From an uncultured Pelagibacteraceae bacterium (lineage in GTDB: Bacteria; Pseudomonadota; Alphaproteobacteria; Pelagibacterales; Pelagibacteraceae): 64,000 nt of DNA. The DNA lies in contig CACFIH010000002.1 of assembly GCA_902566365.1 (NCBI GenBank), positions 1-64,000 of the forward strand. Direction: 5' to 3'. Shown piece by piece: positions 1 through 64,000 of the stretch (its first letter is position 1; every line of letters begins with the position of its first letter). The position numbers and the translations under genes are program-made. Below the pieces are notes generated by a model. The model was not told the DNA's origin. It did not search any database and was given only the letters and a program-made list of their open reading frames with translations.

Positions 1-1
1 A

Positions 2-634
2 ATCTTTATTAATTGGGCAATATGGATTTATGCTGTAGCTACTAATAGAATAATTGATGCAAGTTTTGGTTATTTTATAATGCCAATCATTAGTGTACTC
101 TTAGGATTTATCTTTTTTAAAGAAGATCTAAATAAAAAAAAATTTTTTTCTATCATATTGGTTTCTATATCAATATTGATTTTGATTATTTTTAATTTAC
201 AAAATTTACCATGGGTGGGGTTAATAGTTGCATTCAGTTGGGCTTTTTACAATCTCGTAAGAAAAAAAATTAACGTTGATACTGATATAGGTTTGTTAGT
301 TGAAAGTTTATACATACTTCCAGTAGCATTAGTCGTTTTTTATATCATTATAAAACATGGTTATAATGATTTTGATATTTCAAATCCAGGATTAAGTTTT
401 TTTTTACTTTTAGCAGGACCGATGACTGTAATACCTCTTTTTTTATATGTAAGAGGTGTAGAACTGATCGGACTTGGACCTACTGGTATGATTTTTTATA
501 TCACGCCAACATTGCAGTTTTTATTAGGTTTTTTTTATTATAATGAGCCTTTTTCTTTTGTAAAACTTGTAGGTTTTATTATTATTTGGATTGCTGTAAT
601 TATATATCTTAAAGATCTTTATGAAAAAAAATAG
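2..634 (+). CDS. rarD: RarD-like EamA/DMT family permease (5' end outside window)
   Basis: The open frame runs in from base 2, so the N-terminal part of the gene lies outside the window. The visible first residues (N-W-A-I-W-I-Y-A-V, then a G-Y-F-I-M-P-I segment) match the middle of RarD-type drug/metabolite transporters, and the rest is a run of hydrophobic helices of the EamA fold. It should sit in the inner membrane and export or import a small metabolite that cannot be named from sequence. The stop overlaps the next gene by 14 nt, so it belongs to the same transcript. An ATG at 80 is internal to the conserved domain and is not the true start. Confidence 0.8.
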   Translation: MFINWAIWIYAVATNRIIDASFGYFIMPIISVLLGFIFFKEDLNKKKFFSIILVSISILILIIFNLQNLPWVGLIVAFSWAFYNLVRKKINVDTDIGLLVESLYILPVALVVFYIIIKHGYNDFDISNPGLSFFLLLAGPMTVIPLFLYVRGVELIGLGPTGMIFYITPTLQFLLGFFYYNEPFSFVKLVGFIIIWIAVIIYLKDLYEKK

Positions 635-1622
635 CATTTTTTTTGTCTTGTTTTTTATTTTAAGTTCTAATGCATTTGCTAATATTGATATAAATTTTGA
701 AAATTGGAAAAAAAATTTTAAGATTAAAGCTATTAAAAATAAAATATCTGAGGAAACTTTAGATAAAACAATATCTAAAGTTAGGTATTTACCAAAAGTT
801 ATCGAATACGATAGATTTCAACCTGAATTCTATGAAGATACCAAAACCTACATTGAAAAAAGGACATCAAAAAAAAAATTAAATAAAGGTATATCAATAT
901 ATCAACAAAAAAATAAATTGATTGATTTGGTAGAAAGAGAATTTAATATTGAAAAAGAGTTGCTTTTGGCATTGATGGGAATTGAAACTAACTATGGGAC
1001 ATATGTTGGTAAAATGGATATTTTATCTTCATTAGCAACCTTGAGTTTCGATAAAAGAAGATCAGAATTTTTCACCAATGAACTTTTAACTTTATTAAGA
1101 TTAGTAGATACAAATCAAATTGATTATACTACACTATATGGTTCATGGGCTGGGGCTTTTGGTTTTTTTCAATTTATGCCTTCAACTATTAAAAATCATG
1201 CAATAGATTTTAATGGAGACAATCATATAGATTTAAAAGATAATGAAGACGCATTTGCATCAGCAGCTAATTATTTGAATAATATTGGTTGGAAAAAAAA
1301 TTCACCATGTTTTGTTAAAATAAATCTTCAAAATGATATCCCAAAAAAATATTTGAATACATCTGCAAAAAAATTAAAGAATAAAAGAAAATTGAAATAT
1401 TTTAAAAAATATATTAGAAATTCAGAGCAAATTTCTAATTTTAATGAATCCTTAAACGTAGCTATAATTACACCTGACAAAGATATAGTTAAAGATGCAG
1501 AAACACTCAATCCATCATATATAGTTTTTGATAATTACGAAGTTATACTGAAATGGAATAGATCTCTTAGATTCGCACTTGCTGTCTGTACTCTAAAAGA
1601 TAAGATTAAAAATGAACTTTAA
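621..1622 (+). CDS. mltB: Lytic murein transglycosylase, MltB family (GH103)
   Basis: A 333-residue exported enzyme predicted to cleave peptidoglycan glycan strands in the periplasm. It starts with a typical Sec signal peptide (about residues 1-20, ending A-F-A). The MltB signature G-I-E-T-N-Y-G places the catalytic glutamate at E122, and the second family motif with G-A-F-G-F-F-Q-F-M-P-S follows near residues 178-188. There is no lipobox, so it is probably soluble rather than lipid-anchored. It overlaps the genes on both sides (14 and 11 nt) and sits in a short cell-wall run with the RlpA-like and D,D-carboxypeptidase genes. Confidence 0.88.
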   Translation: MKKNSIFFVLFFILSSNAFANIDINFENWKKNFKIKAIKNKISEETLDKTISKVRYLPKVIEYDRFQPEFYEDTKTYIEKRTSKKKLNKGISIYQQKNKLIDLVEREFNIEKELLLALMGIETNYGTYVGKMDILSSLATLSFDKRRSEFFTNELLTLLRLVDTNQIDYTTLYGSWAGAFGFFQFMPSTIKNHAIDFNGDNHIDLKDNEDAFASAANYLNNIGWKKNSPCFVKINLQNDIPKKYLNTSAKKLKNKRKLKYFKKYIRNSEQISNFNESLNVAIITPDKDIVKDAETLNPSYIVFDNYEVILKWNRSLRFALAVCTLKDKIKNEL

Positions 1623-2364
1623 AATTAAGATTTTAATTATATTTAGTTTATTTCTTTATGGTTGTGAAACAACTAAAATAAATAAGTCTAAAGATTTAAA
1701 TTTTGAAATAGGTGACAAATATAAAAACACTGGTTTTACATTAATTTATGACAATAATTTGGAAAATCTTAAAAAATTAGATGATAGATCATTAAATATT
1801 TATCACAAATTTTTAAAAAAAAAAACTTCTGTTAAGATAACAAACCTCAGAAATAATAAAGCTATTATTGCAAGGGTAAAATCTAATAAAGTAAAATTTT
1901 CAGATTTTTATAATTCTGTAATATCAAAAAGAATAGCAGAAGATCTAGATTTAGATTCTAATGAACCATATATAGAAATTATATCAATATCTGAAAACTC
2001 ATCGTTCGTAGCAAAAAAAACAAAAACTTTTGATGAAGAAAAGAAAGTTGCTGAAAAAGCTCCCATAGATGGTATCCAAATAAATGATTTAAATTCAAAT
2101 AAGATTAAAAAGGAACTTACTAAAAAAGATAATTTTTCCTATTCAATTAAGATTGCAGATTTTTATTATAAAAATTCTGCCCAAATGATGACAGATAGAA
2201 TCGTAGCAGAAACCAATATTAGAAATTATAAAATAATAAAGTTATCTAAAACTAAATATCGAGTATTAATTGGTCCTTTTAATGATATATATTCGATGAA
2301 AAAATCTTTTGAAGAGATAAGATTATTAAACTTTGAAAATATAGAAATATTAAAAAATGTTTAA
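1612..2364 (+). CDS. rlpA: RlpA-like lipoprotein with C-terminal SPOR domain
   Basis: A 250-residue lipoprotein: the signal peptide ends in a lipobox (L-Y-G-C, acylated Cys at 18). Residues about 45-130 resemble the double-psi beta-barrel of RlpA (T-S-V-K-I-T-N-L-R-N-N followed by a V-I-S-K-R-I-A-E-D-L segment), but the family's R-I-N-D-R-G-P-F motif is poorly kept. The last 75 residues (from about 175, with the motif Y-R-V-L-I-G-P-F-N) look like a SPOR domain that binds denuded glycan at the septum. Its position between mltB and dacA supports a cell-wall role. Transglycosylase activity is doubtful given the degenerate barrel. Confidence 0.75.
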   Translation: MNFKIKILIIFSLFLYGCETTKINKSKDLNFEIGDKYKNTGFTLIYDNNLENLKKLDDRSLNIYHKFLKKKTSVKITNLRNNKAIIARVKSNKVKFSDFYNSVISKRIAEDLDLDSNEPYIEIISISENSSFVAKKTKTFDEEKKVAEKAPIDGIQINDLNSNKIKKELTKKDNFSYSIKIADFYYKNSAQMMTDRIVAETNIRNYKIIKLSKTKYRVLIGPFNDIYSMKKSFEEIRLLNFENIEILKNV

Positions 2365-3509
2365 AAAAATTTTTTTTATAAATTTATTCATTTTATTAGT
2401 ATCTAAATTTGTTTTTGCAAATATAGATATAAAAGCTAGAACAGTTATTCTGCAAGATTTTTTATCTGGGGAAATTTTATATGAAAAAGAACCTGATAGA
2501 TCAATTTACCCTGCCTCTATGACTAAAATAATGACATCAATTATAGCTTTTGATTTAATAAAATCTGGGGACTTGAGTTTGGATGATAAGTTTTTAATTT
2601 CAGAAAAAGCTTGGAGATTATCTACCTCAGGATATTCGTCAATGTTTGTTATGATTGGTGATGAAGTGTCTGTTGAAAATCTTTTAAAAGGTATCATTGT
2701 AGCCTCTGGAAATGATGCCTGTGTTGCTTTAGCTGAAGGTATTGCAGGAACTGAGGAGGAATTTGCAAATTTAATGACGATAAAAGCACTGGAATTAGGG
2801 ATGGAAAATACTAACTTTGCAAATTCTTCAGGTATTAATGATCCTAATAATTACTCAACTGTAAAAGATATTCTAATAATGTCCCGTTATCTTATTAAGA
2901 ATTACCCTGAATATTATGAGTGGTTTAGTGAAAAAGAATTTACGTGGGATAGAACAGGCGGTGATCCGATAACTCAAGGAAATAGAAATCCTTTATTATA
3001 TAAAAATATGGGTGCGGACGGTATCAAAACTGGTTATTTAGCCGTTGAAAAATACTCTTTAGCATCATCTATAGAAAGAAAAGGTAGACGTTTAATTGCT
3101 GTAGGTAGTGGGTTTGAAACTAAAAATTCTCGTTCAAGAGAAAGCTCAAAACTTTTAACTTATGGTTTAACAAATTTCGATTTAATTGAAATAGCTAAAG
3201 CAAAAAAAACTGTAGATAGTTTAGATGTTTGGTTGGGTAAAGAAAATAAAGTAGATGTTCATATTAATCAGGATGTATATAAAGTTATTAAAAAAAGGAC
3301 AAAAAAGACTTTTAAAAATCACCACGAGATATATTGGTCCAATAGAAGCGCCAATAAAAAAAAATCAAGTTATTGGTAAATTAAAAGTTGTTTATGATGA
3401 AAATCTTTTTAAGGAATATGATCTTTTAGCTTCAAAGGACATTAAAAAAGTAAATATTTTTGTAAGATTAATTAGATCATTAAATTATTTAATTTGGGGC
3501 GATGTATAA
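2357..3509 (+). CDS. dacA: D-alanyl-D-alanine carboxypeptidase (PBP5/6 type), apparent +1 frameshift
   Basis: A periplasmic serine-type enzyme that trims the terminal D-Ala of peptidoglycan stems. The signal peptide ends near residue 21. The three catalytic motifs are present: S54-M-T-K57, S117-G-N119 and K224-T-G226. The frame from 2357 stops at 3379 after an unrelated lysine-rich tail. The proper PBP5 C-terminal domain (R-Y-I-G-P-I-E-A-P-I-K-K and onward to 3509) lies in another frame. The two frames join if one A is removed from the seven-A run at 3290-3296, giving about 383 residues, normal for the family. Whether this is a real mutation, transcriptional slippage or a sequence error cannot be decided here. 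The end overlaps tmk by 8 nt. Confidence 0.85.
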
Positions 3510-4116
3510 AAAACTTGTTATAGTTTTTGAAGGCATTGAGGGTAGTGGTAAAAGTAGTCATATTAATTATGTCTCAAAATATTTAAAAAAGAGAGGAATA
3601 AGTTTTATTAAAATTCGTGAGCCTGGTGGTAGTTTAAATTCTGAAAAAATAAGAAATTTAATTTTACATAACAAATCATCTTTTAAAAAAAATACAGACT
3701 TACTATTATACTTGGCAGCAAGAAGTGAAAATATGGAAATATTATTAAAATCTTATAAAAAAAAGGTAATTCTCATTGATAGATTTATTGATTCAACTAT
3801 AGCTTATCAACATTATGGTTTGGGAGTTAATCTATCATTAATAAATTTTATTAATAAACATATTTTAGGGAAATTTAAGATAGATTTTACGTTTTTGAAT
3901 ATTGTAAGTAAGAAAAATATGGTTGATCGGCTAAAAAAAAGAAGAAGTTTGAATAGATATGATAAATTTGGTCATAATTTTTACTCTAAAGTACAGAGTG
4001 GATTTATTAAGATTTCGAAAAAAAATAATAAAAGATATATGATTATTGACTCGAATAAAGATATTAGTTTCAATAAAAAAATTATTCAAAAAAAAATTGA
4101 TAAACTTTTCAAATGA
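3502..4116 (+). CDS. tmk: Thymidylate kinase
   Basis: Phosphorylates dTMP to dTDP in the cytoplasm for DNA synthesis. At 204 residues it has the normal family size. The P-loop is G11-I-E-G-S-G-K-S18, followed by the R-E-P-G-G motif near residue 38 and the D-R-F-I-D-S-T-I-A-Y-Q segment near residue 91 that corresponds to the DR(Y/F) motif. The start overlaps the end of dacA by 8 nt and the stop shares ATGA with holB, so the three genes are likely co-translated. The tmk-holB-metG-tatD order is common in alphaproteobacteria. Confidence 0.93.
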   Translation: MYKKLVIVFEGIEGSGKSSHINYVSKYLKKRGISFIKIREPGGSLNSEKIRNLILHNKSSFKKNTDLLLYLAARSENMEILLKSYKKKVILIDRFIDSTIAYQHYGLGVNLSLINFINKHILGKFKIDFTFLNIVSKKNMVDRLKKRRSLNRYDKFGHNFYSKVQSGFIKISKKNNKRYMIIDSNKDISFNKKIIQKKIDKLFK

Positions 4117-5027
4117 ATTTGAAACCTTGTAATCAATTAAAGTTATATGGTTTGAACGAGAATTTAAAAGAATTAATTAGATTATATATCAATAATAAAC
4201 TACCCAATAAAATATTATTTTCAGGTCAAAAAGGAATAGGTAAGTGTACATTAGCGTATCATTTGATTAATTATATTTTATCTGAAACTGAAGAATATCC
4301 TTATATTCTAAAAGATTTTTCAATAAATGATAAAAACAAAACATTTAAATTAATAAACAATGGGTCACATGAAAATTTTACCCTAATAGATATTCAAAAA
4401 GAAAAAAAAAATATAGAAATTGAACAAATAAGAAATTTAATAAATATTATGAATAAATCAATTTTTAATGACAAACCTAGATTTGTTCTCATTGATAATA
4501 TCGAATTTCTTAATAAAAATTCAATTAATGCTCTTTTAAAAATTCTCGAGGAACCTAACAATAATGTATATTTTATTTTAATACACAATAATACTAATAT
4601 TTTATCGACTTTGAAATCAAGATGTTTAAATTTTAAACTTAATTTAACACATATAAAATCTCTAGAAGTATTAAAGAATATCTTAATTGATAATAATAAA
4701 ATAAATAATGATTTAATTAGTTACTATTTTTCACCTGGAAATATTTATAACTTAATTCATTTTCTAAATGAAAATAACATTGATCCAAAAGAAAATTCTT
4801 TAAAACAAGTCTTATCACAAATTATTGAAAATAAGATATATAAAAAAGAATCTCATTCTAAAAATTTTATTTTTGATTTGATTGAGCTTTTTTTAAGAAA
4901 AAACTATTTTATTTTTAATTTAGTTGATTATTTTGATTATCTTAAACGTGTAAATGAGATTAAGAATTTTAATTTGGATGAAGAGTCTTTTTTTATAGAA
5001 TTTAGATCTAAATTTTTAATAATATGA
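4113..5027 (+). CDS. holB: DNA polymerase III subunit delta'
   Basis: A clamp-loader subunit that helps place the sliding clamp on DNA. The N-terminal AAA+ fold shows a Walker-A-like stretch G38-Q-K-G-I-G-K-C45, an F-V-L-I-D-N Walker B segment and the downstream L-L-K-I-L-E-E-P and L-K-S-R-C motifs typical of delta'. At 304 residues it is slightly shorter than enterobacterial HolB. The start overlaps tmk by 4 nt and the end overlaps metG by 4 nt. The C-terminal half is strongly divergent and rich in Asn, Ile and Lys, as usual for fast-evolving clamp-loader tails in AT-rich genomes. Confidence 0.85.
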   Translation: MNLKPCNQLKLYGLNENLKELIRLYINNKLPNKILFSGQKGIGKCTLAYHLINYILSETEEYPYILKDFSINDKNKTFKLINNGSHENFTLIDIQKEKKNIEIEQIRNLINIMNKSIFNDKPRFVLIDNIEFLNKNSINALLKILEEPNNNVYFILIHNNTNILSTLKSRCLNFKLNLTHIKSLEVLKNILIDNNKINNDLISYYFSPGNIYNLIHFLNENNIDPKENSLKQVLSQIIENKIYKKESHSKNFIFDLIELFLRKNYFIFNLVDYFDYLKRVNEIKNFNLDEESFFIEFRSKFLII

Positions 5028-6559
5028 AAAATTTTTATATAACCACCCCTATATATTATCCCTCAGCAAAACCTCATATGGGCCATGCTTATTCAAGCAT
5101 AATTGCTGATTTTTTTGCAAGGTTTAAAAGAATTGATGGTTATCAAGTTTATTTTTTAACTGGAACAGATGAACATGGACTTAAGATTCAAAGAGCAGCA
5201 GAAAAAAAAGGAGTTAACCCTTTAGAGTTCTGTGATGAAATAAGCAAAACATTTAAAGATTTATCAAAAACTTTAAATCTAACAAATAATGATTTCATAC
5301 GAACAACAGAATCTCGACATAAAAAATCTGTTCAATATCTTTGGGAAGAACTCAAAAAAAATGATGATATTTATTTGTCTAAATATTCTGGTTGGTATTC
5401 AGTATCTGATGAGGCTTTTTATAACGATGAAGAAATAGAAGATTTAGATAATAAAAAGGTTGCCATATCATCAAAATCTCCTGTTGAATGGGTTGATGAA
5501 GAGTCTTATTTTTTCAGGTTATCTAAATGGGAAAAGCCATTACTTGATTTTTATGAACAAAATCCAGATTTTATCTCACCAGTTTCCAGAAAAAATGAGG
5601 TAATTAGTTTTGTTAAAAATGGATTAAAAGATTTATCAGTTAGCAGAAAAAGTTTTTCTTGGGGAATTAAAGTTCCAAATGATGATAAACATGTAATATA
5701 TGTATGGTTAGATGCATTAACCAATTATATAAGTGCTTTAAATTATCCTAATAAAGATAATGAGTTATATAAAAGATTTTGGCCAGCATCAGTTCATTTG
5801 ATTGGAAAAGATATATTAAGATTTCATGCAATATATTGGCCAGCATTTCTTTTGGCTGCAAAAATAGTTCCCCCAAAAAAAGTTTATGGACATGGATGGA
5901 TACTATCTAATGAGGAAAAAATGTCTAAATCAAAAGGAAATATTTTAGATCCATTAGAAATTATAAAACAATATGGACTGGATCCCTTACGATATTACTT
6001 GATAAAAGAAGTTTCTTTTGGAAATGATGGAAATATTTCACAAGAAAAACTTGAGGATTGTATTAACAGCGATTTAGCTAATAATTTTGGTAATCTGTGC
6101 CAACGTGTATCTGCTTTTACTATAAAAAATTGTAAAAGTAGGATTCCTGAAAAAATCAAATTTGAAAAAGATGACATGAAAATTTTAAATGAATTTAGTC
6201 AAAATTTAGATAACATAAGATCAGAAATAGATAATCAAAATATCAACTACTACATTGATTATATTGTTAATAGATTGTTTGAAGCTAATAAATATTTTAA
6301 TGATCAGGAGCCGTGGAAAAAAAAAGATGATTTAATTAGGTTAAATACGATAGTTTATACTACTCTCGAAATTGTAAGAAAAATAACGTTTTTATTATAC
6401 CCAATTATTCCAGAGTCTTCACTTAAAGCACTCAAAATTTTCAATCTTCAAGAAAAAGATGTAAATTTTGAAACAATTGGAAATAATGAATTTTTAAAAA
6501 AAGGGAGTACTATCAATAAAATTGGTATATTATTTAACAAAATAGAGAAAGAAAAATAA
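5024..6559 (+). CDS. metG: Methionyl-tRNA synthetase
   Basis: A class I synthetase that charges tRNA-Met. The HIGH-type motif is H18-M-G-H21 and the KMSKS loop is K299-M-S-K-S303. The connective region (W-Y-S-V-S-D-E-A-F-Y) lacks the zinc knuckle cysteines, placing it in the zinc-free subgroup. At 511 residues it ends after the anticodon-binding helical domain and has no C-terminal tRNA-binding OB-fold. It overlaps holB by 4 nt and tatD by 1 nt (TAATG). Confidence 0.95.
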   Translation: MKNFYITTPIYYPSAKPHMGHAYSSIIADFFARFKRIDGYQVYFLTGTDEHGLKIQRAAEKKGVNPLEFCDEISKTFKDLSKTLNLTNNDFIRTTESRHKKSVQYLWEELKKNDDIYLSKYSGWYSVSDEAFYNDEEIEDLDNKKVAISSKSPVEWVDEESYFFRLSKWEKPLLDFYEQNPDFISPVSRKNEVISFVKNGLKDLSVSRKSFSWGIKVPNDDKHVIYVWLDALTNYISALNYPNKDNELYKRFWPASVHLIGKDILRFHAIYWPAFLLAAKIVPPKKVYGHGWILSNEEKMSKSKGNILDPLEIIKQYGLDPLRYYLIKEVSFGNDGNISQEKLEDCINSDLANNFGNLCQRVSAFTIKNCKSRIPEKIKFEKDDMKILNEFSQNLDNIRSEIDNQNINYYIDYIVNRLFEANKYFNDQEPWKKKDDLIRLNTIVYTTLEIVRKITFLLYPIIPESSLKALKIFNLQEKDVNFETIGNNEFLKKGSTINKIGILFNKIEKEK

Positions 6560-7320
6560 TGATTGATTCACATTGTCATTTAGATCATGAACCTTTATTC
6601 AGTGATTTGAAAAATGTTATTCAGCGTTCAAAAGAAGTTGGTGTCAAAAAATTGTTAACAATATCAACTTCTAAAGAAAGTTTTTTTAGAGTAAAAAAAA
6701 TTGTAAACCAAGATGCCATTATATTTGGTACTATTGGAATTCATCCTCATGAGGCAGATAAAAATGATGTAAACTCAGAATTTTTTATAAAAAATTTAAA
6801 AGAAAATAAAAAGATTATTGGAATAGGGGAAACTGGTCTCGATTTTTATTATGATAATTCACATAGGGATAAACAAATAGAAAGTTTTAAGATACATATT
6901 AAAGCTGCATTAAATGCAAATATTCCTTTAATAATTCATTCAAGAAATGCTGAGGAAAAAACTTTTGAAATATTGAATGAATATAGAGATGAAAAACTTA
7001 AGATTTTAATGCATTGTTTTACTGGATCACAACAATTTGCAGAAAAACTTTTAGAATTAAACTCATATTTTTCTGCAAGTGGTATTATTACTTTTAAAAA
7101 TTCCGTTGATTTACAAAATACCTTTAAGTTTCTTCCACTAGATAAGATTCTTATTGAGACAGACAGTCCCTTTTTAGCCCCTGTGCCTAACAGAGGAAAA
7201 AAAAATGAACCATCTTTTATAGATTTTACGGCAACAAAACTTGCTGAAATCAAAGGGATAGAAAAATCTGAACTTATCAAAATTACCAGTAATAATTTTA
7301 ATAATCTTTTTTTTGATTAG
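6559..7320 (+). CDS. tatD: TatD family metal-dependent hydrolase
   Basis: A 253-residue TIM-barrel metallohydrolase of the TatD deoxyribonuclease family. Metal ligands start with H5-x-H7 (M-I-D-S-H-C-H-L-D), followed by G-E-T-G-L-D-F-Y near residue 91, an I-I-H-S-R segment near residue 123, H-C-F-T-G near residue 151 and E-T-D-S-P-F near residue 199. The family is linked to DNA repair and 3'-5' exonuclease activity. The true substrate in this organism is not known. Its start overlaps the metG stop, a frequent pairing in alphaproteobacteria. Confidence 0.9.
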   Translation: MIDSHCHLDHEPLFSDLKNVIQRSKEVGVKKLLTISTSKESFFRVKKIVNQDAIIFGTIGIHPHEADKNDVNSEFFIKNLKENKKIIGIGETGLDFYYDNSHRDKQIESFKIHIKAALNANIPLIIHSRNAEEKTFEILNEYRDEKLKILMHCFTGSQQFAEKLLELNSYFSASGIITFKNSVDLQNTFKFLPLDKILIETDSPFLAPVPNRGKKNEPSFIDFTATKLAEIKGIEKSELIKITSNNFNNLFFD

Positions 7321-7326
7321 AATTAT

Positions 7327-8097
7327 ATGAAGTTTATAATACTTGGGTGTGGAAGTTCAATGGGTGTACCAAGGCCAGACGGTTTCTTTGGAAATTGTGA
7401 TCCTAAAATTAAAAAAAATTATAGAACACGATGTTCTGCATTATTAAAAACATCCAATCAAAATATTTTAATTGATACATCACCTGATTTACGTCAACAA
7501 TTACTAAGACATAAGATAAAAAAAATACACAAAGTTCTTTTTTCTCATATGCATGGTGATCAAACGCATGGTATTAATGATTTAAGATCATTTTATTTAA
7601 GTAGCAGAAATCAAATTAATGTTTATGCAGATAAATTTACTTCTAAATACTTAAAAAATAGTTTTCCATATATATTTAAAAGTTTATCCAGTGAATATCC
7701 AGCCACATTAAAGTTACATAAGTTACCAAAAAATTTTTTTATATTTAACAATGAAAAAAAAATTTTTGTTAAATCAGTTGAAGTTGAACACGGAAAAGTA
7801 AATTCAAATTGTTTTATTATTGATAAAAAATTAGCTTATATTAGTGATGTAAGTAAAATTCATAATAGAGATTTCAGATATTTTAAAAACTTAAAGTTTT
7901 TAGTTATAGATTGTCTTTGGTATAACTTTCATCCATCACATTTTAATTTAGAAACATCTCTTTCTATGATAAGAAAGTTTAAACCTAAACAAGCGATTTT
8001 AACAAATTTATCTCCTGTGCTAGATTATAAAGTTCTTAAAAAAACTTTGCCCAAAAATATAGAACCTGCATTTGATGGTCTTACTTTAGATTTATAA
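7327..8097 (+). CDS. MBL-fold metallo-hydrolase, PhnP-like
   Basis: A 256-residue metallo-beta-lactamase-fold protein. It opens with the L-G-C-G-S-S-M-G-V-P-R-P segment and has R-T-R-C-S near residue 33 and I-D-T-S-P-D-L-R near residue 49, features of the PhnP-like cyclic phosphodiesterase clade found after tatD in many alphaproteobacteria. The metal motif is H74-M-H76-G-D78-Q79-T-H81: the usual second His of the D-H pair is Gln. It lies 6 nt downstream of tatD and converges with the peroxidase gene, overlapping its stop by 6 nt. The substrate is unknown; relatives act on cyclic phosphates or RNA ends. Confidence 0.8.
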   Translation: MKFIILGCGSSMGVPRPDGFFGNCDPKIKKNYRTRCSALLKTSNQNILIDTSPDLRQQLLRHKIKKIHKVLFSHMHGDQTHGINDLRSFYLSSRNQINVYADKFTSKYLKNSFPYIFKSLSSEYPATLKLHKLPKNFFIFNNEKKIFVKSVEVEHGKVNSNCFIIDKKLAYISDVSKIHNRDFRYFKNLKFLVIDCLWYNFHPSHFNLETSLSMIRKFKPKQAILTNLSPVLDYKVLKKTLPKNIEPAFDGLTLDL

Positions 8098-8637
8098 AAT
8101 ACTTTCAATTTTATGAATAATCTTATTTGATAATGGTTTGGTTAAAGATGAAAAAGTACCCTCAATTTTTCCTTCTTTATTAATCAAAATTTTATAGAAA
8201 TTCCATTTTGGTACAGCTGAACTGCCATGATTATCTTTAGCCCATTTATACAGTTCATGAGCGTTACTTCCTTTTACTTCAGTAATGGTAGAAAGTGGAA
8301 AAGTGATATTAAAGTTTACTTCACAAAATTCTTTAACATCTGAATTATTATTTTTTTCTTGATTAAATGAATTTGATGGAACGCCAAGCACAACTAAACC
8401 TTTTTTACTATATTTTTCCCAAAGAACTTGAAGTTCGCCATATTGTTTTGTAAATCCACAATAACTTGCAGTGTTAACAACCAAAACTACTTTATTCTTA
8501 AATTCACTAAATTTGATTGTTTCTCCCGATATTCCTTCAATATTTAGATCAAAAAAAGTTTTTTCGTAGTTTGCTAGACCAGTGTTTTTAAAAAAAAACA
8601 TAATTATTATTAAACCTAATACAATTTTTTTTTTCAT
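8092..8637 (-). CDS. Glutathione peroxidase family protein, probably exported
   Basis: A 181-residue thiol peroxidase. The peroxidatic residue is Cys (C60 in T-A-S-Y-C-G-F-T), not selenocysteine, and the W-N-F-Y-K motif with the conserved Trp and Asn is kept. In the family's N-Q-F motif the Gln is replaced (V-P-S-N-S-F), so one residue of the catalytic tetrad is changed. A hydrophobic N-terminus (residues 4-22, ending G-L-A-N) looks like a signal peptide and suggests a periplasmic location. The start overlaps the end of nhaA by 4 nt, so both are probably in one transcript. Reductant (thioredoxin or glutathione) is not predictable. Confidence 0.85.
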   Translation of the reverse strand: MKKKIVLGLIIIMFFFKNTGLANYEKTFFDLNIEGISGETIKFSEFKNKVVLVVNTASYCGFTKQYGELQVLWEKYSKKGLVVLGVPSNSFNQEKNNNSDVKEFCEVNFNITFPLSTITEVKGSNAHELYKWAKDNHGSSAVPKWNFYKILINKEGKIEGTFSSLTKPLSNKIIHKIESIL

Positions 8638-9806
8638 TTATTAGGTGTAAGTAATATCAAGAAGTAACCAAATAATGTGGATAAAAGTGACCCAGTAAGA
8701 ACTCCTATTTTTACACCATCCATATATTGCATATTTTCTATAAAAGCTAAATTTCCAACAAAAAGACTCATTGTGAAACCAATACCAGTTAGGACTCCAA
8801 CACCATAAAAATTAAACCAGTTCGAGTTATTTGGCATCTGGGCTATTTTGGTTTTTATAGCAATATAAGAAAAAACAAAAACTCCCAACTGTTTTCCTAC
8901 AAATAATCCTAACAGTATTCCTAATGGTACTTTATTCAATAATGAGGCAAATGATAAACCTTCTAGTGAAACACCAGCGTTAGCAAAAGCAAATAATGGC
9001 ATGATACCAAAAGCAACATATGGACTTATTGCATGTTCAATCTTTATTAATAAAGAAAAATCTTTCTCTTTTTTTCTGTGGGGGATAGTCATAGCTAATA
9101 AAACTCCAGCTATTGTTGCATGAATACCAGAATTATGAGTAAAATCCCATAGAAGAAGACCAACAATTAAATAAGGTAAGAATTTTTTTATATTAAATTT
9201 GTTAATAACTAATAAGACTATAAACGCCAATAACATCAAACTTAAATATTTGATACTTAGGTCTCCAGAATAAAATAATGCAATAATCACAATAGCCCCT
9301 AAATCATCGATAATAGCTAATGCAGTCAAAAAAACTTTTAGAGATAGAGGCACACGTTTTCCCAATAAAGACAAAACTCCTAATGAAAAAGCTATATCTG
9401 TAGCCGAGGGTATTGCCCATCCATTTAAAGTTTCGCTATCTCCAAAATTAATAAATATATAAAATAATGCAGGAATTAACATTCCGCCAACAGCTGCAAT
9501 TATTGGAAGTAGCGCTTGTTTAATATTGGAAAGTTCACCTTGTAAAAATTCTCTTTTAATCTCTAAAGTAACAAAAAAAAAGAATATTGCCATCAAAGCA
9601 TCATTTATCCAATGTAGAACTGATAGTTTTAATCCGAAATCATTTATTCCAATGAACAAATATTGATCTAAAGTTGAAAAATATAATTCTGATAGACCTG
9701 AATTACTTATTATTAATGCAATTATTGCTGCAAATAATAGAACCAATCCACTAGCAGCTTCAAGTTTAAAAAACCAAATAAAGGGTTTCGACAAATAATT
9801 AATCAT
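8634..9806 (-). CDS. nhaA: Na+/H+ antiporter NhaA
   Basis: An inner-membrane antiporter that exports Na+ in exchange for protons. At 390 residues it matches the family length. The ion-binding aspartates are seen as D167-D168 (A-L-A-I-I-D-D-L-G-A) with D137 in A-T-D-I-A-F on the preceding helix, and about twelve hydrophobic helices are evident. It lies directly between the zinc-ribbon gene (1 nt away) and the peroxidase gene (4 nt overlap). Sodium handling fits a marine organism. Confidence 0.94.
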   Translation of the reverse strand: MINYLSKPFIWFFKLEAASGLVLLFAAIIALIISNSGLSELYFSTLDQYLFIGINDFGLKLSVLHWINDALMAIFFFFVTLEIKREFLQGELSNIKQALLPIIAAVGGMLIPALFYIFINFGDSETLNGWAIPSATDIAFSLGVLSLLGKRVPLSLKVFLTALAIIDDLGAIVIIALFYSGDLSIKYLSLMLLAFIVLLVINKFNIKKFLPYLIVGLLLWDFTHNSGIHATIAGVLLAMTIPHRKKEKDFSLLIKIEHAISPYVAFGIMPLFAFANAGVSLEGLSFASLLNKVPLGILLGLFVGKQLGVFVFSYIAIKTKIAQMPNNSNWFNFYGVGVLTGIGFTMSLFVGNLAFIENMQYMDGVKIGVLTGSLLSTLFGYFLILLTPNK

Positions 9807-10253
9807 TTAATTTAGATCTTTAGCAAAAAGTATTAAATCTCTCAAGGTCTCAAATAAATTATATAATACAAGTTCTAAATTAGGAAAAAAATTGCTTAAA
9901 GGATTTTTAAATGTATCTAATACAATTATAATTGCAATAAAAGTTATTATAAAAACAATTATATAACTTAAAAATTTGCTAAAAGTAAAATTATATTTTG
10001 GTTGATATGCTACTAATTCTGATCGAGATTTATTATGTATATCAGATTTCATTTTATCAGTATATTCTTTTTCATATTTAATCTTTTTTTCTTTAACAGA
10101 ATCATCAGTTAATGGTTTATTTTGTTTATTGTCATTTTTATTAAAGAACCATGTTTGATCACACGATCCACATTTTAATAATCTACCTTTATCTGGAATT
10201 AAATTTTCATCTAATTCAAATTTTTTTTCACCACATGGGCAAATAATTATCAT
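9807..10253 (-). CDS. Zinc-ribbon (MJ0042-type) single-pass membrane protein
   Basis: A 148-residue protein with an N-terminal zinc ribbon: C5-x-C7 and C28-x2-C31 with the surrounding M-I-I-I-C-P and L-L-K-C-G-S-C-D-Q-T-W-F-F typical of the MJ0042 finger-like domain of alphaproteobacteria. A charged, lysine-rich middle (residues 40-85) leads to one hydrophobic helix (about residues 92-112), then a short tail. Function is not known for this family. It is the first gene of a minus-strand run with nhaA, and faces the tRNA-Pro gene across a short intergenic gap. Confidence 0.7.
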   Translation of the reverse strand: MIIICPCGEKKFELDENLIPDKGRLLKCGSCDQTWFFNKNDNKQNKPLTDDSVKEKKIKYEKEYTDKMKSDIHNKSRSELVAYQPKYNFTFSKFLSYIIVFIITFIAIIIVLDTFKNPLSNFFPNLELVLYNLFETLRDLILFAKDLN

Positions 10254-10309
10254 AAGCTTTATATAACAGATTCTGATTAAAAATACTTCATTTTACACAT
10301 CTTTATACA

Positions 10310-10337
10310 TTGAAAAAATAAATAAGTACTGTATTAG
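10310..10337 (+). promoter_or_regulatory. Candidate sigma-70 promoter of tRNA-Pro
   Basis: TTGAAA at 10310-10315 and TATTAG at 10332-10337 are 16 nt apart and end 9 nt before the tRNA. The -10 element lies inside a 7-bp inverted repeat, AAGTACT (10324-10330) and AGTACTT (10336-10342). This is a reading by eye in AT-rich DNA. Confidence 0.4.
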
Positions 10338-10346
10338 TACTTCATT

Positions 10347-10423
<77 letters not shown>

Positions 10424-10429
10424 TCTGTT

Positions 10430-10711
10430 ATGAAAAAAGCAAAAATATATATACCTAACAAAAGTCCAATGCAATCCGGTCTAGGAAAGACAAATAAATG
10501 GATTTTAGAATTTGAATCAAAAGACCCTACAATAAATCCGTTAATGGGATGGGAAAGTTCATCAGATACACTTTCTGAATTGAAACTGGAATTTTCATCA
10601 AAAGAGAAGGCTATTGATTATGCAAAAAAAAAGAAAATTGAATTTGAAATAAAGGAGCCAAAAAAAAGAAAAGTGGTTAAAAAGTCATATGGAGATAATT
10701 TTCTAAATTAA
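10430..10711 (+). CDS. NADH dehydrogenase (complex I) accessory subunit, NDUFS4-like (ETC complex I subunit)
   Basis: A 93-residue soluble protein matching the alphaproteobacterial homologue of mitochondrial NDUFS4 / 18 kDa subunit. The diagnostic segments are A-K-I-Y-I-P-N-K-S-P-M-Q-S-G, W-I-L-E-F-E near residue 25, P-L-M-G-W-E-S-S-S-D-T near residue 37, and a C-terminal K-S-Y-G-D-N-F. The protein is thought to stabilise the peripheral arm of complex I. It is not near the nuo operon here; it starts 6 nt after tRNA-Pro and is followed 4 nt later by the SbmA-like gene. Confidence 0.88.
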   Translation: MKKAKIYIPNKSPMQSGLGKTNKWILEFESKDPTINPLMGWESSSDTLSELKLEFSSKEKAIDYAKKKKIEFEIKEPKKRKVVKKSYGDNFLN

Positions 10712-10715
10712 ATAA

Positions 10716-11708
10716 ATGTTTAAATTTTTCACTCAAAAAAAATGGCACTTATGGAGCATTGGCGGAACTATATTAATTTTACTTGCTACCTGGTATCAAG
10801 TTCAACTAGATGTAAGAATCAATGAGTGGTTTGGTGAATTCTATGACACTCTTCAAAAAGCTTTAACAGAACCAAATTCAGTTACTGAAAAAGAATTTAT
10901 CGCATATTTGTTTACATTTGCAAAAATTGCAGCTGTATATATTCTAGTAGTTATATTTAGTGATTATTTTACTAGCCATTGGACTTTTAGATGGAGAACA
11001 GCTATGGCTGATTTTTATCATGATAAATGGGACTATGCATCTTCAATTGAAGGTGCCTCACAAAGAGTTCAAGAAGATACACTAAAATTTGCAAGAATAA
11101 TGGAAGGTCTTGGTGCTGAATTGTTAAGAAGTTTGATGACTTTAATAGCATTTACACCAATCTTATGGGGTTTATCAAAAAGTATTACTGTTCTTCCTTG
11201 GATTGGTGAGGTTGAACATGCATTAGTTTGGGTTGCTATATTATCTGCTTTGGGAGGTACATTTTTATTGGCAAGTGTTGGGATAAAACTCCCAGGGATT
11301 GAATATGATATTCAAAAAGAGGAGGCTGCATACAGAAAAGAATTGGTACTAGGAGAAGATTTTAAAGAAAGTGCACAACCCCAAAAAATAACAGATCTTT
11401 ATGGAGGAGTACGTAAAATTCATTATAAGATGTATTTTCATTATCTTTATTTCAATGCAGTTAAATGGAGTTATTTACAAGGAATGGTAATTGTTCCTTA
11501 TTTAGCTTTAGCACCAACGATTGTAACTGGTGCAATTACATTAGGCTTTGTTCAACAAATAATTAGAGCTTTTGGAAGAGTTGAAACTTCACTTCAATAT
11601 TTAGTTAGAAGTTGGCCAATTATTGTTGAACTTATATCTGTATGGAAACGATTAAGAGAATTCGAACAAAAATTAAAGAAGAATGACTCTTTAGAACAAA
11701 TAACTTAA
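10716..11708 (+). CDS. SbmA/BacA-like inner-membrane peptide transporter
   Basis: A 330-residue membrane protein with the SbmA/BacA family pattern: a W-F-G-E-F-Y-D-T-L-Q segment near residue 34, F-R-W-R-T-A-M-A-D-F-Y near residue 90, and I-E-G-A-S-Q-R-V-Q-E-D-T near residue 112, the most conserved motif of the family. About six to seven hydrophobic helices are visible and no ATPase domain follows, as in SbmA, which uses the proton gradient. Such proteins import peptides and other small cargo; BacA-type proteins also affect very-long-chain lipid A acylation. It abuts glpX by 1 nt. Confidence 0.85.
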   Translation: MFKFFTQKKWHLWSIGGTILILLATWYQVQLDVRINEWFGEFYDTLQKALTEPNSVTEKEFIAYLFTFAKIAAVYILVVIFSDYFTSHWTFRWRTAMADFYHDKWDYASSIEGASQRVQEDTLKFARIMEGLGAELLRSLMTLIAFTPILWGLSKSITVLPWIGEVEHALVWVAILSALGGTFLLASVGIKLPGIEYDIQKEEAAYRKELVLGEDFKESAQPQKITDLYGGVRKIHYKMYFHYLYFNAVKWSYLQGMVIVPYLALAPTIVTGAITLGFVQQIIRAFGRVETSLQYLVRSWPIIVELISVWKRLREFEQKLKKNDSLEQIT

Positions 11709-12649
11709 TGATTTTAGATAAAAAATTTGAAAATTTGTTCTTAAATGTATGTAACAGAGCTGCTTTGTCATCTCATTATTTAGTTGGAAAAAATGATAAA
11801 ATCGCTGCAGATAAAGCAGCAGTAGACTCTATGAGATCAGAATTAAACAAAATAGATATGAAAGGTAAAATTGTAATCGGAGAAGGTGAATTAGATGAAG
11901 CACCAATGTTATATATTGGTGAAAAGGTTGGTACAAATAAGGGCCCCCTATTAGATATCGCTGTTGATCCACTTGAGGGAACTAATTTTGCTGCACAAAA
12001 TTTGCCAGGCGCTTTATCAGTAATATGTGTTGCTCAAAAATCAAATCTCTTAAATGCTCCTGAAACTTATATGAACAAAATATCAGTAAATTGTACTGAG
12101 CCCAACGTAGTAGATTTAGATTATTCATTAAAAAAAAATATTTATAATTTGGCTGAATATAAAAATAAAAAACCTGAGAATCTAACAGCTTGTATTTTAG
12201 ACAGGCCTAGACATCTAGAAACAATAAATGAATTAAAAAAATTAAAAGTTAATTTAAGACTTATAACTGATGGAGATATATCAGGAGCACTATTAGTAAC
12301 CAATGAAAAATATGGTGTAGATATTTTTTTAGGAATAGGGGGTGGTCCAGAAGGTGTTTTAGCAGCTTCTGCTTTAGATGCTTTTGATTGTAATTTTCAG
12401 GGTAGATTTTTATTTAATACTGAGAAGGACAAAAATAGAGCAAAAAAAATGGGGATTAAAGATCTAAACAAAAAATATAGTATTAATGAAATTGTTTCGG
12501 GCGACTCAATTTTTTGTGCAACAGGAGTGACTTCGGGCGATTTAGTGTCAGGTATTGAAATAGAAAATGATGATTTTATATCTGAAACTTTAATTACACA
12601 TAAATCAACAAATATGAAAAAAATAATAAAAACTAGACAGAAAATTTAA
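11708..12649 (+). CDS. glpX: Class II fructose-1,6-bisphosphatase
   Basis: Hydrolyses fructose 1,6-bisphosphate in gluconeogenesis. The GlpX metal- and substrate-binding motifs are present: G-E-G-E-L-D-E-A-P-M-L near residue 58, D-P-L-E-G-T-N-F near residue 88 and G-I-G-G-G-P-E-G-V near residue 215. At 313 residues it has normal length. No class I FBPase is seen in the window. The start codon overlaps the stop of the SbmA-like gene (TAATG), and tRNA-Glu follows 44 nt downstream. Confidence 0.93.
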   Translation: MILDKKFENLFLNVCNRAALSSHYLVGKNDKIAADKAAVDSMRSELNKIDMKGKIVIGEGELDEAPMLYIGEKVGTNKGPLLDIAVDPLEGTNFAAQNLPGALSVICVAQKSNLLNAPETYMNKISVNCTEPNVVDLDYSLKKNIYNLAEYKNKKPENLTACILDRPRHLETINELKKLKVNLRLITDGDISGALLVTNEKYGVDIFLGIGGGPEGVLAASALDAFDCNFQGRFLFNTEKDKNRAKKMGIKDLNKKYSINEIVSGDSIFCATGVTSGDLVSGIEIENDDFISETLITHKSTNMKKIIKTRQKI

Positions 12650-12693
12650 GACTTGATTAATAATATTTTATACAATAAAAAAACTAGCAATTT

Positions 12694-12768
12694 GGTCCCT
12701 TCGTCTATCGGTTAGGACACGTGGTTTTCATCCTCGAAAGAGGGGTTCGATTCCCCTAGGGACCGCCA
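12694..12768 (+). tRNA. tRNA-Glu (anticodon UUC)
   Basis: A 75-nt cloverleaf: acceptor GGTCCCT/AGGGACC, anticodon stem with loop TTTTCAT (anticodon TTC), and T-arm GGGG-TTCGATT-CCCC. The G discriminator is followed by encoded CCA. The last 13 nt overlap, in antisense, the 3' end of the adjacent minus-strand glycosyltransferase gene. This tRNA marks the left edge of the accessory segment that ends near a tyrosine recombinase, the usual place for island insertion. Confidence 0.97.
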
Positions 12769-13730
12769 TATAGATCTTTATAGTATTTTTTCCACAGATC
12801 TAACCATTTTTCATTAATTGCAGGCACGCCTCTTGATATATGATAAGATAATGAGCTTATTGGTGCAAAACAATAATTTGTTTTGAATATTTCATGAAGA
12901 GGTTTCTCGAAAGGATCATTATTCTTTTCTCCAACCTGTCTAATTTGTTTTTTAAAAATTTGAAAAAGCTCCTTAGAAAACATTATTGTTAGGAGTGTTT
13001 CTTCTACTTTTCTCCATCGATAATCTTTGCCAAATAAAAGAAAAGTATTATAAGTTGAATCGTAATAAAATGGGTAGTCACTAGGACATAAAAAAATATC
13101 TTTTTTAATAAGTGAAGAAAACCTGGAAAAAGAGATTATCATTTCCTCTATACTGTTTAGTTCAAATAAATAATCATCTTCAACGAAAAAAATAATGTCT
13201 TGAGCATTTTCAGCTTGATCACAACATTCAAGGTAGGTTCCTCTATTTCCGCTAATTTTTGAATAAATTAATTTTGAATTTATTTGATCACACTTTAAAA
13301 GTTGAAGTAATTCATTATTAAATTTTTCATCTTGATTTTCAAATTCAGTTATAAGATTTATTGTAACATTTAAATTTTTTTTACTTACAAAATTTAGAAT
13401 ACTTTCTTTTAAACTACATAAGCAAACCTTGATTAATATTTTTTTATCAATATTTGGGACAATCCTTTTCCATCTCTCAGTAGAATTCCATAGTGCATTA
13501 TTTGGAGCAAATCTAAAATAAATATCAAGATTATCTATTTTTCTTTTTAAATCTAAAAAACCGTTTGATAGAATTATTGATTTTTCATTTAGTTCAAAAT
13601 GATTTGATCCTTGATTCTGATAATTAGGATTTACCAAATTTAAAGTTTCCTTTTCAATAGCGTACAAATTAAATATTTTTAATATGAATCTCTTCAATTT
13701 GCTTTGTTTGTTATATTTCCTGGGGAACAT
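12756..13730 (-). CDS. Putative GT-A-type glycosyltransferase
   Basis: A 324-residue protein I assign only to a fold class. It has a nucleotide-sugar-binding look: G-N-R-G-T-Y near residue 160, then F-F-V-E-D-D-Y-L-F near residue 178, which resembles the D-x-D metal motif of GT-A enzymes, and a late acidic/aromatic segment. The N-terminal 90 residues are not recognised. The final codons and the stop (D-L-Y-G-G-P, then TAG) are read from the complement of the tRNA-Glu 3' end. The opposite orientation to the other sugar genes, with the GIY-YIG gene diverging 61 nt away, suggests independent acquisition. Confidence 0.6.
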   Translation of the reverse strand: MFPRKYNKQSKLKRFILKIFNLYAIEKETLNLVNPNYQNQGSNHFELNEKSIILSNGFLDLKRKIDNLDIYFRFAPNNALWNSTERWKRIVPNIDKKILIKVCLCSLKESILNFVSKKNLNVTINLITEFENQDEKFNNELLQLLKCDQINSKLIYSKISGNRGTYLECCDQAENAQDIIFFVEDDYLFELNSIEEMIISFSRFSSLIKKDIFLCPSDYPFYYDSTYNTFLLFGKDYRWRKVEETLLTIMFSKELFQIFKKQIRQVGEKNNDPFEKPLHEIFKTNYCFAPISSLSYHISRGVPAINEKWLDLWKKYYKDLYGGP

Positions 13731-13791
13731 AAATTTAATTAAATATCTTTAATCATATTAATAAATAACTAATAATCATCTAAAAATCATA

Positions 13792-14049
13792 ATGAATTTT
13801 TATGTATATATCATCATAACTAAAAGAAGAAATAGACATATTACATATGTTGGATATACCAATAATCTTTTAAGAAGATTATTACAACATAATAATTCTA
13901 AAGGTGCAAAATTTACTAGAGGAAATACATGGCATTTAATATATAAGAAAAAATTTGATAACAAATCAAGTGCTATGAAAGAAGAATATAATTTGAAAAA
14001 AAATTATTATTTACGTAATAAAATAAAATATAAGTATCTTAACAAATGA
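13792..14049 (+). CDS. Single-domain GIY-YIG family nuclease-like protein
   Basis: An 85-residue protein consisting of only the GIY-YIG fold: Y-V-Y-I-I near residue 4, T-Y-V-G-Y-T-N-N-L near residue 18, R-R-L-L-Q-H-N with the conserved Arg and His, and a late acidic E-Y-N-L-K-K helix that would carry the metal-binding Glu. It belongs with the small COG2827/YhbQ-like proteins, whose cellular role is not settled. The stop overlaps the next glycosyltransferase by 4 nt (ATGA), so it is transcribed into the sugar genes although a functional link is unlikely. Confidence 0.82.
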   Translation: MNFYVYIIITKRRNRHITYVGYTNNLLRRLLQHNNSKGAKFTRGNTWHLIYKKKFDNKSSAMKEEYNLKKNYYLRNKIKYKYLNK

Positions 14050-16160
14050 AAATAGCAATTTTACTTCCTTATAAAGAAAATTATTCAATGAAATATTCAG
14101 GAGCTGTTTCAATACATGTCAAAAATTTATTAAAACATTCAAAATTTAAAAAGGATATAAAAATTTATGGATCAACAGAATATCGTGATTATTTATCTAA
14201 GAATTATATAAATTTAGATATTAAAAGAAAAATACTTCAAAGTAGTAACAAGCGATATCTTAATAGGTTTTTAGATTATTACGAAAAATCAAAATGGAAT
14301 ATTGTTGAAATACATAATCGTCCTAATTATGTGAATAAAATATCTGAAAATACAAGTTCAAAAATTATTTTATATTTTCATAATAACCCAATCAATTTAT
14401 CAGGATCAAAATCAATAAATGAGAGACTAAAACTTTTAAAAAAATGTGTTTTGATTTTATTCAATAGTCATTGGACTAAAAAAAATTTTTTTAAGGGTAT
14501 AGATGAAAATTTGTATAAGGAAAAAGTTGATATTGTTTATCAATCAACAAAAAAATCTAAAGTCAATTTTAGTAAAAAACAAAATTTAATTACTTTTATC
14601 GGAAAGCTTAATACTTCAAAGGGCTACGATATTTTCGGAAAGGCTATAATCAAAATATTAGAAAAATATCCTTCTTGGAAATCTATAGTAATAGGTGACG
14701 AACCAAGAGAAAAACTTTTTTTTAATCATAAGAACTTAAAAATATACTCATTTAAAGAAAATAAATTTGTTTTAAATGTTTTAAAGAAAACAAGTATTTC
14801 TGTTGCTTGTTCAAGATGGGAAGAGCCTTTTGGTAGATCAAGTTTAGAGGCAAATAGCTTAGGATGTTTAACAATAATTACCAATAGAGGTGGACTTCCT
14901 GAAACTACTAAAAATCCTATAATATTAAAAAAATTAGATCATGTTTCACTTATTTCTTTAATTGAGAAATATATTTTAAATAAATCTTTAAGAATAAAAA
15001 TCCAAAAATTAAACTACAAAAATTTTTATTTAACTAATGAATTTGTATCAAAACAAACTGATAAAATAAGATCCAAATTAATTGAAATAAAAAAAATAAT
15101 AAATATAAAAAAAAATATTAAACCTAAGATTATTCATATAACTAATTTTAATATAAGACATTTCGGTCGTCTGCAGTTTAATACCAGTGTAAGGATTAAT
15201 AATGGTTTAATAAGAAATGGGTGTAATGTTTTAAGTATTTCTGATAGAGATTTAATTAACCTTAAAAAATCATTAATTGATACATCTGGCGAAAAATATC
15301 TTAACAATTTAATTGAAAATACAGTTAATAACTTCAAGCCAGATTTAATTATTCTTGGGCATGCTGATAAAGTAAATAATCAAATGTTACAATCAATTAG
15401 AGATGAGCATAATCATTTAAAGATTTCTCAATGGTTCTTAGATCCTTTGAATAAAGATGGTCCTGATTATAAAAAAAATAAAGAGAGAATTTTAGACAAG
15501 ATAGATGTTGTAGACTCTACATTTATAACAACTGATCCCAAATCAATAAAATTTAAAACAGATAATACTTTTTTTATACCTAACCCATGTGACAAATCTT
15601 TAGATAATCTTAAAATTTACAATTATAAACCTGAAAATGATCTATTTTATGCAATTAGTCATGGCGTACATAGAGGTGTTTTAAGACAAGGTAAAAAAGA
15701 TGATAGAGAAATTTTTATTAGTAAATTATTAAACAAATGTCACGGTATTAAATTCGATTTGTATGGAATGTTCAATAAACAACCAATATGGGGAAATGAA
15801 TTTCTCAAGAAAATTTCAAATTCTAAGATGGGACTGAACTTAAGTAGAGGCAAACCAATAAAATATTATAGTAGCGATAGGATTGCTCAATTAATGGGAA
15901 ATGGTCTCTTAACTTTAATAGATAAACAAACTTTTTATGGAGATTTTTTTAATAATAATGAAATGGTTTTCTATGAAAATTTAGATGATCTTTCCGAAAA
16001 AATAAATAAATATTCTAAAGATGATAAATTAAGAAGAAAAATTGCAAAAAATGGTCATAATAAATATCATAAATTTTTTAATTCAGAGATTTTGGCAAGA
16101 TTTATAATTGAAAGAAGTTTAGGCATTAACACAAAAAATAAGTTTTTATGGGAAAAATAA
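14046..16160 (+). CDS. Two-domain glycosyltransferase (GT4 plus CgeB-like GT1 domain)
   Basis: A 704-residue protein with two GT-B-type halves. Residues 1-335 form a GT4 enzyme: F-I-G-K-L-N-T-S-K-G-Y near residue 183 and the E-x7-E donor motif W258-E-E-P-F-G-R-S-S-L-E. From about residue 360 a second unit begins (K-I-I-H-I-T-N-F-N) and ends in a domain like the CgeB C-terminal glycosyltransferase (G-L-N-L-S-R-G near residue 598, then D-R-I-A-Q-L-M-G-N-G). Two catalytic units in one chain suggest consecutive sugar additions to a surface polysaccharide. It overlaps the GIY-YIG gene by 4 nt and gmd by 13 nt. Donor and acceptor are unknown. Confidence 0.78.
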   Translation: MKIAILLPYKENYSMKYSGAVSIHVKNLLKHSKFKKDIKIYGSTEYRDYLSKNYINLDIKRKILQSSNKRYLNRFLDYYEKSKWNIVEIHNRPNYVNKISENTSSKIILYFHNNPINLSGSKSINERLKLLKKCVLILFNSHWTKKNFFKGIDENLYKEKVDIVYQSTKKSKVNFSKKQNLITFIGKLNTSKGYDIFGKAIIKILEKYPSWKSIVIGDEPREKLFFNHKNLKIYSFKENKFVLNVLKKTSISVACSRWEEPFGRSSLEANSLGCLTIITNRGGLPETTKNPIILKKLDHVSLISLIEKYILNKSLRIKIQKLNYKNFYLTNEFVSKQTDKIRSKLIEIKKIINIKKNIKPKIIHITNFNIRHFGRLQFNTSVRINNGLIRNGCNVLSISDRDLINLKKSLIDTSGEKYLNNLIENTVNNFKPDLIILGHADKVNNQMLQSIRDEHNHLKISQWFLDPLNKDGPDYKKNKERILDKIDVVDSTFITTDPKSIKFKTDNTFFIPNPCDKSLDNLKIYNYKPENDLFYAISHGVHRGVLRQGKKDDREIFISKLLNKCHGIKFDLYGMFNKQPIWGNEFLKKISNSKMGLNLSRGKPIKYYSSDRIAQLMGNGLLTLIDKQTFYGDFFNNNEMVFYENLDDLSEKINKYSKDDKLRRKIAKNGHNKYHKFFNSEILARFIIERSLGINTKNKFLWEK

Positions 16161-17203
16161 ATAAGAGAAAAAAAGTTGCAATAATATTTGGTATTACAGG
16201 TCAAGACGGTTCATATTTAGCTGAATTTTTACTAAAAAAAAATTACATTATTCATGGCGTAAAAAGAAGATCTTCTAGTGCTAATACTGAGAGAATTGAT
16301 CACATATTTGACAGTATTAATTTTAGAAATAAAAACTTTTTTATTCATTATGGTGATATAACCGACAGTTCAAGTATACTAAGCCTTTTAAATAAAGTAA
16401 AACCTGACGAAATTTATAATCTTGCAGCACAAAGTCATGTAAAAGTTTCTTTTGATATACCTGAATATACAGCTAATAGTACTGCACTAGGGGCTTTAAG
16501 AATCTTGGAATCAATTAAAATTTTGAATTTAAAAAAAACTAAATATTACCAAGCATCAAGTTCAGAAATGTTTGGTAAACAAGTTAGTAAAAAATCTCAA
16601 AATGAAAAAACTTCTTTTCATCCTATGTCCATATACGGAGTTTCAAAAGTTTTTGCTTATCATACATCGGTTTTTTATAGAGAAGCTTACGGCATCTTTG
16701 CTTCAAATGGAATTTTATTTAACCATGAGTCTCCAAGAAGAGGCCCAACATTTGTAACAAAAAAAATTATTCAAGGATTAGTTAGAATTAAACTTAAAAA
16801 ACAAAAATTTCTATCTCTTGGAAACTTATATGCTGTTAGAGATTGGGGTCATGCACAAGATTACGTTGAGACAATGTGGAAAATTTTACAATATAAAAAA
16901 GCAGATGACTGGGTTATTGCTACCAATGTAGAGATGTCAGTAAAGAAATTTATAAACAAATGTGCAAAAAAACTTAATATAAATATAATATGGAAAAATA
17001 AAGGATTAAATGAAGTTGGTATTAATAAAGATAATAATGAGGTAGTCATCAAATTAGACAAAAAATATATTAGACCAGGTGAAGTTAATTATTTAAGAGG
17101 AGATTATTCTAAAGCAAAAAAGCTCCTTAAATGGAAACCCAAATATACTGTTGATTACTTAATAGAAGATATGATTAGATATGAAAAAAATTTATACAAA
17201 TAA
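16148..17203 (+). CDS. gmd: GDP-mannose 4,6-dehydratase
   Basis: Converts GDP-D-mannose to GDP-4-keto-6-deoxy-D-mannose, the branch point for deoxyhexoses. The Rossmann motif is G15-I-T-G-Q-D-G-S-Y-L, the R-R-S-S segment near residue 40 is characteristic of Gmd, the catalytic S-S-S-E-M-F-G lies at about 137-143 and Y163-G-V-S-K167 is the SDR dyad. At 351 residues it is full length. It starts 13 nt inside the preceding glycosyltransferase gene and overlaps the DegT-family gene by 23 nt, which ties the two sugar enzymes together. Confidence 0.93.
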   Translation: MGKINKRKKVAIIFGITGQDGSYLAEFLLKKNYIIHGVKRRSSSANTERIDHIFDSINFRNKNFFIHYGDITDSSSILSLLNKVKPDEIYNLAAQSHVKVSFDIPEYTANSTALGALRILESIKILNLKKTKYYQASSSEMFGKQVSKKSQNEKTSFHPMSIYGVSKVFAYHTSVFYREAYGIFASNGILFNHESPRRGPTFVTKKIIQGLVRIKLKKQKFLSLGNLYAVRDWGHAQDYVETMWKILQYKKADDWVIATNVEMSVKKFINKCAKKLNINIIWKNKGLNEVGINKDNNEVVIKLDKKYIRPGEVNYLRGDYSKAKKLLKWKPKYTVDYLIEDMIRYEKNLYK

Positions 17204-18395
17204 ATTTTTTTATCCTTTAATAGAAGATCCGTTTTCAAAAGATGATATAAATGAAGGCGTTAAAGTATTGAAATCTAAACAAATCACAATATCAAAAAAG
17301 ACAAAACATTTTGAAAAAAGATTTAATTCAACTTTAAAAACAAATTATTCTTTAATGGTAAATTCAGGGTCCTCAGCCAACCTATTAGCACTTCAATGTT
17401 TGATAAACCCATATAGAAAAAAAAGATTAAATTATGGTGATGAAGTAATTATACCAACATTATGTTGGTCAACATCACTATGGCCCATAATTCAAGCCAA
17501 CTTAAAACCAGTTTTTATAGATATAAATCCTGACACATTAAATATAGATGAAAGTCAAATCGAAAAAAAGATAACTAAAAGAACAAAAGCTATATTATTA
17601 GTACATGTGCTTGGAAACTCATGTAACCTGGATTTAATACTTAGGATAAAAAAAAAATACAATTTAATTTTAATAGAAGATACCTGTGAGTCACTAGGGT
17701 CAAAATTTAAAAACAAGTATCTAGGCAGTTTTGGAGATTTTTCATCATTCTCGTTTTATACATCGCATCAAATATCCTCAGGGGAGGGCGGAATGATATC
17801 CTGCAAGGATAAAATAGATTATAATATTATCAAATCCTTAAGATCACATGGATGGTCAAGAGACACATCTTTTGAAAACAAGTTTTCAAAAAAATATAGT
17901 AATTTAGACAAAAGATTTATTTTTTTTAATTCTGGATATAATTTAAGACCAACTGAAATATCTGCTGCTATAGCACACAGTCAGTTTAAAAGATTAAAAA
18001 CATTCATTAAAATAAGAAACAATAATAGAAGAAAAATTATTTCTGCAATAAAAAATGATAATTTTTTATGTGATAAATTAGAATTTTATAGAAATAATAA
18101 AAATGTTAGTGCCTCATGGTTTGGATTATCAATAAAAATTTTAGATATAAAAAGAAATAATAAAAACAAAATCATAAATAGATTAGAAAAAAATGGCATA
18201 GAAACTAGGCCAATAATTAGTGGTAATTTTGTAAAACAACCTGCTTCAAAAAAATATAATCTTATTAATAAAGAAAAATATCCTAATACAGATTATATGT
18301 ACGATAGGAGTTTTTTTATAGGACTTCCAACCAAATCATTAGACAGAAAATTTATTAATAAAGTAAAATTAGCATTCATAAATTCATTTAAATAA
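17181..18395 (+). CDS. DegT/DnrJ/EryC1/StrS-family enzyme with His in place of the PLP lysine; candidate GDP-4-keto-6-deoxymannose 3-dehydratase (ColD-like)
   Basis: A 404-residue fold-type I PLP enzyme. Family motifs include N61-S-G-S-S-A-N near the phosphate site, L-I-E-D-T-C-E-S-L-G-S near residue 163 and F-G-D-F-S-S-F-S-F. The segment that normally holds the Schiff-base lysine reads S-F-Y-T-S-H196-Q-I-S-S-G-E-G-G, so His takes the lysine position, as known for ColD and the RfbH-type 3-dehydrases. I therefore read it as a 3-dehydratase and not an aminotransferase. Cysteines of the RfbH iron-sulfur site are not evident. Directly downstream of gmd, its likely substrate is GDP-4-keto-6-deoxymannose. 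It overlaps gmd by 23 nt and the next gene follows without a gap. Confidence 0.75.
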   Translation: MKKIYTNKFFYPLIEDPFSKDDINEGVKVLKSKQITISKKTKHFEKRFNSTLKTNYSLMVNSGSSANLLALQCLINPYRKKRLNYGDEVIIPTLCWSTSLWPIIQANLKPVFIDINPDTLNIDESQIEKKITKRTKAILLVHVLGNSCNLDLILRIKKKYNLILIEDTCESLGSKFKNKYLGSFGDFSSFSFYTSHQISSGEGGMISCKDKIDYNIIKSLRSHGWSRDTSFENKFSKKYSNLDKRFIFFNSGYNLRPTEISAAIAHSQFKRLKTFIKIRNNNRRKIISAIKNDNFLCDKLEFYRNNKNVSASWFGLSIKILDIKRNNKNKIINRLEKNGIETRPIISGNFVKQPASKKYNLINKEKYPNTDYMYDRSFFIGLPTKSLDRKFINKVKLAFINSFK

Positions 18396-19223
18396 ATGAT
18401 AAGAATAGGATACTCTGGTAAAAAAAGTGGTTTGGCTAAATCATTTATTAATCAATATAAAAGGAAATTTATTTTTAAATGCTATAAGGAAGATATTTCA
18501 GATAAAAAAAAATTTAAAAATTGGATTAGAAAAAATAAAGATCTAAATATTTTTATAAATTTTGCAGCAATCACTTCACCACATAAATGTGATATGAATA
18601 AAAAAAAATCTTTTAATACTAATTATATTTCAGTCATCAATATGCTTAAAATAATAAATCAAAATGATATTAAAAATTTCAAATATTTTTTATGTTTATC
18701 AACATCACATGTCTTTAAAAAATCAAACAATAAATTAAATGAAAAATCTAAAAAAGTACCTTCGAATTTTTATGGCTACACAAAAAAATTATTAGAAAAT
18801 TATGTATTAAAAAATCAGAACAAATTTTATTATAATATTGGCATAGCTAGAGTATTCAATTTTTATAACAAACTTAGTAATAAGAATTTTTTTATAAATG
18901 ATGTGTTAAAAAAACTTAATAGTAATAAAAAAAAACTTTATTTTGAAAACGTAAACACATTTAGAGATTTCGTAAGCATGAGTGATATTAATAGCGCACT
19001 TTATTTAATGATCAATCTGAAATTAATTAATGACTTTAACATTTGTTCTGGAAAAAAGATAAAACTTAAAGATATAATCATCTACCTTAATAAAATGAAA
19101 CAAGACAAAAAAGATATCATTTTTAATGAAAAAGCCTCAAAAAGTCTTGTTGGATCAAATATTAAATTAAAAAAAAAAGGTTGGAAGATTAAAAACAAAA
19201 ATTTTTTTAATCAATTAAGTTAA
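18396..19223 (+). CDS. SDR-type NAD(P)-dependent sugar reductase/epimerase, RmlD-like
   Basis: A 275-residue short-chain dehydrogenase of the extended type. The N-terminal glycine motif is G5-Y-S-G-K-K-S-G12, the active site shows S-T-S near 102-104 and Y126-G-Y-T-K130, and the arrangement resembles dTDP-4-dehydrorhamnose reductases. After gmd and the ColD-like gene it is the natural candidate for 4-keto reduction of the dideoxysugar. It is shorter than the usual ColC epimerase/reductase, so C5 epimerisation is not assured. It directly follows the preceding stop and overlaps the next glycosyltransferase by 1 nt. Confidence 0.72.
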   Translation: MIRIGYSGKKSGLAKSFINQYKRKFIFKCYKEDISDKKKFKNWIRKNKDLNIFINFAAITSPHKCDMNKKKSFNTNYISVINMLKIINQNDIKNFKYFLCLSTSHVFKKSNNKLNEKSKKVPSNFYGYTKKLLENYVLKNQNKFYYNIGIARVFNFYNKLSNKNFFINDVLKKLNSNKKKLYFENVNTFRDFVSMSDINSALYLMINLKLINDFNICSGKKIKLKDIIIYLNKMKQDKKDIIFNEKASKSLVGSNIKLKKKGWKIKNKNFFNQLS

Positions 19224-20224
19224 TGAAAAAGATAATAATAATCGATAATTCAAATTTATCTTATGATGGCAATGATATTAATGGAAAAAAACTCAGAGGT
19301 ACTGAAACTTCATTAATTTTACTTTCTGAGGAATTTGTAAAAAAGGGCTTTAAAGTGGATTTCTGTAACTCAATAAGCCATAATAGTATAGTTAATGGTG
19401 TTAATTATTATAATAAAAATAATATAGAAATAAATGATACCTTCAATCTAGCCATAGCAATATCTGATGCAAACGAATTTAAACGCGTAAATTCTAAAAA
19501 AAAGGCAGTTTTCTCAGTAAGCAATCAATCACTTGAAAAATTTATAAGAAAGAAACAACTTTTGCCTTTCCTAAGATATAAGCCAGTTTTAATCACTTTG
19601 TGTGATTATCAATTCAATAAAAGATCCTTTTTTACAAGTTTCTATGGTAAAAAAACTATTCCAATAACTGTTGATCCAAAATTTTTGAATATTCCTGTAG
19701 ATTTGAAAAGAGTTCCTGATCAAAATATTGTTTATAATATTAGATCTAATAGAAATTTAGATAAACTAATAGATATTTGGTGTAGTAAAATTCACCCCAA
19801 AAATAAAAATTTTAAATTTTTCATTACTCCAGATTTAATTGAATATAATAGTAAGCTTGCTTCAAAAAATATTTTCTTAAGAAAAATATTAAGCAGAGAT
19901 GAAATGATTGATGAACTTAATAATTACAGATTACTAGCATATCTAGGACATAAATCAGATATTTTTACTCTTACAGCTGAAGAGGCAATTAAACTTTGTC
20001 TTCCTGTAGTAACGTTTGGTATTGGTTCTCTTTCTGAAAGAGTAAAACATAATGAAACTGGTTTTATAGCTAGAAATGACCAAGAATTTGCAGATTATAC
20101 CATTAAATTATTGAGTAATGACAATTTTTATTTAGATATTAAAAAAAAAATGTTTGAAAAACGTAAAATGAATACTTGGAACAAAATTGCTGATGAATGG
20201 ATTAATTTTTTTGGTTTAAATTAG
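19223..20224 (+). CDS. Glycosyltransferase, GT4-like
   Basis: A 333-residue GT-B-type enzyme: an N-terminal acceptor-binding Rossmann half beginning K-K-I-I-I-I-D-N-S with L-R-G-T-E-T-S-L near residue 29, and a C-terminal half containing L-A-Y-L-G-H-K-S-D near residue 236 and the donor-site pattern F-T-L-T-A-E-E-A-I-K-L near residue 249. It ends the plus-strand sugar run and meets the integrase gene tail to tail with no base between them. It probably transfers a sugar of the adjacent gmd-dependent pathway, which is an inference from position. Confidence 0.72.
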   Translation: MKKIIIIDNSNLSYDGNDINGKKLRGTETSLILLSEEFVKKGFKVDFCNSISHNSIVNGVNYYNKNNIEINDTFNLAIAISDANEFKRVNSKKKAVFSVSNQSLEKFIRKKQLLPFLRYKPVLITLCDYQFNKRSFFTSFYGKKTIPITVDPKFLNIPVDLKRVPDQNIVYNIRSNRNLDKLIDIWCSKIHPKNKNFKFFITPDLIEYNSKLASKNIFLRKILSRDEMIDELNNYRLLAYLGHKSDIFTLTAEEAIKLCLPVVTFGIGSLSERVKHNETGFIARNDQEFADYTIKLLSNDNFYLDIKKKMFEKRKMNTWNKIADEWINFFGLN

Positions 20225-21130
20225 TTAGATTTTGATTTTATTAAGAGCATTATTTTTAAACAAATTTGCTTCATGTATATATCTTCTAACCATAGCTGTA
20301 GTTTTATGACCTGTCATGGCCATTATATTTCTTTCTTCTGCTCCAAATTCTGCAGCTGTTGTTGCAAAACCTGATCTTAAACTATGTCCTGCATATCTTG
20401 ATGGGTCCAACCCAGCTTTATTTGCATATTTTTTAATTATAAGTGCTACTGATTTATCTGAAATTTGAAAAATTTTGCCTTTAATATCTTTTGAAAGTTT
20501 GTGTTTAATGAAATTTTTAAGTGTTATAACTGGACAAAATTCCTGGTTATCAAAGTAGGGGATGGCTTTAATAATCCCTTCACCTGATTGATCTGTTTTC
20601 GATCTTTTAATTAAAATCTTCACTCCTTCAGTTACGAATTCAACATCCTCATGCATAATATTAACGAGTTCTGATCTTCTAAATCCCCCTGCAAAACCTA
20701 TTAATATTAATGCTTTATCTCTGATTTTATCTTCATCTATTGCTTTAATTATTAATTTTAAATCATTGATTAATATAGGTTTTTTTGCTTTCTGTCTTGA
20801 TCCTAAGGTTCTTTTAATACCATGCAAGTTTTCCATTATGATCGGATGTTTAGTATCCAGATAATGTCCTTTTAACTTATGAATAACACTTATAGAAGCT
20901 ATTCTTCTTTTTAAAGTACTAAATCTAAATGATTTTGAAAGATGAGTTATGTAAAGTGCAATTATTTTTGGTTCAGTTGGCATTGAGGATAACCCATTCT
21001 TTGAGCAGAAAAGAGAAAAGTCCCTAAAATCAGACTGATAAGCTCTTAAGGTATTATTGGCTTTTGAATTTCTTAAGTTCTTTAAAGTCTCAATTTCTAA
21101 ACTTTTAACGTCAGTTATTAGTTCACTCAT
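20225..21130 (-). CDS. Tyrosine-type site-specific recombinase (integrase)
   Basis: A 301-residue tyrosine recombinase with a complete active site: R151 in G-G-F-R-R-S-E-L, K178 in R-S-K-T-D-Q, H249-S-L-R252, H275 in T-G-H-K-T and nucleophile Y284 in V-R-R-Y-I-H. The N-terminal 105 residues form the SAM-like core-binding domain. It resembles the short integrases common in alphaproteobacterial islands and is not the housekeeping XerC or XerD. It lies at the far end of a sugar gene cluster from tRNA-Glu. Its start codon is 4 nt from an 11-7-11 inverted repeat that could be its recombination core site or an autoregulatory operator. Confidence 0.9.
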   Translation of the reverse strand: MSELITDVKSLEIETLKNLRNSKANNTLRAYQSDFRDFSLFCSKNGLSSMPTEPKIIALYITHLSKSFRFSTLKRRIASISVIHKLKGHYLDTKHPIIMENLHGIKRTLGSRQKAKKPILINDLKLIIKAIDEDKIRDKALILIGFAGGFRRSELVNIMHEDVEFVTEGVKILIKRSKTDQSGEGIIKAIPYFDNQEFCPVITLKNFIKHKLSKDIKGKIFQISDKSVALIIKKYANKAGLDPSRYAGHSLRSGFATTAAEFGAEERNIMAMTGHKTTAMVRRYIHEANLFKNNALNKIKI

Positions 21131-21134
21131 AATT

Positions 21135-21163
21135 ATTTCCGATAACCATTAATTATCGGAAAT
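21135..21163. other. 11-7-11 perfect inverted repeat, dif-like; candidate recombinase core site or operator
   Basis: ATTTCCGATAA (21135-21145) and TTATCGGAAAT (21153-21163) are perfect inverted repeats around the 7-nt spacer CCATTAA. Two 11-bp arms around a 6-8 bp spacer is the geometry of tyrosine recombinase crossover sites, and the outer ATTT and inner ATAA of each arm match the Xer dif arm pattern. It lies 4 nt upstream of the integrase start codon. No second copy was found in the window by eye. Confidence 0.6.
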
Positions 21164-21207
21164 TATATAATAGATGATTTTCAATGTCAATAGCAATATT
21201 ATGAGTT

Positions 21208-21378
21208 ATGAAAAATTTTAATACGCCAGTTGCTATCGTTGTAGCAGCTATAGTAATTTCAATTACAATACTTTATAGCTCTACAAGGGACCCAATTACG
21301 AATTGTATCAAATTAGTTATGGATAATTCAAATATTTCAGCCCGGAGTGCAGCCTCTAGATGTGCAGGAGCTAGATAA
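21208..21378 (+). CDS. Single-pass membrane microprotein, unknown function
   Basis: A 56-residue open frame (ATG 21208, TAA 21376-21378) beginning M-K-N-F-N-T-P. Residues about 7-24 form one strongly hydrophobic helix (V-A-I-V-V-A-A-I-V-I-S-I-T-I-L). The polar C-terminal half carries two cysteines (C33, C52) and ends R-C-A-G-A-R. I do not recognise a family. Support comes from the helix, tight coupling to the next small gene (TAATG) and its place just ahead of an MGMT gene. No clear Shine-Dalgarno is seen. Confidence 0.5.
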   Translation: MKNFNTPVAIVVAAIVISITILYSSTRDPITNCIKLVMDNSNISARSAASRCAGAR

Positions 21379-21554
21379 TGGGCTCTATTGATGGTGAAAT
21401 TCCTGCATTATGGTTCTTGATAAGCTCAATTGGGTTTGTTATTTTAACTTTTATTCAATATAGAAACACAGGAAAGAGCTTTAATACGATATTTCTGTCT
21501 GTAATGGCTATTATTTTCTTTGTAAGTTACATAATTTTATTGATTCCACGATAA
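21378..21554 (+). CDS. Two-helix membrane microprotein, unknown function
   Basis: A 58-residue open frame (ATG 21378, TAA 21552-21554) starting M-G-S-I-D-G-E-I-P. Two hydrophobic helices are visible, about residues 10-26 and 38-56, joined by a short polar loop with R-N-T-G-K-S. The start codon shares its A with the upstream stop, indicating translational coupling, and the MGMT gene starts 6 nt after its end. It is not a family I recognise. Confidence 0.5.
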   Translation: MGSIDGEIPALWFLISSIGFVILTFIQYRNTGKSFNTIFLSVMAIIFFVSYIILLIPR

Positions 21555-21560
21555 AAATCA

Positions 21561-21830
21561 ATGCAGGGAACAAAATTTCAATTAAAAGTCTGGAAGTACC
21601 TTAAAACCATACCAAAAGGTAAGGTAAAAACCTATAAACAGGTCGCTATTGCTATAAAAAGCCCTAAATCGGCTCGTGCTGTGGCTAATGCTTGTGCTAA
21701 AAACCCATATGCCCCAAAAATACCCTGCCACAGAGTGATTAGATCTGATGGAGCTCTTGGAGGCTACTCTGGGAGAGGTGGAATTACGCAAAAGCTCAAA
21801 TTACTTAGATCTGAAAAGGTAGAGATTTAG
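21561..21830 (+). CDS. MGMT-family DNA alkyltransferase, DNA-binding domain only
   Basis: An 89-residue protein made up only of the C-terminal domain of O6-alkylguanine-DNA alkyltransferases. The helix-turn-helix is near residues 25-45 (T-Y-K-Q-V-A, with A-R-A-V-A-N-A) and the active site is P55-C56-H57-R58-V, so the acceptor cysteine is present, unlike in alkyltransferase-like (ATL) proteins where it is Trp. The usual N-terminal domain of about 80 residues is absent, and no in-frame start further upstream fits. It probably repairs or flags alkylated guanine. A hairpin terminator directly follows. Confidence 0.85.
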   Translation: MQGTKFQLKVWKYLKTIPKGKVKTYKQVAIAIKSPKSARAVANACAKNPYAPKIPCHRVIRSDGALGGYSGRGGITQKLKLLRSEKVEI

Positions 21831-21850
21831 CCCTATTTTGGGGCTTTTTT
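21829..21850 (+). terminator. Rho-independent terminator after the MGMT gene
   Basis: AGCCC (21829-21833) pairs with GGGCT (21841-21845) around a 7-nt loop, and T46-T50 of the same stretch extends the T-run after the stem. The stem begins within the stop codon of the MGMT gene. Confidence 0.7.
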
Positions 21851-22269
21851 ACATTAAAAAAGTAAGTAAAATCAACGTTTTTTGATCTTTTTAATTGATT
21901 TCATATAAATTAGCAAAGTTCACCCTTCAGTTGTACCATGTATGAGGCTATACTTAAAATAGACCCCTCTATGGCCGTTTAAACGGTATATTCAATTAGT
22001 GCATCGCTCTACTATTCAACTATATCAACACTTTTAGACCACCCTATTTTTAATCAATTCAATATTTGGAATGGTTAAAAAAGCTTTATTTTATTGGTTT
22101 TTTTAACATTTTTCATTATTAAGCAAAAACTACGAACAAAAAGCAATTGTTTGCGTTTATATTCTCTATAACTCTTAATAATTTTAATTATAAAAAATAC
22201 AATAAAAACAATAGTTTAAATAAAATACTTAATGTAATACTTTAGATATTAGTAAATAAATAATACCTA
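21851..22269. other. 419-nt gap without a recognisable gene; possible structured RNA segment
   Basis: No credible coding frame is seen. The part 21925-22060 is visibly less AT-rich than the rest and holds three small adjacent hairpins: GTAT/ATAC (21940-21953), ATAGA-CCCC-TCTAT (21959-21972) and the 12-bp palindrome CCGTTTAAACGG (21975-21986). The remainder (22065-22269) is nearly pure A/T and includes a GTTAAAAAA / TTTTTTAAC inverted repeat that could end transcription of the minus-strand permease. Such a long gap is unusual in this compact DNA. Confidence 0.35.
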
Positions 22270-23124
22270 TTATTTTATTTTTTTAACTAAGTTCTCTCTT
22301 CTGGAGATGTAGATACCACTTAATACAATAATAAATAATCCTAAGAAAGTCCAATTGTCAGGGAAATCGCTAAAGAAATAATAACCTATAATGATGTTTG
22401 TAATGATCTCAAAATAACTAAATGGAGCTAATTTAGAAGCGTCAGCGTATTTGAGAGACAATATTAAAAATAGATGGCCTATACAGGCAAATATACCTAT
22501 GGCAGCCATCATAGACCACTGATTTAAGTTTGGTTTAACCCATACAAATGGCATTACAGTGGATATAATTATGGCCCCTACTACACCAGTTAATAGTAAA
22601 GTTAACAAAGGATTGTCTGAGGTACTTAGTTTACGTGTAATAATCAAATAAAACCCATACATTACACCTGTTCCAAGAGCAGCTATACTTGCTAAATTAA
22701 TTTCTACAAAACCTGGTCTTATAACTACTAAAGAACCAATAAAACCTACAATTACTGCTGACCATCTTCTAAATCCTACCTTTTCACCTAAAAAAACTGG
22801 AGAAAAAGCAGTAACGATTAAAGGTGCAACAAAAGCTAGAGTTAATGCTTTTGCTAAAGAAATTACAGAAATTGCATAAAAGAAACAAATATTAGCTGTT
22901 AAAAGAATTAAACCTCTTATGAATTGTAATTTTGGTTTATCTGTCCATACAAGATTTTTTCGAAAAAAGAAAAACATAATTGGAAAAGTAAATGCAACAG
23001 TAAAAAAATATCTTGCCCACGTAATTTGCAATACTGGAAGATCTGAACTTAAGTATTTTGCAAAACCATCCATTATTGGAAGCATTACCCAAGCTAAGAG
23101 ATTAAATGTTATAGCCTTCATCAA
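22270..23124 (-). CDS. EamA/DMT family permease
   Basis: A 284-residue inner-membrane protein with ten predicted hydrophobic helices arranged as two EamA repeats; the second repeat starts near residue 145. Motifs such as R-P-G-F near residue 116 and L-K-Y-A-D-A-S-K-L-A-P-F near residue 223 are typical of the S-adenosylmethionine/metabolite-type DMT exporters. The substrate cannot be inferred. It is 15 nt downstream of the AEC transporter gene on the same strand and forms the right border of the accessory segment. Confidence 0.85.
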   Translation of the reverse strand: MMKAITFNLLAWVMLPIMDGFAKYLSSDLPVLQITWARYFFTVAFTFPIMFFFFRKNLVWTDKPKLQFIRGLILLTANICFFYAISVISLAKALTLAFVAPLIVTAFSPVFLGEKVGFRRWSAVIVGFIGSLVVIRPGFVEINLASIAALGTGVMYGFYLIITRKLSTSDNPLLTLLLTGVVGAIIISTVMPFVWVKPNLNQWSMMAAIGIFACIGHLFLILSLKYADASKLAPFSYFEIITNIIIGYYFFSDFPDNWTFLGLFIIVLSGIYISRRENLVKKIK

Positions 23125-23139
23125 AATGAAGAATATAGA

Positions 23140-24042
23140 TTAATTAAAGTATTTCAAAGCAAAGAATACAATAATAGGTATTGTTATAAAGGACATTAGG
23201 GTTGATACAACAATAGTACTTGCAACACTATCAACGATCTTTTTAGGTGAATATATTGACGCTACAAGATAATTAAGAACAGCACTCGGCATTGAACATT
23301 GTATCAATAAAACACCAGCTGCAAATCCCTCTAAATTAAAATATAAGATTAATAGATATCCAATTAAGGGACCAATGATTACTCTTCCAATAGAAGAAAA
23401 AATTGCCTTGTTAAGAGAAAAAACTTTTAATCTTGTTAATGCTATTCCTAAAGACATTAGGATTAAGAATATTGTTGCATACATAAGTAAGAAAGTAGTA
23501 TTTTCAACAAATCCTGGTAGTTCTAAATCGTAGTAAAGTAAAATCACTGCTATTATTATTGCATAGAACGGTGGACTTTTAAGTATAACATTTAAACTAA
23601 ATCTTCTGTCAGCTAAAAATACACCTAATGTAAAGTGGCATAATATTATTAGAGCAGATATAGCTGCTGATACACCAAGACCTTGTGAACCATAAGCAAA
23701 TAAGCATATCGGTAGTCCCATATTACCAGTGTTAGGCATGGTTAATGGTGGCAGCTCACGAATAATATCTTTTGTATTTAAAAGAAATAATATAACAACT
23801 CCAGTAATCATAAATCCACCTATTGCTAACGCGTAATACCAAAAATAATTAAGAAAAATATTAAACGATATATTTACTGGATTTAATGCATAAATAATCA
23901 TTGCTGGGGTACCTACATTAGCAGCAAAATTAGTGATAAAAGTTGTATCGATTTTTGGATTTTTCTTACCTAAATAATAACCAATACCAACAACAAAAAA
24001 TACAGGAAATAAAACTTCAAATAGTTTTAGGTAAATATCCAT
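23140..24042 (-). CDS. AEC family transporter (auxin efflux carrier-like)
   Basis: A 300-residue inner-membrane carrier with two five-helix halves. The conserved N-M-G-L-P-I motif near residue 107 and the P-S-A-V-L-N-Y segment near residue 252 mark the AEC fold. Bacterial members carry small organic acids such as malate, but the substrate here is unknown. The start overlaps the stop of hom by 1 nt, so it probably shares a transcript with it. Confidence 0.86.
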   Translation of the reverse strand: MDIYLKLFEVLFPVFFVVGIGYYLGKKNPKIDTTFITNFAANVGTPAMIIYALNPVNISFNIFLNYFWYYALAIGGFMITGVVILFLLNTKDIIRELPPLTMPNTGNMGLPICLFAYGSQGLGVSAAISALIILCHFTLGVFLADRRFSLNVILKSPPFYAIIIAVILLYYDLELPGFVENTTFLLMYATIFLILMSLGIALTRLKVFSLNKAIFSSIGRVIIGPLIGYLLILYFNLEGFAAGVLLIQCSMPSAVLNYLVASIYSPKKIVDSVASTIVVSTLMSFITIPIIVFFALKYFN

Positions 24043-25334
24043 TAATTATACAATCTAATTAACGTTGGAAATTTAAGAATATTTTTATTTTTTTTGAATA
24101 AAGATAAGCAATTTCTTGCATTAATTTCTGTTGTTTTATGAGTAATAATTACAATTGTTGCTTTTTTATTCTTTTTATCTGGTGTTTGAATAATTCTTTT
24201 AACTGAAATCTTATATTTAGCTAATCTATTAGTAATTGAAGAAAGAACCCCCTGTTTATCTCTAACATCAAATCTTAGATATAATGAATTAGTATAATTT
24301 TCATTATTAAATGATTTGATTAATTTCCTTTTTCTATTTGAAATGCCAAATGGATACTTAATATTGCCTCTCAAAATAGATAATAAATCTGATAATAAGG
24401 ACGAAGAAGTGGGTCCAGGACCAGCACCTTCGCCCTGTAAAACACTCTGTCCTACTGGCTTGCCTTCAATAATGACTGCGTTCATAACACCATTTACATT
24501 TCCTATATAAGTTTTTTTACTAACAAGGCTTGGGTGCACTGTCTCAAATAATTGACCATTAATAACTTCAGAAATTCCGAGTAATTTAACTCTAAATCCT
24601 AGTTGACTTGCAATTTCAATATCCTTTAATTCAATTTTTTCTATACCCTCCATAATACATTTGTTTTTTGATATTCTATTATTAAAAGCAAGAGCCGATA
24701 AAATTCTTACCTTTGCAAAAGCATCGAAGCCATTTAAATCTAATTTAGGATTACCAGGTTCGGCATAACCTAATTTTTGTGCTTTTTGTAAAACTTTATC
24801 AAAAGATTGATTGCTGTTCTCCATCTCTGACAAAATATAATTTGTTGTACCATTTAAAATTCCAAAAACTTTATTAATTTTATTTGTAGCTAGACCTTCT
24901 TTGATTGTTCTGAGTACAGGTATGCCCCCTGCTACAGAAGCTTCAAATTCAAGATTTACTTTATTTTTTTCAGCAAGAATTGATAAATCATCTCCATGTT
25001 TTGCTAAAAGAGCTTTGTTAGGTGTTATAACATGAATTTTATTTCTTAAGGCTGTTTCAACTACTTGTTTTGATATTCCATCTGATAATCCAATACATTC
25101 AAATAAAATATCAATCTTTTCATTTTTGAAAATTTGAAGAGGATCTTTGTAAAATATACTTTTGGGGACAGAAAATTTTCTCTTTTTATTTATATTTTTT
25201 GCAGAAATAGCAACGATCTTAATTTTTTTTCCTGTTTTATTTTCAATATCACTCTTTTTTTTATTTATTTCATTATATAAATAGTTTCCTATCTGTCCTA
25301 AACCAATAATAGCTAAATTGTAATTATTTTTCAT
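24042..25334 (-). CDS. hom: Homoserine dehydrogenase
   Basis: Reduces aspartate semialdehyde to homoserine for threonine and methionine synthesis. The N-terminal NAD(P)-binding motif is G-L-G-Q-I-G near residue 12; V-I-T-P-N-K-A-L-L-A-K and V-A-G-G-I-P-V-L follow, and G-I-L-N-G-T-T-N-Y-I-L-S lies near residue 162, with the catalytic segment (P-K-L-D-L-N-G-F-D-A) near residue 198. A C-terminal ACT domain (V-R-D-K-Q-G-V-L-S near residue 354) suggests feedback inhibition. At 430 residues it is a monofunctional enzyme. It overlaps the small lipoprotein gene by 4 nt. Confidence 0.94.
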   Translation of the reverse strand: MKNNYNLAIIGLGQIGNYLYNEINKKKSDIENKTGKKIKIVAISAKNINKKRKFSVPKSIFYKDPLQIFKNEKIDILFECIGLSDGISKQVVETALRNKIHVITPNKALLAKHGDDLSILAEKNKVNLEFEASVAGGIPVLRTIKEGLATNKINKVFGILNGTTNYILSEMENSNQSFDKVLQKAQKLGYAEPGNPKLDLNGFDAFAKVRILSALAFNNRISKNKCIMEGIEKIELKDIEIASQLGFRVKLLGISEVINGQLFETVHPSLVSKKTYIGNVNGVMNAVIIEGKPVGQSVLQGEGAGPGPTSSSLLSDLLSILRGNIKYPFGISNRKRKLIKSFNNENYTNSLYLRFDVRDKQGVLSSITNRLAKYKISVKRIIQTPDKKNKKATIVIITHKTTEINARNCLSLFKKNKNILKFPTLIRLYN

Positions 25335-25558
25335 TTGTTTATATTTGGATATTTACCTTTTTTGACATAATCATCTATATAAATTTCATACTCTTCTATT
25401 GTTAAAGTTCTTATATCTGATGTTTTTTTTAATATTCTCTCTAACAGTATTTGCTTATTTTTGTTTTCAACAGAATGTTTTATCCAATATTTTGAATCAT
25501 CATTTAATGAACATCCTGAAAGAATCATTGTAATCAAAGTATAATTTATACATTTCAT
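25331..25558 (-). CDS. Small putative lipoprotein
   Basis: A 75-residue protein with a short signal peptide and a lipobox, I-L-S-G-C16, followed by a charged helical region with several Lys and Glu residues and an end Y-P-N-I-N-K. No known domain is recognised. It overlaps both neighbours by 4 nt (argC upstream, hom downstream), so it is co-translated with amino acid biosynthesis genes, but nothing in the sequence points to a role in that pathway. An envelope-anchored function is more likely. Confidence 0.6.
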   Translation of the reverse strand: MKCINYTLITMILSGCSLNDDSKYWIKHSVENKNKQILLERILKKTSDIRTLTIEEYEIYIDDYVKKGKYPNINK

Positions 25559-26577
25559 ATCAAGCCAGTTTTAATTGGATATCCAAATTTAATGTTCATA
25601 TTTTGGATTGCTTGACCTGATCCACCTTTAATTAAATTATCTATTGCTGAAAGAATTATAAGTTTATTATCATTTTTAGATTTACAAACTGATATATGAC
25701 AAAAATTTGTATTTATTACATCATTAGTGCTTATTAATTTATTATTTTTTAAAATTTTTATAAAATAATGATTCTTATAAGTGCTACTTAAAACATTAAT
25801 TATTTTTCTTTGAGTAACTCCCTTTTTGAGATCAATATAGATTGTGCTTAGTATTCCTCTAAACATTGGTGATAAATGTGGTGTAAATGAAAAATCAATT
25901 TTTTTGTTTGTAAATTTATTTAAAGATTGTTCAATTTCTGCATTATGTCTGTGTGTAGCTATTCCATAAACACTAAGAGATTCATAAAGATTCTTATTCT
26001 TAAATTTTTTATGAACACCTCTACCGGCACCAGAATAACCTGATTTGGAATCAATTATAATATTATTTAGTTTAATTAATTCATTATTTACTAAAGGTAT
26101 TAAAGGTAAAAGAATAGATGTAGGATAACATCCAGGACAAGCTATTATCTGATAATTCTTAATTTTTTTTTCATTAAGTTCCGATAAACCATAAATACTT
26201 TTTTTGATATTTTTTTTGGATTTATGCTTTTTTTTATACCATTTCAAATAATCTGAAACTTTTTCAAGTCGAAAATCTGCAGCTAGATCAATCAAAATAT
26301 TTTTTTTATCTAAATAATTTGAAATTTGCTGGGCCTCACCATTAGGCAAGGCAGTAAAAATCAAATCAACATTTTTTAGATATTCTTTTTTAAATTTGAC
26401 TATTTTTGGTAATTTTTTTTTTTTTAAAGAATTATCAAAAGTAGAAATCTTTTTTCCAACAGAATTGTTTCCACAAAGATATTTTATATTAACATATTTA
26501 TGTTTAACTAATAATCTTATAAGTTGGACACCAATATATCCAGTTGATCCAGCAATTAATACATTAAGCTTAGACAT
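25555..26577 (-). CDS. argC: N-acetyl-gamma-glutamyl-phosphate reductase
   Basis: The third step of arginine synthesis: NADPH reduction of N-acetylglutamyl phosphate. The dinucleotide motif G-S-T-G-Y-I-G-V-Q-L lies at residues 10-19, the catalytic cysteine is in A-C-P-G-C-Y-P-T-S near residue 149, and S-G-Y-S-G-A-G-R near residue 183 is diagnostic. It has 340 residues, as expected for the long-type enzyme. It sits 33 nt from rpsI and overlaps the lipoprotein gene by 4 nt. Confidence 0.94.
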   Translation of the reverse strand: MSKLNVLIAGSTGYIGVQLIRLLVKHKYVNIKYLCGNNSVGKKISTFDNSLKKKKLPKIVKFKKEYLKNVDLIFTALPNGEAQQISNYLDKKNILIDLAADFRLEKVSDYLKWYKKKHKSKKNIKKSIYGLSELNEKKIKNYQIIACPGCYPTSILLPLIPLVNNELIKLNNIIIDSKSGYSGAGRGVHKKFKNKNLYESLSVYGIATHRHNAEIEQSLNKFTNKKIDFSFTPHLSPMFRGILSTIYIDLKKGVTQRKIINVLSSTYKNHYFIKILKNNKLISTNDVINTNFCHISVCKSKNDNKLIILSAIDNLIKGGSGQAIQNMNIKFGYPIKTGLI

Positions 26578-26610
26578 TTTTTATTATAACAGTTTATAAA
26601 TAAAAAAGAA

Positions 26611-27048
26611 TTATCTTTTTGAAAACTGAAAGCTTCTTCTAGCTTTTCTTTTCCCAGGTTTTTTTCTTTCAACAGCTCTGGGATCTCTTGTATTTAACTT
26701 TTCTTTTCTGAGTGTAGGTTTAAGATTTTCGTCAAACAATATTAAAGCTTTAGAGATTCCATGTACCATTGCTCCCGCCTGTCCTGTAGGACCACCACCT
26801 TTTACATTACATCTTACATCAAAATTAGTAGATTGATTAATTATTTCAAAAGGTCTGGTAATTTGCATTTTGTGATTATCACTCGAAAAATATTTATCAA
26901 ATAGTTTACCATTTACATAAATTTTCCCAGTACCTTTTTTCAACCAAACTTTGGCTATTGATGTTTTTCTTCTTCCTGTAGCGTACTTACTATCTTTAAA
27001 ATCAAGATTTATTTTTGAATTTTTTTTTATTGATTCTGTGTTTTCCAT
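26611..27048 (-). CDS. rpsI: 30S ribosomal protein S9
   Basis: A 145-residue S9 with the family core Y-A-T-G-R-R-K-T-S-I-A-K-V-W near residue 22, G-G-G-P-T-G-Q-A-G-A near residue 85 and the basic C-terminal tail ending S-F-Q-F-S-K-R, which reaches the P-site tRNA. A 20-residue lysine/asparagine extension precedes the core. It lies 1 nt downstream of rplM in the universal rplM-rpsI pair. Confidence 0.97.
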   Translation of the reverse strand: MENTESIKKNSKINLDFKDSKYATGRRKTSIAKVWLKKGTGKIYVNGKLFDKYFSSDNHKMQITRPFEIINQSTNFDVRCNVKGGGPTGQAGAMVHGISKALILFDENLKPTLRKEKLNTRDPRAVERKKPGKRKARRSFQFSKR

Positions 27049-27049
27049 T

Positions 27050-27508
27050 TTATTTTCTTAAAACGTTTTTATCATTCAATTTATTTAGTTCAATAATTTT
27101 AGGATTTTGTGCCTCATGAGGATGATTATTACCAGAATATATCTTTAATTTAGTCAATTGTTTTTTTCCTAAAACACCTCCGGGTAACATTCTCTTAACT
27201 GCTAATTTAAGAACTTCACCTGGTTTTTTTTCGCTAAGTTTTTCAGGAGTAATCTCTTTAATACCTCCAGGATGACCTGTGTGTTTATAATATTTTTTGT
27301 TTTGAAATTTATTCCCTGTAAACTTTATCTGTTCTATATTTTTAACAACAACGAAATCTCCATCATCCATGTGAGGGGTATAAGTAGTTTTGTTTTTTCC
27401 TCTAATAATTTTTGATATAATTGAGGCCAATCTTCCAACAACAGCATTAGTTGCATCTATCTCATACCAAGACGAAGATATTTGGTCTTTTTTAGTGAAT
27501 TTTGTCAT
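27050..27508 (-). CDS. rplM: 50S ribosomal protein L13
   Basis: A 152-residue L13 with W-Y-E-I-D-A-T-N-A-V-V-G-R-L-A near residue 14, H-M-D-D-G-D-F near residue 45, the K-Y-Y-K-H-T-G-H-P-G-G motif near residue 72 and V-K-R-M-L-P near residue 102. It is the first gene of the rplM-rpsI transcript and diverges from the riboswitch-controlled metY across about 200 nt. Confidence 0.97.
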   Translation of the reverse strand: MTKFTKKDQISSSWYEIDATNAVVGRLASIISKIIRGKNKTTYTPHMDDGDFVVVKNIEQIKFTGNKFQNKKYYKHTGHPGGIKEITPEKLSEKKPGEVLKLAVKRMLPGGVLGKKQLTKLKIYSGNNHPHEAQNPKIIELNKLNDKNVLRK

Positions 27509-27559
27509 TGTGCGAGGATTAATACTATTAATAAATATAAAGTCAATTTGATATTTCTC

Positions 27560-27587
27560 TTGTTTTACTGTTTTTTTTTGTTATAAA
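27560..27587 (+). promoter_or_regulatory. Candidate sigma-70 promoter of metY
   Basis: TTGTTT (27560-27565) and TATAAA (27582-27587) are 16 nt apart. Transcription would begin near 27593, right at the 5' edge of the SAM-II-like aptamer. Confidence 0.45.
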
Positions 27588-27591
27588 ACTA

Positions 27592-27634
27592 TTAGCCGAT
27601 TTGATCCTATTGCGGGCTAACAGCTAAAAAGGAA
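27592..27634 (+). promoter_or_regulatory. SAM-II-like riboswitch aptamer (first of a tandem)
   Basis: AGCC (27594-27597) pairs with GGCT (27615-27618) as P1. The enclosed GATTT-GATCC-TATTGC and the trailing AGCTAAAAAGG match, from memory, the SAM-II consensus, in which the A-rich tail pairs back into the P1 loop as a pseudoknot. The position upstream of a methionine-pathway gene supports S-adenosylmethionine sensing. No U-run terminator follows, so the control step used by this aptamer is unclear. Confidence 0.8.
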
Positions 27635-27650
27635 ATTCCATATTCTAATC

Positions 27651-27713
27651 GGTAAGGTATTTGAACTGTATTGTGCACCTTGCATTATGCTAAAGCACTA
27701 AAAAAGGAGTAAA
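27651..27713 (+). promoter_or_regulatory. SAM-V-like riboswitch aptamer overlapping the metY ribosome-binding site
   Basis: AAGGT (27654-27658) pairs with ACCTT (27677-27681) around a loop with TTGAACTGTATTG, and GTGC (27673-27676) can pair with GCAC (27695-27698). The 3' strand CTAAAAAAGGAG contains the Shine-Dalgarno AGGAG (27705-27709), 4 nt from the ATG, so ligand binding would hide it and block translation. The loop and A-rich tail fit the SAM-V class described from Pelagibacter. Confidence 0.8.
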
Positions 27714-29042
27714 ATGACAAAAAAAAGAAATAATCCTGAAACCATTGCAATACATGGCGGAGATTATAGAAGTGATCCAGCAACTAATGCAGTAGCTGTT
27801 CCAATATATAGAACAACTTCTTATCAATTTAATAGTGTTGATCATGCAGCAAACTTATTCGCATTGAAAGAGTTTGGTAATATCTATACTAGAATAATGA
27901 ACCCAACCAATGATGTATTAGAAAAAAGAATAGCTGCTCTCGAGGGAGGTTTGGCATGTTTAACTGTTGCATCTGGACAAACAGCATCATTATTTTCTAT
28001 ATTAAACGTGGCTCAATCAGGAGATAATATTGTTAGTTCAACTGACCTTTATGGAGGAACTGTATCATTATTTACCCATACTTTAAGTAAACTTGGTATT
28101 GAAATAAGATATGCAGATCCAAAAGATCCAAAAAATTTCGAGAAGGTAATTGATGATAAAACAAGAGCTTTTTATGGAGAAACTTTACCTAATCCGTATT
28201 TAAGGGTATTCCCAATTAAAGAAGTTTCAGATATTGGGCGAAAATACAATATACCCCTAATAATGGATAACACTGCAGCCCCTGTTATATGTAAACCAAT
28301 CGAACACGGTGCTGCTGTTGTAATTCATTCTTTGACAAAATATATTGGTGGACATGGAACTGCTATTGCGGGATCTATTGTAGATAGTGGTAATTTTGAT
28401 TGGACAGCGGATCCAAAGAGACAACCATTATTCAATGAACCAGATGCTAGTTATAATGGTGCTATCTGGGGTAAAGTTGTGCCTGAACTTACTGGTGCAA
28501 ATGTACCTTTTGCTGTCAGAGCAAGAGTTTGTTTGTTAAGAGATTTAGGTTCTGCTTGCTCACCCGATAATGCTTTTGCAATTATTCAAGGACTTGAAAC
28601 TGTTGCTCTTAGAATGAGACAACATTGTGAAAATGCTGAAAAGGTTGTTAATTTTCTAAAAAAACACAATGAAGTCACAAAAGTAATTTATTCGACTGAG
28701 CATGAAAAAATTATCACTGATAGAGCAAAAAAATATCTTAAAGGTGGGAATGGACCAATGGTAGGTATTGAACTTAAAGGTGGTATTGAAGCTGGTAAAA
28801 AATTTATAGAGTCTTTAAAAATGTTTTATCACGTTGCAAATATTGGTGATGCAAGAAGTTTAGCTATACATCCTGCTAGCACAACTCATAGTCAATTAAA
28901 TGAAAAGGAACTTGCTGCCTCTGGTGTTACTCAAAGTTATGTAAGATTATGTATAGGTATCGAACATATTGATGATATTATAGATGACTTAGACCAAGCT
29001 TTGAATAAATCATCCAAAGGTAATTTAAAAGCAGTTAGTTAG
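27714..29042 (+). CDS. metY: O-acetylhomoserine aminocarboxypropyltransferase (sulfhydrylase)
   Basis: A PLP enzyme that makes homocysteine (or methionine from methanethiol) from O-acetylhomoserine. At 442 residues it has the length of MetY-type enzymes. Motifs include I-A-I-H-G-G near the N-terminus, Y-T-R-I-M-N-P-T near residue 60, A-S-G-Q-T-A near residue 88 and the PLP lysine in H-S-L-T-K-Y-I-G-G-H-G near residue 210. Expression is very likely repressed by S-adenosylmethionine through the tandem aptamers just upstream. The 3' end overlaps the convergent heme A synthase gene by 8 nt. Confidence 0.94.
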   Translation: MTKKRNNPETIAIHGGDYRSDPATNAVAVPIYRTTSYQFNSVDHAANLFALKEFGNIYTRIMNPTNDVLEKRIAALEGGLACLTVASGQTASLFSILNVAQSGDNIVSSTDLYGGTVSLFTHTLSKLGIEIRYADPKDPKNFEKVIDDKTRAFYGETLPNPYLRVFPIKEVSDIGRKYNIPLIMDNTAAPVICKPIEHGAAVVIHSLTKYIGGHGTAIAGSIVDSGNFDWTADPKRQPLFNEPDASYNGAIWGKVVPELTGANVPFAVRARVCLLRDLGSACSPDNAFAIIQGLETVALRMRQHCENAEKVVNFLKKHNEVTKVIYSTEHEKIITDRAKKYLKGGNGPMVGIELKGGIEAGKKFIESLKMFYHVANIGDARSLAIHPASTTHSQLNEKELAASGVTQSYVRLCIGIEHIDDIIDDLDQALNKSSKGNLKAVS

Positions 29043-30051
29043 TTTTTGTATTAATAAAATAAAAATAAATACAAGCAGTAACTAAAAAAATTGAATTTAT
29101 TTGGTGCATTGATGCAATATAAATCTGTGCACCATATAAAATTGTAAATATTCCCAAGATAATTTGTAAAAAAATTAAAAATCCCAAAATATGTAAAGAT
29201 TTATATAATTCATAAATTTTATTTTTATGAATTATGTAAAATATAAATAAATAATATATACCAATAATGTATGCTAAATTTCTGTGAATAAATTGTACTA
29301 GGGAGGGATCGTTGAAAGCTGTTAATTTAAACAGGTTTTTAAAAATATTATCATCAGGAAAATAAGAATCACCCATTAAAGGCCATGAATTATAAATTTT
29401 ACCTGCATCCATACCAGATACAAAAGCACCAATAACAATCTGTGTGAAAATCAAAATCAAAAATATAAAAGGAATAGTTGAATTTATTTTGTTAATGACT
29501 TCTTCATTCTTTATAATTTTTAAATAATTCCAATAAATTAATGATAAAATCAAAAACGCAATCAGTAAATGAAGCGAGAGCCTAAAATGACTTACGTCTA
29601 TTCTATCAACTAAACCACTACTTACCATGTACCAACCAATAAAACCTTGAAAACATATTAGAAAAAAAATGAAATACAAATTGAGTAGATTTCTAAAATT
29701 TATTTTAATAGAAAAATAAATTAATGGTATTAAAAAAAAAATACCAATTAATCTTCCCATAAAACGATGAGCCCACTCCCACCAAAAAATTATTTTAAAC
29801 TCATTTAAATTCATATTGAAATTTTGTAAATTAAATTCAGGGATTTCTTTATAAAGGTTAAAATATAAAATCCACTCATCTTGATTTAAAGGTGGTATAA
29901 TACCAGAAAATAATTGCCATTTGGTTATTGAAAGTCCGGAGTCAGTTAACCTAGTCAGTCCACCAACAATTATCATTAATGAAACTAAACAAAACATCGT
30001 AAATAACCAAACTGATATTTGATTGTTAATTTTTGGATTTGTTGTGTACAT
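29035..30051 (-). CDS. ctaA: Heme A synthase (COX15/CtaA family)
   Basis: An inner-membrane enzyme that oxidises the C8 methyl group of heme O to give heme A for cytochrome c oxidase. Eight hydrophobic helices are present, with G-G-L-T-R-L-T-D-S-G-L-S near the N-terminus, W-E-W-A-H-R-F-M-G-R-L-I-G, a D-V-S-H-F-R-L-S-L-H-L-L motif and Q-F-I-H-R-N-L-A carrying heme-ligand histidines. I chose the ATG at 30051 (338 residues). The frame is open to 30168 but that extension is unlike the family and would overlap the divergent chorismate mutase gene. Confidence 0.9.
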   Translation of the reverse strand: MYTTNPKINNQISVWLFTMFCLVSLMIIVGGLTRLTDSGLSITKWQLFSGIIPPLNQDEWILYFNLYKEIPEFNLQNFNMNLNEFKIIFWWEWAHRFMGRLIGIFFLIPLIYFSIKINFRNLLNLYFIFFLICFQGFIGWYMVSSGLVDRIDVSHFRLSLHLLIAFLILSLIYWNYLKIIKNEEVINKINSTIPFIFLILIFTQIVIGAFVSGMDAGKIYNSWPLMGDSYFPDDNIFKNLFKLTAFNDPSLVQFIHRNLAYIIGIYYLFIFYIIHKNKIYELYKSLHILGFLIFLQIILGIFTILYGAQIYIASMHQINSIFLVTACIYFYFINTKTN

Positions 30052-30094
30052 ATTCGAATAAATATAATAATTTTTAAAATATCCAAATATATAA

Positions 30095-30385
30095 ATGTCG
30101 CCTTTAAAAAGAAAAAAACTAAATAAAATAAGATTACAGTTAGATAAATTAGATAATTTACTTATCAAAATTATAAAAAAAAGAACAAACCTAGTTAAAA
30201 AAGTTTTGGCTCTTAAAGAAAATAGAAATCAAATAATTGACAAAAAAAGAATTAATTTGATATTAAAAAATATTAAAAAGAAATCCTTGAAAAATAATAT
30301 TGACCCAAAAATTACTAATCGTATTTGGAAAAATATGATTTGGTCTTATATAGATTTTGAAAAAAGAAATTTTAAAAAAAAATAG
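30095..30385 (+). CDS. Chorismate mutase, AroQ class
   Basis: A 96-residue all-helical protein resembling stand-alone AroQ mutases, which convert chorismate to prephenate. The pattern L-D-K-L-D-N-L-L-I-K-I-I-K-K-R near residue 16 supplies the first active-site Arg and matches the family's first helix. V-L-A-L-K-E-N-R follows, then D-K-K-R and the final helix ending F-E-K-R-N-F. It is very lysine-rich, so recognition rests on the spacing of these motifs. It diverges from ctaA with 43 nt between starts and its stop abuts the rpmG stop. Confidence 0.78.
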   Translation: MSPLKRKKLNKIRLQLDKLDNLLIKIIKKRTNLVKKVLALKENRNQIIDKKRINLILKNIKKKSLKNNIDPKITNRIWKNMIWSYIDFEKRNFKKK

Positions 30386-30577
30386 TTATTTACTATGAGG
30401 AGGAAGTTTCTTTTCAATAAAAACTTCATGTTTACGAGTTACCGGATTATATTTTTTTGCTTTTAATTTAATTTTAGCTTTTTCACCACCTGCAGGTTTT
30501 TTTACATAATAAAAAAAGGCGCTATCAGGTTTTGATTCAGGCACCAGCCTAACCTTAACATGTGTTTTTTTTGCCAT
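30386..30577 (-). CDS. rpmG: 50S ribosomal protein L33
   Basis: A 63-residue basic protein with A-K-K-T-H-V-K-V-R-L-V-P at the start, F-F-Y-Y-V-K-K near residue 21 and the conserved K-K-Y-N-P-V-T-R-K-H-E-V-F-I-E-K-K near residue 41. There are no cysteine pairs, so it is a zinc-independent L33. It is convergent with the chorismate mutase gene without any spacer and lies 6 nt downstream of the MerR-type gene. Confidence 0.93.
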   Translation of the reverse strand: MAKKTHVKVRLVPESKPDSAFFYYVKKPAGGEKAKIKLKAKKYNPVTRKHEVFIEKKLPPHSK

Positions 30578-30583
30578 TATAAT

Positions 30584-30958
30584 TTACTTCAGTTTTTTTA
30601 AATTTTTTAAAATATTTGATATTTTAATCAATTTATTTTTAAAATTATCAGCTTTTATAGAATTATTTAAAGATTCGTCAAGATTTAAAGAATCAGTTTT
30701 ATCTAGAAATCTTTTGACACCATTAATAGTCATACCCTGAACTTTTAAAAGAAAATGTACCTTTTTTAAAAGTTCAATATTTTTATCATCATAATAGCGT
30801 CTGTTTCCATCTAAAATTTTAGGTTTAATTTGTTTAAATTCTTTTTCCCAATATCGAATAGTATGAGTAGGTAAAGAATTTCCTTTTTTAGATTTTAAAC
30901 CAATTATTTTAACAACTTCACCAATTGTTTTGTATGCAGTTTTTGACTTAATCATCAT
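30584..30958 (-). CDS. MerR family transcriptional regulator
   Basis: A small DNA-binding protein of about 124 residues. The winged helix-turn-helix begins Y-K-T-I-G-E-V-V and includes T-H-T-I-R-Y-W-E-K-E-F and N-R-R-Y-Y-D-D. A short C-terminal helix follows, without metal-binding cysteines. Regulators of this type follow ihfA in alphaproteobacteria; the inducer is unknown. I favour the Met-Met at 30958/30955 as the start because it overlaps the ihfA stop by about 10 nt; a start at 30973 is also open. Confidence 0.87.
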   Translation of the reverse strand: MMIKSKTAYKTIGEVVKIIGLKSKKGNSLPTHTIRYWEKEFKQIKPKILDGNRRYYDDKNIELLKKVHFLLKVQGMTINGVKRFLDKTDSLNLDESLNNSIKADNFKNKLIKISNILKNLKKLK

Positions 30959-31247
30959 TATTGGAGTTAACAAATTTTTTAAATTCTTTAGAAGGTTTAA
31001 ATAAAACTACATTTCTTTTAGTAATTACTTTTTCTTCTTTAGTTTTTGGATTTCTACCTAATCTAGCTTTTTTTTCTCTAATTGAGAATGTTCCAAATTT
31101 TGATATTTTTAATTTCCCCTCTTTTTTAAGATTCAGAATGATTAAAGAAAAAAATTCATCAATAAGATTTTCAGAAATTTGTTTAGAAAAACCAATTTGC
31201 ATGTATGCTAAATTAACAAGTTCTTTCTTAGTTAAATTTATCCTCAT
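30948..31247 (-). CDS. ihfA: Integration host factor alpha subunit / HU-family protein
   Basis: A 99-residue nucleoid protein of the HU/IHF family with N-L-T-K-K-E-L-V-N-L-A near the N-terminus, I-S-K-F-G-T-F-S-I-R-E-K near residue 49 and the DNA-intercalating arm R-L-G-R-N-P-K-T-K-E near residue 62, followed by F-K-P-S-K-E-F-K. The gene position (plsX, then this gene, then merR) is that of alphaproteobacterial ihfA. It bends DNA and may serve recombinases and promoters. The start is 3 nt downstream of plsX. Confidence 0.88.
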   Translation of the reverse strand: MRINLTKKELVNLAYMQIGFSKQISENLIDEFFSLIILNLKKEGKLKISKFGTFSIREKKARLGRNPKTKEEKVITKRNVVLFKPSKEFKKFVNSNNDD

Positions 31248-31250
31248 TAA

Positions 31251-32252
31251 TCAAATGTTGCTCTTTATTTTGTCTATTAAATTACCTTTAATAATTTTGT
31301 TGCAAACATCTAGAGAATTAGAAAAACCTATATAGTCAGTTCCTCCGTGACTTTTAACAACTGGAGAATCTAATCCAATAAATATTGCACCATTATATAA
31401 TCTTGGATCCAATCTTTTCTTGAACTTTTTTAAATTATGAATATTTAAAAGTGATGATATTTTACCTAAAATTGAACCTCCTAATGCTTTCTTAAGCTCG
31501 TCAGTTATGAAATTTGCTGTTCCCTCTGCAGTTTTTAAAGCTATGTTTCCTGTAAAACCATCTGAAACTATTACGTTTACCTTCCCATTCATAAGTTCAT
31601 TACCTTCTATATAGCCTGAAAAATCAAAATTTTGACTCTTTTTTTCATTTAATATTTGAAAGGTTTCTTTAATTACTTCATTACCTTTTAATTCCTCAGA
31701 TCCAATATTGAGCAAGGCTACATTTGGATTTTCTAATGGATATAATGATTTGTATAACGAGGACCCCATAATAGAAAAGTCAACTAAATTTTTAGAACTA
31801 CATTCTATATTTGCCCCAAGATCCAATACAACACTCATACCTTTTTTATTTGGCCATAATGCAGAAAGGGCTGGTTTATCAATATTAGGAATCATCTTAA
31901 GATTTAATTTTGATATAACTAATAATGCACCTGTATTACCTGCTGAGATTACAATATCTGTTTCTTTATTTTTTACACTTTCTATTGCCAGCCACATGCT
32001 TGTCTTTTTTCCTCTTTTAGCAGCCTCTAGTGGACTATCTGTACTTTTAACTTTTTCGTTTGTATCAATTATTTCATAATAATTGGTATCTATATCCTTT
32101 GTTAAATATTTTTCTATTTCAATTTTATTACCGAATAATTTAAAAAAATTTTCTTTATTTGATCTATGATTATGAATTATTCCATCTACAATTTTCTTAG
32201 GAGATCCATCCCCGCCCATTGCATCGACTGCAATTTTTATTAATTCACGCAT
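31251..32252 (-). CDS. plsX: Phosphate acyltransferase PlsX
   Basis: Makes acyl-phosphate from acyl-ACP for phospholipid synthesis. It is 333 residues long with I-A-V-D-A-M-G-G-D-G-S-P at the start, S-A-G-N-T-G-A-L near residue 102, L-D-L-G-A-N near residue 143 and D-G-F-T-G-N-I-A-L-K near residue 231. In many alphaproteobacteria fabH lies between plsX and ihfA; here only 3 nt separate them. It is 18 nt downstream of rpmF. Confidence 0.94.
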   Translation of the reverse strand: MRELIKIAVDAMGGDGSPKKIVDGIIHNHRSNKENFFKLFGNKIEIEKYLTKDIDTNYYEIIDTNEKVKSTDSPLEAAKRGKKTSMWLAIESVKNKETDIVISAGNTGALLVISKLNLKMIPNIDKPALSALWPNKKGMSVVLDLGANIECSSKNLVDFSIMGSSLYKSLYPLENPNVALLNIGSEELKGNEVIKETFQILNEKKSQNFDFSGYIEGNELMNGKVNVIVSDGFTGNIALKTAEGTANFITDELKKALGGSILGKISSLLNIHNLKKFKKRLDPRLYNGAIFIGLDSPVVKSHGGTDYIGFSNSLDVCNKIIKGNLIDKIKSNI

Positions 32253-32270
32253 TTTTAGTTAGTTAAATTT

Positions 32271-32453
32271 TTATTCTTTCGGATCTAAAACTTGTCTACC
32301 CTTATACATGCCAGTTTTTAAATCCATGTGATGAGAAAGTCTGTATTCACCAGATTTTTTATCCTCAACTATATTTTTAGACGAAAATTTCATATTTTGA
32401 GATCTTCTCATACCAGTTCTCGATGGGGTTTGTTTTCTTTTTGGTACTGCCAT
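32271..32453 (-). CDS. rpmF: 50S ribosomal protein L32
   Basis: A 60-residue protein with the L32 start [18 protein letters not shown] and a conserved [10 protein letters not shown] end region. There are no zinc cysteines. It precedes plsX as in most bacteria. The DUF177 gene that often sits just upstream of rpmF or plsX is not present; the cytochrome chaperone gene is 22 nt away. Confidence 0.95.
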
Positions 32454-32475
32454 AATAAGAACTAATTACACTTTT

Positions 32476-32922
32476 CTAAAAAGAATTCAAATCTATTTTA
32501 GATAATTTATTATTAAAATCTTCGAAATAATCAATTAAATCGTGAGTTTTATTAAAATCTTGTAAAAAAATCGTAATCTTCCGTGATTTCTCATCTTTGT
32601 CTAATGTATCCCAATAGTGAATTTCTGAGATCATAGAGTGAAAAAGATTTATATAATCTTTCATCTTTTTATTAATTGATTGATCCCCATAACCAATTTC
32701 ACGAATACTTAACTCCAGTTGTCGAAAGTTAAAATCATATATTTCTTGTAAAATAACCTTATTTTCTTTACTTTTATATTTTCTCATAAAAAAAGCAAAA
32801 TGTAGTAAGAAAATAGATAATCTATCTGAAAAATTATCGTTACGATTTAAAGATTGATATAAATCTTTATTTCTAGAGAAATTTATCAATTTATTATAAA
32901 TATTAAGATAATTTAAAGACAT
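32476..32922 (-). CDS. Ubiquinol-cytochrome c chaperone family protein (CBP3-like)
   Basis: A protein of about 148 residues resembling the CBP3/UQCC1 family that helps assemble the cytochrome bc1 complex. Recognisable segments are the L-Y-Q-S-L-N stretch, F-S-D-R-L-S-I-F-L-L-H near residue 31 and the most conserved R-E-I-G-Y-G-D-Q-S-I near residue 74. This gene next to bamE and ahead of plsX is common in alphaproteobacteria. I prefer the ATG at 32922 (M-S-L-N-Y-L); the frame is open to 32979 but that part lies within bamE. The chosen ATG and the bamE ATG share two base pairs (CATG). Confidence 0.77.
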   Translation of the reverse strand: MSLNYLNIYNKLINFSRNKDLYQSLNRNDNFSDRLSIFLLHFAFFMRKYKSKENKVILQEIYDFNFRQLELSIREIGYGDQSINKKMKDYINLFHSMISEIHYWDTLDKDEKSRKITIFLQDFNKTHDLIDYFEDFNNKLSKIDLNSF

Positions 32923-33406
32923 GTTTAAAATATTATATATAATTCTATTTTCATTAATAGTCACAAATTGTAGCTTCAAAAAGGTTGTGAAACATCATGG
33001 AGTTCCATTTTTAGAAAAAAAACAAAAAAATTTAATTATTGATCAAAGTAATGTTAACGATATCAGAAAAATATTAGGTACTCCCTCAACAGTGAGTAAA
33101 TTTGATAATGATGTATGGATATATATTGAGAGAAAACAAACACAATCTGAGTTCAAAAACTTGGGTAGAATGAAGATTTACAAAAATAATGTTTTGGTTC
33201 TTGAAATAGATAGTGCAGGAATCTTAAAGAAAAAAACTTTTTATAACAAAAATGATATGAAAGAAATAAAAATAGTTGAAGGTACAACTAAATCTGGAAT
33301 TAAAAAGAATACTTTTGTTTATGATTTTTTATCTAGTATGAGACAAAAAATTAATGACCCTCTTGGTCAGAGGGCCAAAAAAAGAAAAGAAGCTAACCAG
33401 CGATAA
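32921..33406 (+). CDS. bamE: Outer membrane assembly lipoprotein BamE (SmpA/OmlA)
   Basis: A 161-residue lipoprotein: the signal peptide ends L-I-V-T-N-C17. The SmpA/OmlA core includes [13 protein letters not shown] near residue 45 and a D-V-W-I-Y-I-E-R-K segment. BamE stabilises the outer-membrane protein insertion complex. It diverges from the chaperone gene with overlapping start codons and converges with hppA, overlapping its stop by 14 nt. A GC-rich hairpin CCCTCT/AGAGGG lies near its 3' end (33359-33375). Confidence 0.86.
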
Positions 33407-35498
33407 CTGCTAAAAGAAGTAAAGCTACTATATTTGTTATTTTAATCATAGGGTTAACAGCAGGTCCAGCAGTATCTTTATATGGATCACCAACTGTATC
33501 ACCAGTTACAGCTGCTTTATGTGCATCAGAACCTTTTCCACCATAATTACCATCCTCAATATATTTTTTTGCATTATCCCAAGCTCCACCACCAGCTGTC
33601 ATTGAGACTGCAACAAATAAACCTGTTATAATTACACCAAGCAACATTGCACCAACTGATGCCAATGCAGCAACTTGACCACCAATAGCAAAAATAATAA
33701 AATATAAAACTATAGGAGATAAAACTGGTAATAATGAAGGTACAATCATTTCTTTAATTGCAGCAACAGTTAATAAGTCTACTAGTTTTGCATAATCAGG
33801 TTTCTGTTTTCTTTTCATAATACCTGGATATTTTTTAAATTGTCTCCTTACTTCAATTACAACAGCACCACCAGCTCTCCCTACAGCTTGCATTCCCATT
33901 GAACCAAATAAATATGGAAGCATGCCACCAATCAGTAAACCAACTACTACATAAGGATTTGATAAATCAAAAGTAACAACAATACCCTCAAGTTTAGAAC
34001 CAGCAACTTTAGAAAAATGTTTGATATCCTCGGTATAAGCAGCGAAAAGAACTAAAGCACCTAATCCAGCAGATCCAATAGCATAACCTTTAGTCACAGC
34101 TTTTGTAGTATTACCTACTGCATCTAAAGCATCTGTTGTTTTTCGAACATTGTTAGGCAATTTAGACATTTCAGCTATACCCCCTGCATTGTCTGTAACA
34201 GGTCCATATGCATCAAGAGCTACTACCATTCCAGCTAATGCCAACATAGTTGTCACAGCAATAGCAATACCATATAAACCTGCAATATGATTTGTTAATA
34301 AAATTCCAGCCACAATTATTATTGCTGGTATAGCGGTTGCCTCTAATGAAATTGCAAGACCCTGAATTACATTTGTGCCGTGTCCAGTGGTTGAAGAGTT
34401 GGCCACACTTCTTACCGGTCTATAATTTGTACCAGTATAGTATTCAGTAACCCATATTAATAAGCCAGTAATTATCAATCCAATAACTCCACAATAATAT
34501 AAATCTATTCCAGAAAATGACATATTATTTAATTCATAACTATTTTCTAAACCTAAAACAAAATCAGTGACAGGATATAATATTACTAAAGAAGCTAAAG
34601 CAGAAACTACAAAACCTTTATATAAGGCTCCCATAACATTTTTACTCTTACCTAATTTTACAAAAAAAGTTCCAATGATAGATGTTAAAATACAAGCACC
34701 ACCAATAGTTAAAGGATAAATCATCATTGACATATCGCCTGGAAAAAAAATTGAGGATAAAACCATAGTTGCTACAATAGTAACAGCATAAGTCTCAAAT
34801 AAATCAGCAGCCATACCTGCACAATCTCCAACATTGTCTCCAACATTATCCGCAATAACTGCTGGATTTCTTGGATCATCTTCAGGAATACCAGCCTCGA
34901 CTTTTCCTACTAAATCAGCACCAACATCTGCTCCTTTTGTAAAAATTCCTCCACCTAATCTGGCAAATATAGATATTAAAGATGCACCAAACCCTAATGC
35001 AACTAACGCATTGACTATTTCTCTTTCATCAACATTAAACTTTAACAATAAATAATAATAGACAGCTATAGATAATAAAGCCAAACCTGCTACCAACATT
35101 CCAGTAACAGCACCAGATTTAAAAGCAACCGAAAGACCACTAGCTAAACCTTTACGTGAAGCTTCAGCTGTTCTTACATTCGCTTGAACAGAAACTAACA
35201 TTCCTACATAGCCTGCTATACCTGATAATGTAGCTCCAATTAAATATCCTAATCCAACAAGAGGACTAAAAGCAATACTAACAATTACTAAAACAACTAC
35301 ACCAACGATAGCGATAGTTTTATATTGTCTAGCTAAATATGCCTTAGCACCTATTTGAATAGCTGATGCAATATCTTGCATTTTTAAATTACCTGCACTG
35401 GAGTTTAAAATATTTTTTCCAGTAAAATATCCGTAAATAATTGATAAAAATCCTGCTGCTATAGTATAAAGTAGAATAGTTTCGACTGTTGAGCTCAT
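33393..35498 (-). CDS. hppA: Membrane-bound proton-translocating pyrophosphatase, K+-independent type
   Basis: A 701-residue integral membrane pump that couples pyrophosphate hydrolysis to proton export. Catalytic motifs are [11 protein letters not shown] near residue 190, [12 protein letters not shown] near residue 218 and the late [13 protein letters not shown]. The segment [10 protein letters not shown] carries Lys at the position that separates K+-independent (Lys) from K+-dependent (Ala) enzymes, so it should not need potassium. About sixteen hydrophobic helices are visible. Energy recovery from pyrophosphate is common in SAR11. An 81-nt gap upstream probably holds its own promoter. Confidence 0.95.
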
Positions 35499-35579
35499 AT
35501 AAACCTTAATTAAGTAGTTGGTTGTTAGTTTTAAAAGCCGGACAATACAAAAAAAGATATAAAAGGCAACGATTAACTT

Positions 35580-36536
35580 TTAAAATTTATGAAAATAACC
35601 TTTGTATTTTAGCCTAATTTTCTTATTTTTTTCATCAATAATTTGAGATTTTTGACTGTTACCATAAATTTTTCCTACTTTTGAAATCTTTATACCTAGA
35701 GATTTAGATGTTTTAGCAATGATTCTAGATTTTGATTTAGAAGCTGTAAATAAAATCTGATAATCATCTCCGTGAGATATGCATTGTAATTTTTTTATCT
35801 TCTTTAAATTAATTAACTTTTTAAGATTATTAGATATAGGGATATCCTTTAAATTCAATTTATATGATAGATTTTGTTTATTAATGAGTTTTTCTAAATC
35901 GGAAATTAGACCATCAGATATATCAATTGAAGTATTAGCAATTGAAATTAATTTTTTTGTTAAATTAACACATAAGTCTGGATTAAAATATTTTTTTCTA
36001 AAATAGTTTTTTAGTTTATCTTTTATATTGATTTCATTTTTTAATATTTTTAAGCCAATATAACTATCACCTAAATTTCCTGTTACATAAATATCATCAT
36101 TAATTTTTGCTTTGTTTCTTAAAACTATTTTATTGGAGAAACCAACTGTTGTAATTGTAAAACTTAATTTTTTCGAAAAAACTGTATCACCTCCAGATAA
36201 AAAGATTGAATATTTAGTTTGCTCCTGTTTTAATGATTTTGAGATCAGTGTCAGATTTTTTTTTGAAAAAGACTTATTATCACCTGATCCTGATATGAAA
36301 TAGTATTTAGGATGAACACCTTTGCATATTAAATCAGAAATAGATGATCTTAATATCTTTTTTATAACAAGTTCAGGATTTTTAAAATTTAAAAAATGAA
36401 CACCTTCAACATATGTATCAACAGAAATAACTAAATTTTTTGTTTTATCAAAAAAAACATCATCATTTAAATTTAATGAACTTTTATTATTAGACAATTT
36501 TGAAAAATATCTTTTTATTAGTTCAAACTCATCCAT
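35580..36536 (-). CDS. thiL: Thiamine-monophosphate kinase
   Basis: Phosphorylates thiamine monophosphate to thiamine pyrophosphate. At 318 residues it has the ThiL core: D-E-F-E-L-I-K-R-Y-F near the start, N-D-D-V-F near residue 24, V-I-S-V-D-T-Y-V-E-G-V-H-F near residue 34, D-I-S-D-G-L near residue 200 and a late S-H-G-D-D-Y-Q segment. It is the last gene of the riboflavin/nusB run and overlaps nusB by 8 nt. It enables salvage or import of thiamine precursors but says nothing on de novo synthesis. Confidence 0.9.
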   Translation of the reverse strand: MDEFELIKRYFSKLSNNKSSLNLNDDVFFDKTKNLVISVDTYVEGVHFLNFKNPELVIKKILRSSISDLICKGVHPKYYFISGSGDNKSFSKKNLTLISKSLKQEQTKYSIFLSGGDTVFSKKLSFTITTVGFSNKIVLRNKAKINDDIYVTGNLGDSYIGLKILKNEINIKDKLKNYFRKKYFNPDLCVNLTKKLISIANTSIDISDGLISDLEKLINKQNLSYKLNLKDIPISNNLKKLINLKKIKKLQCISHGDDYQILFTASKSKSRIIAKTSKSLGIKISKVGKIYGNSQKSQIIDEKNKKIRLKYKGYFHKF

Positions 36537-36933
36537 TAATTAATCTTATCTTTTTTGCGATATTATCTAATAAGGCATTTAGATATTTTGTTTGAGAATT
36601 GTCTAAAAAAAAATTTGAGGCATTGAGATACTCCTTAATAATAATCTTTATTGAAACATTAGGTTTGTATAAAAATTCATAAGTAGCTGATTTTAATATT
36701 ACTTGAAATAATTTATCCATATTATTAAAATTAAATTTTTCTCCTAAATTTTTGTCTAATTCTTCCATTAAAATTTCATTTCGTTCAATTGTACCAGAAA
36801 CTACATCTTTAATAAATTTTTTATATCTATGTTTAGGAAAATCTAATTTTTCTTCCTCATTAAAAAATTTTCCATATAATTTTTGTATTATAATTACTCT
36901 TGGATTGTTTTTGGGGCTATAGGAAGTTCTCAT
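36529..36933 (-). CDS. nusB: Transcription antitermination factor NusB
   Basis: A 134-residue all-helical protein of the NusB fold, which with NusE/S10 binds boxA RNA in rRNA antitermination. The start R-V-I-I-I-Q-K-L-Y-G-K-F and the late segment S-A-T-Y-E-F-L-Y-K-P-N-V-S-I-K-I-I-I-K-E-Y are recognisable. It overlaps ribH by 4 nt and thiL by 8 nt, the standard ribH-nusB-thiL order. Confidence 0.87.
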   Translation of the reverse strand: MRTSYSPKNNPRVIIIQKLYGKFFNEEEKLDFPKHRYKKFIKDVVSGTIERNEILMEELDKNLGEKFNFNNMDKLFQVILKSATYEFLYKPNVSIKIIIKEYLNASNFFLDNSQTKYLNALLDNIAKKIRLING

Positions 36934-37319
36934 TTTTGTGTCAAAACTGATAAAATAGCTTTTGCTGCCTCAGCACCCTTTTTTTTTCTTGCTCTAGCTT
37001 GTTTCATATTCAAGCAAGTTATAATTCCATTTCCTACTGGTTTTTTTGAAATGACAGATAAGTTCATAATAGCATCCGTTGTTGCTTTGGAGATAAAATC
37101 AAAATGAGGTGTTTGACCTTTTATTACGCATCCTAAAGCAATAAATGCCTCAAATTTATTTAAATTTTTTGAAATGGTTACTGGTATTTCAAAAACTCCT
37201 GGAACATTAACTATCTTAAGATTAAAATTTTTGGGTATTGATTTTAATGCATATGATAACAATCCATTATTAATATCCTTATAATAATTTGCACAAATAA
37301 TTAAAATTTTTTTTTTCAT
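36930..37319 (-). CDS. ribH: 6,7-dimethyl-8-ribityllumazine synthase
   Basis: Condenses the pyrimidine and butanone phosphate intermediates in riboflavin synthesis. At 129 residues it is short for the family. V-P-G-V-F-E-I-P-V near residue 39, A-L-G-C-V-I-K-G-Q-T-P-H-F near residue 61 and P-V-G-N-G-I-I-T near residue 95 are the conserved phosphate- and substrate-binding segments. It overlaps both ribBA (1 nt) and nusB (4 nt). Confidence 0.94.
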   Translation of the reverse strand: MKKKILIICANYYKDINNGLLSYALKSIPKNFNLKIVNVPGVFEIPVTISKNLNKFEAFIALGCVIKGQTPHFDFISKATTDAIMNLSVISKKPVGNGIITCLNMKQARARKKKGAEAAKAILSVLTQK

Positions 37320-38419
37320 TAAATTAATTCCTGCTTTGTTATTTTAATATCAAAACCTTCTAAACCAATAACCTTTTTTGGTGATTTTGTAATTAAAATC
37401 ATTTTTCTTATTTTTAAATCTTTTATAATTTGTGCTCCTATACCATAATTTCTAATAAGTTTATCATTTCCTTTATTATAAAAACTTTTATCTTTATAAT
37501 TTTTTAATGTTTGAGTTACAGATTTAAGATTTGTATCTTTTATAAAAACTAATACACAATTATTAAATTTTTTAAAATAATTAAGGGTTTTATTAAATGA
37601 ATTAGGCAATTGTTGATTTATCAAATAATTTTGTACAACATTTGAGGAAATGACCCTAACCCTTGGTATAACCCCTCTTTTTAATGATCCTTTAACAAGT
37701 GCAAAATGTTCTGAACCATCTAATAAATTTTCATAAATTTTTATTTTAAATTTTTGTTTATCAAATCTAATGTCAGAAGTTTTTTTTAATCTTATTAATT
37801 TTTCTTTTTTTAATCTATATGAAATTAAATCTTCAATTTTTCCAATTTTTAACCCGTGTTTTTTTGCAAAATTGAGTAAATTTTGGCCTTTGGCCATAGT
37901 TCCATCTTCATTCATAATTTCACATATCACAGCCGAATTATTTTTTTTGGCAATTTTAGATATATCAACAGAAGCTTCTGTATGACCTGCTCGGACTAAC
38001 ACGCCTCCATCTTTAGCAATTATGGGAAATACATGACCTGGTGAAACAATGTCTTTTTTTTTAACATTTTTTCTTGATGCAATTCTTATGGTACGAGCTC
38101 TATCTTTAGCTGAAATTCCGGTTGTTATTCCTTTTTTTGCTTCAATTGAAACAGTAAAAGCAGTTTTGTTTCTTGATTGATTAATGGGAGACATCAAGGA
38201 TAAGTTTAATCTTTTTGCCTGTAAACTGTCTAGAGCCAAACAAATTAAACCTCGGCCATACTTAGCCATAAAATTTATATTTTTTGCATTTGTGTCCGAT
38301 GTAGAAATAACTAAATCACCTTCATTTTCTCTTTTCTCGTCATCAACTAAAATAAACATACCTCCTTTTTTGGCAATGTTGATAATATTTTCAATTGACG
38401 AATAATTACTTTTTTTCAT
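37319..38419 (-). CDS. ribBA: 3,4-dihydroxy-2-butanone 4-phosphate synthase with degenerate GTP cyclohydrolase II-like domain (RibBA)
   Basis: The N-terminal domain (residues 1-200) is a full RibB: D-D-E-K-R-E-N-E-G-D-L near residue 24, H-V-F-P-I near residue 129 and R-A-G-H-T-E-A-S-V-D near residue 142. The C-terminal 150 residues correspond to the RibA fold but lack the zinc cysteine set (C-x-G-D-x-F-x-S-x-R-C-D-C-G), so cyclohydrolase activity is not expected from this half. A separate RibA would be required elsewhere in the genome. The gene overlaps ribE by 4 nt and ribH by 1 nt. Confidence 0.9.
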   Translation of the reverse strand: MKKSNYSSIENIINIAKKGGMFILVDDEKRENEGDLVISTSDTNAKNINFMAKYGRGLICLALDSLQAKRLNLSLMSPINQSRNKTAFTVSIEAKKGITTGISAKDRARTIRIASRKNVKKKDIVSPGHVFPIIAKDGGVLVRAGHTEASVDISKIAKKNNSAVICEIMNEDGTMAKGQNLLNFAKKHGLKIGKIEDLISYRLKKEKLIRLKKTSDIRFDKQKFKIKIYENLLDGSEHFALVKGSLKRGVIPRVRVISSNVVQNYLINQQLPNSFNKTLNYFKKFNNCVLVFIKDTNLKSVTQTLKNYKDKSFYNKGNDKLIRNYGIGAQIIKDLKIRKMILITKSPKKVIGLEGFDIKITKQELI

Positions 38420-39002
38420 AAAAAAAAATTTTTTACATATTTAGAGAGTATATCTATTTCAATGTTAACTAAACTTCCTTTTTTTAATTTAGATAAATTT
38501 GTTAATCTAAATGTATGAGGTATCACCCAAATTTGAAATCCCTTTTTTGTAACTTTGGATATTGTTAATGAAATACCATTTACACATATCGAAGCTTTTT
38601 CAATTAAGTTCTTTCTTTCTTTCAAAGAAATTGATAAATCAAAAATGTAAGATTTATCAATCTTTTTTATATCAAGAATTTTGCCAATAGTGTCTACATG
38701 TCCTTGGCAGATATGACCTGAAATTTTTTGGCCATATTTTAAAGGTAACTCTAAATTAATTTCATCATTTTTTTTTAAGATACTTAAATTTTGATCTTTG
38801 AATTGTTTCATTTGAAAGATAAAACTCCATTATCTTATTCTTTATACTTATGAGAGTTAAGCAAACACCATCACATGCAACTGAAACACCTATATCTTTT
38901 TTTTGATAATTTTACGTTAGATTTAATAAAGATATTAATTCCTTTTGATCTTTTTAAGATCTTTTTTACATTTCCTTTATTAAAAATAATTCCGTTAAAC
39001 AT
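38416..39002 (-). pseudogene. ribE: Riboflavin synthase alpha chain, disrupted by two apparent +1 insertions
   Basis: Riboflavin synthase dismutates two lumazines to riboflavin. The reading begins at 39002 (M-F-N-G-I-I, like the family start M-F-T-G-I-V), loses frame in the A8 run at 38897-38904, continues in a second frame (D-I-G-V-S-V-A-C-D-G-V-C-L-T-L), and loses frame again in the A9 run at 38768-38776, after which N-D-E-I-N-L-E and G-H-I-C-Q-G-H-V-D-T follow to the stop. Removing one A from each run gives 194 residues, the normal length. An intact internal frame from 38811 is only the C-terminal two thirds. It is likely functional if the runs are sequence errors or are corrected by slippage. 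It overlaps ribD by 8 nt. Confidence 0.85.
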
Positions 39003-40110
39003 TTTTCCTTATATAAATGGAAATCTTATCTTTGGCTAGATCTGAGCTTATTTTTGATTTAATTTTATAGAAATTATTCAAAATATCATTTGATGTAAAA
39101 ATTATATGTTTTTTACTTTTTGATAATTCTTTAGGGCTTTTAAATAGATAAAATTGATTAATTAGTCTATTTTTAAGTAAACTTTTAGTAATCTTATCTC
39201 CACCTTCAACCAATAAATTTCTAATTCCAAAAGAAAATAAACTTCGCATAATATTCTTTAAATCAAATCTCATTTCCTTACTTAATTTTGATTTAATCAA
39301 AATTGCTCCTTTTTGTTTAAGTTTTTTAATCTTTATAAGTTTCATAGAGTTGTGAAAAATTATTGTATTATTTTTTTTTATTGTTCTATAGATATATGTA
39401 TTTAATTTAATATCTAAATTTTTATCTAAAATGATTCTTTTAGGGGAAAATCTTTCATATCCTTTTAATCGACAGTTTAACTTTGGATTATCAGTATTTA
39501 AAGTATTACTTGAAATCATAATTGCATCATTTTTAAATCTTAAATAGTGGGTTAGTTTATCAGAAGTTTTATTTGTTATTCTTTTTCTGCCATTACTATA
39601 AATTAGTTTATTTTTAGAAATTGCTATTTTGGCTGTAATAAATGGCAATTTATGTTTTTTATTAAATATATATGAATCATAAAGATCTAAAGTCTCATTT
39701 TTTAAAAGATTTTTTCTTACTTTAATATTTTTTTTTTTTAAAATCTTAAAACTCTTACCTTGTACTCTTTTATCTATATCGTTTATCGAGTAAAAAACTT
39801 CATCAATACCGCTTTTAATTATACTATTTGTGCATGGGGGAGTTTTTCCATAATGATTGCAAGGTTCAAGTGTGACATACATTTTAGATCCTATTAAACT
39901 TTGAAATGAGTTGTCAATTGCATTAGTCTCAGCATGTGGACGACCATTGTATCCTGTTTGACCTATTGATATAATTTCATCATTTTTTACTATTACACAA
40001 CCAACAGAAGGGTTATCACCTGTTAATCCTTTCCTGACTTTAGCTAAATTAATAGCAAGTCTCATATAATTCTTATCTTTTAATGAAAATTTATCTTTTT
40101 TTGTAGACAT
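38995..40110 (-). CDS. ribD: Bifunctional diaminohydroxyphosphoribosylaminopyrimidine deaminase / 5-amino-6-(5-phosphoribosylamino)uracil reductase
   Basis: A two-domain riboflavin enzyme of 371 residues. The deaminase domain has the zinc motif P-H-A-E-T-N-A near residue 58 and [14 protein letters not shown] near residue 82. The reductase domain starts near residue 145 (F-I-T-A-K-I-A-I-S) and includes a late L-L-V-E-G-G-D segment. It overlaps nrdR by 20 nt and ribE by 8 nt. Confidence 0.94.
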
Positions 40111-40549
40111 CTAACTTGTCCACAAATTGCACAAAATCTTTTTCTTCTCTAAAGTTTCTGTAAACAGATGCAAAACGAACGTATGCAACTGGGTCTAGTT
40201 CTTTTAAACCTTCCATCACCATCGTACCAATAGTGTTACTTGAAATTTCATTTTGTCCAAGCTCCTCTAAAGATCTAGTAATACGACTTATAAATTTTTC
40301 AACAGTCTCAGTATCTAATGGTCTTTTTTTTAAAGCAATATAAATAGACTTACTTAATTTATCTCTATCAAATGATGATTTTCTACCATTTTTTTTTACA
40401 ACCATAACTTCTCTATGCTGAATTCTTTCAAAAGTGGTAAACCTTGCACCACAACTACAAAGTCTCCTTCTACGTATTGCAGTCCCATCTTCTGTTGGGC
40501 GAGAGTCTACTACAGATGTTTCGCCTTTTTTTTCACAGGGGCAGATCAT
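40091..40549 (-). CDS. nrdR: Transcriptional repressor NrdR
   Basis: An ATP-cone repressor of ribonucleotide reductase genes. The N-terminal zinc ribbon reads C3-P-C5 with the second pair C32-[18 protein letters not shown] and F-T-T-F-E-R follow. The ATP-cone occupies about residues 50-140. The first cysteine pair is C-P-C and not the usual C-P-x-C. At 152 residues it is normal. The nrdR gene between glyA and ribD is standard in alphaproteobacteria; it overlaps glyA by 4 nt. Confidence 0.94.
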
Positions 40550-41859
40550 TTATTTAAATTTTTGTAAATTGGAAAATTTGAACATAGGCTTATTACCTCA
40601 TTTCTTACTTCATTTTCCACTTTACTATTATCTTCCGGATTATCTGATAATCCCTTAATGACTTTTGTTATCAAGTTACCAACTTTCTCAAATTCCTTTA
40701 AACCAAATCCTCTCGTTGTTGCGGCTTGTGAGCCCAGTCTAATGCCTGATGTAATCATAGGTTTTTCAGTATCAAATGGTATACCATTTTTATTACAAGT
40801 AATATTTGCTCTACACAAACTTTCTGAGGCCAAATTTCCTTTCACACCAAACGGTCTTAAATCAACTAACATCAAATGCGTATCAGTACCACCAGAGTAA
40901 ATCTTAAACCCATTATTTTTTAAAGTCTCAGCTAACATTTTTGCATTAGCCAAAACATTTTTTATATAAGTTTGAAATTCAGGTTTTAATGCTTCAAAAA
41001 AGCCAGCTGCTTTTGCTGCAATAATGTGCATCAGTGGTCCACCTTGATAACCAGGAAACACAGCTGTATCAAATTTTTTTCCTAAATCTAAATCATTAGA
41101 TAATATAATGCCACCTCTAGCACTTCTAAAAACTTTGTGCGTTGTAGATGTAACCACATGGGCATAGTCACACGGATTAGGATAACCTTTTCCTGCAACT
41201 AAACCTGAAAAATGTGCCATATCTACCATAAGGTATGCGCCAACTTTATCAGCAATTTGTCTAAATCTTTTAAAATCAATTACTCTTGAATAAGCGCTTC
41301 CACCAGCAATGATAAGTTTAGGATTATGTTCTAATGCAAGTTTTTCCACATTATCATAATCAATAAGTTCTGATTTCTTATCAACATCATAACTAATCGC
41401 ATTAAACCATTTTCCAGACATGGAAATTTTTAATCCGTGAGTAATATGGCCTCCTGAATTCAAGCTCATACCCATAAACGTATCATCAGGTTTTAACAAG
41501 GCTAGAAATACTGCACCATTTGCTTGTGCACCAGAATGGGGTTGAACATTTGCATATTTACAATTGAAAAGTTTTTTTATTCTTTCTAATGCCAATTGTT
41601 CAGCAACATCTACGTGCTCACAACCATTATAATATCTTTTACCAGGATATCCTTCTGCATATTTGTTTGTAAGGACTGAACCCTGAGCTTCTAATACAGC
41701 TTGAGAAACAATATTTTCTGATGCAATTAGTTCAATGTGATTTTGTTGTCTTATCAACTCATCATTAATAGCTTTAAATAAATCTGGATCTGACTTAGAT
41801 AGACTTTTTTCAAAAAAATCTTGGTAACTAGAGTTAATATATTTTGTTTCGCTTGACAT
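40546..41859 (-). CDS. glyA: Serine hydroxymethyltransferase
   Basis: A PLP enzyme that interconverts serine and glycine with tetrahydrofolate. At 437 residues it has [11 protein letters not shown] near residue 36, Q-P-H-S-G-A-Q-A-N near residue 104 and the PLP lysine in [13 protein letters not shown] near residue 243. An N-terminal extension of about 20 residues precedes the core. It lies 3 nt from rpiB and overlaps nrdR by 4 nt. With sarcosine oxidase further along the window it would serve glycine and one-carbon flow. Confidence 0.96.
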
Positions 41860-41862
41860 TTT

Positions 41863-42288
41863 TTAAATTTTTTTCACTCTCTTTTTATGTCTACCACCTT
41901 CAAACTTTGTATTTACAAAAATATCAATACATTTAAAGGCAATGTTTTTTTTTGTTAATCTAGAACCTAATGTAATAATATTTGCGTTGTTATGCAATCT
42001 AGATAATTTTGTATTTTTGGCTGAATAACATACTGCAGCCCTTATTTTTTTGTGTCTGTTTGCCGCCATAGACATACCCATTCCAGATCCACAAACTAAA
42101 ATACCTATATTTTTACTATTTTTAGATACTTTTTTACACAATTTATGAGCATAATCAGGATAATTAACGGATATTTTTGAATTATCTGTCCCTAAATCTA
42201 TAAAAAAGTATTTTTTTTTAAAATTTCTCTTTATCTCCTCTTTAAGATTATATCCTGCATGATCTGATGAAATGAATAATTTTTTCAA
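41863..42288 (-). CDS. rpiB: Ribose 5-phosphate isomerase B
   Basis: Interconverts ribose 5-phosphate and ribulose 5-phosphate. The core K-K-L-F-I-S-S-D-H-A-G-Y-N-L-K, the catalytic Cys in V-C-G-S-G-M-G-M-S and a late T-L-G-S-R-L segment match RpiB. The family starts directly at M-K-K, and a TTG codon is at that position (42288), giving 141 residues and starting just after the upstream stop. An ATG at 42321 is also in frame but adds eleven non-family residues and overlaps the previous gene by 32 nt. Confidence 0.88.
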   Translation of the reverse strand: MKKLFISSDHAGYNLKEEIKRNFKKKYFFIDLGTDNSKISVNYPDYAHKLCKKVSKNSKNIGILVCGSGMGMSMAANRHKKIRAAVCYSAKNTKLSRLHNNANIITLGSRLTKKNIAFKCIDIFVNTKFEGGRHKKRVKKI

Positions 42289-42289
42289 A

Positions 42290-42880
42290 TTAATTAAATT
42301 TATGATCAAGAACACATGCAACTAAATGTATTCTGTTCTCTTCTCCACCATTAAAGGCGTTATGATATTTTGTATTATTTGTAATCCAAACAGATCCATC
42401 AGCAGGTAAATGTTTGGCAACATTGTCTATGACCATTATGGAACCTGGATTAGTTATAATTGGAATATGTAATCTTGGTTCTGGATCTCTATGCCAACTC
42501 AAAGTGGATCTTGGTTCTTTTAATAAAATTCTTACTCGACCTAGTTTATATTTTGATGACAATACATCGAAAACCTCTTTAAAATAAGTATCCTTATAAT
42601 CGTCAATAAACTCTGAGTAAGCTGCCTCGTCAATTTTTTCATCTCTAACTACTTCATTTCCTGAAGAGTCAGGCTTTGTCCAAAAAACACCTCTAGCTTT
42701 ATTTCCTTTTATTGAGTCTGGATCACCAGGTATTTGTGTTAGAGATATTGCTCCAAAATTAGTAACACCATCGGGTCCAGTAAAATTTTTTATCTTTAGT
42801 ATCTCTTTATAGGCTTTTTGAAGTCTATTAATGTCAAATTTGACATTTTGTTTTTGAAAATCATTAAAATTTAGATTCAT
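42290..42880 (-). CDS. Aspartyl/asparaginyl beta-hydroxylase-like dioxygenase
   Basis: A 196-residue Fe(II)/2-oxoglutarate oxygenase of the Asp/Asn hydroxylase fold. The iron ligands are H130-R-D132 in S-W-H-R-D-P-E-P-R and H173 in T-K-Y-H-N-A-F-N-G; R183 in E-N-R-I-H-L would bind 2-oxoglutarate. Relatives hydroxylate proteins or free amino acids and lipids, so the substrate is open. It heads the minus-strand rpiB-glyA run and diverges from hemB. Confidence 0.82.
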   Translation of the reverse strand: MNLNFNDFQKQNVKFDINRLQKAYKEILKIKNFTGPDGVTNFGAISLTQIPGDPDSIKGNKARGVFWTKPDSSGNEVVRDEKIDEAAYSEFIDDYKDTYFKEVFDVLSSKYKLGRVRILLKEPRSTLSWHRDPEPRLHIPIITNPGSIMVIDNVAKHLPADGSVWITNNTKYHNAFNGGEENRIHLVACVLDHKFN

Positions 42881-42952
42881 AAGATTGTTTAATATCTTTT
42901 TTAAGTTATATTTATATATAACATTTGTCGCATATTTTAAATATATTTAGAT

Positions 42953-43942
42953 ATGATTACAGGAAAATTTCCAAGTTTAAGGCTAAGACGAAGCCGAAAA
43001 AATGATTGGTCAAGAAGGTTAATTGAGGAAAATAACCTTACACCAAGTGATTTCATATTACCAATATTTCTTATTGAGGGAACCAACAAAAAACAAAGCA
43101 TAAATTCAATGCCTGGTGTTTATAGATGGAGTATAGATAAGTTAAGTTTTGTAGTTGATAAAGCTATAAAAAAACGTTTACCAATGATTGCTTTATTTCC
43201 TTATACGAACCCAAAAAAAAAAGATAGCACGGGAACTGAAGCTTTAAATGAAAATAATTTGGTTTGTAAAGCAATCAGATTTATAAAAAAAAGATATAAA
43301 AATGAAATAGGGATAATGTGTGACGTGGCTTTGGATCCTTATACATCTCATGGCCATGATGGATTATTAAATAAAAACTATGTACTAAACGATGAAACAA
43401 TTGAAATTTTAATTAAACAATCTTTATTACAAGCTGAAATGGGCTGTGATGTTCTTGCTCCATCAGATATGATGGATGGAAGAATTAAAAAGATTAGGCA
43501 ATCATTGGATAAAAATGGTTTTATAAATACGCAAATTTTATCTTATGCCGTAAAATATGCTTCTAGTTTTTATGGTCCGTTTAGGGATGCAGTTGGATCA
43601 AAAAATTTATTAAAAGGAAATAAAAAAAATTATCAAATGGATTTTAGAAATAGTGATGAAGCCATTAGAGAAGTTGCTTTAGATATCAAAGAAGGAGCAG
43701 ATATGGTAATGGTAAAACCTGGATTGCCATATTTAGATATAATAAAGTTAATCAAAGATAATTACAAAATACCAGTTTTGGCTTATCAAGTATCTGGTGA
43801 ATATAGCTTGTTATCAAATTCAATCAAAAAAGGTTTGATAGATAAACATGTTGTATTAGAGACACTTATCTCTTTTAAAAGAGCGGGAGCAAACGCAATT
43901 ATTAGTTATTATGCTGATAGACTAGAAGAGTTCTTAAAATAG
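42953..43942 (+). CDS. hemB: Porphobilinogen synthase (delta-aminolevulinate dehydratase)
   Basis: Condenses two 5-aminolevulinate molecules in tetrapyrrole synthesis. It has 329 residues with R-L-R-R-S-R-K near the start, C-D-V-A-L-D-P-Y-T-S-H-G-H-D-G near residue 124, Y-A-S-S-F-Y-G-P-F-R-D-A near residue 202 and M-V-K-P-G-L-P-Y-L-D near residue 261, where the Lys forms the Schiff base. The D-x-A-L-D-x-Y active-site segment suggests the magnesium-using alphaproteobacterial type. It ends exactly where the convergent recO ends. Confidence 0.95.
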   Translation: MITGKFPSLRLRRSRKNDWSRRLIEENNLTPSDFILPIFLIEGTNKKQSINSMPGVYRWSIDKLSFVVDKAIKKRLPMIALFPYTNPKKKDSTGTEALNENNLVCKAIRFIKKRYKNEIGIMCDVALDPYTSHGHDGLLNKNYVLNDETIEILIKQSLLQAEMGCDVLAPSDMMDGRIKKIRQSLDKNGFINTQILSYAVKYASSFYGPFRDAVGSKNLLKGNKKNYQMDFRNSDEAIREVALDIKEGADMVMVKPGLPYLDIIKLIKDNYKIPVLAYQVSGEYSLLSNSIKKGLIDKHVVLETLISFKRAGANAIISYYADRLEEFLK

Positions 43943-44623
43943 TTATTTTAGTGTATTAATAAATTGTATTCTACTTAAAGGTTGATTTAAACTATTAGGT
44001 CTCAAAATACTTTTTTCTAAATAGTCACCAACCAATTTAAGTCCACTCAATAACATCTTAATATCTAGTATATCCTCATTCTTATCTATTAAAAAATTTG
44101 GTACTATTTTTTTTTCATGAGATGATTTAGAAATATATTCTAATTTATTATCAATAATCTTTTTATCAACTAGGTTTTTTAGTTCTAAATCGTATCCAAG
44201 ATGCTTAAATAATTCCAGCTCCCAGTATATATATTTTTGTATCCAATTTTTTACATTCAAAATTTCATAAAAATTTTCTAGTTGATGAAAAATTTTTTCA
44301 TTTTTTTGAAAATCAACAGTCAATATCTTTATTAAATTAAATGCTGATGTAATACATAGTAACTTTTGATTATTATCAAAATAAAATGGAGTATATGCTT
44401 TCTCAATTTCAACTTTGAAATATCCAATTTTATTAATTGATTTACTATGATAATTAACGTGTAATCTATTCCCTATCTGTAGATAATTTTTAATCTTTTT
44501 GGAAGTACCACCAAAGATGATGCCAGAAACTTTTCCATAATTCATCGTATATAATTCTGAAATTATAGAATTTTCGTTATATTTATTTTTGGATATTAAA
44601 AAAGCACTATCTTTCCATATCAT
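43943..44623 (-). CDS. recO: DNA repair protein RecO
   Basis: A recombination mediator that helps load RecA on gapped DNA. At 226 residues it starts with the OB-fold (W-K-D-S-A-F-L-I-S, N-E-N-S-I-I-S-E-L, V-S-G-I-I-F-G-G-T-S), followed by the helical domain with L-E-L-F-K-H-L-G-Y-D-L-E-L near residue 138. The zinc-finger cysteines found in many RecO proteins are absent. It lies 2 nt downstream of rnc, as in many alphaproteobacteria. Confidence 0.86.
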   Translation of the reverse strand: MIWKDSAFLISKNKYNENSIISELYTMNYGKVSGIIFGGTSKKIKNYLQIGNRLHVNYHSKSINKIGYFKVEIEKAYTPFYFDNNQKLLCITSAFNLIKILTVDFQKNEKIFHQLENFYEILNVKNWIQKYIYWELELFKHLGYDLELKNLVDKKIIDNKLEYISKSSHEKKIVPNFLIDKNEDILDIKMLLSGLKLVGDYLEKSILRPNSLNQPLSRIQFINTLK

Positions 44624-44625
44624 AA

Positions 44626-45288
44626 CTAAATAATTTCTTTTAAACAGAGAATAGCAGCATTTTGCTCTGCATCCTTTTTTGATTTACCTTCAGACACATA
44701 ATATTTAGTGTTAAACAGTTTAACACCAACTTTAAATAAAGGTTTGTGTCTGGGTCCTGTATTTGATATTACTTTATATACAGGTAATTTCTTATATTTT
44801 TTTAGTGAAAATTCTTGAAGTTTAGTTTTCGCATCGATTTGAGTAATAGAACTTTTCTTAATATGATTTGACCACAATTTTAAAATTGTTTTTTCAACAA
44901 ATTGAAATCCTTTATCTAAATAAATGCAACCAATCAAAGCTTCACAACTATCAGCTAAAACTTTATCTTCTATAAGATTTTTTCTGTTGTGAGTATTAGA
45001 TCTTAAAATATATTTTTCTAATCCAATTTTTTTTGCAATTTCTAAACATGTTTTTTTATTTACAAGCGATGCAAATTTTTTATCTAAGACACCCTCTTTT
45101 TCTTCAGGATAAATTTCGAGAAGTTTTTTTGCAATTATCAAACCTAAAACTCTATCTCCTAAAAATTCAATTTTTTCATTATTATGAACTTTATCAAAAC
45201 TTTTATGTGTTAAAGATTTAATTAAAAGACTCTTATCTTTAAAAGTTAGTTTTAATTTTTTTTCGAGATCAAAATAATTTATTTTCAT
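44626..45288 (-). CDS. rnc: Ribonuclease III
   Basis: A double-strand RNA endonuclease for rRNA and mRNA processing. It has 220 residues with the catalytic signature N-E-K-I-E-F-L-G-D-R-V-L-G-L near residue 37, the second acidic site at D-S-C-E-A-L-I-G near residue 108 and a C-terminal dsRNA-binding domain (from K-L-Q-E-F-S-L near residue 147, with S-K-K-D-A-E-Q-N-A-A). It overlaps lepB by 1 nt. Confidence 0.95.
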   Translation of the reverse strand: MKINYFDLEKKLKLTFKDKSLLIKSLTHKSFDKVHNNEKIEFLGDRVLGLIIAKKLLEIYPEEKEGVLDKKFASLVNKKTCLEIAKKIGLEKYILRSNTHNRKNLIEDKVLADSCEALIGCIYLDKGFQFVEKTILKLWSNHIKKSSITQIDAKTKLQEFSLKKYKKLPVYKVISNTGPRHKPLFKVGVKLFNTKYYVSEGKSKKDAEQNAAILCLKEII

Positions 45289-46022
45289 TATTGTATTATT
45301 TTGAAAAATCTATCAAACCTTATTGACTTATTCCATTTCCAAAATGAAAAAATACTACCTATTGATTTATCAGATGAAAAAAAAATAAATCGTGCTTTAC
45401 CGACCAAATTATCTTTGTGTACATAACCTACGCTTGTCAGAAATCTGCTATCTTTTGAACAATCTCGGTTATCTCCCAAAAAAAAATAATGATCTTGAGG
45501 AACAATATATTTATCAGAATTTTGAAAAGTATAATCTTTTAAATAAACTGTGTTATATTTTTTTCCATTTGGTAATAATTCCTCAAAAGTAAATACTTCT
45601 ATAGTTTTTTTTCCACAATAAATTAAATCTTTATTAGAAATCTTTGATTTTAATATTTCACTATTATTTAAAAATAAATTTGAATTTATAAATTGAATAC
45701 TATCTCCTGGTAATCCAATTAATCTTTTAATATAATCTGTTCGGTTATCAGCGGGAGTTTTAAAAACAACTACATCCCCCCTTTTTGGTTCTTTTGATAA
45801 AATCCTGCCATTTATTATTGGAGGACTAAAAGGAAAGGAATGTTTACTATAGCCATAAGAATATTTACTAACAAAAAGTCTATCACCCACTAATAGATTT
45901 GGCTCCATTGAAGATGAGGGAATATAAAACGGTTGAATTATTAATGATCTTATAATTATTGCTATGATTAAAGCATAGAATAAGGTTTTTATGTTATCTA
46001 TTATAATTTTTTTACTAAACAT
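45288..46022 (-). CDS. lepB: Signal peptidase I
   Basis: A membrane peptidase that cleaves Sec signal peptides. One N-terminal helix (about residues 12-30) is followed by the catalytic serine in P-S-S-S38-M-E-P and the general base K99 in D-Y-I-K-R-L-I-G-L-P-G-D. The G-D-N-R-D-C-S-K-D-S-R motif lies near residue 198. It is 244 residues long. It overlaps acpS and rnc by 1 nt each. Confidence 0.95.
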   Translation of the reverse strand: MFSKKIIIDNIKTLFYALIIAIIIRSLIIQPFYIPSSSMEPNLLVGDRLFVSKYSYGYSKHSFPFSPPIINGRILSKEPKRGDVVVFKTPADNRTDYIKRLIGLPGDSIQFINSNLFLNNSEILKSKISNKDLIYCGKKTIEVFTFEELLPNGKKYNTVYLKDYTFQNSDKYIVPQDHYFFLGDNRDCSKDSRFLTSVGYVHKDNLVGKARFIFFSSDKSIGSIFSFWKWNKSIRFDRFFKIIQ

Positions 46023-46408
46023 TATTTTTTTTGTAAAATTGTAAAAGCTATTGAATAATCTTTCTCATCTGTAATGGAAAGAAAGTAATTTAAATTATTT
46101 ATTCCAAATTTCTTATAAGCTATTTTCTTAATTTTTTTTGATAAAAAATAGTATGGTTTTCCTAATTCGTCATTTAGGATTTCAATATCTTTAAAATTCA
46201 AATTATTTCTAAAACCTGTTCCAAAAGCTTTGGATAAAGCCTCCTTAGCAACAAATCTTTTAGCAAAATAATTAACTTTATTTTTAATATTTTTGGAAAA
46301 TTTAATTTCATTATTGCTATAAATTTTTTTAATAAATGATTTATTCTTTATTAATAATTTAATTCTTTTGTTTTTTATAATATCAACTCCAATTCCAAGA
46401 ATTTTCAT
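46022..46408 (-). CDS. acpS: Holo-[acyl-carrier-protein] synthase
   Basis: Transfers 4'-phosphopantetheine to acyl carrier protein. At 128 residues it has I-L-G-I-G-V-D-I-I at the start, with the metal-binding Asp, and F-A-K-R-F-V-A-K-E-A-L-S-K-A-F-G-T-G near residue 48, plus a late I-T-D-E-K-D-Y segment where S-D-x-x is usual. It lies between pdxJ (2 nt) and lepB (1 nt overlap). Confidence 0.92.
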   Translation of the reverse strand: MKILGIGVDIIKNKRIKLLIKNKSFIKKIYSNNEIKFSKNIKNKVNYFAKRFVAKEALSKAFGTGFRNNLNFKDIEILNDELGKPYYFLSKKIKKIAYKKFGINNLNYFLSITDEKDYSIAFTILQKK

Positions 46409-46410
46409 AA

Positions 46411-47130
46411 TTATTTTTTTATGATTTGTTTCATATTTTTTATGATTTTAGATAATCCAAAAAAAATTGACTCTCCTATTATGAAGTGTCCTATATTAAA
46501 CTCACTTATTTCATTAATTTTAGATAAAATTTTTGTTGTTTTATAATCCAAACCGTGGCCAGCATGAATTTCGATTTTATATTTTTTTGCTAAAATTGCA
46601 CATTTTTTAATTTTGTTTAATTCTTTTAAGTAACTTTTTTTGGATTTAACTAGATTTGCCAGTCGTCCCGTATGAATTTCAATACAGTCAGTTTCCAATT
46701 CCTTACAAATTTTGATATCTTTAAATGACGGATTTATAAAAAGACTAGTTCTAATTTTTTTTTTTTTAAACTTTTTAATAATACTTTTTATCTTAGTTTT
46801 GTTTTTAAATAAATCTAAACCACCTTCTGTTGTAATTTCTTTTCTATTTTCAGGGACAATACAAATATAATTTGGTCGAAATTTTAGTGCTTTTTTTATG
46901 ATATTAGAATTAGTTGAAATTTCTAAGTTAACCAATAAGTTCTTTTGAGAACATATTTTTTTAGCATCTAAGTCATTAATATGTCTTCTATCCTCTCTTA
47001 AATGTATCGTTATAGAGTTGGCTCCACATTTTTTTACAAAATTCGCTGCATATAATGGATCTGGATGTGACTCACCTCTAGCATTTCTTATCGTAGCAAC
47101 ATGATCAATATTAACACCCAAACGTTTCAC
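46411..47130 (-). CDS. pdxJ: Pyridoxine 5'-phosphate synthase
   Basis: Forms pyridoxine 5'-phosphate from deoxyxylulose 5-phosphate and aminoacetone phosphate. It has 239 residues: L-G-V-N-I-D-H-V-A-T-I-R-N-A-R near the start, H-L-R-E-D-R-R-H-I near residue 43, E-I-H-T-G-R near residue 149 and H-A-G-H-G-L-D-Y near residue 192. It overlaps pyrE by 4 nt. Confidence 0.95.
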   Translation of the reverse strand: MKRLGVNIDHVATIRNARGESHPDPLYAANFVKKCGANSITIHLREDRRHINDLDAKKICSQKNLLVNLEISTNSNIIKKALKFRPNYICIVPENRKEITTEGGLDLFKNKTKIKSIIKKFKKKKIRTSLFINPSFKDIKICKELETDCIEIHTGRLANLVKSKKSYLKELNKIKKCAILAKKYKIEIHAGHGLDYKTTKILSKINEISEFNIGHFIIGESIFFGLSKIIKNMKQIIKK

Positions 47131-47714
47131 TTTATATATCTGCTTCCTGGTCTAGAGATAGGAATTTTTTTTAATGAAGAAGGTAAATTGCTAGATTTAA
47201 AAGTTGGAACATCTATTTTTATATGAGATATAATTTTTTTATTTATCTTTAAACTTTTTTTATTCGATCTATCTATTATAGAGGCAAATCCTACAAGTGT
47301 TGCATTAAATTTATTAATCAATTTTACACACTCCAAACTAGATCTTCCTGTTGTAATTACATCTTCTAAAATTAGAACTCTTGATGCTTTTTTAATTTGA
47401 AATCCTCGTCTTAATGTAAATTTTCCATTCACTCTTTCGCAAAAAATAGTTTCTTTTTTTAAAATTTTTCCTATCTCATAACCAATGATTATACCGCCCA
47501 TTGCAGGGGATAGAATTAGATCAATTTTTTTAAAATTCCTTTTTATTTTCTTTGCGAGAGATTTACATATACTATCAGCTAAATAAGGATGACTTAAAAG
47601 TTTAGCACATTGTATATATTTTGTAGAATGTAATCCAGAAGATAAGACGAAATGCCCCTCTAACAACGCATCAGTTTTTTTTAAAATATTTAAGGATTTT
47701 TTGAGTGAAAGCAT
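47127..47714 (-). CDS. pyrE: Orotate phosphoribosyltransferase
   Basis: Adds phosphoribose to orotate in pyrimidine synthesis. It has 195 residues, with L-E-G-H-F-V-L-S-S-G-L-H-S near residue 18, S-P-A-M-G-G-I-I-I-G near residue 68 and the PRPP loop V-L-I-L-E-D-V-I-T-T-G-R-S near residue 112. The start lies 44 nt inside rsh, a long overlap, but the N-terminal residues match the family, so the start is credible. Confidence 0.93.
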   Translation of the reverse strand: MLSLKKSLNILKKTDALLEGHFVLSSGLHSTKYIQCAKLLSHPYLADSICKSLAKKIKRNFKKIDLILSPAMGGIIIGYEIGKILKKETIFCERVNGKFTLRRGFQIKKASRVLILEDVITTGRSSLECVKLINKFNATLVGFASIIDRSNKKSLKINKKIISHIKIDVPTFKSSNLPSSLKKIPISRPGSRYIK

Positions 47715-49416
47715 TTCTTTTATCTTCGTGTCTAATTATCTTAAATTTTATACCTTTTTGTTTAAGCTCTGCAATAAAATTAGTAAAATTTTTTAAATCT
47801 CTTATAATGAGCCTGAACTTAAAATTTATATAATTTGGGTTTTTTCCCACCATTTCTAAATTTGAAATATTTAGTTTATGACTACCTATCAAAGAACTTA
47901 CATTCCCTAATTGACCTGGCTTATCAGGTAAAGATATCCATAACGTTGTGTTATATTTTTTGATTCTCTCTTCTTTTTGTTCACCCTTGTCATGCCAATA
48001 TTTTCTAATTGCAGATCTTGCTTTTCCTGTTTTTGTTGTTGGTAACCAATGAAGTGAGGGAGAATTATTTTTGGAAGTAATAATTTTAACAGTATCACCA
48101 TTTCTCAAAATTGTTTGTAATTCTTTTTTATTTCCATTGATTTCACATCCAATAGCAGTATCACCAATTTTTGTGTGAACTGCATATGCAAAATCTATTG
48201 GTGTAGCATTTTTTGGTAATTTAATTACAGAACCTTTTGGCGTAAAGCAAAAAACATTCTCTTGGAACATTTGTAGCTTAGTATATTCATATGAATGTTC
48301 GGGGTTTTCATTTTTTTCTATAATTTCGACTAGATCTTTTAACCAATCATATTCTTTCCAAGTTAAAGAATTAAATTTCTCAGATGATTTATATTGCCAA
48401 TGTGATGCTATTCCTCGTTCAGCAAAGTCGTGCATTTCTTTTGTTCTTATTTGGATCTCAATAGGTTTTTTATACGAGCCTATTACAGCAGTATGAATAG
48501 ATTTGTATCCATTTATTTTAGGTGAGGAAATATAATCTTTAAATTTTCCAGGTATACAATTCCACTGTTTATGTATAATGCCAAGAGTTTTATAACAATC
48601 ATCAATATTTTGAAGTATTATTCTAAATCCGATTATATCTGTAATCTGTTCTAAAGAGACACGTTTTTTTTGCACTTTTCTCCAAATCGAAAAAGGAGTT
48701 TTTTCTCTACCGAAAATTTCTGTTTCTATATTATTTTTATATAGTATATTTTTAATCTCATCTGACAGTATCTTAAAAATATCTTTTTTATCTAAATTAA
48801 TTTCATCTAATCTTTTTTGAATTAATTTACGAGCTTCATTATTTAAGACTTCAAACGACAAATCTTCAAGTTCATCTCTTATTCTTTGCATTCCCATTCT
48901 ATCAGCTAACGGTGCATATATTTCCATTGTTTCTTGAGCGATTCTTTGTTTTTTTTCCTCACTTTTAAAAGCTTTTATTGTTCTCATATTGTGCAAACGA
49001 TCAGCAATTTTTACTAACAAAACTCTTATGTCTTTTGAGGTCGCTAAAATTAATTTTCTAAAATTCTCAGCTTTTGAATTTGAGGAAGCAGTATTTTCTA
49101 AAACTGAAATTTTGGTAACACCATCAACTAAATCAGCTACTTCTACACCAAACTCACCTTTAATAGTTTCATATGTTGCAAATGTATCTTCAATAGTGTC
49201 ATGTAATAATCCTGTTGTAATGGTGGCACTATCCAATTTTAAATCAGTTAAAATATTTGCAACTTCTATTGGATGAACTGAATAAGGATCTCCAGATGCT
49301 CTTTTTTGATTGCCATGAGCTTTAACTGCAAAATTATATGCCTTATTTAGCTTTTCATGATTTAAAAATTTATTATAAATTTTTACTTTATTTATTAAAT
49401 CTTCAGAATTTAGCAT
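47671..49416 (-). CDS. rsh: (p)ppGpp synthetase/hydrolase (Rsh), compact form
   Basis: A stringent-response enzyme of 581 residues, shorter than usual Rel/SpoT proteins (about 700 or more). The hydrolase domain has H48-P and H72-D73-T-I-E-D. The synthetase domain includes G-Y-K-S-I-H-T-A-V near residue 305 and Q-I-R-T-K-E-M-H near residue 323. A TGS domain (F-T-P-K-G-S-V-I-K-L-P near residue 395) is followed after only about 30 residues by a C-terminal ACT domain (S-L-P-D-K-P-G-Q-L-G). The helical and zinc-finger/CC regions normally between TGS and ACT appear to be missing. It is the first gene of the pyrE-pdxJ-acpS-lepB-rnc-recO run. Confidence 0.92.
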   Translation of the reverse strand: MLNSEDLINKVKIYNKFLNHEKLNKAYNFAVKAHGNQKRASGDPYSVHPIEVANILTDLKLDSATITTGLLHDTIEDTFATYETIKGEFGVEVADLVDGVTKISVLENTASSNSKAENFRKLILATSKDIRVLLVKIADRLHNMRTIKAFKSEEKKQRIAQETMEIYAPLADRMGMQRIRDELEDLSFEVLNNEARKLIQKRLDEINLDKKDIFKILSDEIKNILYKNNIETEIFGREKTPFSIWRKVQKKRVSLEQITDIIGFRIILQNIDDCYKTLGIIHKQWNCIPGKFKDYISSPKINGYKSIHTAVIGSYKKPIEIQIRTKEMHDFAERGIASHWQYKSSEKFNSLTWKEYDWLKDLVEIIEKNENPEHSYEYTKLQMFQENVFCFTPKGSVIKLPKNATPIDFAYAVHTKIGDTAIGCEINGNKKELQTILRNGDTVKIITSKNNSPSLHWLPTTKTGKARSAIRKYWHDKGEQKEERIKKYNTTLWISLPDKPGQLGNVSSLIGSHKLNISNLEMVGKNPNYINFKFRLIIRDLKNFTNFIAELKQKGIKFKIIRHEDKRNAFTQKILKYFKKN

Positions 49417-49435
49417 ACTTTACTATACCATTAAT

Positions 49436-49948
49436 TCAAATTTTTTTAATAGAACTAATGTCTCTATAAGGTAAAGAAAAAATGAGACTTTTAATGTGTT
49501 GTTTTAATATTGGATGAGACCAATTTTTATCTATTTCAAATAATGGGATTAAAACAAAATTTCTTGTATGCATTCTGGGATGGGGTAAATCTATGCTCAA
49601 TTTACTGATTTTTTTATCAAAATCTAAAATATCTATGTCACAAACTCTAGGTGAATTTCTTCTAGTTTTTACTCTTCCAAGTTTTTTTTCGATCTTTTTG
49701 CAAATCTTCAGTAAATTTATTGGATTAATTTTTGTGTTAATCTTTAAAACTATGTTGATAAATTTTGGATTTTTGGGATTTGGCCATGAGAAAGATTCAT
49801 AATATGATGAAGTCTGAAGTATCTTAATATTATTTAAAAAAAGCATATTAATTGCTTTTTTGATGTTCTTTATTCTATCACCTAAATTTGAGCCTATACC
49901 TAAATAAATTATATTAGCTTGTTTTTCTGATATATCTTGCTTTATCAC
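49436..49948 (-). CDS. folK: 2-amino-4-hydroxy-6-hydroxymethyldihydropteridine pyrophosphokinase
   Basis: Pyrophosphorylates the pterin precursor of folate. The core [12 protein letters not shown], the [13 protein letters not shown] segment and L-P-H-P-R-M-H-T-R match HPPK. The start is uncertain. The family begins right at I-I-Y-L-G, where only ATA/ATT codons occur (49912/49909). A GTG at 49948, with a purine-rich stretch upstream, is the nearest ordinary start, and the ATG at 50020 would put 107 nt inside smpB. I list the GTG version. Confidence 0.8.
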
Positions 49949-50384
49949 GATCCCAATCTCTTCTTTTTTTTGTAGCTCTTTTATCAAATTGTTTTTTCCC
50001 TTTAGCAACAGCAATCTCAACTTTCGCTTTACCTTTTTTAAAATACATTTTTGTTGGTATAATAGTCAAACCTTCTCTTTGAATCTTACCAATAAGTTTA
50101 TTAATTTCTTTTTTATGCAACAAGAGCTTTCTTTCATCTAAAGGTTTGTGACTGGAATAGCTTGCTTGTTTGTATGATCCTATGTGTGAATTGATTAAAA
50201 TTAATTCACCATTTTTTTCAACAGCATATGAGTCTGCTATATTGACCTTACCATTTCTAATAGATTTTATTTCGGAACCCTTTAAGACTATCCCCGCTTC
50301 TAAAATGTCCTCAAAAAAATAATTAAAACTAGCTTTTCTATTCAAACAAATAATCTTTAAACCTAGATTGGTTTTTTTTTTCAT
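49914..50384 (-). CDS. smpB: SsrA-binding protein SmpB
   Basis: Binds tmRNA and delivers it to stalled ribosomes. It has 156 residues: the core [10 protein letters not shown] near residue 18, G-S-E-I-K-S-I-R near residue 36 and the basic tail ending with [10 protein letters not shown], typical of SmpB. The tmRNA gene itself is not in the window. It overlaps dapA by 1 nt. Confidence 0.95.
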
Positions 50385-51265
50385 TAAATCAATTTTGATG
50401 ATTTAAGTGCTTTTTTTACAATATCTTTCGTTTTATCAGTTACTTTAACAAGTGGTAATCTTACATCATCTTCACAAAGACCTAATAATTTTGCAGCATA
50501 TTTCACTGGACTTGGATTACTTTCAACAAACATAGCATGATGTAAAGGTTGTAAAATACTATTTAATCTTTCTGATTCTTTTTTTGAGTTATTATCATCA
50601 AATAAAGAATTTTTTTGAAACTCAGAACAAAGTTTTGGTGCTATATTTGCCGTAACACTTATTGCACCAACGCCCCCTCTCTTATTGAATTCTAATGCAT
50701 TATCATCATTACCAGTTAATTGAATAAAATCTTTTCCAATTTTTTCCAAGGTTTGATTTACTCTGTTTAAATCACCTGTAGCATCTTTCACGCCAATTAT
50801 GTTTTTTAATTCATAAAGTTTCGCCATAGTTTCAACTGACATATCAATAACAGATCTTCCAGGGATATTATAAATTATAATTGGAATTCCACATTTATCA
50901 TTTATAGCTTTATAGTGCTGATATAAACCTTCTTGTGTAGGTTTGTTATAATAAGGGGTTACAATAAGAGCGCCATTTGCACCTATTTTTTCAGCATGAG
51001 AAGTCAAAGAAATCGCTTCTTCAGTAGAATTTGATCCAGTCCCTGCAAAGACCGGTAGTTTTCCATTGCTTTCTTTAACACATAATTCAATCACTTTTTC
51101 GTGCTCTTCATGACTTAAAGTTGGCGATTCGCCTGTTGTACCAGCAGGAACTAACCCATTAGTACCATTTTCAATATGAAAATGAATTAACTTGATATAA
51201 GTTTCCTCATCAAGTTTATTATCTTTAAATGGAGTGACTAAAGCAACATTTGAACCTTTAAACAT
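50384..51265 (-). CDS. dapA: 4-hydroxy-tetrahydrodipicolinate synthase
   Basis: The first step of the lysine/diaminopimelate branch. It is a 293-residue TIM barrel with G-T-T-G-E-S-P-T near residue 42, Y132 in I-Y-N-I-P-G-R and the Schiff-base lysine K160 in G-V-K-D-A-T-G-D. The usual length and full motif set suggest a working enzyme. It diverges from the slt gene across 43 nt, which must hold both promoters. Confidence 0.95.
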
Positions 51266-51308
51266 AAATACTTATAACATAGTTTATCGATTCATATACT
51301 AAAAGATT

Positions 51309-53528
51309 ATGCTTAAAAAATTAACATTTTTTATAAGTTTCATTGTTTTCACTAATTTAAATTTTTTATCATCAGCTGAAATAATACCTTTGAAAAAACC
51401 TATTCAAACAAAAGAAGAAAAGGAACTTAAGTTAATGATTGATGTTCTTAAACCTCTTCCAAAACCTAAGGATGAAATAATTTTACAAAAAGATGAGAAA
51501 AATATTGAAAAAAAAGTAGTCCAAAATAATGAAAAAAGACATGGTATTATCTTACCTAAAAAAAAACCTTTAATTGCTGGGTCAAATACAACAGAAGCAG
51601 TAAAAAAATCTAAATATTATAGTAAAAAAGATTTCGCGATAGCAAAAAAAGCTATTTCAGAAATGAAACAAGCAAAATGGTCTGTTTCGTTAAAGACTGC
51701 TAAAAAAGCAAAAGATAAATCTATTTACAATTTTGTACAATGGAGACACCTACTAACGAAAGGAAATAAAGCTTCATATTATGATTATAAATCTTTTATA
51801 GATGCAAATGAAGATTATCCCAGAATAGGAAGAATAAAGTACTTAGCAGAGCATAAACTTTCAACGAACTCTATTTCTCCAAAAAAAATTATAGATTGGT
51901 TTGGTGCAAATGAACCTTTGAGTGGATTTGGAAAGATGATACTTGGAGAAAGTTTAATCTCCAAAGGTGATATTAAAAAAGGAACCTTTTTTATTAAAGA
52001 AGGATGGATTACTGCAGAATTAAGTAAGTCAGAATTAAAATTTTATCGAAAAAAATTTAAGAAATATCTCAATGCAGAGGACTATATTAAAAGAGCAGAT
52101 TATTTAGCATGGAATAACAAGTATTGGGATTTAAAAAGAATGTTAAGATATTTACCTAAAGATTATGAGTTACTTTATACAGCAAGACAATTATTAATGA
52201 GTAAATCTTATGGAGTTGATAACGCTATTTCAAAAGTTCCAGCGAAATTTATAAATGATGCAGGTTTAAACTATGATAGATTAAAATGGAGAAGAAAAAG
52301 AGGAAGAGTTGATAGTTCAGTTGAAATATTGATTAATATCAAAAATACTAAAGATTACTTAGTCAGACCAGATAAATGGTGGATTGAGAGAGAAATTATT
52401 TCCAGATCATTAATTTACAAAAAAAAATTTGAATTAGCCTATAAAATTGCAAGCAATCATGCATTATCCGATGGTCCTGAGTATGCTGCTGCTGAATGGA
52501 TGAGTGGTTGGATAGCATTAAGTTTTTTAGATGATCCATTATTAGCTAAAGATCATTTTGAAAATTTCTATAATAATGTTGGTTATCCTATAAGTACTTC
52601 AAGAGGAGCATATTGGTTAGCTAAAACTTATCAGAAACTCGGTAAAAATGAATTAGCTAATCAATGGTTTGGAAAAGCCGCTGATTTTCTAACAACTTAC
52701 TATGGCCAATTAGCTTTTATGGAATTAAATCCAAATAAACCTTTTGAGCTGTCTAAATCAATAGAAGTGTCAAAAGAATATACAGATTATTTTTATAAAA
52801 AAGAATTGGTAAAAACAATTTATCTTCTTGATGAACTTAATGAAGATAAATACGCAAAACATATTCTTAGACATTTGGCTAATGATGATATCGATAGTGG
52901 CAGTGAAATCTTAGCAGCTGAATTAGCAACAAATATTGATAGATTTGATTTTGCTATTCAAATATCAAAAATTGCATCTTATGAAAAAAGATTTCATAAC
53001 AAATTTAATTATCCTATAATAAGCACACCTAATTATATAAATGGAAGAAAAATTCCAGATACTGCTTTTATTTTATCAATAATTAGACAAGAAAGCGAAT
53101 TTGACTTAAGTGCTAATAGTCATGCTGGAGCAAAAGGTTTAATGCAACTTATGCCTTACACAGCAAAATTAGTTGCAAAACAAGCAAACCTCCCTTACTC
53201 AAAATCTAGGTTAACTAAGGATGCGGAATACAATATTAATTTAGGTTCTCATTATATTGCTGGTTTAATTCTTGAATATGATGGCGCTTATCCATTTGCT
53301 ATAGCTGCTTACAACGCAGGACCGAAGAGAGTAAAATATTGGAAAAGAATAAATAAAAATCCTCAAAAAAATCAAATCGATTATGTGAATTGGATTGAAT
53401 TAATTAAATTTAAAGAAACAAGAAATTATGTTCAAAGAGTATTAGAGAATTATAATGTATATCGATATATTTTGGCCCAAAGACCGATTTTAATGAAAAA
53501 TTTCTTTAAAGATGAGCCCTTGTATTAA
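51309..53528 (+). CDS. slt: Soluble lytic murein transglycosylase (Slt family)
   Basis: A 739-residue periplasmic muramidase-like enzyme. After a signal peptide (ending about residue 24, S-S-A) come a lysine-rich linker with two similar P-L-K-K-P / P-K-K-K-P-L stretches, a long alpha-superhelical U-domain (about 110-560) and the catalytic SLT domain: R-Q-E595-S-E-F with the acid Glu, A-G-A-K-G-L-M-Q-L-M-P and A-Y-N-A-G-P. The domain order is that of Slt70. It is slightly longer than the enterobacterial enzyme. It is not co-transcribed with the flanking tRNA-Ser, which is on the other strand. Confidence 0.9.
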   Translation: MLKKLTFFISFIVFTNLNFLSSAEIIPLKKPIQTKEEKELKLMIDVLKPLPKPKDEIILQKDEKNIEKKVVQNNEKRHGIILPKKKPLIAGSNTTEAVKKSKYYSKKDFAIAKKAISEMKQAKWSVSLKTAKKAKDKSIYNFVQWRHLLTKGNKASYYDYKSFIDANEDYPRIGRIKYLAEHKLSTNSISPKKIIDWFGANEPLSGFGKMILGESLISKGDIKKGTFFIKEGWITAELSKSELKFYRKKFKKYLNAEDYIKRADYLAWNNKYWDLKRMLRYLPKDYELLYTARQLLMSKSYGVDNAISKVPAKFINDAGLNYDRLKWRRKRGRVDSSVEILINIKNTKDYLVRPDKWWIEREIISRSLIYKKKFELAYKIASNHALSDGPEYAAAEWMSGWIALSFLDDPLLAKDHFENFYNNVGYPISTSRGAYWLAKTYQKLGKNELANQWFGKAADFLTTYYGQLAFMELNPNKPFELSKSIEVSKEYTDYFYKKELVKTIYLLDELNEDKYAKHILRHLANDDIDSGSEILAAELATNIDRFDFAIQISKIASYEKRFHNKFNYPIISTPNYINGRKIPDTAFILSIIRQESEFDLSANSHAGAKGLMQLMPYTAKLVAKQANLPYSKSRLTKDAEYNINLGSHYIAGLILEYDGAYPFAIAAYNAGPKRVKYWKRINKNPQKNQIDYVNWIELIKFKETRNYVQRVLENYNVYRYILAQRPILMKNFFKDEPLY

Positions 53529-53533
53529 AAATA

Positions 53534-53625
53534 TGGCGGAAGAGGAGGGATTCGAACCCTCGGTACAAGTTTCCTCGCACGGTCATTTAGCAAACGACTG
53601 GTTTAAGCCTCTCACCCACTCTTCC
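53534..53625 (-). tRNA. tRNA-Ser (anticodon GCU)
   Basis: A 92-nt class II tRNA on the minus strand: acceptor GGAAGAG/CTCTTCC, anticodon loop TTGCTAA (anticodon GCT), a long variable arm, T-arm GAGGG-TTCGAAT-CCCTC and encoded CCA. It reads AGC/AGU serine codons. It begins 5 nt beyond the slt stop, on the opposite strand. Confidence 0.97.
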
Positions 53626-53688
53626 AGGAAATTTGTCACTTCTGATTGTATTGAATAATCAATATTTATAAAGTAATTATTCATAATA

Positions 53689-54942
53689 ATGAGAAATAAG
53701 TACTCTTTATTTTCACTGGTTAAAAACGCTTTTTCATATCATGAAAATTGGGGGAAAGCATGGAAAGATCCTGAACCTAAAAGTGAATATGACGCAATAA
53801 TTATAGGTGGTGGTGGTCATGGACTAGCTACAGCTTATTATTTAGCTAAAAAACATGATATGAAAAATATTGCTGTTGTAGAAAAAGGTTGGATTGGTGG
53901 AGGAAACACAGGCAGAAATACCACGATTATAAGATCAAATTACTTATGGGATGCGAGCGCAGGTCTCTATGATCATGCTCTTAAAATTTGGGAAGGTTTA
54001 TCTCAAGAGTTAAATTACAACGTAATGTTTAGCCAAAGAGGTGTTATGAATCTCGCTCATAACTTACAAGATGTAAGAGATCTTAAAAGAAGAACACATG
54101 CAAACAGATTAAATGGAATTGATGCAGTATATCTTAACACAGAAGAGGTGAAAAAATTTTGTCCAATTATTAACACATCACCTAATATTCGTTATCCAGT
54201 TTTAGGTGGAACTCTTCAAAGACGAGCAGGTACTGCAAGGCATGATGCTGTAGCTTGGGGTTATGCTAGAGGAGCTGATGAAATGGGTGTCGATATAATT
54301 CAAAATTGTGAAGTTAAAGGAATTAAAAGAAATCGTGATGGTGTAGAGGGAATTGAAACAACTAAAGGATTTATAAAAACAAAAAAAATTGGAGTAGTTG
54401 CAGCTGGTCATTCAAGTGTCATCGCAAATATGGCTGGTCTAAGATTACCATTAGAGAGTAAGCCGCTCCAAGCTCTTGTGTCAGAACCAGTCAAACCAAT
54501 AATTGATACAGTTGTAATGTCAAACGCTGTTCATGCTTACGTAAGTCAATCTGATAAAGGTGAATTAGTTATTGGTGCAGGTACTGATGACTATGTCTCT
54601 TATTCTCAAAAAGGAAGTCATGATATCGTTGAAGGAACTTTAAATGCTATCTTAGAATTATATCCAATATTTAGTAGAATGAAAATGCTTAGACAATGGG
54701 GTGGTATTGTTGATATTTGCCCAGATGCTAGTCCAATAATAAGTAAAACATCTGTCAAAGGATTATATTTTAATTGTGGTTGGGGAACTGGCGGATTTAA
54801 AGCTACTCCTGGATCAGGTGATTTATTTGCACACACAATAGCAAATGATGAGCCACATAAATTAAATTCCGCTTTTAACATAAATAGATTTGTTAGTGGT
54901 GATCTTGTTGACGAACACGGTGCAGCTGCTGTAGCACATTAA
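53689..54942 (+). CDS. soxB: Sarcosine oxidase, beta subunit
   Basis: The FAD/FMN subunit of heterotetrameric sarcosine oxidase, which demethylates sarcosine to glycine and passes the C1 unit to tetrahydrofolate. The dinucleotide motif is I-I-G-G-G-G-H-G near residue 38. The R-A-G-T-A-R-H185-D-A-V-A-W-G segment carries the His that corresponds to the covalent FMN site in known enzymes, and the C-terminal [12 protein letters not shown] motif is present. It has 417 residues. It is the first gene of a soxBDAG run; its stop overlaps soxD by 1 nt. Confidence 0.95.
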
Positions 54943-55217
54943 TGTTTATAATTAATTGTCCATACTGTGGTGAGAGAGAACAAAGCGAATTTAAAGCTGG
55001 TGGAGAAGCTCATATTGTTAGACCAAAACAACCAACTGAATTAAGCGATGATGAATGGGCTGAATATTTGTTTATGAGAAAAAATATTAAAGGTATCCAA
55101 TTTGAAAGATGGGTTCATACTCATGGATGTAGAAAATGGTTTAATATGGTTAGAGATACATCAAACGATGAAATAAAAGCAGTTTATAAAATGGGTGAAA
55201 AACCTCCAGCTAAATAA
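54942..55217 (+). CDS. soxD: Sarcosine oxidase, delta subunit
   Basis: A 91-residue zinc-binding subunit. The N-terminal I-N-C-P-Y-C-G-E-R and a later H-x-H-G-C-R-K-W-F segment supply the metal ligands seen in known delta subunits. It starts in the soxB stop codon (TAATG) and ends 3 nt before soxA. Length and motifs are as expected. Confidence 0.94.
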   Translation: MFIINCPYCGEREQSEFKAGGEAHIVRPKQPTELSDDEWAEYLFMRKNIKGIQFERWVHTHGCRKWFNMVRDTSNDEIKAVYKMGEKPPAK

Positions 55218-55220
55218 ATC

Positions 55221-58200
55221 ATGATAAAAAATTTAAGAGTCAAAACAAGTAAGTTTATTGATGAAACATATAAAATTTCATTTAAATTTAATGGGACAAC
55301 TTATTATGGATATAAAGGAGATACCCTAGCATCTGCTCTTTTAGCAAATGATATTCATTTAGTTGGAAGGAGTTTTAAATATCATAGACCTCGTGGGATC
55401 ATGACAGCAGGCTCAGAAGAGCCTAATGCAATAGTTCAACTACATAGTAATACCTCAAGGACAGAACCCAACGTAAGAGCTACTGAGATTGAAATATATG
55501 AAGGGCTTGAGGCATTAAGTCAAAATTGTTGGCCCAGTGTAAAATTTGATATAGGTGGAATAAATAACTTTCTAAGTCCTATTTTACCAGCTGGTTTTTA
55601 TTACAAAACATTTATGTGGCCTGCAAATTTTTGGGAGAAATACGAATATTTTATTAGAAAGTCTGCAGGTTTAGGAAAATCACCAACTGAGTCAGATCCC
55701 GATGTTTACGAACATAAATACATACATTGTGATGTTTTAGTTATTGGGGCTGGAATTTCAGGCATTATGGCAGCAAAGACTGCTGCAAAAAATGGCTTTA
55801 AAACACTTTTAGTTGATGAAAAGCCCTATCTTGGTGGTTCAACAATTTATCAAAATTCTGAACATTTTAAAATTAATAATCAAATTTCAAGTTCATGGTT
55901 AGAAAAAGAAATTAATGAAATCAAAAAGATTAATAATTTAGAAATAAAAACTAGAACCAGTGTTGCTGCTTTTCATGGTTATAATTTTTTATTAGCTCGA
56001 GAAAACTTGACTGATCACTTACCTTTAGAAAATAGAGATAACAAAACACGTCATAGACTTCTAAAGATTAGAGCCAAAAAAGTTATAAATGCTACTGGAT
56101 CTTTAGAAAGACCATTAATTTTTGACAATAATGATCGTCCAGGTATTATGTTATCTTCAGCCATTGAGAAATATGCAAATCTTTTTGGTGTAGTATGTGG
56201 TGAAAAAAATGTTCTATTTACAAATAATGATAGTGTTTACGAAACAGCGATTTGTTTATACCAAAAAGGTATAAACATAGAAGCAATCATAGATAATAGA
56301 GAAAATGTTGATTCTAAATTAATCAAAGAAACTGAAAAAAATAACATTAAAGTCTACAAAGGATATACAGTTGTTAATACATCTGGCTACAAAAGAATTA
56401 ATAAAATTTCAATAATGCAACTTTCAAAAGATGGTCAAAAAGTCGTGGGTTCCAAAATAGTTATTGCATGTGACTGTCTTGGAATTTCAGGTGGATGGAC
56501 ACCAGCTGTGCACCTCTTTACACAATCTGGTGGCAAATTAAAATTTAGAGATGAAGATCAAGTTTTTATTCCAAACATATATCCGTCAAACCAAATTAGT
56601 CTAGGTTCTTGTAATGGTGATTTTACTTTAGATGAAATATTAACAAATATACCTAAAGCCTTAAAAGACTTTTTAGATATAAATAAAACTGATTATGAAA
56701 ATTTAGAAGTTCAATCTTCATTTAATAAATCAAAAAGAAATATATGGTTACTTCCCTCTGATAAAGTCATTGGAAGAACAAAATCTTTTGTTGATTATCA
56801 AAACGATGCTACTGCAAAAGATATTAAATTAGCATTAAGAGAAGGTTTTAGATCGATTGAACACGTAAAAAGATACACAACAACTGGAATGGGAACTGAT
56901 CAAGGCAAACTTGGTAATATGCATGCGTTAGGAATTATTTCTGAAACAGCAGGTTCTAAAATGGGAGAACTTGGCACTACAACTTTTAGACCACCCTACA
57001 CTCCTCTTACATTTGGAACTATAGTTGGAAGAAATGTTGGTGAATATTTTGATATATTTAGAAAGACCCCAATTCATGAGTGGCATGTACAAAATAAAGC
57101 TGAATTTGAGAATGTAGGTCAATGGAAGAGAGCTTGGTATTACCCAAAAGAAGGTGAAAATATGTATGATGCAGTCCAAAGAGAAAGTAAAGCAGCAAGA
57201 GATAGTGCGGGTATATTAGATGCATCTACATTGGGTAAAATTGACATCCAAGGTACGGATGCATCTGAATTTTTAAATAGAGTTTATACAAATGCTTGGA
57301 ACAAACTAGCTATTGGAAAATGCCGATATGGTTTAATGCTAAATGAAGATGGAATGGTTTATGATGACGGTGTAACAACAAGATTAGGAGAAAATCATTA
57401 TATAATGACAACCACAACAGGTGGAGCCGCCACTGTTCTTGGTAAATTAGAGGATTATCTGCAAACTGAATGGCCTGAACTAGATGTTTATCTAACTTCT
57501 GTAACTGACCATTATGCAACAGTAAGTGTATGTGGACCAAATAGTAAAAAAATTGTTTCTCAATTAATACCTGACCTTGATTTCTCAGATGAAAATTTCC
57601 CTCATATGTCTTTCAAAAACACAAAAATTGGTAAAATTAAATGTAGGGTAATGAGAATAAGTTTTACAGGAGAACATAGTTACGAAATTAATGTACAGGC
57701 CAATTATGGTAAGTCATTATGGGAAAAATGTATGGAAGCTGGAAAAGAATTTAACATTACTCCATATGGTACAGAAACTATGCACTTATTGAGAGCTGAA
57801 AAAGGGTTTATAATAGTTGGTCAAGATACGGATGCAACAATGACTCCAATTGATTTACAAATGGATTGGATAGTCAGTAAAAAGAAATACGATTTCATAG
57901 GAAAAAGGTCTTTATATAGATCTGATACCATAAGAGAAGATAGAAAACAATTAGTTGGTCTACTTACAGAAAATCCTAATGAAGTTTTAGAGGAAGGTGC
58001 TCAAATAGTGGCTGATATTAATAAATCACCTATTGAGATGTTAGGTCATGTGACATCAAGTTATTACAGTCCTAACTTAAAAAAATCTATTGCTCTTGGT
58101 GTTGTCCGAGGTGGAAAAAATATGATGGGTCAAAAACTGATTATTCCAATGGAAAATAAACAAATTAACGTAACTGTTGCAGACCCAGTTTTTTTAGACA

Positions 58201-58226
58201 AGGAGAATAAAAGATTAAATGCTTAA
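55221..58226 (+). CDS. soxA: Sarcosine oxidase, alpha subunit
   Basis: A 1001-residue subunit with three parts. Residues about 15-110 are a ferredoxin-like domain (G-D-T-L-A-S-A-L-L-A-N and F-K-Y-H-R-P-R-G-I). Residues 165-450 are a nucleotide-binding oxidoreductase domain (V-I-G-A-G-I-S-G near residue 175) that binds NAD+. From about 610 to the end lies a glycine-cleavage T-protein-like domain (G-I-L-D-A-S-T-L-G-K-I-D near residue 665), which transfers the methyl-derived C1 unit to tetrahydrofolate. It overlaps soxG by 8 nt. Confidence 0.95.
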   Translation: MIKNLRVKTSKFIDETYKISFKFNGTTYYGYKGDTLASALLANDIHLVGRSFKYHRPRGIMTAGSEEPNAIVQLHSNTSRTEPNVRATEIEIYEGLEALSQNCWPSVKFDIGGINNFLSPILPAGFYYKTFMWPANFWEKYEYFIRKSAGLGKSPTESDPDVYEHKYIHCDVLVIGAGISGIMAAKTAAKNGFKTLLVDEKPYLGGSTIYQNSEHFKINNQISSSWLEKEINEIKKINNLEIKTRTSVAAFHGYNFLLARENLTDHLPLENRDNKTRHRLLKIRAKKVINATGSLERPLIFDNNDRPGIMLSSAIEKYANLFGVVCGEKNVLFTNNDSVYETAICLYQKGINIEAIIDNRENVDSKLIKETEKNNIKVYKGYTVVNTSGYKRINKISIMQLSKDGQKVVGSKIVIACDCLGISGGWTPAVHLFTQSGGKLKFRDEDQVFIPNIYPSNQISLGSCNGDFTLDEILTNIPKALKDFLDINKTDYENLEVQSSFNKSKRNIWLLPSDKVIGRTKSFVDYQNDATAKDIKLALREGFRSIEHVKRYTTTGMGTDQGKLGNMHALGIISETAGSKMGELGTTTFRPPYTPLTFGTIVGRNVGEYFDIFRKTPIHEWHVQNKAEFENVGQWKRAWYYPKEGENMYDAVQRESKAARDSAGILDASTLGKIDIQGTDASEFLNRVYTNAWNKLAIGKCRYGLMLNEDGMVYDDGVTTRLGENHYIMTTTTGGAATVLGKLEDYLQTEWPELDVYLTSVTDHYATVSVCGPNSKKIVSQLIPDLDFSDENFPHMSFKNTKIGKIKCRVMRISFTGEHSYEINVQANYGKSLWEKCMEAGKEFNITPYGTETMHLLRAEKGFIIVGQDTDATMTPIDLQMDWIVSKKKYDFIGKRSLYRSDTIREDRKQLVGLLTENPNEVLEEGAQIVADINKSPIEMLGHVTSSYYSPNLKKSIALGVVRGGKNMMGQKLIIPMENKQINVTVADPVFLDKENKRLNA

Positions 58227-58782
58227 TTATACAAATGTAATAACTGAAGAAAAATCTTACCCAGGTTTACAAATGAAAGAAATTAAACCTGTTATGAAGT
58301 TAATATTGAGAGGAAAAAAAAGAGAATTTTTATCTGCAATAGGTAAATCATTAAATCTATTACTGCCAACTGAAGCTAATACATCATCAAAAAGTGAAAA
58401 ATTAAGTGCTGTATGGCTTAGTCCGGATGAATGGATGATTTATTCAAATGAAGTTTCTGATCCAAATATTAATGATTATGAAACTGAGAATTTATTAAAT
58501 AAGAATATTTCTAAAGCAAATCTAGGAGCTGTGACAGATGTTACCGATCAATTTGTTCTAATAAATATTAAAGGTGACAAAATCTTTGACCTATTCGAGA
58601 CTGGGTCTCCTTTTAATTTTAATGATTTTAAGAACAAAAAAGGTTCAGTCACTCAAACAATTCTCGTTAAAATTGATGTAATTATTCACAATCAAAACCA
58701 AAATGAAGTAAATCTTTTTGTAAGACGTTCATTTTCACAACATTTATTCTCATGGATGAATGATAGTGCGTCAAGATTATAG
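58219..58782 (+). CDS. soxG: Sarcosine oxidase, gamma subunit
   Basis: A 187-residue subunit related to the T-protein fold. Recognisable parts are W-L-S-P-D-E-W-M-I near residue 66, V-T-D-V-T-D-Q-F-V near residue 107 and a late F-V-R-R-S-F-S-Q-H segment, typical of SoxG. It completes the four-subunit set. The binding-protein gene follows after 34 nt. Confidence 0.9.
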   Translation: MLNYTNVITEEKSYPGLQMKEIKPVMKLILRGKKREFLSAIGKSLNLLLPTEANTSSKSEKLSAVWLSPDEWMIYSNEVSDPNINDYETENLLNKNISKANLGAVTDVTDQFVLINIKGDKIFDLFETGSPFNFNDFKNKKGSVTQTILVKIDVIIHNQNQNEVNLFVRRSFSQHLFSWMNDSASRL

Positions 58783-58816
58783 TCTCATTTAGATTTAAAA
58801 TAAGTTATTAAGAATT

Positions 58817-59584
58817 ATGAAAAAATTATTTTTTATAACATTATTTGCCCTTTTACCCTTTTCATTAAACGCAGAGTCTAATCTAGATAAAATTTTGTCT
58901 TCTGGAGTACTTAAAGTTGGTACTACTGGAGATTGGGATCCTATGACAGTCAAAGATCCTGCAACCAACAAATATAAAGGTTTCGATATCGATGTAATGA
59001 ATCAATTAGCTAAAGATATGGGTGTTAAAATTGAGTTTGTACCTGCAGAATGGAAAACTATTGTTTCAGGAATAACATCTGCAAGATATGATATCTCAAC
59101 TAGTGTTACAAAAACGCCAAAGAGAGCTGAAGTAGCTGGTTTTACTGACACCTATTACAAATATGCTACTGTACCGCTTGTTCTCAAAAAGAACTTAAAA
59201 AAATTTCCAACTTGGGACTCGCTTAATAATTCAAATGTAACAATTGCAACTACTCTTGGTACTTCTCAAGAGGAAAAGGCTAAAGAATTTTTCCCAAAAT
59301 CAAAATTAAACTCAGTTGAAGCACCAGCAAGAGACTTTCAAGAAGTCTTGGCAGGTAGAGCTGATGGTAATATTACAAGTTCAACAGAAGCAAATAAATT
59401 AGTTATTAAATATCCTCAGTTAGCAATCGTTCCAGATGGTGGAAAAAATCCAGCATTTTTAGCAATGATGGTGCCAAAAGGTGATACTAAGTGGAATGAT
59501 TATGTCAATAAATGGATTAAAGACAAAAAATCTTCAGGCTTCTTCACAAAGTTATTAGCTAAATATAATCTAAAGAGCTTATAA
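58817..59584 (+). CDS. Amino-acid-type ABC transporter substrate-binding protein (family 3)
   Basis: A 255-residue periplasmic protein with a signal peptide (residues 1-19, ending L-N-A) and the family 3 solute-binding fold: L-K-V-G-T-T-G-D-W near residue 32, [11 protein letters not shown] near residue 55 and D-I-S-T-S-V-T-K-T near residue 93. Placed just after the sox genes, a methylamine-type or amino acid ligand is plausible, but the sequence alone does not fix it. The permease gene follows after an A/T hairpin. Confidence 0.85.
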
Positions 59585-59605
59585 AAAATTAGTAATTAAT
59601 TTTTT
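59583..59605 (+). terminator. A/T-only hairpin between binding-protein and permease genes
   Basis: AAAAAATTA (59583-59591) and TAATTTTTT (59597-59605) form a perfect 9-bp stem with loop GTAAT, starting in the stop codon. It could partly stop transcription or protect the mRNA 3' end, giving more binding protein than permease. The stem has no G-C pair, so it is weak. Confidence 0.4.
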
Positions 59606-59624
59606 ATTCTTTATAAGTTAAGTA

Positions 59625-60356
59625 GTGAAAAATCTACTTTTATTAATTCTAATCTTTCCATTAACCTCATGTGGTAAAAGTGAATTAAACTGGTTAATCT
59701 TATCACCAAATAACATTGAGGGGTTAACTAATCTGAAGTTTTTACTAAGTGGTTTGACAACTACTATTTATATTAGCATAGTCTCAATCATTATTTCAAT
59801 TATTCTTGGTCTTTTAGTTGCTATTCCATCACTGGCTAAAAGTAAATTTTTAACCTACCTAAATATTGGTTATGTTGAGATTGTAAGAGCAATTCCTTTA
59901 CTGGTTTTAATCTTATGGATTTATTATGGTCTTCCAATCATGACGGGTATAAGTTTTAGCCCATTCGTTTCTGGTATCATAGCTCTATCAATAAGTGAAA
60001 GTGCTTTCCAAGCAGAAATATTTAGAGCAGGAATTAATTCAATAAAAAAATCACAATGGGAGGCTGGAAGCTCATTAGGATTGAGTTTTTTTAGAAAATT
60101 AAGATTAGTAATTCTACCACAAGCAATAAAGAATATTTTACCAGCTATTGGTAATCAATTTGTATATGTGCTTAAAATGTCCTCTCTTGTATCAATAATT
60201 GGTATTGGAGATCTGACTAGAAAAGCAAACGAATTGGTTGTAACGACTTATCGGCCACTTGAAATATATACATTCCTAATTCTAGAATATTTAGTCTTGA
60301 TATTAATTGTTTCTTATCTTGTTAGAAAATTAGAAAAAAAATTACAAAAAGATTAA
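59625..60356 (+). CDS. Amino-acid-type ABC transporter permease, GTG start
   Basis: A 243-residue inner-membrane permease of the HisM/GlnP type. The first helices begin near residue 38 (L-L-S-G-L-T-T-T-I-Y-I-S) and the EAA loop that contacts the ATPase is E-A-G-S-S-L-G-L-S-F near residue 146. The start is GTG. The first 20 residues look like a signal peptide with a lipobox-like F-P-L-T-S-C, unusual for a permease. No ATPase gene or second permease lies nearby, so it must share an ATPase encoded elsewhere. It overlaps the convergent nuclease gene by 4 nt. Confidence 0.86.
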   Translation: MKNLLLLILIFPLTSCGKSELNWLILSPNNIEGLTNLKFLLSGLTTTIYISIVSIIISIILGLLVAIPSLAKSKFLTYLNIGYVEIVRAIPLLVLILWIYYGLPIMTGISFSPFVSGIIALSISESAFQAEIFRAGINSIKKSQWEAGSSLGLSFFRKLRLVILPQAIKNILPAIGNQFVYVLKMSSLVSIIGIGDLTRKANELVVTTYRPLEIYTFLILEYLVLILIVSYLVRKLEKKLQKD

Positions 60357-60832
60357 TTTTTTCTTCTATAGTCCCAAGGATATTCAAAAGTCATTGCCCA
60401 CATACCTTTTTTATTTTTTTTGGCATAATCCTCATCTGGAATGTATTTTGTTGAATATTTTCTATAAGCAAAAGCATAACCCTCTCGAACAAGATACTTA
60501 GATAGACTTTGATTATTTACAAAGCATTCAGCTAAAATTCTCTTATATCTATCTACACCCTCCTTGACACATCTTACTTTGTTTTTACCAATCTTATTAA
60601 TAAGTAATTGTTTTGCTTGAATTCCACATTTGATAACCTCATTATTCTTAATACAGATTTGTTTAATTTCAGGAGTATCAATGCCACTAAAACGAATTTT
60701 CTCGTTTTTTAAATAAATAGTATCTCCGTCTATAACCTTTATTTCACTAGATTTTACATCAAAGTATGTGACAAAGAAAAATATTAGACAAATACTAGTA
60801 AGTAAAAAGACTTTTATTTTGTTTGAAAACAT
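60353..60832 (-). CDS. Thermonuclease family protein (SNase-like)
   Basis: A 159-residue exported nuclease-like protein. An N-terminal hydrophobic helix (about residues 8-24) acts as a signal or anchor. The staphylococcal-nuclease fold is marked by V-I-D-G-D-T-I near residue 33, R-F-S-G-I-D-T-P-E-I near residue 47 and D-R-Y-K-R near residue 94, with the active-site Arg and Glu kept. It could degrade extracellular or periplasmic DNA/RNA for nutrient recovery. Its start lies 38 nt inside the MATE gene. Confidence 0.87.
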   Translation of the reverse strand: MFSNKIKVFLLTSICLIFFFVTYFDVKSSEIKVIDGDTIYLKNEKIRFSGIDTPEIKQICIKNNEVIKCGIQAKQLLINKIGKNKVRCVKEGVDRYKRILAECFVNNQSLSKYLVREGYAFAYRKYSTKYIPDEDYAKKNKKGMWAMTFEYPWDYRRKN

Positions 60833-62165
60833 TATTTAAAAAATACCCAATAAATATTAGAACTGCAATTCCCATAAACCAATTTGTTACTAAAATCGTA
60901 TAAAAAATATCCTCATAATCCCCTCCTTTAATATTAATTACATACCATAAACTTAAAAATGGAAGAGCTGTTAATCTAAGAATACTTAGATAAAGACTGT
61001 ACAATGGTTTTTTCACTGCTTGGAATACTGCAGTGGTTATAAAAAAAACAGGATAAATTGGGCCAATTAATGCAGCAACTTTTAGATATATCGCACCATG
61101 CTTTATTGCCTCTTGGTTATCAGTGAATAATGAAACTAAAAACTCTGCACCTAAAAATATTATTATTCCTGCACAGATCATAAAAGATGATCCAAACATT
61201 AAAGCTTTTCTATATAATTCTCTCAATCTATCATAATTTTTTGCACCAAAATTTTGTCCCCCGATTGATAATACCGCTGTATTTAATCCAATTACAGGAA
61301 GTAAAAAAACTTGTTCAATTCTTAAAGCAGCACCATAACCAGCAGTAGCTAAATCTCCAAATTGACCAATGAAGTAAAGGATGTTGAACAAACCCACGCC
61401 AATTAACAACATGCTAAACATCACAGGAATCGTCTGATACAAAAGTTCCCCAAGAAGATCAAATTTTGGAATAAAACACTCAGGCTTAAGATATTTCTTT
61501 AGTTCACAACAATAAACTTTATATGCTAAATACAAAAGACCAACAAACTGAGCCACTACAGTAGCTATTGCAAGTCCAGCTATACCAAATGCTGGAATAA
61601 AACCATAACCAAAAATAAATAATGGATTTAGAATAATGTTTAAAAAGAAACTAAAAATTAAAATGTTTCTGTAACTTTTTGTATCCCCTTGTGCATTTAG
61701 TGTTCCATTTAAGGAAATTTGTATCAAAACAATTATAGTTCCATAAAAAATTACATCTAGATATTTTCTAGTTAATATAATTGCCTCTTGGTCTGATCCC
61801 ATAAGAGAAAGTAAAAAATCTGAAACATTCAAACCAAAAAAAGTAACTAGTATTGATAAAAAGATTGCAAAAATAATTGATTGAGCAACAAATAATGATG
61901 CCTTCTTTTTATTATTAGCCCCTATATTATTTCCAATTAAAGTATTAGTTCCAGCAGTTAATCCAACACCTATGGCAATAATAGTAAAATAAATTGGAAA
62001 AGATTTTGCGATCGCTGCTATTGCTTCAGCAGATATTCTTCCTGCGAACCATGTATCTACTAAATTGTAAAAGGTTTGAAATAATGAACCAACACTGGCT
62101 GGAATAGTAACTTTTCTCAATAAAAACCATATTGGATCTTTAGTTAATTTGAAAGATTGTGACAA
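60795..62165 (-). CDS. MATE family efflux transporter
   Basis: A 456-residue membrane protein with twelve helices in two similar halves. The start D-P-I-W-F-L-L-R-K-V-T-I-P-A-S-V and the V-D-T-W-F-A-G-R-I-S-A-E-A-I-A-A near residue 37 are typical of the NorM/DinF superfamily. It would export cationic drugs or metabolites with Na+ or H+ influx. The substrate is unknown. It is 8 nt downstream of the trhO gene. Confidence 0.9.
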   Translation of the reverse strand: MSQSFKLTKDPIWFLLRKVTIPASVGSLFQTFYNLVDTWFAGRISAEAIAAIAKSFPIYFTIIAIGVGLTAGTNTLIGNNIGANNKKKASLFVAQSIIFAIFLSILVTFFGLNVSDFLLSLMGSDQEAIILTRKYLDVIFYGTIIVLIQISLNGTLNAQGDTKSYRNILIFSFFLNIILNPLFIFGYGFIPAFGIAGLAIATVVAQFVGLLYLAYKVYCCELKKYLKPECFIPKFDLLGELLYQTIPVMFSMLLIGVGLFNILYFIGQFGDLATAGYGAALRIEQVFLLPVIGLNTAVLSIGGQNFGAKNYDRLRELYRKALMFGSSFMICAGIIIFLGAEFLVSLFTDNQEAIKHGAIYLKVAALIGPIYPVFFITTAVFQAVKKPLYSLYLSILRLTALPFLSLWYVINIKGGDYEDIFYTILVTNWFMGIAVLIFIGYFLNNVFKQNKSLFTY

Positions 62166-62173
62166 ATAAATCC

Positions 62174-63082
62174 TTAGTTAAATTCTTTTTGAAAATTATA
62201 TTTTTTTCCTGATAGCTTTGCCTTGTATATCTGACTTTGTCTCATTCTAAAACGAGATTTTTGGTTTTTTGAGAGTTTATTAAAACAATTAGGACAAGTT
62301 ACACCCTCCTCATATTTTTTAGATTTTTTATCTTTAATTGAGATTGGTTGTCTACATCCACCACAAATTGAATAGGTTCCTTGTACTAATCCGTGTTTTA
62401 AACTAACTCTGTTGTCGAATACAAAACACTCGCCTTTCCATAAACTTTTTGTTGGTTTGATTTTTTTTAAGTAATTCAAAATTCCACCCTTTAATTGATA
62501 AATATTTTTAAAACCTTTTCTTTCTAAAAATAAAGAGGCTTTTTCACACCTAATTCCACCAGTACAAAACATTGCTATTGGCTGATCTTTTTTTAAATTT
62601 TTTAAGTATTTCGGGAAATCTCTAAAGTTACTTATATTTGGATTTACTGATTTTTTAAAAGAACCAACTTTATGTTCAAAAGGTTTTCTTGCATCTAATA
62701 AAAGAGTTTCTTTTTTTTTAATTAATTTATTCCATTTTGTTGGATCAATATGAGTATTCTTTTTTGCTATCCTATTCGACATTTTAAGATCCATTGGAAC
62801 AACTTCTCTTTTAATTTTCACTTTAGGTTTATGAAAAGGTTTAAATTTACTTATTGAATTATTGACGCTATCAAATTCTTTAATATTCAAAATTTTTTTT
62901 AATCTAATAATTGTGGTTTTAATATCTTTATTCATTCCAGAAATAGATCCATTTAAACCTTCTTTGGATATGATAATTGATCCATTTATATTTTTATTAG
63001 CTAAAAGATTACTCAATATTTTTTGATTTTTTTTTAAATCATTTATTTTTTGAAATTTATAAAAACCAAATACAGTAAACAT
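62174..63082 (-). CDS. trhO: tRNA uridine(34) hydroxylase TrhO (rhodanese-like, YceA family)
   Basis: A 302-residue cytosolic protein. The N-terminal 90 residues are the TrhO-specific domain (G-S-I-I-I-S-K-E-G-L-N-G-S-I-S-G near residue 34). The rhodanese domain holds L-L-D-A-R-K-P-F-E near residue 131 and the active-site cysteine loop M-F-C-T-G-G-I-R-C-E-K-A near residue 172, followed by a C-terminal region with two C-x2-C pairs (about C-G-G-C and C-P-N-C). The family makes 5-hydroxyuridine at the tRNA wobble position. It overlaps the methyltransferase gene by 1 nt. Confidence 0.9.
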   Translation of the reverse strand: MFTVFGFYKFQKINDLKKNQKILSNLLANKNINGSIIISKEGLNGSISGMNKDIKTTIIRLKKILNIKEFDSVNNSISKFKPFHKPKVKIKREVVPMDLKMSNRIAKKNTHIDPTKWNKLIKKKETLLLDARKPFEHKVGSFKKSVNPNISNFRDFPKYLKNLKKDQPIAMFCTGGIRCEKASLFLERKGFKNIYQLKGGILNYLKKIKPTKSLWKGECFVFDNRVSLKHGLVQGTYSICGGCRQPISIKDKKSKKYEEGVTCPNCFNKLSKNQKSRFRMRQSQIYKAKLSGKKYNFQKEFN

Positions 63083-63732
63083 TAAATCTTCCTACAAACA
63101 GTCATTCCATCACCAAAGGGTACCATGACCTTTTCAATTCTTGTATCCTTAGAGATAAAATCATTTAAATCTCTAATACTTTTTGTAATTTTGTCATTTA
63201 TATCTTTGTTAACAACTTCCCCATGCCATAAAACATTATCGATTATCACTAAACCCTCTTTATTCAATAAATCTAAAGAAATTTCATAATATTTTTTATA
63301 ATTCATTTTATCTGCATCAATAAAAACTAAGTCGAATTTTTCATTTCTTATACTCATTAAAGTTTCTAATGCTGGATTAATCATAGTTTTAATCTTATGA
63401 TCTTGATTGGCCTTTTTAAAAAAGCTTTGTGCAACTTTGGTTGTTTCCACATTTTTATCTAATGCAATTATACTACCTTTATCTGGTAAGGCTAATGCCA
63501 TGGATAATGTACTTAAACCTGTAAAAGTTCCTATCTCTAGGACTTTTTTAATTTTAGAAACTTTAATAATCAGATGTAGAAATTGACATTGAGAAATAGA
63601 TATTTGCATTCTTTTTGAGTCACCAAGTGATAGGTTGTAATCTATTATTTCTTTTTGAATTGGATGCAATTTCAAACCATTCTTTAGAATATAATCTTGT
63701 AGATGTTTTGTGATATTCAGGTCTGAACCCAT
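63082..63732 (-). CDS. Class I SAM-dependent O-methyltransferase (caffeoyl-CoA OMT-like)
   Basis: A 216-residue methyltransferase. The SAM-binding motif is V-L-E-I-G-T-F-T-G-L-S near residue 60, D-L-V-F-I-D-A-D-K near residue 131 carries a metal and substrate Asp, and V-I-I-D-N-V-L-W-H-G near residue 157 is the second metal segment, as in small cation-dependent O-methyltransferases. The acceptor is unknown. It lies between gatB (4 nt) and trhO (1 nt overlap). Confidence 0.87.
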   Translation of the reverse strand: MGSDLNITKHLQDYILKNGLKLHPIQKEIIDYNLSLGDSKRMQISISQCQFLHLIIKVSKIKKVLEIGTFTGLSTLSMALALPDKGSIIALDKNVETTKVAQSFFKKANQDHKIKTMINPALETLMSIRNEKFDLVFIDADKMNYKKYYEISLDLLNKEGLVIIDNVLWHGEVVNKDINDKITKSIRDLNDFISKDTRIEKVMVPFGDGMTVCRKI

Positions 63733-63736
63733 AACC

Positions 63737-64000
63737 TTATAATTTTTTCTTTAGGATCTCATTAATTAATTGAGGGTTAGCTTTTCCTCCTGATGCCTTC
63801 ATTGCTTGCCCAACAAAAAAACCAAAAAGTTTTTCTTTACCTTGTTTGTATTCAATGGCTTTTTCTCTGTTATCATTAATTATTTTATCAATTAATGCCT
63901 CTAAAGCTTTTGGATCACTTTGTTGTTTTAATCCTTTTTCCTCAACAATTTTTTGTGGATCTTTATCTCCATCTATCATCAATTCAAAAACAGTTTTTGC
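63737..64000 (-). CDS. gatB: Aspartyl/glutamyl-tRNA(Asn/Gln) amidotransferase subunit B, 3' part
   Basis: Only the C-terminal region (about 87 residues) is in the window; the frame is open to the window end (A-K-T-V-F-E-L-M-I-D-G-D). The GatB tail domain is clear from E-E-K-G-L-K-Q near residue 20 of the visible part and the final F-F-V-G-Q-A-M-K-A-S-G-G-K-A-N-P. It helps amidate Glu-tRNA-Gln or Asp-tRNA-Asn. An internal ATG at 63982 is not the gene start. Confidence 0.93.
   Translation of the reverse strand, partial: AKTVFELMIDGDKDPQKIVEEKGLKQQSDPKALEALIDKIINDNREKAIEYKQGKEKLFGFFVGQAMKASGGKANPQLINEILKKKL

Follow-up and report, generated by a model that had tools for sequence, protein, structure and literature searches.

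A site beside a single tyrosine recombinase gene as the likely chromosomal dif of the SAR11 family

Introduction

The window, by which we mean the whole 64,000-nt stretch of DNA analysed here, contains at 21135-21163 a perfect 11-7-11 dyad, ATTTCCGATAA-CCATTAA-TTATCGGAAAT, which stands 4 nt upstream of the start codon (ATG) of a gene for a 301-aa tyrosine recombinase. What does such a site do in front of such a gene in a streamlined SAR11 genome? It could serve the chromosome, a mobile element that carries the gene, or the expression of the gene itself. A sequence-only reading of the window had described the inverted repeat and its distance from the recombinase start, both of which are confirmed, and had proposed that it is a crossover-type recombinase site with dif-like arms, possibly belonging to an integrative element.

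The background is brief. A 2009 survey listed Pelagibacter as being without dif/Xer, which was read as streamlining having discarded non-vital systems, and Pelagibacter is not mentioned by name in the main text of Kono et al. 2011 (PMC3025954). A description of a SAR11 dif was not found in the open-access literature, a scope that leaves subscription papers and supplements aside, and the papers listed as containing letters of the arms, 30 of 319 in the open literature, are unrelated, as judged by their titles and the starts of their abstracts.

Here we present computed evidence on the site, its conservation, its position, the polarity of a motif around it, the gene content of the family and the phylogeny of the recombinase. 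We conclude that, very likely, the site is the chromosomal dif of the SAR11 family and the adjacent gene encodes its partnerless Xer recombinase. The features of the window to which the text refers are as follows.

21137 to 21161, minus strand: proposed dif core (conservation over 102 sequences; GC-skew maximum 0.6-3.8 kb away in 5 of 5 sampled complete genomes)
21135 to 21163, no strand assigned: full perfect 11-7-11 dyad (window sequence; outer two arm positions not conserved)
20225 to 21130, minus strand: tyrosine recombinase gene, 301 aa, proposed single Xer (profile matches, alignment, tree)
21165 to 21190, minus strand: TTGACA / TATTAT-type boxes that resemble a promoter for the recombinase gene (consensus match only)
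17781 to 17788, plus strand: KOPS-like GGGNAGGG, occurring once in the window, to the left of the site and oriented toward it
21561 to 21830, plus strand: ogt-like methyltransferase gene, conserved neighbour on the upstream side (78 of 80 loci, within 2.5 kb)
14046 to 20224, plus strand: glycan-type genes, variable downstream side (18 homology clusters in 72 loci; for the upstream side, 5 in 73)

Results

Conservation of the core and its spacer

On the minus strand the conserved core has a 9-7-9 arrangement, TTCCGATAA-TTAATGG-TTATCGGAA (21137-21161). The full dyad is unique in the 64,000-nt window at up to 3 mismatches, was absent at the same tolerance from all of 100 shuffles, and is the sole match in the window's own assembly of 1,074,421 bases. 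For the analysis of conservation the upstream DNA of 110 loci, comprising 102 distinct 120-mers, was aligned, with the viral match L112 and the duplicate L001 omitted; these loci lean to the window's own lineage, because they were chosen as the best matches to its protein. Over the 102 distinct sequences conservation per position is 97-100% in the spacer of 7 nt and in the inner 9 bp of both arms, averages ~72% in the flanks of the core, and is lost across relatives at the outer two positions of each dyad arm. The spacer is TTAATGG in 105 of the 110 rows, TTAATAG in two, TTTATGG in one and TTAAACG in one, with one row being unreadable. A strand-exchange region, unlike an operator, is expected to keep an asymmetric spacer to the same degree as its arms.

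TTGAC is present in all 102 distinct sequences and, together with a -10-like box, directly precedes the site in 97 of them. Since these boxes abut the site, binding of the recombinase should also affect transcription of its own gene, and, as judged from the sequence, autoregulation in addition to the dif role is likely. The position of the boxes in the window (21165-21190), directly upstream of the site, bears out the earlier suggestion of a placement that would allow recombinase binding to control the recombinase gene.

Distribution of the site and a second set of arms

The strict pattern with the window's arms (A arms) is present in 72 of 297 family genomes, in a single place in each, and its reversed control gave zero matches in the same 297 genomes. 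Among 398 Pseudomonadota genomes it was found in two, both from the SAR11 family. A second lineage, which includes G026 (1,308,759 bases), has different arms (B arms), mostly ATTACTAAYGATAA-TTAATKG-TTATCAATAGTAAT, but the same type of spacer, i.e. TTAATGG, TTAATTG or, rarely, TTTATTG. A pattern that accommodates both lineages, GATAATTWATKGTTATC, matches 223 of the 297 family genomes, including 111 of the 127 of good quality, with no genome listed as having more than one copy; its reversed control has matches in 3 of the 297. Throughout these 297 genomes the site, where present in SAR11, always lies beside the recombinase gene.

Gene and site are both present in all 11 single-contig genomes among a set of 118, and 14 of the 118, with assemblies of 20-70 pieces, have neither a recombinase match nor the site. 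Two genomes, G006 and G029, have the recombinase without an exact match to the two-lineage site, and it is possible that they represent a third type of arm or spacer.

The recombinase

Searches with the protein found the recombinase in 230 of the 297 family genomes and in 111 of the 127 good ones, with no match in 67 and 16, respectively; it is thus a near-core gene of the family, and its description as an integrase in the sense of an accessory island gene does not hold. Nearly all the listed genomes have a single match; two are listed for G154, G208 and G034, those of G154 being adjoining pieces of one gene.

The protein matches Phage_integrase, and its scores against the Xer models are all far below the cut-offs (XerA 72 bits against 220, XerD 68 against 330, XerC 62 against 335, XerS 56.3 against 267). 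Residues R151, K178, H249, R252, H275 and Y284 are invariant in an alignment of 15 sequences and, by alignment with XerD, are assigned as the predicted catalytic residues. An AlphaFold model (mean pLDDT 80, pTM 0.58) has Cre as its best fold match in the PDB, at TM-scores of ~0.45-0.58, with XerA, XerH and XerD lower; the TM-scores are modest overall (~0.4-0.6). An identity as XerS was rejected on the score of 56.3 bits against the cut-off of 267. Membership of an XerC/XerD pair was likewise rejected, the protein being below the cut-offs of both models and outside both the XerC and the XerD clades in the tree described below.

Absence of XerC/XerD and phylogeny of the proposed replacement

None of the 118 SAR11 genomes has a match above the cut-off of the XerD model, the best being 87 bits, and a few of them carry a second, weak tyrosine recombinase. 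The cut-off is strict, being passed by only 4 of 14 control genomes, so the raw scores matter more. In other alphaproteobacteria these are high, with 13 of 14 genomes having a best match to the XerD model of 257-341 bits and a second of 195-257 bits. The same applies to the sister family, which belongs to the same order and has genomes of similar size: a strong match to the XerD model is present in 30 of 31 genomes, with 28 at 307-326 bits, many of these having in addition one at ~244-258 bits, two having only the latter and one having none. The SAR11 recombinase was found at E 1e-20 in none of 40 sister-family genomes. The one exception among the 14 other alphaproteobacteria is G696 (locus L401), with a 1.4-Mb genome, in which the best XerC/XerD-like match is just 77 bits.

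In a tree whose bootstrap is unsettled and in which VIR_L156 and G696_L401 lie on very long branches, the 17 SAR11 proteins form one clade (100/100) inside a group of plasmid and viral recombinases, and a branch at 100/100 splits this SAR11/plasmid/viral group from XerC and XerD. The recombinases of genomes with A arms form one clade (100/97), and those with B arms form a clade (96/95) plus one basal row. The viral sequences L157, L182, L142, L147 and L140, and the plasmid sequences of Sporosarcina, Ac37b, Paenibacillus and Sphingopyxis, were left out of this tree.

Position at the terminus and polarity of a KOPS-like motif

The position of the site was analysed in five single-contig genomes, each sampled as 19 or 20 stretches of 20 kb, i.e. 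about a third of the genome, with denser sampling near the site and with the gaps interpolated for cumulative GC skew. On this basis the cumulative GC-skew maximum lies 617 bp from the site in G005, 2,641 bp in G009, 1,630 bp in G040, 1,678 bp in G003 and 3,849 bp in G026, and the site is 2.9-4.5% of the genome length from the point opposite the GC-skew minimum. In terms of local left-right skew contrast the site ranks first only in G005, being exceeded by 3 of 118 positions in G009, 26 of 114 in G040, 12 of 95 in G003 and 11 of 49 in G026. The cumulative maximum of the window itself is at 20,247, 0.9 kb from the site.

GGGNAGGG is the KOPS motif of E. coli. Within the sampled stretches of the five genomes 31 of its 33 occurrences point toward the site and 2 point away. 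The resulting directional fraction of 0.94 is the highest of 42 letter permutations, the others being at 0.55-0.88, and skew alone is thus an insufficient explanation. The FtsK gamma domain was found in 57 of 58 genomes. As sampled, the SAR11 locus presents a single site per chromosome, at the terminus, in cells with an FtsK gamma domain and with KOPS-like polarity toward the site.

The neighbourhood is asymmetric, with an ogt-like gene lying upstream, within 2.5 kb, in 78 of the 80 loci compared and a variable downstream side, for which 72 loci gave 18 homology clusters compared with 5 among 73 loci upstream. The proposed dif site thus lies on the border between a conserved ogt side and a variable region of glycan genes (14046-20224 in the window; loci L032-L111), and its place beside a variable region explains why the gene looks like an island integrase.

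Plasmid and viral relatives

The closest plasmid relatives of the recombinase are 40-45% identical to it, and several of them adjoin partition or toxin-antitoxin genes. Among nine plasmid loci, those of Alicyclobacillus dauci and A. curvatus have A-like arms, with one mismatch each, 21-22 nt before the gene. Dyads that are perfect but differ in their arms lie 74 nt upstream on a plasmid of Protochlamydia naegleriophila (L256) and 42 nt upstream on a plasmid of Rickettsiales bacterium Ac37b (L257), and are probably the resolution sites of those plasmids. The dyads of Sporosarcina (11 bp, at 243 nt) and Sphingopyxis (9 bp, at 40 nt) are imperfect; in A. acidocaldarius and Salinibacter the sequence CGATAA-N7-TTATCG occurs ~0.9 kb upstream; and no comparable site was found at the P. 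polymyxa plasmid locus. In 13 viral stretches that were found by the site pattern alone, the site is followed by a recombinase relative of 26-40% identity, the match to which begins 86-464 nt further on.

Phage contigs with the arms of the host site

The strict arms were found in at least 120 stretches of IMG/VR. Among the 121 viral stretches listed, 93 have a GC content below 40%, and in 65 a terminase homologue lies at a distance of 313-1,157 bp. Nineteen contigs have a SAR11-type spacer, which is TTAATTG in every case, with A arms in 16 and B arms in 3; the window's own TTAATGG spacer and a recombinase gene were each found in none of these 19. In L370, L371, L173 and other IMG/VR loci, contigs that lack a recombinase gene carry site mimics 0.3-1.2 kb from a terminase gene. 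The genes near the site in the phage contigs examined are those for terminase, portal or head-tail connector, and capsid, and one contig has a terminase with 92% identity to its counterpart in pelagiphage HTVC106P and 49% to the one in HTVC010P. B-type half-sites occur within 120 bp of an A-type core in 21 of 128 viral loci, and, with the arm types of both host lineages side by side, one phage might use either SAR11 lineage.

The terminase regions of eight pelagiphages were inspected. HTVC106P (L376) has an A-type site that is one nt short, upstream of the terminase gene, and HTVC100P (L382) has degenerate A- and B-type sites in the same place; both look as if they were decaying or tuned. HTVC024P, Lederberg and HTVC204P have only weak matches to the site, and HTVC010P, Skadi-3 and HTVC028P have none. 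With the sites of isolates being altered, weak or absent, the idea of phage use rests on the metagenomic contigs. Prophages at the host site were sought with five phage proteins, which gave zero matches in 234 host stretches. A related terminase is present in 4 of 227 SAR11 genomes; half-sites of either lineage were absent from those four terminase stretches, the sole match to GATAA-N6-8-TTATC, a weak one, being in L384. We raise as a tentative proposal, somewhat less probable than its converse, that a pelagiphage-like group, with terminases akin to that of HTVC106P and more distantly to that of HTVC010P, depends on the SAR11 Xer/dif system, either for integration at dif or for resolving multimers of the phage genome.

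Discussion

The mechanism that we propose is as follows. Homologous recombination would fuse sister chromosomes into a dimer, and septal FtsK would then pump DNA along the KOPS-like polarity until the two copies of dif meet at the terminus. One recombinase protomer would bind each of the near-identical 9-bp arms, and the resulting tetramer would exchange strands inside the 7-nt spacer TTAATGG to give two monomers, with the asymmetry of the spacer fixing the orientation. Placed between promoter and start codon, the site probably also allows the recombinase to repress its own gene. Recombinase binding, strand exchange, FtsK activation and autorepression are steps that we infer. With respect to origin, the recombinase would have replaced XerC/XerD in an ancestor of the SAR11 family; it groups with recombinases carried by plasmids, and in some of these a like site lies upstream of the recombinase gene.

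Proximity to the gene gives some weight to another reading, in which the dyad is an autoregulatory operator and nothing else, with the recombinase or another dimeric repressor blocking transcription between promoter and start codon: the site is a few nt from the start codon, comes directly after the two boxes (TTGAC and -10-like) in 97 of the 102 distinct sequences and, in SAR11, has been seen only beside the gene. The earlier reading had held that a site confined to positions in front of the recombinase gene would speak for an operator. The search of related genomes that it called for gave one copy per positive genome and a site only beside the gene; the latter does not discriminate against an operator or in favour of one, because the dif of XerS and XerH systems also adjoins the recombinase gene. 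The features that do discriminate are a spacer that is both asymmetric and invariant, the location at the terminus and the loss of XerC/XerD. An operator has no need for an asymmetric spacer that is kept while the arms change, nor for a position at the GC-skew switch, a motif polarity toward the site or an absence of XerC/XerD, and phage contigs hold the same arms away from any recombinase gene. We consider the operator reading improbable, and as a sole role it was rejected on the spacer, the terminus position and the XerCD loss.

A mobile element or hypervariable island containing the recombinase, with the dyad as its attachment or core site, could account for the variable downstream side (18 homology clusters among 72 loci) and for the relatives of the recombinase on plasmids and viral contigs. 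It is, however, difficult to reconcile with a near-core gene, with one site per positive genome and no second copy in either the window or its assembly when up to 3 mismatches are allowed, with the constant terminus position, with an ogt-side neighbour that is constant in 78 of 80 loci and with the absence of the tested phage genes from 234 host stretches, and we regard it as very improbable. Of the earlier interpretation, the part that saw a tyrosine recombinase site with dif-like arms stands, whereas the part that assigned it to an element as its own attachment or core site does not, since the single copy, the GC-skew switch and the KOPS polarity mark it as the chromosome's own dif. A third alternative, in which a plasmid cassette for multimer resolution was captured and gene and site are what is left of it, idle for the chromosome, would fit with plasmid recombinases, several of them beside partition or toxin-antitoxin genes, being the closest relatives outside SAR11 found here; but the site is near-invariant and the catalytic residues are intact in small genomes, and chromosomal use is favoured by the location at the terminus and by the reciprocal pattern in which XerC/XerD are absent, such that we give this account almost no credence.

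The chromosomal dif/Xer reading has precedents. A dif/Xer lineage with a single recombinase is known in kind; what is new is the lineage, the arm sequence and the origin. In the description of Nicholson et al. 2022 (PMC9765430), XerL/dif of the Legionellales is a single-recombinase system in a group that had earlier been said to be without dif/Xer; as in SAR11, the site lies close to the maximum of GC skew and its arms form perfect dyads, of 10 bp in Legionella and 12 bp in Coxiella; a mobile element, LME-1, also uses it. In a comparison made by description, dif and xerL (lpg1867) of L. pneumophila are >400 kb apart (PMC9765430), whereas the separation in the window is 4 nt; the Coxiella xerL copy is carried by what the same authors term a virulence plasmid. 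As put by Castillo et al. 2017 (PMC5357621), a dif beside the recombinase gene is a possible hallmark of the XerS and XerH systems, and XerS/difSL of streptococci and lactococci and XerH/difH of Campylobacter and Helicobacter resemble SAR11 in having a single recombinase with an adjoining dif, in their case at the chromosomal locus for dimer resolution. They differ, on the account given there (PMC5357621), in the size of the protein (356 aa for XerS and 354-362 aa for XerH, compared with 301 aa), in their imperfect arms and in the 11-bp centre of difSL, where SAR11 has near-perfect arms and a 7-nt spacer.

With XerC/XerD and classical dif the SAR11 system shares the same catalytic residues, the ATAA/TTAT inner arm ends, the terminus position, KOPS-like polarity and FtsK gamma, but it has one recombinase, two like arms and a spacer of 7 rather than 6 nt. 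Cre/loxP and the plasmid resolution recombinases are similar in having a single recombinase, inverted arms and a short asymmetric spacer; the SAR11 system, unlike these, is chromosomal, lies at the terminus and is near-core across a bacterial family.

If the site is dif, SAR11 did not give up dimer resolution but kept it, swapping the two-protein XerCD for a plasmid-type recombinase with its site attached, and these cells, which are among the commonest in the sea, can split dimer chromosomes before division. The change of arms between lineages with the spacer kept is a natural experiment on recombinase specificity. The dif reading would also give SAR11 genomes an exact marker of the terminus, and suggests a testable route by which SAR11 phages may use the machinery of their hosts.
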